This document shows, piece after piece, positions 1 to 64,000 of a stretch of 64,000 nucleotides of DNA; the first letter of the stretch is position 1; each line of letters starts with the position of its first letter. The stretch covers positions 310,001-374,000 of the forward strand of contig NW_026705156.1 in assembly GCF_029867415.1 (NCBI RefSeq), given 5' to 3'. The notes under the pieces were generated by a model. The model ran no database searches. It saw only the letters and a program-made list of their open reading frames with translations, and had not been told where the DNA came from. Both the position numbers and the translations under genes were made by a program. The stretch comes from Vicia villosa (lineage: Eukaryota; Streptophyta; Magnoliopsida; Fabales; Fabaceae).

Positions 1-2
1 CT

Positions 3-917
3 CTATTCTCTTTTACCACCTCTGCTTTGTTCTCTAGAGAACCTGAACCCTATTTTGTTCTTAACCCAGACTCCCCTATCACCCATTTTAGAAGCAACCC
101 TCCTAAACCCTCTGTTGATATGTGTTTTGAATTACTAAAGTATAAGGTACGGACAGGGTTAGATGCTCTGAAGGTTGCTCATGACTCCAAGATGGATCAT
201 GTAGCTGCTGGGAAGCTCTGGAGAGCTTTTGGAAGAGAAGTTCAAGCTGACTTTCTGGATCCTTAGAAAGAGTGCTTAGCTGCTGCTCCTGGTCCTTCTG
301 GATTCCTTCTGCAGTATGATGATGGCAAGTACTATCACCCCATCACCAACTGGAAGCCTCTAGAAGAGAAGCAGTTTGTGGATGAACTTGAAGAAGAAAA
401 TCCTCTGGCAATTGCTGTATGGAAGCCACATCCATACAAAGTTCTGACTGGAGATTTTCAGGCTTTGTTCAACTGGTTCAGGGAGAACCCTTCTAAAAAA
501 TCTCCTGAAATGGTTTACCTAGAAGTGGAGTATCCTCCAGAGCCTAAGACTCCTACTGCTCCAGAGAATCTGGCTGCCATTCTTCAAGGCCTAGAACATC
601 TTGCTGAAAATATTCCTGTTGACGAAAATCATGAAGATGTTCTCATGGTTGAAGCTGATGCAAATCATCCTGTTCTGGACAACAACTTTGATGCTGCTTC
701 TGCTGGTTCTTCTATTTCTGTTCTGGTGAACACTATGAAGGCGCTCCAAAAGAATCAAGCAACCCTGGCTAGTCGTCTGGATAAGCAAGATGACACAAAT
801 GCTGAGTTCAGATCATTTATGAATACTCAAGAAGAAGCTACTAAGAAGCAAGTTGTGGACACTTCTGAGATTAAGAACCTTCTGACCGTCTTAGCTTCTA
901 AGTTTAGCCAGTCATAG
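3..917 (+). pseudogene. env-like (third ORF) of the SIRE-type element, 3' part, one internal stop
   Basis: One reading frame stays open from the window edge to a TAG at 915-917, broken only by a TAG at 264-266 where the flanking codons remain in register. Roughly 300 codons are visible and the start lies upstream. The product is hydrophilic. The N-terminal half contains a run of aromatic and charged residues (for example LWRAFGREVQADFL), and the last 70 or so residues have heptad-like spacing consistent with a coiled coil. No transmembrane segment or fusion peptide is visible in this part, so 'envelope' is a family label, not a shown function. ORFs after pol are typical of SIRE/Maximus elements. 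The single nonsense change suggests a fairly recent element, either inactive or dependent on other copies. Confidence 0.7.
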
Positions 918-1732
918 TCTGTCTTGTGTCTTAGATTGTTTTCTTTGTTTTTTGCATCAGCTTGAATTGCATTTGTTTCTGTATTGTTTTCTTCTGATGA
1001 TTAATCAATGAAATATTATCTTTTTCTTTCTTCACTCTGTATGTCTTTTTCATCTGAATCTTTTATGCTTTTTGATGTTATGACAAAAAGGGGGAGAAAT
1101 GTGATAATTGAATTGATTTATAATATCAGTTGCTGGGCTTAAGTCTCAACATTCCTAAAAAATATATTACAAGTTTTTTGTCTTTGATAGTTTTTGCAGG
1201 AATGTGACATTCTGGACAAAGCTAAAAATGAGAAGCAAATACATAGGGAAAAACAATTCTAAAGCTCCTAAAGATTTGAAGCAAGCTGAGTGCTCTGAAG
1301 CTTCAAGTCCAGAAGCAAGAAATGCTTTGATCAAACCAAGAAGCTCTAATGCTGAAGTCTCAAAGTTCTGATGGATCAGAAACATAGAAGACTGAAGTCA
1401 TAAAGTGCTCTTATACAAGTGATCACATAGAGAAATTCAAAGCTCTGCAACTGTCCAATGGAAGCTCTAAAGAGAAGCTCTGAATGTTCTGAAGTTCTAT
1501 TCAAAGTAAAAGTCTCAACTGAAATGGAAAAATACTCAGGGAAGTCTTTTATTTATAAATTCTTCTAGTATTAAATTCAGGGGGAGATTGTTAATCTTAG
1601 GGGGAGACATATTCACACACTCTGATTATATGCTTATGCTATATCTGTGTAATTGTCTTTGTTCATCTGATATTATGGATACAAATTCATATCAATTATA
1701 TATGTTTTTGTCATCATCAAAAAGGGGGAGAT
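918..1732 (+). other. Non-coding spacer with repeated purine tracts, retroelement 3' region
   Basis: No coding frame. Contains three GGGGGAGA-type purine tracts before the functional-looking polypurine tract at 1719-1731 that abuts the LTR. Between 1240 and 1520 many short AGCTCTGAAG/GAAGCTCTAA-like words recur, a simple irregular repeat, and similar words reappear in the LTR. Extra purine tracts are a known habit of SIRE-type elements. Confidence 0.7.
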
Positions 1733-2830
1733 TGTTAGAACAAGAAATGTTCTGATCAATATTCTGTGTTTTGATGATAACATTATGTATGAATTTTGTA
1801 TAAGATAATGTGGTACTCTAATCCTTTGCATTTTCCATTTCAGGAAATATATATAGAGTATGCACAAATCAGCGCTCATAAGCAACTGACTCAGAAAGTT
1901 CTGGATGGCTTCATCAGAACATGCTCTGGCAAGACATCAGAAGATGGTCATGCAGAATCAGAACATGAACTGGAAAACATCAGAAGAATGGAAATCAGAA
2001 GAACAAGCTCTGAAGTTCGGATGGTATCACGCTCAAGCTCTTCAAAGTCAGAAGACAGAAGATGCTCTGCATCAAAGATGATGACACTGATATTCAAACG
2101 TTGTTATCTACAAAATCTGAGTCCAGAAGAAAGTACAAGATGAAAGGCTGTAACGTCTAATCTCTGACTGACAAAAGGAACGTTAGAAGCTACAAAAGGC
2201 AAAGTCAGTAAAGGCAGCAAAAGCAAGGCTCGAGGTAGTTGACAAAAGTGTGAAACATTAAATGCAACATTGTACTATTCATGCAAAGCATTAAATGCTC
2301 CCAACGGTCATTTCCTCTCAGCGCCTATAAATAGAAGTTCTCATCAGAAGCTGAATACAACACACTTGCACAAACATACTGAAACACTGTCAAATTCAAA
2401 AGCTTACGAACTTCATCTTCAACCTCACAAACTCTTGTAATATTTAGTGAGTGTTAAGTTTAGAACTTAAGAGAAATATCACAGTTGTGATTACAACTTT
2501 ATTAGAAGCATTTAAAATCTTGTAAACTTTATTTTACATTGATTGTAAAAGGATTCCTAGAGTGATCAAGTTGTGATCAGGATACTCTAGAAGACTTAGA
2601 GTGTTTCTAAGTGGATAACCATTGTAATCAGTTGAATTAGTGGATTAAATCCTCAGTTGAGGTAAATCACTCTAAGGGGGTGGACTGGAGTAGTTTGGTT
2701 AACAATGAACCAGGATAAAAATCATTGTGTTTATTGTTTTTATCTTCTAAGTTTTTGAGATACACTTATTCAATCCCCCCATTTCTAAGTGTTTTTCTAT
2801 CCTTCACCCTCGTTGTGCTATCTTCCGACA
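1733..2830 (+). repeat. 3' LTR of the SIRE-type element
   Basis: Starts TGTTAGAA directly after the purine tract and ends TTCCGACA, a near-inverted pair with the canonical TG...CA ends; length 1098. A TATA-like box (TATAAATA, 2326-2333) lies about 590 bases in, marking a likely U3/R boundary. The left LTR is outside the window, so age cannot be estimated here. Confidence 0.85.
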
Positions 2831-2961
2831 GTGAAAGGTAACTATTACATTGTTGCATGTGTTGGTAGTTATATTTGATATTGTTTATTACAGTCATTTG
2901 GTTTAGTGATATTTAAATCTCAGACGTGTTATATGATTGTGTTATAAAATCGTTTTTTCAG

Positions 2962-4050
2962 TTCTGATACAGAAGATGATGAAGAAGAAAAGATGGTCCA
3001 ATTTGATGATGAAGAAGTCAGAGAGGAAGATGATGGAATTTATGGAATTGTGTTTATCTGGAAAAGGAAGATGTCTGGGAGAGTTGTACAAAGAAATGTA
3101 TTTGTAAGTTATTTGGTTCAGGTGACCGTTTTTGCACAAAGTTGTTCACAGACAATATGTCATCTGTTTGAACCAAATATTAGCATTTGAAATCAGCATG
3201 TTTATCGTACCATTTTATTTTTCCCTAATGCTTTGAATACTCTGAAGTTTGTTTTGTGAACACAAAGTATGCACCACAAGATAATTCACTCCATTTTAGA
3301 TGTCTGCAACACATAAGCTCACACAATATATTTCAAACATGTTGAGTTGCTGATAGTTGATAAGACTGTGTTAATAGAGTTGGATCATGAGACCAATTTA
3401 GTGTTGTTTTTTTATTTTTATATTCTGAAAATTATTTACTATTGAGTTTGCCATTAAAATAAAGCACTATTTTGAAAATATATAAATTTAGATAACATGA
3501 TATATTCAAGAGACGGGTTAGAAATGATATTTTCAGTAAAGATTTAAGATGATTGAATTTGATAACCAGCTCCACATAAAACTGTTTTGATGTGGATATT
3601 TTGCACTTTGTTATTCACAGACAATTTGGATCACTTGTACTACACCTCACTGCCCTCAAAACATCCACAACATCTGATGTATACTAACTCCATAATTGTT
3701 AGCATGTTATTTGCAGCAACTTCCCCAGAAAGTCATTAAGAGAAAGTTAGGTTAACTATATAATATCAAATAAATGTACTCGTGCTGCCGCACTTTACTA
3801 GTTGTTTATATTCTTCAAAGTAAAACAACTTGTAAGAACAAATTTGTAATGTAACTATGTCTTCATGTTTTAAATTTTAACATGGGTGTCCTTGCTTTCA
3901 TGTCCCTTGCTTCCTATATTCCCATGTGTTCTCAATCATATGGTGAATATAATTATGAATTAATGGGTAAAATTCGTGCAGTTTGATAGAGAGGAAGCTG
4001 GAGCATGTGACTCGGGCTATAATGGTGGATATAAGGAATTTATTTTATAA
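2962..4050 (+). pseudogene. Possible last two exons of an unidentified gene, disrupted upstream by the copia insertion
   Basis: An acidic open segment at 2962-3103 is bounded by a good acceptor (TTTTTTCAG) and donor (GTAAGT). A second segment at 3982-4050 follows a CAG acceptor and ends in TAA. The first leaves in phase 0 and the second enters in phase 0, so they join cleanly. The predicted C-terminus is rich in Asp/Glu (SDTEDDEEEK), then basic (WKRKMSGR), then ends GGYKEFIL. I do not recognise the protein. The retroelement ends at 2830, and the host sequence resumes GTGAAAG followed by GTAACT, itself a plausible splice donor, so the insertion may lie in or beside an upstream exon. The exon calls rest on splice signals and phase only; chance is a real alternative. 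Confidence 0.35.
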
Positions 4051-4138
4051 TATATGTGAATCAATCGTAAAGCAAATAAGTGAACGTGTTGTAGCCAAGT
4101 GGTATTAACATATTCCACGTCAGCAGCCACACGTTTAT

Positions 4139-4382
4139 AGATAAACGCCGTTTGCGAGAATTGGATAGAAATTATCTAAATGACATCATTTGAAGACATA
4201 AGAGACTACATTGATCTTTTTAAAAGTTAAAGGACTAAAATGAACCCCAAGATAAACTTTAGATAAACGCCGTTTGCGAGAATTGGATAGAAATTATCTA
4301 AATGACATCATTTGAAGACATAAGAGACTACATTGATCTTTTTAAAAGTTAAAGGACTAAAATGAACCCCAAGATAAACTTC
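4139..4382. repeat. 122-bp perfect or near-perfect tandem duplication
   Basis: The stretch beginning AGATAAACGCCGTTTGCGAG at 4139 is repeated from 4261 with almost no change and ends just before CAGATACTAAATAAG. No ORF. The near identity indicates a recent slip or unequal-exchange event in otherwise old AT-rich DNA. Confidence 0.9.
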
Positions 4383-5604
4383 AGATACTAAATAAGTATT
4401 TTGACTTAAAAAAATCTAGAAGAAACATTTCTTTTAAAAATAAGATTTAGGTACCATATGACCTGACTTCTATTTTAAAGGAGAAATAAAACCAAACGAT
4501 ATATTTAGAAAAAATTATTATAAAAAAAAATAATTTTTATTTTATAAATAAAAATATAATTTAAAGAGTTTCTATTAAAGTAGTTGAAATTAACTTTATA
4601 ATAATTTTTCAAACTTGTACATAATTATGTTTTTTCGAATCTCACGGAACACAATTTATAGTATCACATTATTATAAATTATTTTTTAATTCTTCATTCC
4701 AACATACATTTTCATAATTTTTACCATCTTATTTTATTTTATCAAAAAAATACTATTCATTCACATGCCAATCTTATCTTCAGATATTTTCAAATATTTA
4801 CAAAAACATATGTATTTAATTTTTTTAACATATTTCATATCTTTTAGTATTATAGTAGTATTTTATTTTAATTTGTATTCATTTTCTAGTAAAACATTTT
4901 TACATATATTTAACATTTTATTATTTTTAAAAGTACGAACAAAAATCAGTACTTTCACTCGCAAATATTATACATCAAATACTATATTAAATTTAGACAA
5001 AAATTATATTTTATTATTTTCTCACTTTTTTAGATTATTTCATCTATGTATATTAAATAAAATATTTTCATAAATATATATCAAACAATTTAGTTTAATT
5101 TTTTTTAAATTTGAAAAATTAATCACCAAACAACCTTAACTTTATTTATAAAACTCTTATTTTCAACTTCAATTTAAAAGTAACTTTTACAATTAAAAAA
5201 AACTCGGTCAAACGATACCTTAATAAAGATTCACAGACAATCTAAAATAAGTTTTACATTGTCGTTTGTCGTTTAATGTAAAAATTACATTATGTCATAT
5301 ACAAGTAATTCAAAATTTTCATTCTATTAGTTGAAACTTTGAAATTATCATTTATTTTCCCTTAAAATCAAATTGAATAAATAAGTATTAATAGTATTTT
5401 AATAGGTTGTTACATTTTTCATGCCATGGACAAGCTTAAAGAATAATGAAATAGTATTTATGTAATTAGTTCCTCCTTACACTATTTTTTTCCATAATAA
5501 ATTACTTAAAATTAATGTTTTTTAGATTTTTTTTCTTCAAAAATAGGACCGGAGCCCAAAACAACAAATACTACGCTATGACGTCTTCTCTTAGTTGTTT
5601 CTTA
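4383..5604. other. AT-rich intergenic DNA, no supported gene
   Basis: Long runs of A and T with only low-complexity frames. A 102-codon frame at 4765-5073 encodes mainly Phe, Ile, Leu and Ser, as expected from TTT/ATT-rich DNA, and I do not consider it a gene. Confidence 0.7.
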
Positions 5605-5933
5605 GACCACCTCCAACGGGAGGTTCTTCACCTTGGTTTTTTGGGTGGCAACATATTTTCTCTTTCCAAAGGTACTCCAGTTGGCAAACGGTGTAAACAT
5701 TGCAACGGTTTTTTCTATTTTTTTTATATTAAAAAATTCAAACTAGCCATCGAACAACTAGTTTCTTTTCTTTTTTTCAACTTACTTTTTCAATTATAAA
5801 TATAGTTTTTTAGGAAAAAATTTACTGGTGCCAATTTTCTTTCACTTTCTTTTTTCTTAAAATTCAAGTTTCCCTTTCAAAATTTCATCCAAATTTTTAT
5901 CTTTTTACTTCAACTTAAAATTGTTTAGGTCAA

Positions 5934-6936
5934 ATGGATCCTAATCATTTTCATTATCAACAAGCTATGTTCAATTACATTCAAAATTATCAAAATCCTA
6001 ATTCCCAAAATTCTCAAATTCCATCGGTGTCAACAAACCCCGCCATATTTTTCCCATCACCAAACAATCCAAATATGTTTCCTAGCCCTCAAATGAATTC
6101 TAATAGTATGGAATTTTTTCTTCATGAACCGATGTCCGGTTGTCAACTTCCACCGTTTTCTACTCAAGTTGGTGTTGAAAAAGAAAAAAGTGTTGTCGTT
6201 AAAAAAAATCTCGAGAGCAATTTACAAGGGATGGGGATATACTTCTTATCCAATCATGGCTCAATGTTTCAAAGGATCCAATTGTGGGAGTTTATCAAAA
6301 GGCTGAGAGTTTTAGGGTAAGAGTCGCTGCCAATTATAACCAGTATCATGGACAATCGCGGGAAAAGTTAGGGGGACAATTAAAATGTCGATGGCATCGA
6401 ATAAATGGCTTTGTTCAAAAATTTGTTGGGTGTTACAAACAAGCTGTTAATGAAAAGAAAAGTGGGACATCGGAGAACGATATCATGGCCGCTGCACATG
6501 CTTTTTTTCTCAGGATCAAGGTACACCATTCAATCTTGAGTACGCATGGCGACTGTTAAAAAATGAACCTAAATGGATGGGAGAATCGATTGGATGTTCT
6601 TCAAAAATAACAAAGACTTCTGCTAGTGGGGCCTCATCGGAGAACCCAGATACACCTTCAAGTTATGAGTTTAACTCTTCATCACCAATGGAGCGTCCAA
6701 TGGGACAAAAAGCAGCAAAAAGGAAGGGTAAGGCAAATGAAATTCCAACTGCCAAGCAAGATGCAAGGAATAAAAGAACAACGGCAATGGAAAGACTAGC
6801 GCAATGTAAGGAGAACGAGATAGAAGTAAAGGTAATTCAAATCATGATGAAAGACACTTCTACTATGAGCGATATTCAACGAGATATTCATAAAAAATAT
6901 TGTAATAAGATGAAAAAAAATATTGAATGTAGTTAG
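5934..6936 (+). pseudogene. PIF/Harbinger ORF1, Myb/SANT-like DNA-binding accessory protein, two frameshifts
   Basis: Reads in three frames. The first starts at the ATG at 5934 with an Asn/Pro/Gln-rich N-terminus (MDPNHFHYQQAMFNYIQNYQ). It shifts at the poly-A run near 6200-6207 into a trihelix-like region with QSWLNVSKDP and QLKCRWHRIN, where the Trp residues are the expected SANT/trihelix core. It shifts again at the T-run near 6500-6510 into a basic C-terminal part (ERPMGQKAAKRKGKANE) that ends at 6936 with a helical charged tail. Both shifts are consistent with single-base slips in homopolymers. In this superfamily the ORF1 product binds the transposon ends and recruits the transposase to the nucleus; that role is family knowledge. 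The NAM-associated domain label is often attached to the same protein. Confidence 0.8.
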
Positions 6937-6943
6937 TATCACT

Positions 6944-7100
6944 TATGTAAATGGTCATTAGTACCACTTTAATTTATCAACACCTATGTAAAATGGTCAT
7001 TAGTACCACTTTAATTTATCAACACCTATGTAAAATGGTCATTAGTACCACTTTAATTTATCAACACCTATGTAAAATGGTCATTAGTACCACTTTAAAT
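6944..7100. repeat. Minisatellite, four copies of a 42-bp unit
   Basis: Units begin TATGTAAAATGGTCATTAG at about 6944 (one A shorter), 6985, 7027 and 7069; the last unit fades at about 7100. The period is divisible by three, so one frame runs through the array, but it has no other sign of coding. It lies just after ORF1 of the Harbinger element and probably arose inside it. Confidence 0.93.
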
Positions 7101-7161
7101 TATAATAAATATTATGTTATTCAAACTAGCTGTTAATCAAACCATTATATATACTACCACT

Positions 7162-7379
7162 CAGGGGCGGAGCCAAGGCCCAGCTAGCCCGGGCAGGCGC
7201 CTGGGCTCAACCCCTATTTTCTTTGTACTCTCCCAATTTATTAGTCGATTTTAAGATAGAATTAGGGGGAAAATTAGGGGCAAAATTAGTAAAAATAGGG
7301 TGTGAAAATTAAAACAGATGAATAATCAATGGTGTAAAGTTTTTGCCCAGGCTGCATAATATTTCTGACTCCGCCACTG
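7162..7379. mobile_element. hAT-type MITE, 218 bp, with 8-bp target duplication
   Basis: Left end CAGGGGCGGAGCCA and right end TGACTCCGCCACTG form a 14-bp inverted pair with two mismatches. The flanks at 7154-7161 and 7380-7387 are both CTACCACT, an exact 8-bp duplication diagnostic of hAT insertions. No coding frame. It sits within the Harbinger element, upstream of the transposase start, so it is the younger of the two. Confidence 0.95.
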
Positions 7380-7454
7380 CTACCACTTATGTCATTGTTT
7401 TCTCATTCTCATCTTATTCTTCTCTCATTTTTCTCTCATTTTTTACTCACTAAA

Positions 7455-8755
7455 ATGGATCCAGACAATTCAGATAATTACGATCAAGAATTTTGGGAGT
7501 TGATTGAAGAAGAATTTATGGACGATAGTGATGAAGAACAACAGCTTCAGAATGAACGTCAATCTGGAAGTTCCTCTCGGCCAAAGAGAAGGACAACGGT
7601 AGATCGAGATCGTGAAGAAGGGCACAATCGATTATTCAATGACTACTTCTCAGAAAATCCAGTATACACATATGTTCAATTCCAAAGAAGGTTCATAATG
7701 CATAGTCATGTATTTCTTCGAATTGTAGATGCACTTGGAAATCATGATGAATATTTCCATATGAGGTTCGATGTAATTGGTAAAATAGGTCTTTCACCAT
7801 TGCAGAAATGTACATCTTCTATTTGTACATTGGCGTATGGGTCTCCTGCTGACTCTGTAGACGATTATGTTCGAATCGGTGAAAGCACTTCAATTGAGTG
7901 CTTACAAAGATTCGTTCAGGGCGTGAATGCCGTATTTGGGGCTGAGTATTTGAGAAAGCCTAACAACACTGATGTTGAATATCTTTTACAAATGGGAGAG
8001 TCACGTGGCTTTCCAAGTATGTTGGGTTCCATTGATTGTATGCATTGGGAATGGAAAAATTATCCGGTTGCATGGAAAGGACAATATTGTTGAGTTGATC
8101 ATGGTAAGCCCACAATCATGCTTGAAGCAGTGGCATCACAAGACTTATGGATTTGGCATACTTTTTTTGGTATTGCAGGTTCAAACAATGACATTAATGT
8201 GTTAAAGCAATCCAACGTGTTTAACGATATTTTGGAAGGACATGCTCCCAATGTGCAATATACAATCAATGGGACACCATATAATATGGGGTATTATTTA
8301 GGAGATGGTATATATCCTGAGTGGGCTACATTTGTCACAACCATTTCAATGCCACAGGGAGAAAAGAAAAAATTATTTGCTCAACATCAAGAATCAGCTA
8401 GAAAAGATGTGGAGCGGGCATTTGGAGTGCTTCAATCTCGATTTGCAATTATACGTGACCCAACATGTACCTGGCATATGGAGACCCTCAAGCATACCAT
8501 ATATGCCTGCATCATATTGCACAACATGATTGTGGAAGACGAACGACATACATATGGAGGTAATTTGATTACTCTTATGATAATGTGAATAACAACAACT
8601 CAACAACTGAAACATTTAGCGGTCCTCATCTGAATCTTGCAACAAGACTACAAAGAAGAGCAAGTATTCGTGAAAAACAAGTTCATCGTCAACTTCAAGG
8701 AGATCTAGTCGAGTATGTTTGGGAACGTTTTGGACATGAATATGACGAAATTTAA
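7455..8755 (+). pseudogene. PIF/Harbinger DDE transposase, one stop and one frameshift
   Basis: I chose the ATG at 7455 (MDPDNSDNYDQEFW) because the codons from an upstream ATG at 7389 look like 5' UTR. An acidic N-terminus is followed by the conserved block LFNDYFSENPVY, the helical core, and the nuclease domain: first catalytic Asp in GSIDCMHWEW, second in FGIAGSNNDINVL, and the Glu in VERAFGVLQSRF. A TGA at 8091-8093 interrupts the frame just after WKGQY, with family-like sequence continuing in register; a CGA to TGA change, as from methylated-C deamination, would explain it. A one-base slip near 8560 moves the last 60 codons into another frame ending at TAA 8753-8755. About 430 codons, normal for the family. 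All three catalytic residues survive, but the gene cannot be read through. Confidence 0.9.
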
Positions 8756-9090
8756 GTTTAATTAATTATGTGATGTTATTTATTTTTATTGTTTTTAATT
8801 ATATGTCATGTATTTGAGATTAATTTTAATTATCATTTTAAATTATAAGTTAAATTTGAATTTTATTTATTTTAGATCAATTTTAATTTAAATAATTAAA
8901 ATTATTATTTTAAATAATATAAAATTTAATATGAATTAAATATTAATTTATAAAGTAAAGTTGTGTGACCCAGTATGAGTTCTTCAGAGTTGCACCATTG
9001 AAGTGAAAAATTAATTGAGTTGCTTTAAGCTGACGTGACTTAATAGGTCTCATAAAGAACCCAAAAATAGATTCATGGTTGAAGATGCTC

Positions 9091-9500
9091 TTAGTTGTTG
9101 TACCTATAAGATTTGTTAAATACAAGTATTAAACCGCTTCACCTCTTAATTTTCCTATTAAAACTAATTCTTATATGATCGAGAAATATATGAAAAAGGA
9201 AAAGAAAACTTTTGTTTTCTTGCGGTCCATTCTGATGAAAGAATTCATTCTCCTTTCTTCTTCAATTTTCAATCAAAATAGTGTCCAAATTATTCACCTT
9301 TCCTCAATTTCTATATTCAATTTGTATTCAATTTTATTATTTTTATTTCTTTGTTTTATACTAACTATTTTTTTCATCTTTAATCAAAGAGAGAAAATTT
9401 GTAAATTTTATCATGTATTAAATTATATTGTGTGGTCAATTCATTTTACAATTTTTACAATAACGAAGGTAGGCATTAAACATTCAATTTTTATTATATT
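9091..9500. other. AT-rich DNA between transposons, nothing recognised
   Basis: No supported gene. A 114-codon frame at 9175-9519 is dominated by Phe, Ile and Leu from AT-rich codons and is rejected. The sequence ends in a T-run (about 9501-9509) that marks the poly(A) side of the LINE in minus orientation. Confidence 0.6.
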
Positions 9501-9501
9501 T

Positions 9502-12500
9502 TTTTTGGAGAATAGATAACTTTATTATTCCTCAAAAAACAGTAAAGTACAACCGATCCAAATGGATTTCGGTAACCAAAACAACAAGCTAACCAATTGA
9601 CAAATACATCCAGCTAACACACATCAATTAATATTGAGGGTTTCTATGCTAATATGGTTTCTAAGCTTTTCCACCATGTTGCATCTTACAACAATTATGT
9701 ACTGCAGTTGCTTAACACAATCTTCATCTGGTTGCTTCTTCTGGAAAATGAACTCATTTCGCACTCTGCATATCATATGCACAGTTTCTGCAATAGCATT
9801 CTTCAGAAGGAGTTGTCTCCATCCTTTCTTGTTTGTTTCTCTCATAATCCACTCCTTCTCAATGCTCCATTTTCCACAGTTCGTTCTATAACCAATCCAC
9901 TGCAAGATTGTTTCCCATATCCTCTTGGAATACCTGCACTCAAAATAAAGATGGTCTATTGTTTCGTCCTCTTGGCAAAAACAATAAACTTTATCTGTTA
10001 GAATACCAAACTTATTAAGTCTATCTTTAGTGGGTGTTTTCCTCATTAACACAAGACATAAATGGAATTTCACCTGAGGTCTAACATTATTATGGAAGAA
10101 AATTTTCTTCCATGGAACTTGGTCTCTATCATCTCTAATCAGGTGATATCTCCCCCTGGTATGAAACTTTTCAAGTTGCAGACTTTGTTCCCAGTCCTGA
10201 ATATAACCAATCACAGTTCTACTTTTCATCATTTGTTTGACAATCCATGAGCAATCTGCTGGGGGATTCCACTACATGATATCTCTACCTTTTATGTAAT
10301 ATGCATCAAGCCATTTCACCCATAGCTTGTCTTTTTTAGCTTGCACATTCCAAAGTAATTTAAGCATAAAAGCCTGGGACCAGTCCATCAAGGAAATAAT
10401 ACTGAGGCCTACAACATTTCTTGGGTCACAAACTTTCTCCCAAGCAACTGGAGCCCTTTTATTTCCCTCTAATTTCCCACTCCACAGGAACATCCTACAA
10501 ATGGCTTCTACCTTATGAATGAGTTTCTTAGGCAAAGGAAACACTTGCAGCCAATAAGCAGTCACAGAAAATAGAACACTCTTCAAAAGTTGGCTTCTTC
10601 CTGCAAAACTCAGCAAATCGGCAGTCCAATGATTGATTCTAGCCACAATCTTATCTACCAAAGGTTGACACTGATTAATGCTCAACTTCCTGCTAGATAA
10701 GGGAACACCAAGATACTTGAAAGGAAGTGATCCTTCATCAAACCCTGTGATTTTCAGAATAGCCTCTTTGTCCCTTTCCTTGGTACCTCCAAAGTACACT
10801 TTACACTTCATGGGGTTAGCTTGCAGCCCTGTAGAGTCAGAGAACAGTTTCAATATACTCATCATATGCTTTATGGACTGCTCATCACTTGTGGCAAATA
10901 ACATCAGATCATCTGCAAAACAAATGTTAGTGTTCTTTAATCTAGCACATTTGGGATGGAACTTGAATTCAGGATCATTGTGCAGCTTGGTCATGTATAT
11001 GTGCAAGTATTCCATTATCAGAACAAAAATTAATGGGGATATTGGATCCCCCTATCTGAGGCCCCTTCTAGCTTTAAGAATTCTACTAGTTTGGCCATTT
11101 ATTGTGTACCTATATGAAACTTTGTTAATATAAATCATCACCCAAGAAATTAACTCACTAGAGAAACTTAGTTCCTGCATAATCTGCTCCAAAGCGTTCT
11201 AATCCACAGTATCATAAGCTTTTTGAACATCCATTTGCATTGTACATCTAGAGGATAGATGTTTCCTGTTGTATCCCTTGATCAGCTCATGGGCTATGAT
11301 TATATTATCCTGAATACTCCTACCAGGCACAAAAGCTGATTGAATTTCATTCACCACTTCTTTAATCACTTTGCTCAATCTCCTAGTGAGAATCTTTGAT
11401 ATGATTTTATAAAGAGTGGAGCAACAAGCTATAGGTCTGAGCTCTTTAATTGTTTTCGCCTCCTTTATTTTTGGAATTAAGGTGACCAAGGCACAATTAA
11501 CAGCTGCATACATTCTTTTTTGGATAAAGAAATATTGAACAGCTTGTATGCCATCGGTCTTAACAATTTGCCATCTTCTTTTAAAAAATTTGGCACTAAA
11601 ACCATCCTCACCTGGAGCCTTGTGATCATCAATTCTCTTTAAAGCTAGCCAGATTTCCTCCTCTGTGACATGTTGAGTAAGGTTGTTAGCACTCTCGAAG
11701 GATAGCTGTTTTCCTGTTCTCAACACTTCAATATCAACATGGTTCAGGTAATTAGCAGTTGTACCAACTAGGATTCCATAAAACTGCATGATCTCTTCTT
11801 CAACTGCATTAAAATCATCTAACTTGTTACCTCTACTATCCTCTAGTCTAGTCAGGTTAGTTTGGCTATTTTCTCCTTCAGATTTGCTTAAAAGTATTTT
11901 TATTCCCATCTCCAAGCTGCAACCAAGCAATTTTAGATTTTTGCTGCAACACCTTCTCTTCTATGTCATTCTGCAAATCTATTTCCTCAGATAAATGCTT
12001 AACTTTCCTAATAAGACCCTTATTAAAAAGATCCTCATTAAGGCTATTCTGAGTTTCCTCAAGCTCCATCCTACACTCTTGGATTCTCTTCATTCTTTGG
12101 TTGATGTTTCTGTTCAATCCATTCAGGATAGGTTGTAATCTTTTCAGTTTGTGCCATATTTTGTATTGTGGTCTCCCTTGTATATGCTGTGTCCAGCTGT
12201 TTGTGACAAAATCATCATACCCAGGTGCATTAGTACTACAATTGAGGAATTTGAATATATGTTTCTTTCTATCATGCTTGTTATCTTTGGCATCCATTCT
12301 GAGTCTCAGAGGGGAATGATCTAAGATAAAAGGATTCAGAACATCAATCTCACTAGGGAATTGCAAATTCCAGTCAGTTTGCAAATAGCTCTATCAATTC
12401 TTCAATAAATCATATTCACAGTATGTTTATTTGACCAAGTGAAGTGATTCCCTACCGTTTCAAGCTCAGTTAACCCAACATCCTTCATCATACCTTCTAA

Positions 12501-12735
12501 ATCCACATACTCACTAGTCTGAACATCATTTCACCAACTCTGTCATGGATTTTCAGGATATTATTGAAGTCTCCAATTATGATCCAAGGCCCTTTGAATC
12601 TTCCTTGCATCCCCCTAATATTCTCCCATAACTCTTTTCTTTTGCTGAGCATATTATGAGCATATATGGCAGATAAGTAATGAGAGAATTTTCCATCCTT
12701 ATCATAGAAGATACTATGGATTACTTGATCTTTTC
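9502..12735 (-). mobile_element. L1-type LINE, 5'-truncated, minus strand
   Basis: Read on the minus strand, the element runs from an endonuclease remnant near 12735 through reverse transcriptase to a zinc-knuckle domain and 3' UTR, ending at a poly(A) seen as a T-run at about 9501-9509 on the plus strand. ORF1 and most of the endonuclease domain are missing, as is usual after 5' truncation. The words TTTTATTAT on the far side of the poly(A) and at about 12737 could be a target duplication, but the second lies in an ATT repeat, so I hold this loosely. Confidence 0.88.
9624..12730 (-). pseudogene. LINE ORF2: endonuclease remnant, reverse transcriptase, zf-RVT
   Basis: On the minus strand 12730-12400 holds a broken endonuclease segment (GDFNNIL motif). 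12384-11878 is the charged linker between endonuclease and reverse transcriptase. After a frameshift near 11880, one frame runs from 11930 to 9624. It contains the RT fingers and palm (LIPKIKEAKTIKELRPI, SAFVPGRSIQDN), the FADD catalytic box (CFADDLMLFA, about 10925), the thumb (FKYLGVPLSS, SFAGRSQLLKSV) and the C-terminal zf-RVT (CFCQEDETIDHLYFEC). Stops interrupt this frame at 11199-11201, 11052-11054 and 10272-10274; the first two sit at positions usually Trp and Gln, as expected of C-to-T decay. The enzyme would nick DNA and copy the element RNA in place; this copy is dead. Confidence 0.92.
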
Positions 12736-12737
12736 TT

Positions 12738-12782
12738 TTATTATTATTATTATTATTATAATTAATTAATTAATTAATTATT
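12738..12782. repeat. ATT and AATT microsatellite
   Basis: About eight ATT units pass into about five AATT units directly at the 5' edge of the LINE remnant. The change of unit at the junction may mark the LINE insertion point. Confidence 0.85.
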
Positions 12783-12851
12783 AATCATAATTCGAAGGGT
12801 ACAAAAAGTCACTCAAAAGCTAGTTAAAGCCAAATCTCATTATATTTGATG

Positions 12852-13574
12852 CAGTGTATTAAAAACCGAACCGGACCGGATGAATTGGGAATCGGTCTGG
12901 TTTAATAGCTGGATCGGAAATGTCATTAAACCAATACGATCCGGTCAAAATCGAGAAAACCGACGGTTTTTCTGAAACGACATTTTGTGCATTTTTTATT
13001 TAAAAAAATTAAAACAACATCGCTTTAATTATTTTAATGAAAGATAAAAATAAAAGAAAATAAAAATAAAAAATAAAAAAATATTGCAGATACGGTTGAT
13101 TTTGTTACCGATAATTTTGATATTGAAGGAGATCCCAACATTGAAATAATTTTTTCTTTCTTGAAATTAAATTTAGTAGACAATGAAATTATTTTGTTAT
13201 AAATTATTCTATTATATTATGTTGCGATTAAACTTTGTTTGCAATTATACATTATAATTTTGTACTATTTTATTATGTGTGATACCTACCTATGTTTAAA
13301 ATTAGTATTTAAATTATGAACTTGTGAATTTATTTATAATATGATATTTTCAAAAAATTTAAGTGCTAGTTATATTTTATAAACACTGAATCATCCGGTT
13401 CCACAAATTTTATACTTATATAATTTTGTTATAACGACCGGTCTATTCAACCGAGTTATCCAGTTTAACTCGGTTTAGTCATGCGGTTTGACCAGTGACC
13501 CAGTGGTTCGACCAATAAACCAATGATCCAGTACCCTCACCGATTTGATGTCCGATCCGATTTTTAAAACACTG
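12852..13574. mobile_element. Non-autonomous hAT element, 723 bp, with exact 8-bp target duplication
   Basis: Left end CAGTGTATTAAAAACCGAAC; the reverse complement of the right end begins CAGTGTTTTAAAAATCGGAT. ATTTGATG is found on both sides (12844-12851 and 13575-13582), the 8-bp duplication of hAT elements. Subterminal DNA is rich in CCGGT/ACCGG words on both flanks, as in transposase-binding regions of hAT elements. The AT-rich core has no coding frame. Confidence 0.93.
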
Positions 13575-13813
13575 ATTTGATGAATTGAAAATACAATTTG
13601 ATATTCTTTTAATGTAATTTAGTTTTGTATAAAAAAAGTTGCATTGAAGAGAATGAACATCCATAAAGAAGTGTTAATAATTTTGTTTAAATGTATTTTT
13701 TTCATGATTCAACTATAAGTTGCAATCTTATCATAAATGTATAAGAATATTCACCGATAAAATTTGGACACTATTTTGGACAATATAAGGGGACAATATA
13801 TTATAAGAGAGTC

Positions 13814-14842
13814 ATGCGAATTTTGGAGCTTAACAAAACGCACAAAACTCCAACTGAGGAAGAAGACCAGTTGGATCACAGTACAAAGAAGGTTACGGAG
13901 AATGGGGAAATAATCTTTACGTACAAGGAAATGGTCATCGGAGAAACGTCTAAGGGGCAAGAAGGCCTTGCAACTAAATACAAAGTAGTAGAGAGCATGG
14001 GTTTGATGGGAGATTTGAAAATCGAAGAACACAAGTTTGGTGATTATGAGTGCCCATAAATCATCTTGTCGGAAGAAGAAAAAGAAAGAAGAATTTCGGT
14101 ACCATAGAAAAAAGGAGTGATTGTCAAAATGTTGGGGAGGCGGATCGGCTACAAAGCACTTGAAAACAGGGTGAATCAAATGTAGGCTAGGAATGGATGT
14201 CTGAGCATCATGGATTTAGGACAAGAGTACTATCTTGTTACCTTTACTATCGAAGAAGATCAATACTTTGTTTTGATGGATGGACCATGGCTTATCTACG
14301 ACCATTACCTATTGGTGAGGGAATGGAAGCCAAATTTTTGTCCGTCAAGTGATGCCATCGAACAAGTTGCAGTGTGGGTGCGCGTCTCAGGGCTGCCGAT
14401 TGAATATTATGACGCGAGAGTACACATTTTCATTGGTAATTGCATTAGGGTTACATTCAAAGTGGATAGAAACACTATGAGCAAAGAGAGAGGCAAATAT
14501 GCTCGTCTATGTGTCCAAGTTAACTTATCAAAATCGCTTCTGGCCATGTTTGCAATCAAAGGCAGACACTATAAGATTGAGTATGAAGGTCTACACTTAC
14601 TCTGTTTAAGATACGGATTTGGGCATTTCAAAGAAGGATGCGAAGACCAAACCAAGTTAAATGGAAAGGGCCTAGTCACTGAAGTAAGGAATTTTCTGGA
14701 GAAAGGAAATATACCAAATCAAATTCAAGAAGGAGAACAAAACGAGGATGGACCTTGGAAGGTGACGCAAAAAACACGGAGGACAAGGAAAGGCAAGGAA
14801 ATTGAGAAGAATGGGTGGCAGCCAGGTCCGATGAGTCTCTGA
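13814..14842 (+). pseudogene. LINE ORF1: DUF4283 and zf-CCHC_4 nucleic-acid-binding protein
   Basis: One frame with stops at 14057-14059 and twice more before 14210, then open to 14842. The DUF4283 domain is clear (YYLVTFTIEEDQYFVLMDGP, then WVRVSGLPIEYYDARV). A zinc knuckle follows at about 14610-14645 (LCLRYGFGHFKEGC), but the second Cys of the CX2C pair is replaced by Tyr and a residue is lost, so the finger is probably non-functional. The C-terminal part is Lys/Glu-rich. In plant L1 elements this protein coats the RNA. The three early stops are at positions normally Glu or Trp. Confidence 0.88.
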
Positions 14843-15568
14843 GTGAAAGCTTCGGCAGCATTGAATAACATTAAAGCCAACATTAATGCAAAGGGATCCA
14901 GATTTTATTTCACTTAATGAAGAGAATATGGATTTGGAAGTTCCAAATTCGAAAGAACAAAATAGCAAGAGGAATAATGAAGAGAATTTAATGTGGGAGA
15001 CTGGAAAATGAAGGCAAATCTCAACGATCAACTTGCAGTGAAAATCTAGAAAAGGGATAACAAAATCAGAACAAGCCTATAAAAAGAAGGTAAAAAGCTT
15101 TCAAAATGTTATTGAAAAAGAACCACGTGGAATAGAGAAGGATAAGCGACCGGTGGGACCTTTTGGCAAGAAAAAAGATTTATATGAAAAAATGTTGAAA
15201 AAATAGATTCTTAGTGAAATTATTAAAGACTTAAATCTGAATGAGAAGCCCAATACGAGGGCCCCCCTTCAATCCAAAATACCAATGGTCCTGACACAGG
15301 ATCTATTCATCTGCTAAACCAGTTAAGTCCAAAGGAGCTAAGAGCAAATGGAGAAAAGGATAATACAATGGAGACAGACATTTCTGAAGATGAACTTCTA
15401 ACAATAACTACAAGTACAGAAGAAAGTGGAACACGCAAGGAGGATTATGATGCAAGTTCTCAAGTGGTGCAAGAAACGATTGGAGATAAAGAGGCTGAGA
15501 TGGAGATGATGGAAGAAACACCAGGCCGAGAACATGTGCCTACAATATCTCAATAAGTTGTTTTTACG
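14843..15568 (+). other. Decayed 3' part of LINE ORF1 and inter-ORF spacer
   Basis: Lys/Glu-rich fragments in shifting frames, including an acidic open piece at 15368-15556 (METDISEDELLTITTSTEE) that looks like the usual variable tail of plant LINE ORF1. No domain recognised. Confidence 0.6.
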
Positions 15569-18290
15569 GTGGTACAAAATCATAAAATAATGTTGTGGAA
15601 CTGTAGAGGAGCGGCAAGCAAAGCCTTTGTCAAAGTGTGCAAACAATATCTCACTATGACTCGTCCTGATATGCTTGTTATCGTGGAAACGAGGGTTGAT
15701 TTAGGTAAAAATTTAAATTCCTTCAAGAAATTGGGGTGTGATAGTTTAGTTGTATCAGAAGCAAATGATTTTTCTGGGGGGATTTCTCTAGCTTGGAATT
15801 CATATAAAGTAGATGTAGGAGTTCTTGAAAAGCATTTCCAATATCTACCCGTTCAGCTTAAATTCAAAACGGGAGAGTTTCTTGACTGCGGTTTATGCCA
15901 GCCCTAGAGAGGAAGGGAGAAAGGAACTTTGTAATGAGCTTAAGAGGATTGCTAATAACATGAATGAAGGGTGGTTGTTGGGAGGAGACTTTAATGATAT
16001 CTTGAGTAGTGTTGAGAAAAGAGGAGGAGCTAGAGTATCGATGAAGAAGTGTGATTTGTTTCGTGAGCGTATGGATGTTTGTAATCTAATGGACCTTGAT
16101 TCCATTGGGCATAAACTCACTTGGAGGGGGCCTGTGTATCAACAAGGAGCCAGAATTTATGAAAAATTGGATAGGGCTATGTGTAATGATAACTGGATAC
16201 GTATCAAAGCGGGAAGGAAAGGGCCAATCACCTCTCATCTCATGTTTGCTGATGATCTTCTCCTTTTTGGCAAGGTTAATATTAATCAAATGAATTGTGT
16301 GGAAGATGTGCTGAGTAACTTTTGCTAACAGTCTAGTAAAAAATTCAGCATTGAAAAAACCCGTGTTCTATTCTCCAAGAACACCCCCGCTATGTTTTGT
16401 TCTCCAAGAACACCCCTGCTATGCTTCAGATACCTAGGTGTCCCGTTAATTGGACAAACACCTAGACACAAGGATTTTAACTATATTCTAGAGAAGGTCA
16501 AGGCTAAACTGAACAATTGGAAAGCCAAGAATTTGTCTTTTGCAGGAAGAGTAACGCTAGCAAAATATGTGTTAGAAGATATGCCCACCTACACCATGAT
16601 GTCAACCGTGATGCCCAGAGAGACTTTAAAAGAGATTCAAACTACTCAAAGGAATTTCATCTGGGGAGATACAAAATCGGATAAGCATATCCATGTAGTA
16701 AATTGAAGCACTATCACCAAGCCAAAAAATGATGGAGGTTTAGGCTTACGAAATCTAGTTGTGGCCAACAAATCCTGCATTATGAAACTTGGTTGGAAGC
16801 TCTGCAGTGGTGATAACAGTCTTTAGAGTCAAGTATTTAAGGGCAAGTACGGCAGATGGATTGATAGTTTCTCTACAGTTGAAGTCAAGGCTAATGATTA
16901 TAGCTTATGGAAACAAATTGGGAAAGATTGGACTCGGTTGAAAAATCAAATCAGATGGGATATTGGAAATGGGGAGACAACAAATGCTTGGTCTGACAGA
17001 TGGCGTTCATCAGGTATTGTTATGGAGGATGACAGAATATTATATCTAAATATGGATCTTAGAACCAACATTGGTTAGTTAGTGAATGAAGAATGGGAGT
17101 GGAATCGTGACTGGCTAATGACCTTTCTCCCTCTGGATATTGTTGAGGAAATCCTTGTTATTCATCCTCCCAGCATCAATAATGGGTCAGATATTTTCCT
17201 GTGGAAGGAAGCGATTGATGGTGAATTCTCTGTCATAAAGGCTTACAAAAATTTGAGCTGTTTAAGTGGTATTTTTGGTAATAGCGCAGACTGGAAAAAC
17301 ATATGGCCTTTGCAGACCCCTGAATGAATTAAGGATTTCATGTGGCAAGTTAAACATAACAGCCTTCTTATAAAGTTGCGGCTCGGCAACATGAATTTGA
17401 GAGACTCGTACTGTTGTGACTGTAACAATACCCCCGAAGCAGTGCTTCATGTTTTGAGGGATTGCTATCAAGCAAATTCTGTTTGGTTCATGCTTTTGCG
17501 AGAGAATTCATATACTAACTTTTTCCTTGCAGGTTTGGAGGGCTGGATGCACAGTAACCTAAACAACAACATTTACAACAATTTAGCAGAGGACTGGAGT
17601 GCGCTTTTGCCTACGACTTGTCATGCCCTTTGGTTTTGACAAAACAAAAGGATTAATGATGCTAACTTCATCATGCCAACCAATTTGGTGGAAGACATAC
17701 TGAGACGGGTTTAGGAATACAAAATGAGCAATAGTTTACAAAGAGTAAATGATATAAAGACGAGGAACTTGATTCATGTTAGATGGACACCGGCACAGGA
17801 AGGTTATGTTACTCTTAATGTAGATGGTGTATCAAAATCAAATGGTAAAGCAGGGTGCAGGGGATTAATCAGAGACTGTCACAACATGTGGTTTGGAGGT
17901 TTCTAAAAAAACATTGGAGTTTGTAGTGCGTTTATTGCAGAATTGTGGGGAATCCATGAGGGTATCAAGTTTGCTTGTATGAAGGGCTACACAAAAATAG
18001 GAATCATGACAGACAATATGTGCATTTCTAATGCCATAGAGAAGAAGTATGTTAAGGTTCGTGAAGGGAATGGCGTCTACAATCGAATTCGGCATTGCTT
18101 ATCTGAGATGAGGGATATCACCATTTTGCATGTGTTCCATGAAGCCAATCAGAGCGTTGATGCTATGGCTAACAAAAGTTTGTCTCATGATATAGGACTC
18201 CATGTTTATATGGTTTGTCTAGATGAGTTGCTAGATGTGATCGCGATAGATCTTGTCGGGGTTTCCAATCCCCGAGTTGTAATAACTTAG
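15569..18290 (+). pseudogene. LINE ORF2 with the core of RT deleted: endonuclease, RT thumb, zf-RVT, RNase H
   Basis: Opens with the endonuclease signature MLWNCRGAASKAF at 15590. A one-base shift near 15885 leads into TAVYASPREE and GDFNDILSSVEKRGG. At about 16190-16240 the endonuclease end (DRAMCNDNWIRI) passes directly into SHLMFADDLLLFG, the catalytic box of the RT palm, so the whole RT fingers and first part of the palm are missing in one in-frame deletion. Then come FRYLGVPLIGQ, SFAGRVTLAKYV, the zf-RVT (CCDCNNTPEAVLHVLRDC) and an RNase H domain (LNVDGVSKSNGKAG, then AELWGIHEGIKFA). About eight in-frame stops follow 15825. RNase H at the C-terminus is known in some plant L1 lineages. 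Confidence 0.92.
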
Positions 18291-18348
18291 TTCTTTTTCT
18301 TTTAGGCTTTTGGCCCTCCTTTTACCCAAAAAAAAGGGACAATATATT

Positions 18349-18729
18349 TACTATTTTTTATACTACTAAATTTTAGTAATATTTAATGTTTTATTTTTTC
18401 TCAATTTTTTATTTATGTTAAAAATATACATTGCTATTTTTTATATGATGCAAACTATTAAATTATTGCTATTTGTTATATAATAACACACCAAATATTA
18501 AAAATATTTATAAAATTTAAATATATTTTAAATTACTTATCTAAACTATAATATTTATAATACTAATAATTCAATAAAACTTATTCGTGTATTGCATGGA
18601 TGACTTATCTAAATTATAATACTTATAAATGTTAATAATATAATAAAATTTATTCGTGTATTGCACATATAGACGTTTAGTTATGAGAGAATGATTTAAA
18701 CTTTTCATTATTTAAAACTATTTAATTAA
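18349..18729. other. AT-rich intergenic DNA
   Basis: No gene. A degenerate repeat is visible: AATATTTATAATACTAATAAT with TTATTCGTGTATTGCA appears near 18548 and again near 18614. Confidence 0.6.
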
Positions 18730-21700
18730 GGAGATATCTCAATCCATCCCTTAATACTTTTAGGTATCTAACAAAATTTCAATTATGTCCTATGATTCCG
18801 TAGATACACATCTGGAAGCACTTTTTAAAAAAAAATAGTTTTTTCAGAGGTACATCTACGGAAGTGTTTTTAACATAGTGAACATTGGGAAAATTCAAAT
18901 TAAATCACTTCAGGAAATCTTCCGTAGATATATCTACGGAACATGTTAAAAACAGAGTGTTTTGTAGATGTACCTCCGAAACATTCTGCTGTATTTTAAA
19001 TCACTTGCATTTCACTTAAAAACTCAATTTTTATAGCAAAATGGAACATCAAATTATAGTACATCAAAGTAGTGCAATTTAAAGACAATGGGGTATAGTA
19101 CACCAAAAGAATACATCGTATAAATCATCGAAATAATGTTATATACATCATCAAAATAAAGTACACAATGTAATCAAAATACATACATCAATAAAATCAT
19201 AGGCATAACTACGGTGTGTGCCAGACAACATCCTCCTCCTCTCCTCTGCCTCTGGCCCGGCCTTTACGTTCACCACGTCATCTGTTGGTTATTCTGCCTC
19301 TACCGTCAAGAGCCCCACCTGTCTTGGCACGATATTGACGGTACAAAAATGCCACATCTACCACCTTAATGATATCATCCCGTATACGCCTGTGATCAGA
19401 CCCCTCAAGGAAGAAAACATCGACAATGCCTGCCCACACAATGTCAGTTATCTTACGACAACGATGAAGAACATCGTCAGTATGGTCCAACTTAGACTGA
19501 TGAGTTTGCAATATATCCTCACGGGTTGGTTTGGGTGGTGATCCCTCTGCAGTGGGGATCATGTATGGATGTGACACCGTGAAGTAACAAGTGATGTACT
19601 TGTCGACACAACTCTAGTCTCTCTAATCTGGTCACCCGAGCCTCGTCAAGAACCATGTGATGCTCAAAGTCTGCGAAGACCTCATCTATCTACCAACGGT
19701 TAATCACGATAGGTGCGGAGACAGAAGTGTGGCGAGGTATCGTCTAACGGTACCCGAACTGCCGTATGACGCGCTTTGGAAGATAATGAACAATGATGAT
19801 CGAACTGGAAGCCAACCATCCATAATATAGGGCAATGTCATCCCACGCAACCATCTCACAGTGGGAAGCACAACAGTCGTATTAGATGTCCTCTACATCC
19901 ATGAGGTCAAGATAGCGCTTGTAAGGATCCGACACCTGGTTCCCTCTGAGGGGGGTGAATGCACTAGCACCCGACATAGCCTCGGTGTAGCCAGACACCT
20001 CTCCCCAGCCAATGATTATAGGGAAGTGCTATAATATCTAACCTTGAATGAAAATAAAAAACACGGGGATCAAACATTATCACAAATATATAATGGCCAA
20101 CTTTGAGATAAAGTAGAAGGATATAAGATTGTTACCATTAAGTGTGAACAAATGCCAGCCACAGTCATTGCATTCCACAAGCATCCCTCTCCGAGTCTAT
20201 AGTAGTTGTACGCCATGTAGCCGATCCCTAGTTGTACTCATAGATTCGTGCGGTATCCGATAAGTACCTCGGGTAAACGACATCTGTGTACAAGGAGTTC
20301 GTGTCCACAAACAGCCGAGTGCCTAATAAAAATAAGAAGTAACATCTCAGCACATGTTGTCTGTGTATCTCCTCCTCTACCGGGTCACCAGCAGCCTGAT
20401 GTGTCGCAAGGAGCTCAACATCATATCTCTGGGTCAAGAAGTGAAACCTGACGTGCGTGCCTCGGGTCCTCTCCACCTCCTCAAACGCGTCCTCTAGATC
20501 ATCCCTAAGCTCCTCATATTTCCTGTTAATAATTAGCAAAGTTAGAAAATAATAAATTTTCACTATGGACAAAAAAGTAATAAGTAATAAGTCTAAGAAA
20601 TTTTATCTCTCCGTCAGCATACCCTGTCAACAGGGATAAATCTGAAGGATCCCGTGTATAGACGACATGCGCCTTAGGAGCATTAGCCTCCTCGTGCAAT
20701 GAGTCAATACCATCAGGAGGTGGCACGGGAGATTCATCATCGCTCTCCGAAAGTGGTATAGAAGTAGAAGAAGTATCTCGGCGACGTCTGCAGGCGGAGG
20801 GCGTCTGTGAGGAACCCTCTCCATCATCCTGACGCCTCCAGAATGAAGAAGTAGATGTGGAAGGCTCCTCTGTTGGAATGGATGTACTAGGTACCTCTGC
20901 TGGAACAGATGTATCAGGTACATCTGTTGAAATGACGGATCCATCTGTCACCTCTGACAGTACTTGTATCCTTGCATGTCGCACAGAGGCATGTTGTGTA
21001 GTCCTCCCAGATATAATGCGGTCTGGATGGTCGACCATAATGTTTGCATTATATTACAAATAAAGTCAGATTAGATACAATACAAATATAAAAAGAAAAG
21101 AAAAAAAAATCAAATTTCACTCCGTAGGTGCAATTATGGACGACTTCCATAGATACATCTACAAAACTACCTAACATTTCAAAAAAAATGGGGTTGTTCC
21201 GTAGGTGCACCTACAGAACTAACTAACGTTTTATTTGTTCCGTAGATGCACCTACAGAACATTCTAAAACTTCAAGAACGCGACAATGGCGTCTGTCACT
21301 GTTCCAGCCACTATAAAACCTCATTTTGGTGGCTTGATAGTCCGTTTTACACATCAAAAAATATGTACATTGTCTCTAAACTATGTTTCTAAAACTAACT
21401 AATGATTTCTACACCTAAAAGTGTATCCAAACTCTATTATAGGAAATACTCTAAAATAACTTGAAAACTTATTGATTAAATTGAGTTTTGAGGTTGTTGG
21501 AATATGTTGAACATTGATGCACACGTTTAGCGCTGAATTCGAGAGAAAAAACAACTTTGGCGGATTTTGATTTTTGAGGTTGAGAGAGTTCCAGAGTGTG
21601 AAGAATAAGAAAACTGAAGAACGAGGGAGGAGAAGAGTCTGCCGCGAATATAAGATCAAATGCTTCCGTAGATGCATCGCGGGAAGTCTTCCATGGATGC

Positions 21701-21823
21701 ACCTACGTAACAAATGAACTTTGAAATAAAAAGTGCTTCCGGAGATACATCTATGAAAGCGGGGGGTATTTTTGGCAACGCGCATGGTGCATAAGAGGCC
21801 GAAGGGTGGATTAAGAGTTTCTC
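18730..21823 (-). mobile_element. Mutator-like element (MULE) carrying a plant-mobile-domain gene
   Basis: TTTAATTAA occurs at 18721-18729 and 21824-21832, a 9-bp duplication typical of Mutator elements (low-complexity word, but exact and correctly placed). The left terminus (GGAGATATCTCAATCCA) and the inverse of the right (GAGAAACTCTTAATCCA) are related; similarity continues weakly inward and resumes at GATACATCT/CGGAAGCAC. Both subterminal zones contain many variants of the palindrome CCGTAGATGCATCTACGG (about 18800, 18850, 18920, 18965, 21140, 21200, 21240, 21665, 21735). No MURA transposase is present; the interior is a PMD gene on the minus strand. Confidence 0.8.
19205..21038 (-). pseudogene. 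Plant mobile domain (PMD) protein, MAIL/MAIN-like, also annotated as 'PP7 long form homolog'
   Basis: Minus strand. Exon 1 begins at the ATG at 21038 (MVDHPDRIISGRTTQHASVR), has a Ser/Thr/Pro-rich linker and reaches DPSDLSLLTGYAD at about 20615. An intron-like gap to about 20525 follows, then the PMD core: RFHFLTQRYDVELLATHQAA, YFLFLLGTRLFVDTNSLYTD, VVYPRYLSDTARIYEYN (to about 20230). A frameshift leads into AYNYYRLGEGCLWNAMTVAG. A further exon near 19990-19750 shows GWGEVSGYTEAMSG, FTPLRGNQVSDPYKRYLD and HYLPKRVIRQFGYR, with stops, and a C-terminal piece continues to about 19205. The family exists both as host genes (silencing and development) and as passengers in Mutator and gypsy elements; the setting here favours a passenger. 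It is broken by at least one frameshift and several stops. Confidence 0.82.
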
Positions 21824-21832
21824 TTTAATTAA

Positions 21833-22300
21833 TTGAGCCAATTGTTTGATATAAAAATATTAAAAATTAATCATTTAAAAAATTACTCAATAGTTGCAAA
21901 ATATCGAACAGTGGTCGTCTCTATCAAGTCCAACGTCAATCACCACTCAGCCAACTAACAATTGATGTATCTTTATCATAGATTTTATTATATAAATTTA
22001 ACATAACTGAATATTTATAAATACATGACAACTGTTACTTTTTTTTTTTTAAATATGTATTGTTGTGAATCAAATTTTTATAAATCAAAATTTTTATAAA
22101 ATAAAATAAAATAAAAAATAAATACACTTTAAACCTATTTTATTAGCAATTTTTCCGATACCAACAAAAAAATATGATTAAAATATCTCTTATGTTTCTT
22201 TATATTTTATTAGTTTGATAGTTGAATACACGTATTTTTTTTTGTAAGGTTTGGTAAATGGCTCCCAACGAACTCAATGTTATAGAAGAAATTATTTTAA
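21833..22300. other. AT-rich DNA, nothing recognised
   Basis: Low-complexity A/T runs with no supported frame or repeat boundary. Confidence 0.5.
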
Positions 22301-22690
22301 AAAAAAATCACGAGTCACTTATTTGGAAACACGCTTATCTCTTAGTATAGCAAGAAAAAAATAAGTATCATGTTATCCACAATTGAAGTAGAATACATTG
22401 TCGCAGGTAGTTGTTGTGTACAAATTATATGGATGAAACAATAGTCCGGTAATTATGATTTTAATCTTAGAATTGTCTCGATAAGATGTGACAACACTAG
22501 CACCGTAAATCTCACTAAAAATTCGACACTTCACTCTTGAGCTAAACACATCGAGGTTAGACACCACTTTATTAGGGATCGTGTTGAAAAAAAGGAATGC
22601 GCACTTGAGTTTGTGACCACATCTAATCATCTCACGAACATTTTTACTAAACTGTTTCCTAAGGAATTTTTTTCATAAGAACTAAACTAG
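22300..22690 (+). pseudogene. Ty1-copia RNase H fragment
   Basis: A decayed C-terminal pol piece: a region resembling GNTLIS and YSKKK, then LSTIEVEYIVAGSCC, IWMKQ, IRCDNTSTVNLTKN, AKHIEVRHHFIRDRVEK and FTKLFPKEFF, matching the RNase H end of SIRE/Maximus-type copia pol in order. At least three stops interrupt it. The catalytic acidic residues (E in VEAEY-type motif, D in CDNTS) are visible. Downstream to about 23400 the DNA has no frame but resembles an eroded copia 3' region (purine tract GAGGGGGAG near 22858). Confidence 0.8.
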
Positions 22691-23450
22691 AAATCCTAAA
22701 TCAATCATGTTTGGATTAATATGCTAAATTTTTTTTTCTCCTTCTTCTTCCTCCCTTTCTTTAAATGATTATATGTTTGTTTATTTTTCGCCTTTTTATC
22801 ATGCCAAAGAAGGATAAGTATACTCTCAGGAGGGTAAAGATGCTCTCTACTCATGCGAGGGGGAGTTTAACCACTCCAAAATTTATCTGTCTATTTTCTC
22901 TTTTATGGCCTCCTTGAGAGATGCATTGTCATCATAAAAAATTGAGAGAATAAGGATCTATGTGCTTGTAGATATAGATCTAATGATCATGATATTGTTA
23001 ACTATCCTAATATTTTTATAAAGACAATTCTAATGCTTATTAAAGTCGGTGGGGATATCTTTTCAACTCCTTGGTGATGGTGATTAACTTGAAGATATCT
23101 CAAGTTCCATTGAGTATAAGATTCAAGGTTCCACTGAAGTAATTATATGATCGGTGTATCTGGCAAAGAAACTTAAAAGCTTCTGAGTTGTGAAAGGAAG
23201 GAAGAGGGAAAACTTGTTTGGTCATGTCTATCTGAGTGACCAGAGTCTCGTGAAAGGAGGGAGTGACTCCTAAGATAATATTGCAAAAGACACACGCCTA
23301 AAATGTTTTCAAGCCCCTCTTCTTTTGGTAAAATCACCTAAATATTTTTAGGGCATATCTAAGCGATTATGGGAGTGTCTGATTGATTGAAAAGTTTTTC
23401 CAACTAAATAATTGATTAAATCTAAGAGATGCCTTTGTAGAAGATAGTGA
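22691..23450 (+). other. Eroded non-coding 3' region of the copia remnant
   Basis: No coding frame. Contains CT-rich stretches, the GAGGGGGAG tract near 22858, and ATCATCA/AGGAGG words like those after the pol of SIRE-type elements. No convincing LTR end can be fixed. Confidence 0.4.
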
Positions 23451-25090
23451 AGCCTAGATGGAAGCCAAAGTGTTGTCTTTCTTCACCATTTCTCACATTA
23501 GTAGATTTACCTTATCAGTTAAGGATCCAAAGATTTTGAAAGCACTTAAAGTGACATGTAATTCAGCAAGATCAGTTGAGGCCCCTTTACTTCCTTCAAG
23601 TACATACCGCATTGACGCTTCAAATCATGGACACTAACTTTCAAAAATGGCATTTCCTAACAGAATTGACCATCCAAAAGAATATCCCCACGCCTGGCTT
23701 CGCTAATGGCCAAAATGGCACATGCTCGTTGGGTGTAGTACGCTAAAGTCAACAATTCTTCCTTAAGAGCCTTGTGAGTTAGGTTCATGAGATAAGATCA
23801 ATCTTCCTCTGAAGTAGACGTTTGGTGCTCCCTTGGGGTATGAGGTCTTGAACAAGACAAGAAGACATGAGCTGGAATTCCCGAAGCCAAAGGTAAAACA
23901 CCCTAGAGTAAAATACACCCTTCAGGTGTCCCTAAGGACTTGAACATCAGGGATGGACACTGGTGTAGCTCCTCCTTTGGGGTGAAATAACTCTTGCGAA
24001 GCAAGACGAATTATCTGCATTGTTGTTCCACCCAGAATAGGGACATGGTGGGTCTTGGAGCATTCGAAGGATCATCCATTGTCGGGATAATTTAAGCTTC
24101 CATCTTCATTTGTCGAATTACTCCTTCACACTTCATCAAGTATACACATAGAAATTAACAAATCATTAGTGGATATAGTAGATAAAGATGGTTACCAAAA
24201 GAAGATAAAAATGATGGTATACTTACAAAAATGAACCTACTCTCCTCATCGGAATTAGCATCCACCAACAAGCGAGTTTTGATGAATCGCTATAAATGTT
24301 TTCTAAAGGCCTCATCATGAGGAACAACGCCTCCAACATAACCTAATTCTTTAAAGAAAGCGATTAATCGTTTCTTCTGATAGAGTTCCTCATTGGAAAG
24401 ATCATCCTTCTTATAAACGTGTAACTCATTCCCGGTTAAAAAGTGACATTTTCTCTAGAACTTATGAAATAAACCCATACATTGATATTCCAATTCAGCC
24501 TCTAGGGCACATATCTTCGCATGAGCCTCTTTGTTGAGAGCAGTGATTAAAAAGAACCAATTTTTGAAATGTTTCACGCCATCAGAATACACTTCAAAAT
24601 AACGAGTAACTTATGCCAATGTAATCAAACTCTGGCCTTGCGCATGATTTGTAGTTCTATGCTGCACCTTGAAAAGATCAAAAAAGAGTGATAAAGATTA
24701 TATTCCACCCCGGTAGTCACACCAATACTAGAAGACTTTGATGAAAGCTGGACTTATAGGATTCAATTGCAAATAAGTGATCATCAAATGATTCAAAACT
24801 TCAACTTTGAAATCATTGAAAGACAATCAGAGAGCTAAAATAAAAAAGGGGCACTCATAAAATGGGATGACACATCCACTATATTCATTATAAGTTGTTT
24901 TTTCTTTTTCAGGGATCAGTACGCATCAGTCAGAAGAAGGGCCCACTTCAAGAAAAGCTCTTTCGAGACTACCTTCACGAGCAAAAATATTAATATTCAC
25001 CGAAATTTCAGGGTTGACCTAAGCATCAAAAGTATCTTCCTTCACTTTTGATGCAAGGTGGGAACCGCCTCCATTAGATAATAGGATAAT
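23451..25090 (-). pseudogene. Retroelement-associated gene with a 'putative gypsy type transposon' (PF04195-like) domain, decayed
   Basis: On the minus strand, fragments read in order: YSGCVIPFYECPFFILALRL and FKVEVLNHLMITYLQLNPIS (about 24900-24750), KHFKNWFFLITALNKEAHAK and CALEAELEYQCMGLFHKF (24580-24450), ELYQKKRLIAFFKELGYVGG (about 24380) and LLVDANSDEES (about 24260). Spaces between blocks contain intron-like or frameshifted DNA, and stops are frequent. The pattern 'upper-limit helix, LHPNS-like motif, FF..' recalls the PF04195 proteins that travel with gypsy elements. The match is from memory of the family; no function is claimed. Confidence 0.45.
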
Positions 25091-25414
25091 TTGTTGCAAG
25101 GAATACTGATGACAAAATAGAAAGAGTTATGATAAAAAAACCGTTAAACTATTTTGAAAAATCGTGCGATGGCTTACTAAAAAAAGGGAATAGGCAATAT
25201 CAACGGTCCAGATTTCCTCCAAAGGACACTTAAGTACTCTAATTCTCAAAGGTCATCGTGATAAAACAGGTCAAAATACATCGACTATGTGGCACATTTA
25301 AGGTGTGAGTTCCCCATGACAATGACGTCTCATCATGACTTTTCACTAAAGCAGAGCAACGATCAACAGAAGAGGACAAAAGCAAGCAAAGCCCTTTCCC
25401 TATAGAGTGGAGGC

Positions 25415-27195
<1,781 letters not shown>

Positions 27196-28310
27196 AGCCA
27201 TACATGGTACAACATCTATACATGGTACAACATCTATTGGATGTTATGAATGCTCTTGTGGAAGAATTAAAGTTGAAAGGAAAGAGCATAAACAGCACGG
27301 GAGTTGTAAGAAAAGGAAAAAAATGAAGTTATGGATTTTTTATGAGATAGGTGTCAATAGATATATGATATGTAATAAATGTGAATTTTTAGTGAGATGG
27401 GTGTAATTAGATACTTGATATTTAATAAATGTGAGTACTGTTCATTTTGTTAGATTATGTACAATAGTTCTTGAATTCAATCCTTCTATTTTTCATTTTT
27501 ACAATCCACGTCATCTTCCATTTAATAATTTAACACTCATTCAACCTTTACTCACTATAATAATTTTGTTTAATAAAATTCAACACCTTAACCCACCATT
27601 TTTATTTCATATTCTTATTTTCTTTTATGTTTTTGTGATCTTATATTAATAACCATTATCGATTAAAATTAAATTAAAATAATTAAGAATTAAATAAACT
27701 TTTTTATTTTTTTTCTAATTTAATAACTTATTTGAATTTTATTTTTCTAATTTTTCATTTTATTAAATTTTGAGTGTTAAAAGGGTTATTGTTGGAATCT
27801 ATTTTAGTAAAAAGATGTTTAGAGCTACAAACAAGAGTTTATTTTCTATGCCCAAACATAATGAACCAAGTTTTTATTTATAGAGAAAAAATATGAATTT
27901 TAGTGAAAATAAAAATAAATAAAAAATTGATTTATTATCAAATAATTAATGCCAAATAATTAAGCTGAGATAAAATCTAATCAATCATAGCAGCCAATTA
28001 GATTCTGTAAAGTAATAACTAATTAGTGTGAGGAGACATAAAATCTAAACAATTATAATAACCAATTAGATTTTTGTAAAGTAATAACTAATTGGCTTCA
28101 GTGACTGTAGCAGTGACTTTGTGACTTTAGTTAATAAAATGAAAGAATAAATTATTAATGTTTATTATATTGATGTGAGAGAAAAATATATTGACTAAAG
28201 TTACCAAAGTTACCATATACCAAAGTTACTGAAACCTTACCCGGAGACATTTGTACCATACTTTTCTCTTTCCTTTCCTTGTTCTTTAGAGGTTAAGCTG
28301 AATGTAAACG
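27196..28310. other. Insertion-like block absent from copy B, possible LTR remnant
   Basis: Copy A and B part at about 27195 and rejoin at about 28300 (GGATGGATCAAAT in A, GGATGAGTCAAAT in B). The block has no gene. It contains a 68-bp-period duplication (TAAAATCTAA at 27971 and 28039, both followed by AGTAATAACTAATT), a TATTTATAGAG word near 27875, and a TGTTGGAATCT start at about 27790 that could be an LTR edge. Confidence 0.5.
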
Positions 28311-28333
28311 GATGGATCAAATCAAGTACATGG

Positions 28334-28892
28334 TAGAGATGGCAATTTGGCCCATCCCCAGTGGGTACCCACAAAAATATCCACAATGGTAGGGTAAAAA
28401 CCCGCATAAATGGGTACGGGCACGGGCTCGGGTAATTACCCACTTAAATGAGTGGGTATGGATGCGGGTATGGGCAACTTAGTACCCAGCCCGCCTTATA
28501 CGCATAACATATATATTTATAAATTTTGATTTATATTATTGTATTAAAATAAATGTCTATCAATTTTCAAAAATACATCGATGTTAAACCATTACATATG
28601 TAACATAAATGTTTATTTATTTCATAATTTAACAATAAGTTTTTCGAAAATATTTAAATGATACTAAAAACTTAAAATGATATGATATTTTATAGTTGAT
28701 ATACTTATTTTTTATTAGAAATGCGGGTAACGGATACGGGTATGGGTACATACATACCCAGAGGGCACGGGTACGGGTGTTAAAGTTGTTATCCAAACGG
28801 GTATGGGCTCGGGTACGGAGATTTTTTCTAACCGTGAGTATGGGGATGGGTACTATAGTACCCTATCCATACTCTGCCCATTGCCATCCCTA
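28334..28892. mobile_element. hAT-type MITE, 559 bp
   Basis: Ends TAGAGATGGCAATTTGGC and, inverted, TAGGGATGGCAATGGGC. Flanks GTACATGG (28326-28333) and GTACACGG (28893-28900) form an 8-bp duplication with one change. Copy B has the unoccupied site near 55395-55415. Subterminal parts carry many GGGTACGGGT words on both sides around an AT-rich core. Confidence 0.9.
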
Positions 28893-28999
28893 GTACACGG
28901 GTTTATGGGTGAACAAAATAGGTACATGTGAGTTAAGATGGGCGGGTGCAAATTAAAATTTCAATCCAGTGAAATCCACGTCAATCTGGAATTGCATAT

Positions 29000-31045
29000 A
29001 ATAATAATACTAAGATAATTTCTTTATAAACTCTATGGGGTGAAAATTTCTGTTGGAAATCCCAAAATACTCTTCAGAGACACATCTTTAAAAAAAATTG
29101 AAATTTTGGTTAATTTGGAGATGCATCTCCGAAAAAGCCCCAAAAAAACAATTTCTTTGTAGACCCGGAGAACCCCTGCTAAAAACCTCAAAATACCTCT
29201 GCTTCAGAGATGTATTTCAGAAGTAATTTTTAGGTTTTTCCAGAATTCGGAGATGAATCTCCGAAAACACCAATTTTGTGGTGTTTTCGGAGATGCATCT
29301 CCGAAAGCACTTAAATTTCAAATTAAACGTTGGATTTTAACTGTCAGGTGTTTTTTCGGAGATGCATTTCGGAAAAAAAACTGTTCTTAAACATTGTTCC
29401 TCCTTCACTATTTCATCATTTTTCATCCAAACCAAAACATAAACCCTCTCCAAAATCTCCATCATTCTCAATCAATTTTTCGTCTCCAAATCAAGTTTCA
29501 AGCAGTTAATCATACTAAAGGGAGCATAGAAAGCTACAATTTGAGGTAAACATCATTCATTTAATCTCTTATTCCAGTACATTATTGCTGATTTAACAAT
29601 ATGTAACTTTAATTTCATGTCCTGTGATGTTTGTAATTTTGATGCTTTATAATAAATCGAAGCGTTGTTCGTTTGATTTATGATTTCTGTATCAGACAAG
29701 ATTTCGAAAGTGCATCTCCGAAATATTCTAAGAGGGTGAATTCGGAAGTGCATCTTCGAAGTCACCTTTTTTCTGGAAAAAATTATATTTCGAAAATACA
29801 TCTCCGAAATCACATTTTTTTTTTCAAAAAAAGAAGGTGTTTTCGGAAGTGCATATCCGAAACCACCTTTTTTTTATAAAAAGGTGACTTCGGAGATGCA
29901 TTTCGAAAATATAGGGACATATTGAGAATTTCGCCACGGGTGTCTAAGAATGTTGGGGGTCTATAAACAAATTCTCCCAAAAAATGGTGAGAGATTTTTT
30001 CGGGAAGGCATATCCGAATAAATCTTAAAAAATTAAAAATTTTGGAATATTCATTAATTCAAATATCATAAAATTGATATAATTTATAAGTTATGAATAA
30101 TAATAATGATAATTATACGGTTGATATTTCTATTATAATTTCAATTATAAATTAAAAAATAAAACTATAAAAAATTTAATTATTTTTGATAAATTTCATA
30201 TTAATAATTACTAAAATTATAACTAATACACAACAATTATGATTATATAATTATTCAATAAAAATATTTACTACTTTATTCATATTTTAATATAAATTTA
30301 AAATTACATAGTTCTTCAAAATAGTAAATAAAAATTACAAATATAAAATTTATTTTAGTAATTAATTATGATAAAAAAAATCACATGAAGATTTTGTCTT
30401 AATTTTATTTAGTGAATAAATTATATATTTAATTTTATATAATTCAAAATTTACTTATGAAATATAATAAAAATATTTTTCATTTATATAAGTTAAAAAA
30501 ATAATTTTTAACTCTAACATTGTTTTGAAATTTTTGTTTATAAAATGAATTTTTTAACCATAAATTGTTTTTGAAAATTAGTTTATGAAATAAGGTGTTG
30601 ATTTAAATATTTATTAGGCTGATATTATTATTATATTTTGATTATAATGATATATATTTAATAATATATTTTAATGAATACAATTAATTATACTATTAAT
30701 TGTATTGATTCACTTTAATTTTAATTTTTTTATAATTATTGAGTTTTTTCGGATATACATATCCAAAAGTTTCAAAATTCTAAGACAAAAAATTGGAATA
30801 TATTTCAGATATGCATTTCGGAAGACACCTCTTTCCTAAAAAAAGTGTTTTCGGAAGTGCATCTCTGAAATCAATTTTTTTAAAAAAAAAATAAGGTGTT
30901 TTCGGAAGTGCATCTCCAAAACCAATTTTTTTTCATAAAAAGGTGACTTCGGAGATGCACTTCCAAAATGTATAATCATTTTTAAAATTTCGCGCAGATT
31001 TTCAAAAAGGTGAAATTGTATAATAGTAATACTTGTTAGCCCGCT
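29000..31045. mobile_element. Palindrome-rich Mutator-like derivatives, nested or tandem
   Basis: At least fifteen variants of TTCGGAGATGCATCTCCGAA or its half-sites occur in three clusters: 29090-29380, 29700-29905 and 30750-30965. The first cluster is followed by a 5'-UTR-like stretch (about 29390-29550). The word GATAATTTCTTTATAAACTC near 29010 matches the inverse of GGGTCTATAAACAAATTCTC near 29950-29975, a possible terminal inverted pair for a 970-bp unit; the second part (30000-31045) would then be another, with an AT-rich core at 30040-30740. No transposase or target duplication could be fixed. The style resembles the MULE at 18730, with a different core word. Confidence 0.55.
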
Positions 31046-31110
31046 ATCTTTCAAAAATTATACCGTTGCTTTGAGTGAGAAGTCATACCACTATGTTGCT
31101 ATTTTTAGAA

Positions 31111-31295
31111 GGGTCATGCTAACATGTGCCCTAAGGGCACATGTTAAAGATACTATAATTAGAAAAAGTTAAATGTAATTAAATGCAATAAAGTCAAATT
31201 TAAAGTTTCGATACATTGAATGCACGCGTTTCAAGAAAAAAATTCTATAAATATCTCATTAACTTGTGCCCTTAGGGCACATGTTAGTTTTTCCC
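31111..31295. mobile_element. Mutator-type MITE, 185 bp, 9-bp target duplication
   Basis: TTTTTAGAA flanks both sides (31102-31110, 31296-31304). Termini GGGTCATGCTAACATGTGCC and, inverted, GGGAAAAACTAACATGTGCC agree over most positions. Each terminus also contains its own palindrome, ATGTGCCCTAAGGGCACAT, so single ends can fold on themselves. No coding frame. Confidence 0.92.
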
Positions 31296-31304
31296 TTTTT
31301 AGAA

Positions 31305-31828
31305 ATCCTGATTACATATCTAAAGCTACTCTGTAGACAATTAATTCTCTCAAATTCATACGATAAAAAATGTTTTCACATATTCATCCATGAGCATTAC
31401 TAGTGTGGAATATTTACTCACTCATCTATTCCACCCTTCCTTAATTTTTTTTCTTACTGTTAAACATCTTTGAAGCCTCGTAAAATTAAAGAAAGCTAAA
31501 ATTAGTCATCATTCACATCATCAAAGATAAAGGACAAAGTTACTTTTGTGTGTTGATAAATAAAAGAAAAATATAAAATTTAGAGAAGGAGCTGAAGGTT
31601 GTGGAATCATCTCGGTATTATGGAATGGCTTCAAGGATGAGTTGTTAAATAAGAAATCTCATATAATCCCTATTAAGAGAAAACAAGCACATGCAGTTTC
31701 ACGGTAGATCTTATTACATGCTAACTAATGCATTGTGCTTTTTTTACTGGAACATCGCTTCTATAAGTTTCTAGAAAATATTTATTCTGAGAGTACCCAC
31801 CACCCGAATGATGTGTAACCCAAACTAT
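31305..31828. other. Unassigned intergenic DNA
   Basis: No supported ORF, repeat or element boundary. Confidence 0.5.
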
Positions 31829-31946
31829 CACGGTTGGACATTTTTAAACCAAACCCCATACAAACATTGTCCAACCATAATCAAATTCACGGTTGGACAT
31901 TTTTAAACCAAACCCGATACAAACATTGTCCAACCATAATCAAATT
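31829..31946. repeat. 59-bp tandem duplication
   Basis: CACGGTTGGACATTTTTAAA starts at 31829 and at 31888; the two units differ at one or two positions. The second unit runs directly into AAATTCACATAAACATACC, the start of the duplicated flank shared with 35150 and 55550. Confidence 0.93.
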
Positions 31947-32387
31947 CACATAAACATACCAAAATGATTACATACCAAAATGATTACATAGTGGAAATGA
32001 AGTTCAATTTTTTTTTTAAGTTCAGGAAAAGTAAGTTTTTGTTTGACTAACTACGTAGTGCTAAATTGTTAGTTAATACCATTCAAATATTATTCAATAG
32101 ACAACTCTTACGTTATTGATATAAGAATAGTTCAAATATAAAAATACTAACACATATAATCAATATACAAATAAATTAAAATTTACTGTTGTAATATTCT
32201 TGGTTAGTTTTTAACATTTTCATTAACATTTTTTTTCTTTTACGTTCAATAAAAATAAAAAGCAAATAAACATAAAATACCTTCGCAATTAAAAAAAAAA
32301 TTTACATATCATTCTTTTATTTTTATTTCTTCAATTTCAACTTTAGCAAAAACAATAACTTGTATATGAAATAAATAAATAAAATTC
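31940..32387. repeat. Left flank of the copia insertion (segmental duplication block, also at 35150-35519 and 55550-55995)
   Basis: The sequence from AAATTCACATAAACATACC to TATATGAAATAAATAAAT occurs three times: here, at 35150-35514 continued at 41304-41386 (split by the solo LTR), and in copy B at 55550-55995. It contains no gene. Differences among the three are scattered substitutions and small indels. Confidence 0.9.
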
Positions 32388-32436
32388 TGTGAGATATTGG
32401 ATTGAACTCTAGTATGGTCGAAGGGTGGCTTCTTGG

Positions 32437-32644
32437 TGTGAGCGAACTAAGCACAGCCTATCATGAGCGAACTAAGCACATTGATATGAGGCTGCATTTC
32501 GTCAGAGAAGTAATCGAGTGTGGAGAAGTCCAAGTGCTGAAGGTTTCGACTGAGGACAATGCTGCTGATATGATCACCAAGTCATTGCCGAGTTGCAAGT
32601 TTTTCCACTGCATGCAGTTGATAAAGCTGAATGAAGAAAGCTAG
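32437..32644 (+). pseudogene. Copia RNase H C-terminal fragment
   Basis: Encodes RTKHIDMRLHFVREVIECGE, VQVLKVSTEDNAADMITKSL and CKFFHCMQLIKL, the standard end of Ty1-copia pol. The short word GAGCGAACTAAGCACA is duplicated just upstream at the deletion junction. The same fragment recurs at 41436-41643. Confidence 0.88.
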
Positions 32645-32687
32645 TTTGTTCCCTTGATGTCGTAGAGTTAGGTCCAAGGTGGAGATT

Positions 32688-33132
32688 TGTGAGATATTGG
32701 ATTGAAATCTAGTATGGTCGAAGGGTAGCTTCTTGGTTCGACAGAATTAAGCATGAAGTCGAAGATTGTTCACATACTTGTGTCGAAGATGTTAGGGTTG
32801 TTAGCATGTTAAATTAGGTTTAATGTTTAAACCCTAATTTGTTAAGTTAGCTTGTTTATTAAGTTGGCTTGTGTAATGGGTCTTGTGGAAAAAGTCTATT
32901 AGTTAGTATGTTAGGTTTTATTATAAATAGCATACTAGTCTCTCATCATTGTACACAACAAATCCTAATTTAGGGTGAGAGAGGTTATTTGTTATTCTTG
33001 TAAACTTGTAATCTTGTTTTCTAAAAGAAAGTAAAAGAATAACAGTTATAACCAATTCTCGTGTTCTTCTTCTTCCTTGTCCTTTATCCCTCTCTTGTAT
33101 TATACTTTGTTCTTGGCATTGAATTCACAACA
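32688..33132 (+). repeat. Copia LTR, 445 bp (5' LTR of the gag-pol piece that follows)
   Basis: Begins TGTGAGATATTGG, ends ATTCACAACA; a second copy of equal length lies at 41687-42131. TATAAATAG near 32921 is the likely TATA box, and TGTCGAAGAT-type words upstream are repeated. Directly after it comes AATTGGTGCGGTGAG, the position of the primer-binding site. Confidence 0.92.
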
Positions 33133-33157
33133 AATTGGTGCGGTGAGCGTAGAGAAG

Positions 33158-35145
33158 ATGTCTTCAACAAAGTATGAGATTGAAAATTTCACCGGAGTGA
33201 ATGATTTCGGTCTGTGGCACTTGAAGATGAAAGCCCTACTGGTTCAGCAGGGTTGTTTAGAAGCGTTGAAAGGAGAGACAACCATGAATGCTGTATTAAC
33301 GACAGCGGAGAAGACGACTATGATCGAGAAAGCACACAATGCAATTTTATTGAGCCTTGGTAATAAGGTTCTCTGTCAGGTATCAAAGGAGACGACGACA
33401 TCAGGGTTATGGGTGAAACTTGAAAGTTTGTACATAACCAAATCGCTGGTAAATCGACTCCACCTGAAGCAAGCTTTGTATTCATTCAAGATGATTGAAG
33501 ACAAAGTGTTGGCTGAGCAGTTGGATATGTTCAACAAGCTAATTCTTGATCTTGAAAATATTGATGTGAAGATCGATGATGAAGATCAAGCGCTGTTACT
33601 ATTGTGCGCTTTGCCTCGATCACATGCTCACTTCAAAGAAACTATCATGTATGGAAGGGAGTCCCCGACCTTTGAAGAAGTTCAATCAGCCTTGTATTCT
33701 AAGGACTTGAACGAACGAAAGGAGCATAAACCTTCGACTGTTGGTGAAGGTTTGGCCGTTAAAGGAAAGTTCTTGCGAAAGGATGGTAAGTTCGACAAGA
33801 AGAAGGGAAAAGGCCAGTCGAAGTCTTATAGTGGCAAAGCATCCGACATTCGATGCTATCATTTAAGAAGGAGGGTCGTACAAGAAAGGTGTGCCCTGAA
33901 CGCCTGAAAGATCATGGAGGTAAGGATAATGGCAATGCAGCCATTGTTCAGATGATTTTGAATCATCTGATGTTCTGGTGGTTTCAAGCAGTGACTCGAG
34001 AAGAGAGTGGATTATGGATTCAAGTTGCACTTGGAACATGACTCCAAACAAAGACTTGTTCGAGGAATCATGTGATCAAGATGGTGGATCAGTATTGCTG
34101 GGAAACAACAAAGCTTGCAAGATTACAGGTGTTGGATCTGTGAGATTCAAGCTCCATGATGAGTCAATAAGGTTGTTGACTGAAGTCAGGTATGTTCCTG
34201 ATTTGAATAGAAATCTGCTTTCTCTTGGTGAATTCGACAAGAAAGGATATGTTTTCCAAGGAGAGAAAAGTATCTTAAGAGTCATGAAGGGGTCGAAGGA
34301 AGTCTTGAGAGGCGTGAAGAAACAAGGCTTGTATACCCTTGAGGCTGAAGTTGTAAGTGGTTCGACAAATGTTGCATCCACGAAACCTTTGTCGAGGACA
34401 GAAATTCGGCACATGAGATTGGGCCATGTCAGTGAAAGGGGTCTGGTCGAATTAGGGAAATAAAATCTGCTTGGTGGAGACAAAGTTGAAAAGCTGAAGT
34501 TTTGTGAACCCTGTGTACTTGGAAAATGTTGCAGAGTGAAGTTCAACAAAGGCAAACAAAGAACACATGGATCCCTTGATTACATCCATGCTGATCTTTG
34601 GGGGCCTGCAAGGTGTCCATCACATTCAGGAGCAAGGTATTTTCTATCCATAGTTGATGATTATTCTAGAAAATTATGGGTATTCATCCAGAAGACTAAG
34701 GATGAAACTTTTGAGAATTTCAAAAGTTGGAAGACTGTAGTTGAAAATGAGACTGGCAGGAAGGTCAAGAGGTTGAGAACCGATAATGGTCTTGAATTTT
34801 GCAATGAGGCGTTCGATAGTTTTTGTGCTGTCTCTAGTATTGCAAGGCACAGAACTACTGCAGGTACTCCACAGAAAAATAGTTTGGCTTAAAGGTTTAA
34901 TCGAACTATTTTGGAGAGAGTCAGATGCATGTTGACTAGTGCTGAGTTAAAGAAGGTGTTCTGGGCTGAGGCTGTTTCGACAGCAACATATCTGATAAAC
35001 AGATATCCTTCGACAACGTTAGATATGAAGACACCTGAAGAAGTTTGGTCGGGACATCCACCAGATCTCGACAAACTGAGAGTATTTGGCTGCGTAGCCT
35101 ATGCTCACATTAGGCAAGACAAAGTCGAATCTAGAGCTCTGAAAT
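33158..35145 (+). pseudogene. Copia gag, protease and integrase, truncated before RT
   Basis: gag starts at the ATG at 33158 (MSSTKYEIENFTGVNDFGLW) and carries a UBN2-type capsid domain to about 33820. A one-base loss near 33860 destroys the CCHC knuckle (the frame jumps at CYH to KKEGRTRKVCPER). The next frame (33978 on) holds the protease-like WIMDSSCTWNMTP, where the usual Gly of the DSG triad is Ser, then GAG-pre-integrase (HMRLGHVSERGLVELGK), a stop at 34461, and the integrase core: Asp in HADLWGPA, Asp in RTDNGLEF; the position of the catalytic Glu is a TAA stop (34890-34892). It breaks off at about 35145, inside the integrase C-terminus, joining host flank DNA. RT and RNase H of this unit are absent. 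Confidence 0.92.
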
Positions 35146-35149
35146 TGCA

Positions 35150-35519
35150 TAAGCAAATAAAATTCACATAAACATACCAAAATGATTACATAGTGGAAAT
35201 GAAGTTCAATCTTTATTAATTTTTTTTAAGTTCAAGAAAACTAAGGTTTTTGTATGCGCAACTACGTAGTGCTAAATTGTTAATACCATTCAAATATTAT
35301 TCAATAGACAACTCTTACATTATTGATATAAGAATAGTTTAAGTATAAAAATACTAATACATATAAACAATATACAAACAAATAAACATTTATTATTATA
35401 ATATTCTTGGTTAGTTTTTAACATTTTCATTAACAATATCTTTTTTTTTCTTTTACGTTCAATAAAAATAAAAAGCAAATAAACATAAAATACCTTCGCA
35501 ATTAAAAAAAATTACATAT
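35150..35519. repeat. Second copy of the left-flank block, ending at the solo LTR
   Basis: Repeats 31940-32310 from AAATTCACATAAACATACC through ACCTTCGCAATTAAAAAAA. It is interrupted at 35519 by the 5.8-kb LTR and resumes at 41304. No gene. Confidence 0.92.
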
Positions 35520-37077
35520 TGTCATACCCTAATTTTGACCCCCCCTGAGATGTCATACCTCTAAGTACCTCATCAAACTCAGAACAGGTACTCAGGGCAA
35601 TCCCTAGGTTATCTGATACCCAGTCGAGGGTGCTCAAGGACAAAAAGTTCAAGCAAAGGATCAATCAATATGAGAATAACCTCTAATGCAATCATAGGAT
35701 TCAGATGATTCATTTATTCACTTATGTTGATTAGGCAACAGTTGTCAGAACTCAGGTTTGCTCAGCTAAGGTTTTAACTCATCGAGGACTGAAATCAGGG
35801 ACCACATTTGGGAAACCCTAAAAAATCTCCAGGACACCTGTCAATTGGTTCAATCATCTTCAAATAACCCATATGATAATATCCATAAGGCATTACACTT
35901 CAATTCAAGATCTACAGTCATCAATTTCATATGGTCGACAATTAGGGTTTTTGACCTAATTCACCAAGATAGTTGATTTTCAATCAGGGCATGGATCCAA
36001 AACTCAAAGCATGGCTCAATATCCTCCAATAACTCAATGTGATCCATTCACATCATTCATTTTATGAGGATAGCTTGATTCACTTGAGATCACCAGAAGC
36101 GCGATTCACCTGAAAAAGTCAACTGTACAAGATCACCATTGACTTTTTGGAAATTTTGGTCAACTATGAATTTTGAAGTTTTAAATCATCAATATATGAT
36201 ATTTGAAGTCATTTGATCAAGGGAAATCAAGAAAATCAATCAAGAATCAAAAAGTCAAAATTTGACTTTTCATACTTAGAAAATTTTCTAAGTGTTTTCA
36301 AGTGGTTTTTACCAAACTTTGGAAGGGAATATCTCAAAATTTCACCTACAAACTGAAAAAAACTTCTAAAATCAAAGTTGTAGATTTTGATCCAATGAAC
36401 AACTTTGTCACATATGAGTTTTTGGCTAGAAATCAACCATTGAAGAGATATGAAGCTTCAAAGTGGCTGCCTTCACAAAACTAGCAAGAAAACCCTAGTT
36501 TTCTTCAAACTTTATGGGACTTTTTCATTAATTTCCCTAAAGATTTTGGACAAGCACCAAACTAATGAATTGAAGTATATGTCAAGGGCTTTCTAAATTG
36601 TGTTCAACCTTCCCCTAATTCATTTTGAGCTAGGAGTTATGTTTGTTCAAAGATAGGCTCATGGAGTGAAGTTTTAAGGCATAACCAATTTTGGTTTTGG
36701 TCATTTTCGTGCAAGGACCTATACTAAATGGTGCATACACACTTCAAATATATCACAAGATATTGGAGAGAATCATTTGAATCATTTGCATCAAGATTCC
36801 AAAACATCCAAAAATCAAAGCCATGTGATTAAGTAATCATTACATTTTTGAATTTATGGCAAATGGTGAATCATCAAGGAATCTTCTTCTAAGCCAATTA
36901 GAACTCTCCTCTGCATCAGAATTGTCCCCTAGGATCATACAAGATCAATGTTTGGGGGAGCTAGCTCGAAAATGCATCATTGCATATGAGATATTTTCAA
37001 ACTTTCTTCATGACTAAGAAACTAAGTTAACCTCATTAAGCAAGCTTACTATCACCAATTGCTCTGAGCCTTTTGCC

Positions 37078-37085
37078 TATAAATA
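37078..37085 (+). promoter_or_regulatory. TATA box of the solo LTR
   Basis: TATAAATA followed by AGAGAGCATACC and a CT-rich leader (TTCTTACTTTCTCTCTTC). It lies about 1.56 kb into the LTR, a likely U3/R boundary. Position inferred from sequence only. Confidence 0.55.
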
Positions 37086-37879
37086 AGAGAGCATACCTCA
37101 GTAATTAGACACCAAAGCAACAAAATTCTTACTTTCTCTCTTCTTTCTCCATACTTAGGTTTTTCAAAGGTCTTTTGGCAAGAAGACTCGGATTCTTCAA
37201 ACCAAAGCTCTTCCTTTGGAAGTAAGTATTCAAACACATTGAGGGAGGTATTTAGAGGTGATCCAAACCTCTGGAACACTTCTATGCATGGAGAATCATC
37301 ATCTTCACCTCTCACTTGGAGCTGTTGCAGTTGGGGTCGAGCAAGGAGTTCTGAGCAGTTTCAATCCAAGCCAAGCATCTCAACACCTTCCAAAGGGGTC
37401 ATTGAAGCTATCTGGATCGTTACAACAGCTCTGTAACACACTTTGATCGGAGCCAAATCTCCATTTTTAAGGTAAGTTTCAAGAACTTCAAACTCTATAA
37501 TTCGCGTATGATAAATTAGAAATGAAGTTACCAGTTGGTTTCTGCACCTTTAAGGATCATTAACCCTCAATCAATTGCATCATATCATGCATATAGAGTA
37601 TTTCATGTTAAATTTCAGTTTTAGGGTTCTTAATGTTCATGCTTGCGAATTTTAAGTTACACTTAGAATAAATAAAATTAAAGAATACCATCATGATCCT
37701 GGTTCAAAAATAAGCAACATCCATCTTTACATCTTTGGATTTGGTTGAGAATTGAGGGAGATAGGATTTCCAGAAATTGAAATCGTGAGGTTGAAGATGA
37801 AGATGCTTTGCGCGTGTTTTTTTTTAATTTCAGAGGCAAGTTTAAAATATAATCACATGGAAGCGTGTTTTGAACGACT

Positions 37880-37961
37880 AAATCGTTCAGCTCACTTGGT
37901 TACATGCGCCTCTCACTCTCTCTTGCCTAAGGTCTGGGGTTCGAACCCCCCCTCAGACCTT
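37880..37961 (+). other. tRNA-like A-box/B-box module 1 in the solo LTR
   Basis: TTCAGCTCACTTGGTTA (about 37885-37901) resembles the internal A box of tRNA genes, and GGTTCGAACCC (37938-37948) matches the B box exactly. The B box sits in the loop of a strong stem AAGGTCTG (37929-37936) with CAGACCTT (37954-37961). The spacing is tRNA-like, but no full cloverleaf or acceptor stem can be drawn, so this is not called a tRNA gene. A SINE head or a tRNA relic are both possible. Confidence 0.6.
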
Positions 37962-38040
37962 TTGTTTTGCTTGTTTTATTTTTAGTTCATTTATGCACTT
38001 GTTTTCAAATAAAGTAAACTGAAGGTGTTTGTCTAACAAG

Positions 38041-38112
38041 CTACGCGCGTAGCCCAGATGGTGGGAGTTTTGGTTAGTGACTTGGAGGGCGTGAGTTCAA
38101 GCCCTCTAGGTG
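38041..38112 (+). other. tRNA-like A-box/B-box module 2 in the solo LTR
   Basis: GTAGCCCAGATGGTGGG (38049-38065) resembles an A box, and GAGTTCAAGCCC (38093-38104) a B box, the latter within the hairpin GAGGGC (38085-38090) / GCCCTC (38101-38106). It lies about 155 bases after module 1 with the same orientation. As with module 1 there is no full cloverleaf. Confidence 0.5.
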
Positions 38113-38990
38113 ACAAAACCTTAATTTTTTTTACCACTTTTCCACTTCAATTTCTTTACAACTTTAACTCATTATTTCACCTATTAAACTAAAACATTTT
38201 TGATTTATTTTTTTACACACTTCTCATTTATTATATCTATTTTGAGAATATACCAAAAAATCATAAAAATATATTATTTTAGTATATTTTAATTAGGTTA
38301 AAAATTACATATTCTAAGTATGTTTTAATACCTTAAAAATATATAATTTTCACTTGATTTTCAAAACCAAATCTCTTGTAAATATTTTTGTGATAAAACC
38401 CTAATCATTTAGGTCTTAATCAAGATTAGACTTTGTCATTATCTTAATTAAGTTGACTGTTGTCAAGAATTTAAACTGTTTTCAAATCTCCGATTAGTCG
38501 GACGATCAAAGTTTTCGGACAACGAAACAGTAATCATTTCAATTACCAATCATTTTTCAACTGTTTTTTCATAACCAGTACTATAAAGTACTGGGCCTCT
38601 AATAGAGTGTAAGTCCCAGCACCTTTTTTTTCTTTTCATAGTTTGTTTTCAAAACTGTATTTACAAAATCTTCTTTCTGTTTTCAAAACATTCTTCTGGT
38701 ATTTGAAGGACATTATTCCCGGTGAAACTCTTCAGATACCTATGTGACCTATGTCCATCTTCACTTCTTCTGTTTTTTTTCAAAACCCTTTAACTGTTTA
38801 TAATATATATTCAACTGTTATCAAATCAATTACTGGTGAGGCTTTGTACATACATCTTCAAAGGCCTCCATTCCATCCAGGTTAGGCTTTACAAGCTTTC
38901 AATTTACAGTCTTTATTTAAATTACTGTCAAATATAAACTGTTTATATACTGTTTAGAACTACGTCTGAGTGTAAACCTTAGGACAGTTA

Positions 38991-39101
<111 letters not shown>

Positions 39102-39119
39102 GACTATGGCCTAGGATTG

Positions 39120-40400
39120 AGAATGTCTTCCCGGTGAAGGCTCTTTCCTAATTAGAGATCTGTAGTTCAAACCCTCAAGATGAATTATTCCCGGTGAAAC
39201 ATCTTGAAAAAGCCTTAGAACAAAAAATAGGATACATCCACCCAAGAGGAATTATTCCCGGTGAAACCTCTTACCCATTTGCTTAGAGCCAAAATAAGTT
39301 CAAAACCACATAGCTTTCTCTTGTGCTATAACAAGGACCCTCTATGACCCTCGATTAGCCTCCTCTTGGGCTTTGTACAAGGACCCACAGGCTTCTTAAA
39401 AGCATTTCCAGCTTCCTCTTGAGCTTGTATACAAGGACCCATCAGATTTCTTATAAACATAGGAACAGGTCTTTAGTTACCTTTTAGCCTATCCTAGTGA
39501 GTTTCTTCCACTTTTAACCAGACCATAAACAAGCTAAGATTGTCTCAATCTCATATTGAGTACACCTTTTGGAATGAGAGACATGGACAGTCTCTGTCAC
39601 CCTTATCTTCATTAATCTTCCTTAGCAGAGTCAAGGATCCATATTTGCTTATCCTCAGCAAGAGTCAGCCTTAATCTTGGGCTTTAAACAAGAAGTCTCC
39701 ATTAGATAATATTTCTGCTACCCCTGGAAAGGGTCAGCCTCCAAAAATTCATTCTTTAAAAAAGATAATTTCACCAGTTGAGTCAAAATCCCTGGAAAGG
39801 GTTAGCTTCCAAAAATCAATCTTTTAATAAATAAATCCTCTAGTAGAGTAAAATTCCCCAAAAGAGTCAGCCTCAACCTTGGGCTTTGTACAAGGCAGAT
39901 AATAAAACTTCCCCAATAAGTCCTTCATCATCAAGTAGCCACAACCTTGGGCTTTGTACAAGGCAGATAAACCACATTTCCTGTGTCAAAGATTCCTAAT
40001 CTCTAGGATCTTTTCCCCATAGAGTCATCCATACTCAGTTTCCTCAACAGTCAGCCACAACCTTGGGCTTTGTACAAGGCAGAAAACAATGTTTTTCCCT
40101 AGCTAGAGTAGCCACAACCTTGGGCTTCATACAAGGCACCAAAAAGAGTCTCCCTAATTAGAGTCAGCCACAATTCCGGGCTTTGTACAGAACACCAAAT
40201 AAAATCCATCAAATAAACACTCTCCAATTAGAGTCAGCCTCAATTCTGGGCTTTGTACAGAACACAAAAATTCCCTGTGATTAATCCCCAGTGGAGTCAT
40301 CTCCCAGAGTCAATAAAATCAATCAATCAAAAGCCTCAAGCTTGGGCCTCATACAAGCCAACTAAAGTCAAATCTTTTATACAGTAGATAGATATAGCTT
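39120..40400 (+). repeat. Imperfect repeat field of the LTR
   Basis: CCACAACCTTGGGCTTTGTA followed by CAAGGCA recurs with variation about ten times (clear at 39895, 39950, 40065, 40115, 40180, 40245, 40335), separated by TCCCTAATTAGAGTCAG-like linkers. A second word, ATTATTCCCGGTGAAAC, occurs near 38710, 39127, 39187 and 39253. No coding frame. The CTTGGGCTTTGTACAAG core is a partial palindrome. Confidence 0.85.
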
Positions 40401-41386
40401 ATCTCTATAGAGAGATCTTTCTTCTATCTCACCACATTCAAACAAACAAACATTACATTTCATTTTAATTTTAATTAAGTCTCCCATTTAGAATTTTGAA
40501 AGGCATGAGCTGGCAGTAAAACCCAGACATGTGGTAACTTTCCTTAATTTGGATGAGCATCTTTCTTTCATTCAAGACGCAGTTGACTGGTATACTTGTA
40601 CATACACAAGTATAGCCCCCCTCTTGAATGAAATGAATTCAGTTACTCTATCACTCTTTTAAATGTTTATGGTGAAATAGTAGGAATACCTCTCTGTAAA
40701 GATGATTTCATGTCTCTTTACTGTAAACAGAGATTTAATTCAAGCTTCAACCTTGAGCTTTAAGCAAGGCACCAAAAATAATTAATTTCCCTAATTAGTT
40801 CTCCGAACTACATTAAGCTCTGACTTCCATTAGGGATATGTAGGCATCAGGTTCACAAGGAATCTCAGCGAGCTTATAAAATACCAAAAATAGTCAGTCT
40901 GTCTGTCTTTCTTTTCATTCCATTTAATTCCTTCTCCTAACACAAAGGAGAAACTTTCCCAATAACAAGCAACAAACACAATCACATTGACACAGAGAAG
41001 GTTCCCGTAGAGTACTACGGATATGTAGGGTGCTTAAACTCTTCCCTATGTATAACCGACCCCCCGGACTCCAGAATTTCTAGTCTAGGTGAATCCCCAC
41101 ACTTAGCAAACTCCTAGGGTTTATTTGAGATCTTTTTCCCCTCTCCTACTCGTAGGATAATTAAAAAGTTCGTGTGACATCGTAGGAAGAACTGAAACAA
41201 AATTCACCCCGCCTCGGGCGCATTCTCCTTCCAAATTTCGCGTGAAGGGTCTAGCGTGCCGTCCTCCCAAGTGAAACGGGGAGGTAAAGAAAACGACACC
41301 ACACATATCATTCTTTTATTTTTATTTCTTCAATTTCAACTTTAGCAAAAATAATAACTTGTATATGAAATAAATAAATAAAATTC

Positions 41387-42131
41387 TGTGAGATATTGGA
41401 TCGAACTCTAGTATGGTCGAAGGGTGGCTTCTTGGTGTGAGCGAACTAAGCACAGCCTATCATGAGCGAACTAAGCACATTGATATGAGGCTGCATTTCG
41501 TCAGAGAAGTAATCGAGTGTGGAGAAGTCCAAGTGCTGAAGGTTTCGACTGAGGACAATGCTGCTGATATGATCACCAAGTCATTGCCGAGTTGCAAGTT
41601 TTTCCACTGCATGCAGTTGATAAAGCTGAATGAAGAAAGCTAGTTTGTTCCCTTGATGTCGTAGAGTTAGGTCCAAGGTGGAGATTTGTGAGATATTGGA
41701 TTAAAATCTAGTATGGTTGAAGGGTAGCTTCTTGGTTTGACAGAATTAAGCATGAAGTCGAAGATTGTTCACATACTTGTGTCGAAGATGTTAGGGTTGT
41801 TAGCATGTTAAATTAGGTTTAATGTTTAAACCCTAATTTGTTAAGTTAACTTGTTTATTAAGTTGACTTGTGTAATAGGCCTTGTGGAAAAAGCCCATTA
41901 GTTAGTATGTTAGGTTTTATTATAAATAGCATACTAGTCTCTCATCATTGTACATAGCAAATCCTAATTTAGGGTGAGAGAGGTTATTTGTTATTCTTGT
42001 AAACTTGTAATCTTGTTTTCTAAGAGAACGTAAAAGAATAGCAATTATAAACAATTCTTGTGTTTTTCTTCTTCCTTGTCCTTTATCCCTCCCTTGTATT
42101 ATACTTTGTTCTTGGCATTGAATTCACGACA
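41387..42131 (+). mobile_element. Copia remnant, unit 2, with target duplication
   Basis: Same structure as unit 1 (LTR start 41387-41435, RNase H tail to TAG at 41641-41643, purine tract, LTR 41687-42131), but here both ends are flanked by AATTC (41382-41386 and 42132-42136). Copy B carries the unoccupied site near 55998 (AAATTTGATAGT), so this pair of borders is that of the original insertion. The LTR differs from that of unit 1 by scattered substitutions. Confidence 0.93.
41687..42131 (+). repeat. Copia 3' LTR, 445 bp
   Basis: Same length and structure as the LTR at 32688-33132, beginning TGTGAGATATTGG and ending ATTCACGACA. Followed by host flank, not by gag, so it is the outer 3' LTR. 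Confidence 0.93.
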
Positions 42132-42818
42132 AATTCAATAGTAAGTAGTCATTTAAACTAGACAACCAGAAAAAATATATAATAATTGGCAAAACACACA
42201 GGACCAAGTAATTAATTATAGATATGAAGATTGAAATCGATGTAAAACTATCAAAGAAGATACATTTTAGTTAGTCCATTAGGGTTTTTTGAGATGATCG
42301 TTGATATAAATCATTTCGACCATGACAATGATCATAAAATCATTTTCCATTTTTAAATTAAGGGGATTCAAAACTATTAGGAAAAGAAATAATATGGTGA
42401 AACAATTTTGGCAATCTAAGTCAACTTTAGTATAATCTCTATAAGGAGATGGAAGAACAAACAAAGCATTATTATTTGATAGATTTGCTACTCCAAGAAT
42501 TCCAACCCTTGGTGATTCAAAAAATAGAAATCCTTCTAAAACAAACAATTCAAACATGACCAAGTAAAACACTATATTGCTACAAAATTCGTCAATTGAC
42601 TCAAAATTCTTATTTGAATGTTAGGAGAAGAGATAACATAACCGTGTTAAATAATAAACAACCAACTTTATACACAACTCATGAAAAACCCATATCAATA
42701 TTGAAATAAAAAATACCAAAATTTATACACAACTCATGAAAAACCTATATCAATATAGAATTAAAAAATACCAAAAATTACCTTGGAAGAAGGAAGATCG
42801 TCTATAAAAAATCTATTA
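42132..42818. repeat. Segmental duplication, copy A, third block, with an unidentified ORF pair
   Basis: Matches 55996-56688. On the minus strand a 97-codon frame (42572-42279) begins MFYLVMFELFVLEGFLFFES and ends IYINDHLKKP; the same 97-codon frame is open in copy B (56433-56140). On the plus strand the B copy also has an 81-codon frame, which in A has two stops. I cannot recognise either product and cannot say which strand, if any, was coding. The 3' part contains a duplicated ACACAACTCATGAAAAACC word. Confidence 0.5.
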
Positions 42819-43600
42819 GGTCTGTTTAGTTCAAATGAGGGGGAGGGGAAGGGAGGGATTTTAATAGAGGGAAGGGGAGGGGAGGGATTTTTTTTAATCA
42901 GATAAGTGTTTGGTTCAAAATAAGAGAGGGGAGGGGAATGGAGGAATTTTAATTAAAATATGTTTGGTTCAGAAGTGGAGGGGAGAGGTTTTATTAATAA
43001 ATTACATTTTTATCCTTATGATCTTATAAAAGTGATTTGATATTCAAATATGAAAAATTCATACATAATATTTTGGTAGTAAAATTTTTAATATTGAGAG
43101 ACTAAAATGTTATAATTTAGCATAACGTTAATAAATTGAGTACACTTGATTCCGATTATAACTCTTCGACACAGATGAAACTATATACTAATAACAATTT
43201 TTAAATCGTGATGAATCATCTAACCAAACAAATACATATATAATTTATTATTAAAATTAATAATTTAAATTTTTAATAAACTAAATAAACAAAAAATAAA
43301 ATAAAGTGAATGATTAAAACTTGATATAAAAGAAAATATAATAGGATAAATAATAAAATTAGAAGAAAACATGAACATAAACAAATATTAAAAGAACTAG
43401 TATATAGACCGGTGTGAGGCGCGGGTTAAATATTTTCTAAGTAAAAAATTTTATTTTAAAAATACTTATAATTTATAAATTTTGTAAGATTATTATTGTA
43501 TAGATAAAATGTCATTGTTATTAATAATATATATAAAAAAATTTAATTAAAAAATTTTTATTTTAAAAATACTTATAATTTACAATTTAAAATGTAAAAA

Positions 43601-43632
<32 letters not shown>

Positions 43633-43989
43633 TGTATTAATTAAAATTTTTTTAACCTATTACCTATAAACCAATATTTTATATAGATAATACAAAATAA
43701 CAAATAGATATTTAAGGATAAAAATTTGTTTTGTTTTTCATAATTAAATATCTAATTATGTATATTTTAATTTGTTTTGTTTTCCAGAAATATTATTAAT
43801 GTAAGCAATTATAAATTGTACACTCCTTTAAAACTGAATTATATATAAAAATGTAATTGATTTAGTTGAACAATTTATATAATTTAATTTACTATTTAAA
43901 TTATAATTAATTATACTATACAAATTAACCATAATTTTGAATCTAATGTAAACTAAATATTTAATGAAACAATTGGGTAAAAAAAAATA

Positions 43990-44783
43990 ATTGTGTAAGA
44001 AATTATACATTAAAATTACAACAATCCAAAGTGTGGTCTTGAGGAAAGCCCCGATAACGATAAGAAATTATAACAATCTAAAGTGTCGTCTTGAGGAAAG
44101 CACCATTAAAATTACAATGACAATAGAGATTTGTGAATCCATCACCCAGTCAATCTACAACTCAAACCTATGACATACTCCAGTCTTGGTGAATTTAACC
44201 TGCAACATTTGTAACAATGCGCGTTACACATTTATTACAACAAAATGTTCTGTCATCCTCTCTCAAACCAAATTCTTGCCTTGTAAAGGGGATACTCCAT
44301 AAGCTGAACAATAACTCTCAATATAGATGTCTACATCATTGTGCTGCCCTGGATACGTTAACTCCACATTCTTACTCGTGTCAAACAACTTGTTATCCAT
44401 CTTAAAGTGCACCATAACCTCTTCACATTGCTTCACCAGTGGCATCACAGTATGGAAAAAGGAAAAAATACAATTCTATACCTTGTAAATATAATGGATT
44501 TTATGATCTACAATGAAACTCAATGTTTGCTTACCGCTTCTATGAAATTCCGATTTGTGAAGTGTTGTTCCTTTTTGATTTGTACATGATCCAATTACAG
44601 CCAGGCACCTAATCAAAATTCAGAAATATCCAAGCAAACCGAAATATCCATTCTACCACAACAACAATTTGGACCGAGCCTGCATCACAAAGTCAGAACT
44701 GACTCAATGAACCAATCTGCTCTTGCTATTTGGACCGAACCTGCATCACAAAGTCAGAACTGATTCAATAAACCAATCTACAC
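43990..44783 (-). other. Unidentified captured or spacer DNA in Helitron 1
   Basis: An open minus-strand stretch at 44448-44263 encodes VKQCEEVMVHFKMDNKLFDT followed by SKNVELTYPGQHNDVDIYIE, more protein-like in composition than its surroundings, but I do not recognise it. A 61-bp-period duplication (ATTTGGACCGA at 44667 and 44728) lies between it and the E3 piece. Could be another captured exon. Confidence 0.35.
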
Positions 44784-45623
44784 CTGAAGAAGTGCAATGA
44801 TACATGGAAGACACCAGCAAATAGCGATACCAATTATTATGTCATAAGCATTCAACTAAAATAAGTAAATATCAGTTGACCTGCCAAAAGATTAAGAAAT
44901 CGAAATGAAAACATGTTTGAACAATTTGAATGAGATAGTGAAAGAGGACAAACCAGTAAAGCTGAGGAGAATCTTGGGATAAAGTTTTACCACCAGCTGA
45001 TAACCAGTAGAATCCAATAATCCACCAAATAAATGACAACATAGTATTGGCTGATTCCAAATGCTTTGCAACACTGCCGAGAAAAATGGCAATATAAAAC
45101 ATTGAAAGCTTGTTAAACATTGATAGCTTCCATATAGGCTCCGCCTGAAAAACTTCATCTGATACCAATGCTTTGAAATCAGCATCACTAATCCTCTAAT
45201 ATACAAAACAAAAGCAAGTTATCAGAACATATCCAACAGATACAGAACTCAATATTCGTCGATTTTATAAGAACAAAAAGGAGAGGGGATAGTCACTATT
45301 GGTTTCATTTATTATTGGTCATATTAATTTCTTTATTTAAATATACAACTTATCAAAAGACAATTAAACCCAATTCGTTGACCGAGTCAACAAAATGGAA
45401 TAGGATAAAATCATCAGTTCTTATATACCTTCTTTTGCTCAGACACAGCTTTGAAACGCCAAAACAAACTCTCAACATGGTTGTCTTTAAGTTCGTATCC
45501 AAGCTGAAACAATAGAGAGTAACTCATAAAACTGAAAAACTATTCCAAAGACCGTTAGCCACAATAAAAATGTATGTATACCTCTTCAAGTCGCTTTCTC
45601 AGAGCATGGCGTCCGCTGCATCA
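44784..45623 (-). pseudogene. Captured chimera: 2-isopropylmalate synthase exons joined to RING-type E3 ligase exons
   Basis: Minus strand, in order. SGRHALRKRLEE (about 45617-45582) ends at a GT donor. Exon 45503-45429 encodes LGYELKDNHVESLFWRFKAV then SEQKK, with CAG acceptor and GT donor, phase 0. The next exon starts at 45195 after TATTAG and encodes RISDADFKALVSDEVFQAEP then IWKL. These match the region linking catalytic and regulatory domains of plant 2-isopropylmalate synthase (leucine synthesis, plastid); the closely related homocitrate synthase is an alternative. From 45072 the same open frame encodes AKHLESANTM, SFIWWIIGFYW, SAGGKTLSQDSPQLYW, a membrane segment of RING-type E3 ligases like Arabidopsis At4g11680, ending at a GT donor. 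A further E3 piece, GIAICWCLPCIIALL, lies at 44832-44784. The IPMS start is truncated, and neither protein's catalytic part is present. Confidence 0.88.
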
Positions 45624-46641
45624 TTAGGAGCACGAGTTTTTGTTTGGAGATAGAGAGGAACAACAGTGAGGATTTGATTGGATTGATCTTTACCTATAAC
45701 CTGCTGAATTTTAGAACCAAATACTTCAACCTTAAAAAACATAACAAAAGCGGTTTCAATTTATAAAAAATAAACAAATCATTTTTGAAATCAAAAACCC
45801 TAACAACTAAAGGACAACCAAGAACAACAGGTAAACAAATCGATTTCAAAATAAAAAACCCTAACAACTGTTCTCGCTCCGATTTCGATCCATGCTTTTC
45901 TCTCTCCTCTTCGGCTCCAAGTGCATGCAACTTTGTTGACGCGCATTTACGCTATTGTTCATCCATGGTGGTAGTAGTAGTAGTAGTAGTTAGCTTCTCT
46001 GATCAACAAAGAGAACAAACAACAAATCATGATAATCCGAATACAAATTGGAGAAGATGTTGTTTTTTTAGTGGAAAAGATGATGTTTTGAGTGGAGAAG
46101 ATGACATTGAAGATGAGATGAATTAGATTGGGAGAAGAGAAAGCCGTGTGAAGTTTTATTGAGGTGGTGAGGTGGTGGTGATGGTGTTCATCGTGTTCAT
46201 GTTCCCACATCATGGTTGTGGTTGAAGTTGGAGGGTGAGGGTGGTTTGGTTTGTGAAGAGAAATGATAGAAGTTGTGGTGAGGGGTTTTTGATGTGGGTG
46301 TGATTTGGAGAGGGAAAAGAGGTGAAATTGATTGTTTCTTCCTCTTCCCCAAATCGATTTTGATGACGGTGGTTTTGGTTGTTTCCAAGGCACAAAATCG
46401 ATTTCTCAATGGTCCAAGCAGCAAATACTTTGCATATGAAGAGGAAGGGGGATGTTTCAGATTCCCAAAATTGAATAATGATAACAAATAAATATAACTA
46501 AAAATAAAAAAAATAAAAAGATAAAATATAAAGAAGTAATTGAAGTTACTATAAATAGAATGAGAAGAAATTGTGAGAATGCATAAGGGAGTGACACTTG
46601 GCAAACTTGCCAAAGTACTCCTTTTGCTTTATTATATTAAA
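45624..46641 (-). other. Helitron 1 segment with GTA/CCA-rich low-complexity DNA
   Basis: Contains a (GTA)n tract near 45968-45992, G-rich GGTGG words near 46160-46260, and frames on both strands that reflect this composition (Val or His runs). No family recognised. Possibly UTR or promoter of a captured gene. Confidence 0.35.
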
Positions 46642-46734
46642 CTAGTAACAAATCTGTGCGTCCGCACGGGTTCTGGTACGGGACGCGCATTTATTTCAAA
46701 TGTATATTTTTTAATGGAAAAATGTATGGTATAT

Positions 46735-47045
46735 GTTAAAAAATAATAATTGAATGTATAGAAAAAGTCTGGTACCCGTGAAAAAATAATAATTGAATGT
46801 ATAGGAAAGTGTCTGGTACCCGTGAAAAATAATAATTGAATGTAAGAAAAGTGTCTGGTACCCGTGAAAAAATAATAATTGAATGTATAGAAAAATGTCT
46901 GGTACCCGTGGAAAAATAATAATTGAATGTATAGAAAAATGTCTGGTACCCGTGAAAAAATAATAATCGAATGTATAGAAAAATATCTGGTACCCGTAAA
47001 AAAAATTAATTGAATGTATAGAAAAATGTCTGGTACCCGTAAAAA
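46735..47045. repeat. Minisatellite, about seven copies of a 42-45-bp unit
   Basis: AATAATAATTGAATGTATAG followed by AAAAATGTCTGGTACCCGTG repeats with single-base length variation. Lies next to the 3' end of Helitron 2. The long minus-strand frame through it is an artefact. Confidence 0.93.
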
Positions 47046-47369
47046 CATTTAAATCAATACATTTTTTAATACAAAATATAATTTTGTTATAAAATATGTG
47101 AATAATAGAAGATAAAAAAATGTAATAAAAAATAGAAGCTAAAAAAATTATGAATGAAAAAATATGAGAAAAATTAAAGAGAAATCTTATGAATATAAAA
47201 AAGAAAATAATATTTGAAAATAAGAATAAAAGATAGAAAGAAATATTAACTCATTAGGAGTAGAAGAATATTATTTGAATTTGAAATTTATGAAGAAAGA
47301 GAAAATTGAGATAAAATATTTGTGTTTTCAAAGAAAGATTTAAAATATTAATTAAATATATAATTAATA

Positions 47370-47605
47370 AAAAATATTTTGATCAGTAACTTCATGTCCG
47401 GTTAATAATCAATATTTTGATCAATAACTTCATGTTCCCGTCTACAAATATTATTTTGATCAATAACTTCATGTCCTCGTGTACCTTAAAAAATATTTTG
47501 ATCAGTAACTTCATGTCCCGTGTTAATAATCAATATTTTGATCAGTAATTTCATGTCCCGTTAATAATCAATATTTTGATCAATAACTTCATGTTCCCGT
47601 GTACA
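47370..47605. repeat. Second minisatellite of Helitron 2, about six units
   Basis: ATATTTTGATCAGTAACTTC followed by ATGTCCCGTG recurs with spacers AATAATCA or TACAAAT; unit length varies between about 35 and 55 bases. Confidence 0.88.
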
Positions 47606-48395
47606 AAAGATTTAGTAAAATATAATCTTATTTTTTAATCACATTTTATACACTAAAGCTAACTTAAAAAATATTATTAATTTCATTTTAGAAGCATAAA
47701 TTTTCTTATATATTATTTTCTTTTTAAAATTTAAAATTGTAAAACATATTTATTAAAAATGGTCTCTTATAAAATCATTTACTTAAATGAGATTGTTAGC
47801 TAAGTTTATTCTGTCACAAAAACTATTGGCCTTAAAATCAGTTACTACCAAACTCATTAAATGAATATTATAATAGTGAAAGATAATTTTTTTTAAAAAA
47901 AAACAATCAAATTGATCAAATTAATTGATATTTATTATCTTTTTTGGCTCATATAGAATTGTCCAATCACACTTAATATTTGTACAATCTTTCTATATAT
48001 TATCTTTTTTCTTTAAAGCTTAGTACTTATAATAATCATAAATATCAAATCTATTAATATTAAATTAAAAAAATCAAACAATAATCATCCAATATGATCA
48101 TAATCACATTGTACGATAAAGGGGGTAAAAAGTTTCTAAAGAAATAATATATTATTTTCATAGCAGTTTGAAAAAAGTAGTAAGTAAAGTAAGGAAATAG
48201 GTCTTAGTGCATTAATTGATATCAATCTCAAAAGATGTGCATGGAAAAAACAGTGTGAATTTCCAACAATTAAATGAAGAAAGAAAAATTTTAGAAAATG
48301 AAAAGAAAGCTTTTAAGTCCATCCAAGTGGAAGCTTATATGATAAGCAGGATATTTTGGTTTTTTCCAGACCATTCAATTTTCTTATATTGTAGA

Positions 48396-49996
48396 TTACC
48401 TTTTATGCTTTTATGATTCATTCATTTAAGATTATAAACAACAACACTAACAACCTAAAAATATAGTAAGAATGCCATATCTTATGATCTAAATAAGAAA
48501 ATCAAAATATTTTTCCCAAAGTAGTTATTAAATCTAAAAGATATTTAAAAAAAAAAATGTATCGAATTTTTAATTTTTAAAAGAAAGACATCAATAAAAT
48601 TATATGACCAAAAATAATAGGAAATAGGTAAAAATAAAAGAAGTTGAAAAAAGTTAAATAAAACACTAAATTACTTAAATAATTCAATTTTATATTTGTT
48701 TAAATGTATTAATATTCTACACAATAATCGGTTTAGTTAAATCAATGTGGTTGCCAAAACCAATGTTTTTAATCAAGACTACTAATTAACTTTATGCAAC
48801 TCCTGCTGCATTATAGTATTTGTCCAACAACTCCATTGTTGATTTAGGACAAGATGTCTCACACGTACGGTCTCGAGCCAGCTCTGTCTACTAAAAGTAC
48901 TGTGTTTGCCTATCACACTGCACAAGATTTCTAATATATTCTAGTTTAATGTAACTGTTTCCCAAGCTGTTCACCATTATAGCATAAGTTTAAATTTACT
49001 GTATTCTTGCTTCATTTGTGCAATGTTTTATTGAAGTAGGTTCCTTGCTCAAATATATATAAAATATTATTCTTTTTTGCAGATGTTCTGGTCTAGATAT
49101 ATAAGTTTATTTGGTTAAAAACATTTACAAATATTATTCATCTATCTAATATTTTTATTCTGAAATTATTTTTAATTTAAAATACAGTAATTTATTGATG
49201 TCTTTCTTTAAAAATTAAAAATTTGATACAATTTTATTTTTATTTTAAAAATGTCTTTCATTTAAATATTTATTTTTAATTAACCTATATATTTATCTTT
49301 GACTATTTTTTTTCCTGTTTTACAATTAAATAAAAAATATTTATATTTTATTTGAATTTCAAAATCAATTTACTGACATATCAACGGTCCACACCATAAC
49401 CAATTAAGATTCTTTATAATGACAAAATAATTTTCTAAGATAGAAAATAATTGGATAAATTTGAAACTAATTTAAAAAGATTGTATTATTATTATTATTA
49501 TTATTATTACTATTTATGTGCTTCATTATTATTGATCAACATCATTAAAAATATTAATATCGATAAAAATCTTAACTTAACAAATAAACTCTAAAATGTT
49601 TATGGTAGCAAAAATTTTAATTGGAAAATTCCATATTTCCAAAAAAAAATATTAATTGGAAAATCCCATATTCCAAAAAATATCAATAATAAATTGATAA
49701 GTCTTCAATTTCATCCATTTATAGCCAATGACACAATCTACAAATAATTATTCTTTAAGCATATCATTTTCCATTGTAGCTCTTAATGTACCATCACACT
49801 ATAAAAAGATTATTGTTAAAAGACTATTGTTATAATGAAAATGAACGAAAAAAATACATAGGCAAGAGATAGTATGGACTTGCAAGAGACACCGTAGATT
49901 TGACTTGCACGATACAACACAGTATATTATGACCTATTCTACAATCTACCATATATATTATATTAAATAGTTTTTATAATACGATATGATAGACTA

Positions 49997-50040
<44 letters not shown>

Positions 50041-50048
50041 ATATATAT

Positions 50049-50116
<68 letters not shown>

Positions 50117-50226
50117 TATTTTAACATGATACGATGACATTTAGTAAAATTCATATTTTTTTATTAAAACACATTTTAACAACTACTAATTTTGATTTGT
50201 TTTATTATAATGATGATGACAATAAT

Positions 50227-50289
<63 letters not shown>

Positions 50290-51214
50290 GGACATTAAAT
50301 TAAAATAAATAATAGATTTTTTTCAATCTCAATATTTAAAAAAATTACAAAAATAGTCACATTACTTCATAACTATAAAATTTTAAAAATATATAACAAA
50401 TTCCAATAAAGAAGAGAGAACAACTAATAAAAATAAAAATAAATAAAAATAATGTTAAGAAATTGTCTATGTTATTTAACTTTTTTCGTTTTTTTATGAG
50501 TAACCTGAAAATCCAAAACAAATGAAAAAGATATTAAAACAATTTAAAAAAAAAGTGACATGAATATCAAAAATAGAAAAAGAAGATTTATAATTTATGG
50601 AAGAAATAGATACGAGATTTCCTTTGATATTATCATTGATGCTGATATTTCCTACCACTCCATAAACATCATTATAATTGTCATTTTGGTGTGACATTTT
50701 TGACTTAATGTAAACTTGCACACATATTTCAATCCCTTTTCAAATTGATACATCGATTATGTAAAACAAAATAAATAATTATTATTCAATCTAAATAAAG
50801 TATCAGTAACAAATAACAACCAGTCTTAAATAGAAAAAAATTGCACATATTTTTTTTTTAAAAACAATATAAACACAATAAAGAATATTGATCAGAATTT
50901 ATTTTCATCAAAAATAATTAAATAAAGAGATTTGCAGAATTTTTTTTCTAAGATTGTGATCCTCAAATATGTAAAACACAAAACTAACAAAAAAAGTAAA
51001 ATAAAAAGAAGTATAAAAAATTACCTAAGGAGATAGAAATAGAATCTAGATCCAAAATGTAATCAGCTATTTTTTTAGATCTGAGTCAAAAAATATAAGA
51101 CAAACAAAAATATGAGTTTCAATCTATGATACAACAAATAACTTTTAAATTTGGAAACAAAGAAAAAACACAATCAAATTATTCAAGTAGTAAAACGCTC
51201 TTTGTCTTTCTGCT
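48396..51214 (-). other. Helitron 1 body, AT-rich, no gene recognised
   Basis: Microsatellites at 49484-49510 (TTA)n, 49999-50115 (AT)n with interruptions, and 50233-50288 (TAA)n. A more complex stretch at 48780-49060 (GGACAAGATGTCTCACACGT nearby) is of gene-like base composition but has no frame I can support. A minus-strand 75-codon frame (50721-50494) is not recognised. Confidence 0.5.
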
Positions 51215-51459
51215 TCAGAACTGATTGGAGGACCACGCCTTGTTCCTGAAAGAGAAATATTACACTATTTACTGAACTTTAGTCATGAACAAAGAACAAA
51301 GGTTCACCCAAAAACAATGGTTTAAAGAAAAAAATTATTCAAAAAGCAAGATTATAAAACTGAAAGAAGCAAAATACCTTCCATAGGTTAGATGACCTTC
51401 AACAACAACCTCATCAGAGTGAGGAACCACCATCTCAGAGTCCTTTCCATATTTTGTTG
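51215..51459 (-). pseudogene. Third possible captured gene fragment (3' end, unidentified)
   Basis: Minus strand. An exon-like segment 51459-51378 lies between TTATGCAG and GTATTTTG and reads TKYGKDSEMVVPHSDEVVVE then GHLTYG. A second segment begins at 51245 after TTTCTCTTTCAG. Joining them keeps the phase (82 bases, AG|G) and ends after NKAWSSNQF at a TGA. Good splice sites at three edges and a non-repetitive composition make capture likely. I do not recognise the protein. Confidence 0.45.
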
Positions 51460-52197
51460 CTGCATAAAAGAATTAAAAAAATCAGATCTGATGATGCAGA
51501 TTATTGCTTATTTCTATTTGATTTCAAAACTAAAGAGAGGAAGAAGGAAGAAGAAGAAAGGTGAAGAAAAGATTTAAAAAAGAATATTTGTGTTTCCAAG
51601 GAAAAGTTATTTTCTTATATTTGTCTTTCCAAGGAAAATATTAAAAAGACATTTGACAAAGCATGGATAATGGAAACGTGATCATGAGTAGAAAGGGAAA
51701 AAAAAAGGAAGACCAAATACTGCAATTGAGATAAGGTGTCCACGTGGAAGCATACAAAAGCAGAGGGTTATTTTAGTATTTTCCAGAGCATGTTCTTTTC
51801 TTATATTGTAGATGATTATAAAAAAAAAGAAATGATTATGATTTATATTAAGTAAAAAAATTTGAAAATAATTTGAAGGTAGATAATAGTTATAATAAGT
51901 TGATGAAAACAATCGAGAAAAATCGAAAAAAAGAAAAATAGAAACACGAGAGAAAATAATAATTTTAAAATAATAAAATAAAACAGAGAATATTTTAGTA
52001 AATATTAATAATTTATAAAATATAATAATCACCTTCCCTCCCCTTCCTTCCCCTCCGAATCCCCCTGATTTGGGGGGACGCAAAAAGTGTGATTTGGAGG
52101 GATTTTGCTCCCTTCTCCTCCCCTCCTAAAAATTGAACCAAATACATTTTATTATAAATATCCCCTCCCCTCCATCTACCTCGAACCAAACACACCC

Positions 52198-52790
52198 TAT
52201 ATCGGAGAATTAATAGCCTGATTAAAACTCCAACCAAGGTTCCTTAAGAAAAATTGATCATAAATCAAAAGGCAAGGGAAAACTATCTTAAAGAGCTGAT
52301 CTCACTCGAACTTAGAAAAAAGATAACAAAGAATTCAATTTATACAAAAGATGAAATGAACTATGCATGAAAAAGCCAAAGTTCAAGGTCAAGGCGAAAA
52401 GGAAATATCTTTTTGTTTAGATGTTAAATTTTCTTGCTAAGTCATTTTTTCCTGTTTGTCCCAAGGTAAAACCAATTGGTGAAGATGATATAAAATGCCT
52501 GACCCCTAATGCAACAATTTATAAGAATGTACAAACAATACTTGAGATTGTTTTTAGAGATGTCTTAGACATCATATTTAGAGGTTCAAAATCAACAACT
52601 GATGATGATGTCAAACAACAAATGGAAAAATTTAAAGGACAAGTCTAGTACGAAAATGTTGTTGTCTTGAGTGAATTTCCATAGCTAGGCATTGATGGAT
52701 TTGAGGCATATAATGAGCTCTACGAGTATTCAGTGTTGTAATTATACTTAAATGAGGGCTCGAAAAGCTTTTTGGATGAGATGAAAGTTG
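52198..52790 (+). repeat. Segmental duplication, copy A, last block, with a decayed ORF
   Basis: Matches 56690-57260. The plus strand shows an open piece at 52421-52648 (PIGEDDIKCLTPNATIYKNV, then ILEIVFRDVLDIIFRGSKST) followed in the same frame, after stops, by LGIDGFEAYNELYEY. The B copy (about 56900-57230) retains the same words with different stops. It looks like an old pseudogene, but I cannot name the family. Confidence 0.6.
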
Positions 52791-52799
52791 TTCCTCTTA

Positions 52800-53142
52800 T
52801 GCCCCTTGGACCCTTTTTCTCCCTTTCTCCTTTTTAGCCCTTGGACCCTTTTTATCTGTTATTCCTCTTATGCCCTCATTTACTCACCTCACTATTACTA
52901 CTATGCCCTTACCATCTCTACATTCCAAATACTTATATTTAATTATTATAATCCAAATTAATTCAACTAAATTATTAATAATAATTCTAAAGAATTATAA
53001 GCTAATTATTAAAACTAATCATTCTCATCAGCATCTAAACCACACTACTAACCCAACAAACATCCACATAATTCCCACAATATTCATAATAAATCATAGG
53101 TAATTAATTAAATAAATAATTCTAAGATTTCGGGGTGTTACA
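52800..53142 (-). repeat. LTR fragment, chromovirus (Tekay)-like, minus strand, at the A/B junction
   Basis: On the minus strand it begins TGTAACACCCCGAAATCTTA at 53142, the usual start of Tekay/Del-type LTRs, and fades near 52800 beside a CCCTTGGACCC duplication. It lies exactly between the end of copy A and the start of copy B. Confidence 0.6.
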
Positions 53143-54508
53143 CAAGGACTTGGAGGCAATTATTCTGGTCCGGTCAAAAAGAGTCCAGTAATCATGGCCT
53201 AGAGAGCAGAATGATTCATCGTGTCACATGGAGCAGGTGGGCTATCCTAGTTAAGAATGCAGGTGATCTCGATCCAAAATCAATAAGATGGATCTCTACA
53301 TTCCACGACAATAAATGAGCAGGAAGTTATAACCGCCCTACTATATAAGAAGGAGACATGTGATTTCTCTGGTACATTTGAATTCAAATTTTATTCACAC
53401 ATCTTACTCTCATACCGACTTGAATGTTGGAGTGTTAACCGTGTAAATCAACTTCTCTTTCAAAGCGCCATAAATTCAAGTCCTCCATCGTGATTCACAT
53501 TCGTCGATTATCGATTAATTCTAATTACATTGCGAAATAAGTAATATAAAACTTAATTACTATTTTATTTTTCTTTTATAAATTTAGAGTTACATGTTTA
53601 GTTATAGAAATGATCATAACACAAATATTATATTATTAAGTTTAAATTAAAAATAAATAAATATTAAATAAATCATCAGCAATTTATTTCCTTTGTTATC
53701 ATGCATTTAATATGAGTCTTTTGAGTCATACATATTAAAGCATAAAAACAACACCTAACGAACTACATATTGTCATAACTGTTTGACACCACAAATATAT
53801 TTTTTAACTAAATATTTTAATACTAAATAATTCATCCAAATTTTTTTCATTCTCATGTATCCACATTTTTTTCATTCTCATGTATTTAATATGAGTGTTT
53901 GAGTCATGCACGTTAATCACATAGACAACCATACATATATTCATTTAAGAATTTATTTTCTCCAGTCAGGGTGTGTTTGTTTCAAATTTTAAAATTAAAT
54001 TTTTTTAATGATATCTTTAAAATTATTATTTTTGAGAATATTATTTTAATTTATTTGTTTAATAAAAATTTAAATTCTCATGAATAATTATAAAAAAAAT
54101 TTAATCTAAAAATTATTAAAAAAGTAATAAATGTCAGTGGTAATAAAAAATTATAATTAGTTAGTTGAATTTATTCTCATGAAAATGTTATATTCTCAAT
54201 TTTTTTAAAAATAAAAATTATTTTAAAATTATTTTTTAAAAATTAAATCAAACATAAAAATATTACATTTCCATAATAATATTTCGGAATATATTTTTTT
54301 TATAGCTTGAATCAAATACAACCTATTCATATTAAATACAAATATTAGAGTCATGCACTTCAACTAAAAATAAATATTATATATTCAAAATGAAAAATAA
54401 TTATAAAATGTAACTCCTATAACATTTATATATTATACTCTATTATTTATCAGATAATAGTTTGCTAAGTCAATTTTATTACATTTGTATAATTATGCTT
54501 TTAATTTA

Positions 54509-54932
54509 GGGTTAATATCTATTTTCACCTGCCATATAAAGTTGGTTTGAAAAATCCCCTGTCAAAAAAAATTTGCAAAAATTCCCGTAACATTTGAAGA
54601 TTCTCTCATTTTAAACCTTGTAAAATATTTGTTTTTAAAATCAACCTTGTCATTTGAAGATTCGGTCATTTTGATCCTATAATTTTGTAGATAATGTCAT
54701 TTAAAACCCTCTGGAATATGACGGGCAAGGTTGGTTTTACTAAAAAAAATAATTTACAGGGTTCAAAATGATAGAGTCCTTCAAGTGACGAGGTTGGTTT
54801 CAAAAATAAATTTTTTACAAGGTTTAAAACGAGAGAATCTTCAAATGTTAGGGGAATTCTTGCAACTTTTTTTTGGCAGGGGATTTTTCAAACCAAACCC
54901 TATATGCAAGAGGTGAAAATAGGTATTAACCC
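54509..54932. mobile_element. Foldback Mutator-type MITE, 424 bp, target duplication confirmed by an empty paralogous site
   Basis: TTTAATTTA flanks both sides (54500-54508, 54933-54941); copy A has a single TTTAATTTA near 26833. Termini GGGTTAATATCTATTTTCAC and, inverted, GGGTTAATACCTATTTTCAC. The similarity continues for about 200 bases on each arm (TTTGAAAAATCCCCTG, ACATTTGAAGATTCTCTC), so nearly the whole element is one large inverted repeat that could fold as a hairpin. No coding function: the 61-codon frame at 54731 is incidental. Confidence 0.95.
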
Positions 54933-56139
54933 TTTAATTTATTCTTTGGTATTTATTCTTTTTCATTGTTATATATTTTTAAATTAAATGGTACTATAAT
55001 ATTTTACCAATGTTTTCAATCAAATTTTGATAAATCCAAAATGCTCACCAACATATATTTTTCATGTTTTCATTAGATTTATTTTTCACTTAAATCATCA
55101 TAGTAATTTTACCTAAACCATCATATTATAGAATACTATTATATAATTCTAATATTAAAGTTCTAAAAACTATTTTGATAGATGGCAAAAAAAACAATCA
55201 ACCTGAAATAAATCTTACTTAAAAAAATCTTATTAAAAATATAGTTATTCACTTGTATCCCATTCATAAATTAATGGTGGCTGATATTAAAGTGACGGCA
55301 TTCTATAATATGGATTAGGAGTGGACAAGAAACTGTGCCCGTCCGAAAACTGAGTAATCTGTTCCAAACTTAATATAAATGGATGAGTCAAATTGAATAT
55401 ACCGACCCGTGGGTGAACAAAGTAGGAACATCTTGGTTATACAGTAGAAATGAAGTTCAATCTTATTACAGAGCCTAAGAAGCACGAAGGTTGCAAGAAA
55501 AGGAAGAAAATAGTTTGGATGTTCAATTCATTGCAGAAGGAAATTCAATTTTCATAAACATACCAAAATGATTACACAGTAGAAATGAAGTTCAATGTTT
55601 ACTTTCTTTTCTTTTTCTTTCTTTTAGTTTAGGAAAAGTAATATTTTTGTTTGCGCGGTTACGTAGTGATAAATTGTCAATACCATTCAAATATTATTCA
55701 ATAGACAACTCTTACATTATTGATATAAGACTAGTTATATAAGAAAATACTAAACACATTTAATCAATATACAAACAAATAAAACATTATTATCATAATC
55801 TTCTTGGTTAGTTCTTAACATTTCCATTAACAATATATATTTTTTTCTTCTACGTTCAATAAAAATAAAAAGCAAATAAACAAAAAATATGTTTGCAATT
55901 AAAAACAAAAATCTATATATCATTATTTTATTTTTATTTCTTCAATTTCGACTTTAGCAAAAATAAAAACTTGTATATGAAATAAAACAAAAAAATTTGA
56001 TAGTCCTCAGAAATAGTCATTTAAACTAGACAAAAAAACATAATAGCTGGCAAAACACATGGGACCAAGTAATTAATTATAGATATGACAATTGAAATCC
56101 ATTTAAAACTATAAAAGAAGGTACATTTTAGTTAGTCCA

Positions 56140-56433
56140 TTAGGGGTTCTTGAGATAATCGTTGATATAGATCATTTCGGCCATGACAATGACCATAAAA
56201 TCACTTTCCATTTTTAAATTAAGCGGAATCAAAACTATTAGGAAAAGAAATAATATGGTGAAACAATTTTGGCAATCTAAGTCAACTTTAGTAGAATCTT
56301 TACAAGGAGTAGGAAGAACCAACAAAGCAATATTATTTGATAGATTTGCTACTCCAAGAATTTCAACCCTTGGTGAATTAAAAAATGGAAATCCTTCTAA
56401 CACTGACAACTTATACATCACCAAGTAAAACAC
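56140..56433 (-). CDS. Unidentified 97-codon ORF, paralogue of the one at 42279-42572
   Basis: Starts MFYLVMYKLSVLEGFPFFNS and ends IYINDYLKNP. The A and B copies have the same length and end at the same place despite many substitutions. The product is hydrophobic with a central segment of Leu/Ile/Phe (TILFLFLIVLIPLN) that could span a membrane. No family recognised. The complementary strand is also open in B (56183-56428), so the conservation may reflect constraint on the other strand or chance. Confidence 0.25.
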   Translation of the reverse strand: MFYLVMYKLSVLEGFPFFNSPRVEILGVANLSNNIALLVLPTPCKDSTKVDLDCQNCFTILFLFLIVLIPLNLKMESDFMVIVMAEMIYINDYLKNP

Positions 56434-57260
56434 TAAATTGCTACAAAATTCGTCAATTGACTCAAAATTCTTATTTGAATGTTAAGAGAAGAGATAACAT
56501 AACCGTGTTAAATAATAAACAACCAACTTTATACACAACTCATGAAAACCCCATAACAACATAGAAATAAAAAATACCAAAATTTATACACAACTCATGA
56601 AGAACCTATATCAATATAGAATTAAAAAATACCAAAAATCACCTTGGAAGAAGGAAGGTCGTCTATAAAAGATCTATTAGGGATATTGGAGAATCAATAG
56701 CCTGATTAAAACTCCAACCAAGGTTCCTTAAGGAAAATTGATAATAAATCAATAGGCAAGGGGAAACCATCTAGAAGAGGTGATCTCACTCGAACTTAGA
56801 AAAAAGACAACAAAGAATTAAATTTATACAAAAGATGAAATGAACTATGCATGAAAAAGCCAAAGTTCAATGTCTAGGCAAAAAGGAAATATATTTTTGT
56901 TTAGATGTTAAAAATTATTGCTAAGTCATTTTGTCCTGTTTGTCCCAAGGTAAAACCAATTGGTGAAGATGATATAAAATTCTTGACCCCTAATGCAACA
57001 ACTAAGAATGTACAAAGAATATACGAAATTGTTTCTAGAGATGTCTTAGACATCCTATATAGAGGTTTATAATCAACAACTGATGATGATGTCACCCAAC
57101 AAACGGAAAAATTTGAAGGGCAAGTCTAGTATGAAAATGTTGCAGCCTTGAGTGAGTTTCCATAGCTAGGCATTGATGGATTTGAGGCATATCATGTGCT
57201 CTACGAGTATTTAGTGTTGTAATTATACTTAAATGAGGACTCGAAAAGATTTTTTGGATG

Positions 57261-58013
57261 AGATAGAAGTTGTTCTAGTCGTGATTCAAGGCCTAAATGA
57301 GGACTCTGATAACTTTATGGTTGAGATAGACGTTGTTCTAGCCGGAACTCAATGCCCAACAAGTTGCGATCAGACTTAGTACAATTTCCACAAGAGCGAT
57401 AACGATAAAATATTTATCTAGCGACATATATAAGAATTAAAGGATGTCGACATCACCTTTTTAACGTTTAGGTAATGATGTCACTCTTTATAGCAAGTAT
57501 CCACAAAATGGTTTTAGCACTGTAAATCTATAATGACATTTCCTAGAAGGACATTTGATTAGAATAATTATAAGGAGTTGGATTGTTAGATTTTATGGTA
57601 AAGGATCTTTTAACATCTAACCTTTCTAATAACTTCCTAGAGCAAAATATTCTAGGTCCTTTAAACCCTAGAACCCTATTATAAAATCCAAACAAAGATA
57701 TCCCATAAAGATACACACTATTTTAACCCTAATTACCTCTCCCTTTTGACAGTCACTAACTTCAGTATCAGAGTGTTTGCAGGTACTCTCTGCCACTAAG
57801 AGCACCAAGATGCAATATTAAATACCATGTTTTTCCATTTGGTCCAAGTTCACAACCTCACTTGTGAACCTCGCGGGCCTTCTCAAGATCATATGACTTC
57901 ATTTATGGGTATACTCTTCAACATATCCATCACATTGATCAACATCCAGAATAGTAAATGATGGCAAGCTGTCATATTATAATTGATTAGCATTTTTGAA
58001 GTCTTTTTTAGTA
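57261..58013 (+). other. Gypsy LTR-like stretch, no gene
   Basis: 57600-57850 has the order AACCCTAGAACCC, TATTATAAAAT (TATA-like), a leader with CTCTCCCTTTTGACAGTC, then CAGAGTGTTTGCAGGTACTC, which resembles the end of plant gypsy LTRs. The rest is unassigned. Limits are uncertain. Confidence 0.4.
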
Positions 58014-58289
58014 TTCCTTCCGTCTCATAAAAAGTGTCTCGTTTGCACTTTTTCTCTGTCTCAAAATAAATGTCTCTTTACAATATCAATACAACTTTAT
58101 TAATTTTTTCCCACTAATATATATATACCTTTATTTATAACTTTCACTCTTTACAACTACTCCACTATATAGTTAATAAGGGTATTTTAGTAAATGATAC
58201 TAATTTTATCATTAAAATTAACACATCTAATCATTTTCTTAAGAAACGTGCATAGCTCAAATAATAAATTTATTATGAGACGTAGGAAG
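58014..58289. mobile_element. Stowaway-type MITE, 276 bp
   Basis: Left end TTCCTTCCGTCTCATAAAA, inverse of right end CTTCCTACGTCTCATAATA, close to the Stowaway terminus CTCCCTCCGTCTCATAA. TA dinucleotides flank both ends (58012-58013, 58290-58291), as for Tc1/mariner relatives. No coding frame. Confidence 0.9.
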
Positions 58290-58699
58290 TAGTATTTTTT
58301 ATGTAATTTCATGGTCTAAAGATGATTTTTAGCAATAGTTGAGACATCATAGAAAGTTGACAAAGAGGTCTAAAAGCGACATAAGTTGAAATTATGGTTC
58401 TATTTGAAAATTTGTGGCGTGATTTTGAATCAAATAAATGTAAGAAGATTTGTCTCCATAATGATCGTGGCACAATTTAATGACATTGTTGCATGATAAT
58501 AAGCATCATAGCATGATTTGGTGTTTAATCACGTGATGCTAGGTGGATAAATGAGCAAATTATGGTACGATTGAAAAAATTATGGCACGATTTTATTGCG
58601 TCAGTAACCTAATATAAAGGAAAAAAGGCAAATTTGAGAAGGGGTTCTGAATTTTAGATTTCTACAAGCGATAACAAGGTTAAAGAGAATATTTTTAGA

Positions 58700-60171
58700 T
58701 GTTTCTACATTATTAAAGCTCATATTTCATCTGTATTTCATATATTAATTCTTAAACTCATTGGCCAAAAAAATATAGATTATTTGGTTTTACTTTAATC
58801 CGGAGAGCAAACTATTGATTGTAGTGTTTACCCAATGGAACTATCCAGACTTGGAAAAGTTGAAGATAAGTTATTCGAGCGCTTTTACACAATTTCCCAA
58901 ATTGTGTATTATGAAGTTTCTAGTTTTGAGCAAGGTGACTTAAAATCTCTTTATGATGTTTGGGAAATGTTTAAATTAATGCTTAGGAAGTGTCATCATC
59001 ATAATATGGATAACATGGAACATATGCAACATTTTACATGGGGCTTGAGAGTTCAAATCTGAATGCTTCTTGATGCCTCAATTAGAGTTACAATGAGGAA
59101 CAAACATGAATATTAAATGAAGCATATTAAAAACATGTGTCAAAATGAATAGCACAACAAAGTGACAGAATAGCTAACAAGAAATGTATAATAGAGCTTG
59201 ATACTCAATATGCTCTGTTGGTACAACTTGAAGCTTTAACAAAACAGTTAGTTGTCACTAATCTTTCTCAAGCAAATACTAGTCAAGTCCATGTGTTAAG
59301 ATGTGATTTTTGGTTTGAAGGTCAAGCAAATGGAAATTATGTACCAGAATGATAATATAAAGAGGTTAATTATGCTAAAGTTCAAAAAGGAAATTCGTCT
59401 GACATAAATAATACGGATCAGAAGGATCATCCAAATTTTAACTCGAGAAACAATCAAGGTCAAAATGTTACTCAAGAAGTTCCTCATAATTCACCATCAA
59501 TGAAGCCGTCTTCTTTATAAGAAACCACGTATCAGTTCATGAAAATAACTCAAAGTAACTTTTAGGCTATGAAATCCAGTCAAGGGACATCAAACATGAA
59601 CCATGAAGTATTCATAATGAATCTTGAAACTCAAATTGGTCAATATCAAAATAGTTAGCACCTCAATCAAGTGGAGGTTTTGTTGGGAATACTTTAGATA
59701 ATCCTAAGAATGAGAGTTACAAAGCTATTGAGTTGAGAAAAAGAGTAGTAACCATAGTAGAAAATTCTAGGAGTGAAAAATAGAAAATGGATAAAGATGA
59801 ATTAGAAGTCTTAGATGAGGGGGAAGTTGAAAAAGAGCATGAAGAAAAAATTTAAAAAGTTGAATGAGAAAAAAAGTGAGAATGGTGTGAGAAACACTGT
59901 TGAGGGATAAAAAGGTGAGAAGTTTATTGATAAAGGCTCAAATTTAAGGAGAACCAAGAAGAAATTTCTAATGGATGGCAATAGGAAGCAAGAAATTCTA
60001 AATCATGTCAAACTACCTTATTCACAAACAAAGAAGAAGAAGACAAAGAAGGAAGAATGGAAGTTTAAGAGATTCATGGAGATGTTTACTAAGCTTCAAA
60101 TCAATATTACCTTTGGAGAGGCTTTAGAGAAAATTCCAGTTTATGCAAAATTCATGAAAAACTTGTTAACG
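58700..60171 (+). pseudogene. Athila-type (Ty3/gypsy) gag remnant
   Basis: LFERFYTISQIVYYEVSSFE, then QGDLKSLYDVWEMFKLMLRK, then MDNMEHMQHFTWGLR (58860-59055) match the retrotransposon gag domain of Athila elements. MLLDAS and MRNKHEY follow with stops. 59971-60170 holds the gag C-terminus: EWKFKRFMEMFTKLQINITF, EALEKIPVYAKFMKNLL. Between them the sequence is frameshifted and rich in Gln/Asn/Lys. At least six stops are visible. The frame ends at 60171, where a CACTA-like end begins; protease and pol are absent. Confidence 0.88.
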
Positions 60172-60254
60172 GGAAAAGGCTACCTAACAACGGTTATTCA
60201 ACCGTTACTACAGGTCTTTCGCAATTGTTGTTATATGTATTTTTCGTAGTAGTG
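60172..60254. mobile_element. CACTA-type terminus fragment
   Basis: Ends TTTTCGTAGTAGTG at 60254, whose complement begins CACTACTACGAAAA, the form of CACTA (En/Spm) ends. Just inside is the hairpin AACGGTTATTCAACCGTT (60190-60207), like the subterminal motifs of this superfamily. No partner end was found, so this is a fragment or a very short derivative. Confidence 0.5.
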
Positions 60255-60656
60255 AACTTCGGTCTGGCTGTTGCTAATGTTATTGGTTGTAGTAAAACAA
60301 AACTCTGCCTTATAGAAAACAAAAACAGTTACAGTCTGGCTGTAGCCAAAACCCAGAATTTTGCGTTTTTGTCCCTTTTCTTTAAACCAAACTCTTTCCC
60401 TACATGCTTACTCAACTCAAGACTCCGATAAACCTATCGGCACTAAGATACTGAACATAACACATCACGACATGACTTAAACATCAATTATTCTAAATCA
60501 TAATAATAATAATCTCAAACTAATTGCAATGCATAATCATGTTCTTAAGCTAAGACCTTTAATTCAGACATATAAAATTATCAAGAACCTAATCTATTTT
60601 TATTTGACCATTCTTGATTTATATCAATAAAAATTCTAACCCGTTATAGTAATCCA

Positions 60657-60658
<2 letters not shown>
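60255..60658. other. Unassigned DNA with a CTGGCTGT duplication
   Basis: GGTCTGGCTGTTGC (60264) and AGTCTGGCTGTAGC (60332) recur. Frames at 60225-60431 are not convincing. Possibly the 3' region or LTR of the gypsy remnant. Confidence 0.35.

Positions 60659-60721
<63 letters not shown>
60659..60721. repeat. (AT)n microsatellite
   Basis: About 31 AT units. Confidence 0.95.
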
Positions 60722-60878
60722 TTATGAACAAACCTTTAATTATATTTGTCACTCTCATATCATTTAAACTTAAAAGGCTACACCATAATTCTCTAGCAAT
60801 ATTTTCATTCTACACTCGTTAAGCCTCAATGCTATACATATTGTGTCATAATTTTATAACTTAGAACTAATATAAATT

Positions 60879-60965
60879 AGGGCCGTCTTAACCCTTAGGC
60901 CAGCAAAGCCCTGAATCAAGGCCGTCTCAACCCTTAGGCCAACAAAACCCTCGCTTTAGGCCCCA
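60879..60965. repeat. Tandem duplication at a hAT-like terminus
   Basis: GGGCCGTCTTAACCCTTAGG at 60880 and AGGCCGTCTCAACCCTTAGG at 60919 form two units of about 40 bases. It lies upstream of the hAT transposase remnant and may be its 5' subterminal region. Confidence 0.7.
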
Positions 60966-61129
60966 AAATTTTAATTTTTTTAAACTTATATGTACACACT
61001 TGCATACTAGAGATAATATTATTTGGTTGTATAAAAAATGGTGCAAGCATATACATAAAAAGTAATGAATGCAAAATATTTTTCAATCATATATACTTGA
61101 TTGTACTCTCGATGCAAGTCACCAAGAGC

Positions 61130-62035
61130 AAATGTCTAATATAGTGCGATGTCTGGATATTTTTTAACCTCAATACAAATCTAAAAAAAGAAGAAGAATT
61201 TCTAAAGGTTTATGATATATTTGAAAAAGGTCTTTTTGATGCTATTATAAAATAAATGAATACTATTAGACTCTATATTAGTAACATTAGAGGATAAAGT
61301 TGTGGTAATGAGTCTAATATGAAAGTGAAACATCAAAGTGTACAAAAAAGATTTTTAGACATTAATTTTAAATCATTTTATACTCCATGTGATTGTCGTA
61401 GTCTAAATTCTACAAGATCATATCTCTAGCTCAACTCTTAAATCTATGTCACAAACTCGTTGGGAAAGTTGTATTCAAAGTAAAAAAAAAACTTTTTAGA
61501 TTTAAAACTTCACAAATAAGAGATGTTTTATTGAAATTAGGTGAAGTTAACGTGAACCTATAATAAAGAGTGAAATTGAATATTTAGCAACTTATGAGCT
61601 TGGAAATTTTGAGTTTTTGTTAGGCATGACCTTTGGTATGAGATATTGTTTGTAGTATACTCAGCTAGTAAAAATATTCAATTTAAGGATATGTGTATTG
61701 ATGTTGCTATAGAACAATTGAAATGTCTAGTTATATTTTTTGAAAAATATAGGAAACATGGTTTTGAAACTACTCTCGTTTCTGCTAAAGAAATTGCTTT
61801 TGAAATGAATATAGAACCCAAATTTTGTGAAAAACAAATTATTCATAGAAAGAAACAATTTGATGAAAATATCGATAACGAAATTGTTAAATCTCTTGAA
61901 AAATCATTTAAAAGTAATTATTTTTTATACATTCTAGATAAGAAAATTACTTTGTTTCAAAATAATTTGAACAATTTAAATTATATAATTATATTTTTGG
62001 ATTTCTCTTTAGCATTGAAAAAAAAAGGTGATTAG
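61130..62035 (+). pseudogene. hAT transposase remnant, TTF-zinc-finger / DUF4371 type
   Basis: Fragments in order: NESNMKVKHQSVQKRFLDIN and FYTPCDCRSLN (about 61310-61405), SQTRWESCIQS (about 61450), IKSEIEYLATYELGNFEFLL then GM (61560-61630), and an open stretch 61646-62035 with DVAIEQLKCLVIFFEKYRKH, SAKEIAFEMNIEPKFCEKQI and RKKQFDENID. This is the order in plant hAT transposases of the DUF4371 type, which cut and paste by a DDE mechanism. Two or more frameshifts and several stops precede 61646. The C-terminal dimerisation region is missing beyond 62035. Confidence 0.85.
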
Positions 62036-62374
62036 ATAAAGAAAAGTTAAAAGAATATTGTCTTTTGAACGTTAGATATGAATTTAACTCCACTTGTCAT
62101 CCTCTATCGCATAAATATTTTTTTTACACACTCATATACTAACCGACTAAAAATCTAAAGTCTACTTTTAAAAAGAAAGTTAAAATTCATATATTTGTCT
62201 ACATGTTCCAAAAATAAATAAAATAAACACATCAAGTTCCAGCACATAAATTTAGCATCACACATTCAATAACAATTCACAAAAAAATTGTCTCTTCCAA
62301 ACACACGGGTATAAAAATAATTCACTAAAAATATATATCATATAAAAACTATGGTTGAAATCGGAATCTAAGGC

Positions 62375-63225
62375 TAGCGACTGTATGGCAAAAACAACGG
62401 GTGTTTAGAAACCTTAATGATTGAATTTATGGGTTTCCTTTAAAGATCCAATTTCACACCATGTTCTTTGAATAAGAATGGAAGGGTAAATTAGATGGGT
62501 CTACAATGGGGTTTGGTTGATGGAGTTATGCTTATGATAATTAGAGAGAAGTAGATTGTGTGGTACTATTATGATATGTCTGGTTTGCCTAAATTTAGAT
62601 TTATTAGTGTGCAGATACTTTGTGCTGAATATTCTTTCACATAACTTTGGTTTAAAAACATACCATGTTATACAAAAATCTTTCATGCATCTCACTTTAG
62701 CAATACTTATAAGGGATTTTTTTCATAATCAATCAATAAAAAACCTTTTTTCTCCCATCACACCTAGGGGTGGAAATAGGCTAGACTAGGCTAGGCTTTA
62801 GATGGCCTGAGTCTGGCTCTCGTTGATCGGACCCGATGTGCTCAGAGGGATTTTAAAGGCTAGCGAGTAGCGACTGTATGGCAAAAACAACGGGTGTTTA
62901 GAAACCTTAATGATTGAATTTATGGGTTTCCTTTAAAGATCCAATTTCACACCATGTTCTTTGAATAAGACTGGAAGGGTAAATTAGATGGGTCTACAAT
63001 GGGGTTTGGTTGATGGAGTTATGCTTATGATAGATAGTAAAATTAGAGAGAAGTTGAGATTGTGTGGTATTATGATAGGTCTGGTTTGCCTAAATTTAGA
63101 TTTATTAGTGTGCAAATACTTTGTGCTGATTCTGAATATTCTATCACATAACTTTGGTTTAAAAACATACCATGTTATTCACGTATGCAAAAATCTTTCA
63201 TGCATCTCGGTTTAGCAATACTAAT
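62375..63225. repeat. Direct duplication, about 340 bp units with 492-bp period
   Basis: GCGACTGTATGGCAAAAACA at 62378 and at 62870 begin two closely similar units (to about 62710 and 63222). Small indels separate them. Each unit reads on the plus strand through MGLQWGLVDGVMLM-like words but has no recognised product. The spacer at 62763-62860 (CTAGGGGTGGAAATAGGC and a run of TAGGCTAG words) looks like one end of a hAT-type MITE. Confidence 0.88.
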
Positions 63226-63239
63226 AAGTTAGCAATACT

Positions 63240-63555
63240 AATAAGAAATAAAAAAACATGATTAGTTGTTAGAAGCAATTTTGGAACCCTAACAAAATTA
63301 GAGAAAGACTAATAAAAGCTGTAAAATAAAAGAAGATAAAACTAAACTATTGAAAATAAACTTCATTTCTTTTCATTCATACTCTAATGTCTCAATGAAA
63401 TTATAATATATAACGTTATTAGTGGATAACAAACTAAAAAGGCCCAAATAAATAACAATACAAATAAAACTTCTACTTATATAAATTCTAAATGAACTTA
63501 AATACTAAATTCTAATCTCTAACATTAGTATATCTATATAAACCTGATGTATTAT
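63240..63555. other. AT-rich DNA, nothing recognised
   Basis: No frame, repeat or terminus that I can support. It ends in a T-run at 63559-63570. Confidence 0.5.
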
Positions 63556-63574
63556 AGTAGTTTTTTTTTTTTAC

Positions 63575-63948
63575 TCGAATTTTAAGGATCGTACTCTTAT
63601 TGTAAAGGGAAGAAAGTTAAAGAAGGCAAATGGGGAGTAGTGTGGCTTGCTACTTCTTGGTCTATTTGGCTCCTCTGTAACGGTATTTGCTTCCGGAATG
63701 ATAGGTGAAATGTTGATAACACTATGAAATATTAAGAATTTGGTTTGGAAATGGATAGTTCTAGGAGAAATTACTAATTCCAACTTTAGTTTTTACGAGT
63801 TTAGCAAAGATCTTTTGTTTTTTCTTTCATAATTTATTTGGTTGGTAATTTCTTGTGGTCCTTTTTATCGGATTGTTTTGTCCCGTATCTTTATGTAAAA
63901 GGTTGGAGAACCCTTAGTTCTCCCATTAATATGTCTTGCTTACAAAAA
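63575..63948 (+). pseudogene. 3' tail of a LINE (end of ORF2 plus 3' UTR)
   Basis: Frames read GVVWLATSWSIWLLCNGICF then RNDR (63631-63705), the C-terminal helix after zf-RVT of plant L1 ORF2, then FGLEMDSSRRN, and a 3' UTR ending CTTGCTTACAAAAAAA at about 63948. All but the last few hundred bases are missing, as expected of strong 5' truncation. CTATATAAACCT occurs on both sides (63533 and 63972) but not at the expected spacing, so no target duplication is claimed. Confidence 0.7.
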
Positions 63949-64000
63949 AAGATATATCTCCCTATATAAACCTTTAGAGTGTGTTTGGATGAAGCATTTT

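Follow-up and report, generated by a model that had tools for sequence, protein, structure and literature searches.

A gene-bearing stretch of Vicia villosa DNA, lying in a window of 64,000 nucleotides (contig NW_026705156.1, positions 310,001 to 374,000 of the forward strand), was taken in a first-pass annotation for a single Helitron at 43397-51812, and the question raised by this locus is whether it is one transposon or several. Non-autonomous Helitrons of plants begin with TC after a flanking A and end with CTRR followed by T, insert between A and T with no duplication of the target, carry a hairpin some 10-12 nt upstream of the 3' end, and form families with common ends and differing interiors; an autonomous Helitron encodes RepHel. 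The annotation proved right in kind, as a non-autonomous gene-capturing Helitron is present. Very probably, though, the sequence comparisons reveal two nested ones: H2, inserted in an element with terminal inverted repeats (TIRs), and H1, inserted in H2. Positions are those of the window; the prefix C marks other sequences of the same genome.

Limits of the insertion

The flanks of the insertion, joined as 43396|51816, aligned to C3:55029801-55032408 with 97.8% identity over 2,611 bp and no gap at the join. This chromosome 3 locus is probably the allelic empty site without both Helitrons, i.e., the other haplotype of the window locus, and was taken as such because of the identity and of a second pair of places set at much the same distance (about 131 and 133 kb). 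Counter to this reading, the distance to a downstream paralogous copy is 4.9 kb in the window contig and about 55 kb on chromosome 3. Compared with this probable allele from the same assembly, the insertion comprises exactly 43397-51815 (8,419 bp). It sits between A and T with no duplication of the target, as the annotation had described, except that the outer right end falls at 51815, 3 bases past its 51812.

The insertion interrupts a multicopy element with TIR-like ends (GGTCTGTTTAGTTC / GAACCAAACACACCC), whose left half occupies 42821-43396 and whose right half occupies 51816-52198 (outer limits approximate); all four other copies fetched were continuous across the insertion join. Since neither the probable allele nor any of these four copies contains the gene-bearing part, the TIR element is best read as the landing site only.

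Evidence for two nested Helitrons

H2 runs on the minus strand and has a net length of 3,248 bp, comprising TCA at 51815-51813 and then 46641-43397. All but its first three bases (43397-46641) are delimited by sibling copies and the empty site, and the CTAG end noted earlier is indeed present, at 43397-43400, as the H2 3' end. The remaining TCA (51813-51815), severed from the rest by H1, is absent from the empty site, and the siblings read A|TCATTTAATATAATAAAGC at this point; on these two comparisons the three-base stub is assigned as the H2 5' end.

H2 was found at four places in the genome (the window, C1, C6, and C884), the three siblings having both ends and the same gene fragments without H1 at the 5' site. 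The siblings at C1:40550743-40556244 and in C6 start A|TCA and finish CTAG|T. The C884 copy, which looked truncated, turned out to be in two pieces split by about 31 kb; its uninterrupted 5' end, A|TCATTTAAT, lies at C884:71846, and its 3' end is CTAG|T. The 5' end is thus A|TCATTTAAT in the C1 and C884 copies, and another Helitron splits it in the C6 and window copies; the 3' end is CTAG|T in all four. Genome-wide, 204 H2-family 5' ends were found at up to 2 mismatches, compared with 0 for the reversed control, and six of six family pairs fetched start A|TCATT and finish CTAG|T. These six members gave no match to the five donor loci and so share the ends of H2 and not its cargo, in keeping with a Helitron family and with the same-ended, differently loaded copies that the annotation had proposed to look for. 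The window copy also lacks, at a breakpoint at 44240-44245, 0.77-2.16 kb found in the three siblings, and ATTT microhomology there suggests a deletion.

H1 (46642-51812, minus strand; 5,171 bp) is a second non-autonomous Helitron, lying between A and T 3 bases inside the H2 5' end. It occurs alone at C1:143056353-143061546, which matches 46641-51813 at 96.3% and is flanked by A and T. Its 5' end reads A|TCTACAAT, and its 3' end is CTAG|T in the window, at C1:143 Mb, and in C558; TC after a host A and CTRR followed by T are therefore present in both H1 and H2. The start TCTACAATATAAGAAAA reported previously does exist (minus strand, 51812 to 51796) and is the 5' end of nested H1, not of H2. Since chance alone would give 1.6 occurrences of this 17-base 5' end in the window at up to 3 mismatches (two were found, both exact, at 51812 and 48395), the evidence lies in the sibling copies and the empty site and not in the motif.

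H1 is itself composed of two parts on the minus strand: a Helitron 5' portion (part c, 48396-51812) with its 5' end at 51812, for which four relatives are continuous through 48396 without the inner 5' end, and an inner Helitron (part b, 46642-48395) that starts at 48395 and supplies the present 3' end of H1. This make-up indicates that a nested composite of the H1 type had moved before. Treating 48395-46642 as a separate young insertion in one large element was rejected, as C1:143056353-143061546 holds 46641-51813 as one unit. H1 also contains two minisatellites, of about 43-bp units (46714-47048) and about 40-bp units (47359-47607).

In sum, H2, holding DNA from an isopropylmalate synthase gene, from a gene for a RING E3 ligase, and from a third donor, sits between A and T of the TIR element, and H1, with its outer part c and inner Helitron b, lies between A and T 3 bases inside the H2 5' end. 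Both presumably moved by rolling-circle transposition, with a RepHel helper supplied in trans.

Alternative explanations

A single 8.4-kb gene-capturing Helitron running from 51812 to 43397 would agree with two termini that both obey Helitron rules and with the absence of the whole stretch from the empty site, yet it is very improbable: H1 is missing from the H2 copies in C1 and C6, the 5' end in C884 is uninterrupted, H1 is solitary between A and T at another site, and the empty site sets the right end at 51815. Such an element joins the 5' end of H1 to the 3' end of H2. Siblings with the H2 ends exist in C1, C6, and C884, and none was found with both termini named in the annotation; by this condition, set beforehand, the one-element reading falls and the two-element reading passes. 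Only a little less improbable is that H1 bypassed its own 3' end and brought H2 here as one unit, for which the decayed H1 hairpin of the window copy (see below) could speak, as could the read-through of Helitron 3' ends documented for Helraiser (PMC4778049). A unit starting at the H1 5' end would, however, leave no TCA stub between the host A and H1, and the stub is present in the window and absent from the empty site; moreover, some H2 copies retain a 5' end of their own. Read-through is therefore contradicted at the window locus and possible for future moves.

The least probable reading is a Pack-MULE-like capture, in which the outer TIRs near 42821 and 52198 would bound the mobile unit that brought the gene fragments. 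These TIRs do enclose everything, and a paralogous locus in the window (56011-57275) lacks the entire 42821-52198, but the missing gene-bearing part in the probable allele and in the four other TIR-element copies does not fit a Pack-MULE.

Captured gene fragments and coding capacity

All the identified gene fragments lie within H2, on the minus strand, and none in H1. The 2-isopropylmalate synthase (IPMS) fragment (45125-45649) consists of exons at 45582-45615, 45429-45503, and 45125-45195 with two introns, and the RING E3 ligase fragment (44787-45117) of exon 2 (44954-45073), which matches the parent gene at 117 of 120 nt, and part of exon 3 (44787-44837). As noted earlier, introns are retained, so the capture took place at the DNA level, and the exons from both genes have the same orientation as the element; the claim of RING E3 ligase exons stands for these two, with the RING finger itself, encoded in a later exon of the parent gene, missing. 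A third captured-looking fragment (44297-44586) has 90-92% identity to three other loci and gave no above-cut-off match in Pfam or NCBIfam and none in PDB. The third exon-like pair of the annotation is probably that near 51190-51470, which exists, lies in H1, and has no meaningful match (none in Pfam and only two weak ones in PDB).

The signals for the IPMS donor conflict, the exons being nearer the C2:2.71 Mb copy and intron 2 nearer a C7 pseudogene. This C7:2.95 Mb locus (90% identity) was rejected as the donor, being a pseudogene with stops and more distant in exons a and b. The idea of a frameshift in IPMS exon 1 was likewise rejected: against the C2:2.71 Mb copy, the reading frame is SGRHALRKRLEE, with no shift. 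Since an open frame fusing an IPMS exon to a RING-gene exon (44872-45195, minus strand) is interrupted by stops in two of the four copies, sequence comparison lends no support to a function for the captured fragments.

The longest open frame overlapping 43397-51815 has at most 179 codons, which by frame length does not fit an autonomous Helitron. Both 3' hairpins, on the minus strand, are decayed: that of H2 (43409-43426) has -0.8 kcal/mol compared with -9.4 and -9.8 in two sibling versions, and that of H1 (46654-46671) -2.5 compared with -10.5 in a sibling version. The window copy is therefore probably immobile or prone to read-through. With H1 now upstream, a move from its 5' end past the decayed hairpin would take the H2 gene fragments along.

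Comparison with known Helitrons

The kind of element is already known, and the details are new. As described by Dong et al. (2011, PMC3288121), maize Helitrons carry several gene fragments per element, one captured fragment lying 25 bp from a 5' terminus, and extra internal termini, for which nested Helitrons are proposed as the source; 99 of 100 sampled internal 3' ends lack CTAG. The window resembles these cases in its several gene fragments, extra internal termini, and nesting. Unlike them, as far as described there, it has an intact inner CTAG, different cargo, and a whole Helitron 3 bp inside a 5' end, an arrangement found at this dinucleotide in four members of the family, and a single genome supplies its probable empty allele, its unnested siblings, and a free copy of the nested element. 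At maize r1, Du et al. (2008, PMC2267711) describe adjacent head-to-tail Helitrons joined as CTAG|TC, with the insertion order left open; here, too, two unlike Helitrons abut with CTAG joined to the next element, whereas the TCA stub points to the upstream element (H1) as the second to insert. Helraiser, an active reconstructed bat element (Helibat) with its own transposase, is described (PMC4778049) as having a 3' hairpin that acts as terminator and, in a model, as capturing downstream DNA by read-through. H1 and H2 share with it the TC...CTAG ends and, in sibling versions, a strong 3' hairpin, and differ in having no long open frame and, in the window, decayed hairpins.

The case is unusually complete: one assembly supplies a locus that is probably the empty allele, the unnested siblings, H1 on its own, and the likely parent of the RING-gene fragment, so that the succession of events is legible at single-base resolution. 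It also shows how annotation guided by termini can run two Helitrons together as a single spurious element.

Insertions at the 5' ends of the H2 family

The A|T located 3 bases inside the H2-family 5' terminus stands an even chance, judged from the sequences, of being a preferred landing site for other Helitrons. A Helitron landing there brings its own 5' end to lie immediately before the resident cargo and 3' end, and, if the site is preferred, such 5'-end nesting would be a ratchet joining the cargo of different Helitrons. The site is countable for asking whether Helitrons favour each other's 5' ends, and could help explain multi-gene Helitrons. Neighbouring A|T sites were compared by one exact gapped pattern, which gave seven matches: five at the TCA|TTT site (four of exact family sequence, which were fetched and checked, and one variant) and two at a TTTAA|TAT-like site, with no foreign insertion at the outer boundary or other A|T sites among these seven. 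Four H2-family copies, including that of the window, bear four different Helitron insertions at the same A|T dinucleotide, each of the four unlike insertions being accompanied in its host copy by the TCA stub and CTAG|TTTAAT.

Two nested Helitrons

The stretch 43397-51812, which the first-pass annotation had read as one gene-capturing Helitron, belongs to an outer, gene-capturing Helitron on the minus strand (H2; TCA at 51815-51813, then 46641-43397) and a second one (H1; 46642-51812) nested 3 bases inside its 5' end. A search with 43397-45400 (best 40 of 652 candidates scored) gave, among the matches listed, H2 siblings at 83-96% on chromosomes 1 (C1:40.55 Mb) and 6 (C6:30.06 Mb) and on contig C884. 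When these were aligned to the window, the C1 sibling covered 43397-46641 and the C6 sibling most of it, lacking about 220 bp near 46075-46293, with 48396-51812 unmatched in both, and the C884 match extended to 45421. The query 50130-51812 led to a different set of places, and C1:143056353-143061546, flanked by A and T, matched 46641-51813 in a single piece (96.3%). The separate sibling sets and the occurrence of the H1 unit alone at C1:143 Mb show that H1 and H2 are two different Helitrons.

The H2 5' start in the C1 sibling reads A followed by TCATTTAATATAATAAAGC. The bases immediately outside the H1 5' end in the window are TCA, preceded by A, and TTTAATATAATAAAGC stands directly behind the CTAG of H1; thus, H1 lies between A and T, 3 bases within H2. 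The C884 copy has both H2 ends, albeit split, the 5' part (A followed by TCATTTAAT) being at C884:71846. A stretch of about 31 kb (C884:39500-70630) lies within this copy, near the equivalent of window position 45420. Maize Helitrons that are nested, have multiple termini, or captured DNA stepwise have been described (PMC3288121), as have Helitrons that abut each other (PMC2267711).

Insertion site

The window self-comparison revealed that 42143-42820 and 52199-52793 have repeats, about 91% alike, at 56011-56681 and 56683-57275. Nothing separates the two halves of the latter copy, so 42821-52198 is extra at the former. The outer parts of this extra stretch, 42821-43396 and 51816-52198, are the two halves of a multicopy element bounded by terminal inverted repeats (TIR). 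This TIR element is present in only one of the two paralogous copies (42143-52793 versus 56011-57275). On chromosome 3, C3:55031114-55032408 matched the query 51816-53100 at 97%, and C3:55029801-55032408 matched the joined window flanks at 97.8% over 2,611 bp, gap-free at the join of 43396 and 51816, the point at which all four other fetched copies of the TIR element were also uninterrupted. This places the insertion at 43397-51815, with A on one side, T on the other, and no target duplication.

Judging from its sequence, this locus on chromosome 3 is probably the allele of the window locus. Allelism is favored by a second pair of places, ~131 kb off on C233 (the contig that carries the window, at C233:310001-374000) and ~133 kb off on C3, while the distance to the downstream paralogous copy, 4.9 kb on C233 versus ~55 kb on C3, speaks against it. 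Second haplotypes can be present as unplaced scaffolds. In the Vvill1.0 assembly of Vicia villosa, such scaffolds hold about a third of the bases (PMC10659084).

Captured gene fragments in H2

The 2-isopropylmalate synthase (IPMS) part (45125-45649) consists of three exons with AG/GT borders, except on the cut side of the last one. The peptide of exons 2 and 3 matched a PDB 2-isopropylmalate synthase (6e1j, presumably the Brassica juncea enzyme; E 1.2e-6) and NCBIfam models for IPMS (lowest E 1.2e-8), remaining under their whole-protein cut-offs because it is a 49-residue piece; Pfam gave no meaningful match for it. The exons were identical to the copy at C2:2.71 Mb, which is open in all three (1.2 kb fetched), at 34/34, 71/75, and 63/71 positions. 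The second captured part was 94% identical to a gene at C2:149.86 Mb (exon 2, 117/120), a putative RING E3 ligase gene, named for the RING-like C-X2-C...C-X-H motif that one of its later exons carries and H2 lacks. The third fragment had 90-92% matches to three loci; it had no hit that passed the Pfam or NCBIfam cut-offs, nor any in the PDB. Two loci that match this fragment, L017 and L018, also match a 62-bp piece of H1 (51262-51323), the two matches lying about 1.8 kb apart in each. The IPMS exon continues in frame into the RING exon; because stops interrupt the frame in the C1 and C6 copies, nothing points to selection on it. The H2 copies were 0.030-0.043 apart by K2P distance (C884 in part only).

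A recurrent landing site at H2-family 5' ends

An exact CTAG immediately preceded TTTAATATAATAAAGCAAAAGG at four of the eight listed places (the window, C6, C743, and C416), and at all four junctions a Helitron starting with TC stands behind a TCA stub that itself follows a host A. The C6 insertion, a 1,050-bp Helitron with no BLAST match to H1, occupies the same H2 position as H1, and that in C743 is an H2-family element. In C416, an H1-like 5' end, chosen as the Helitron-like one among three ATCATC matches in 9.7 kb, lies 4,770 bp upstream of the junction CTAG, with which it is presumed to pair. The flanks of the four host elements differ; the window and C6 hosts are H2 copies, and for C743 and C416 the match of the host to H2 is confined to the first 150-230 bp (about 260-320 bp fetched). 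Each of the four insertions is an event of its own. With an exact gapped pattern covering the first 17 bases, seven junctions were found, five of them at the TCA-stub site. By a rough estimate that assumes about 1.9e8 AT sites and 100,000 Helitrons, with local AT-richness uncontrolled, about 0.05 junctions in the same orientation would be expected over 208 sites of this kind. A largely open-access literature search found no description of Helitrons inserting repeatedly three bases within another Helitron, or of gene-capturing Helitrons in Vicia.

History of H1 and state of the window copy

A second 5' end lies within H1, at 48395. Four relatives, at C1:9.56 Mb, C3:54.9 Mb, C233:230 kb, and C3:66.8 Mb (the middle two may be alleles of each other), are uninterrupted at this point and lack the inner 5' end. 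H1 is thus composed of an outer 5' part and an inner Helitron, and the 3' end of the latter closes the unit. The whole unit recurs at C1:143.06 Mb; on contig C558 the match to H1 falls into two blocks, 46627-48602 and 48593-51071 of the window, and lacks the 5' end. These observations are good evidence that composites arise from nested Helitrons in this genome.

The 3' hairpins of the window fold at -0.8 (H2) and -2.5 (H1) kcal/mol, and their sibling versions at -9.4 to -10.5 kcal/mol. For Helraiser, hairpin loss led to less transposition and more read-through (PMC4778049). The copy in the window is probably inactive, or else it would read through. Also missing from it are 0.77-2.16 kb that its siblings have, with ATTT microhomology at the breakpoint.

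The H2 family

With at most two mismatches allowed, the genome has 204 matches to the 24-base H2 5' end (reversed-pattern control, 0). Seven places were noticed where it pairs with a listed 3' end, and the six fetched as elements all have A before the start and CTAG followed by T at the end. They share with H2 the outer 5' 125-230 bp and the outer 3' 140-170 bp (for the 3' side, the C6 copy was compared; the window 3' end is 85-86% identical to the same places) and, beyond the ends, two short weaker matches only (157 and 39 bp). None matched the five loci resembling the captured fragments. The seventh place, at C1:28.76 Mb and partly fetched, carries tandem 5' segments. This locus, L036 (C1:28762601-28769100), holds five tandem units of ~1,281 bp, ~99.7% alike, each beginning exactly at the H2-family 5' TC; a simple scan of the stretch found no CTRR 3' end with a hairpin. 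The array could stem from plain tandem duplication or from rolling-circle moves that aborted repeatedly.

Other elements in the window

A Pfam Plant_tran transposase, presumably Harbinger/PIF-like, lies at 7338-8588 with one stop inside (second piece, E 1.1e-76). The broken stretch 9624-12390, which we assume to be LINE-like, includes a reverse transcriptase domain on the minus strand (10272-11051), and 33035-34892 holds LTR retrotransposon pieces with a Copia-type gag and an integrase core.
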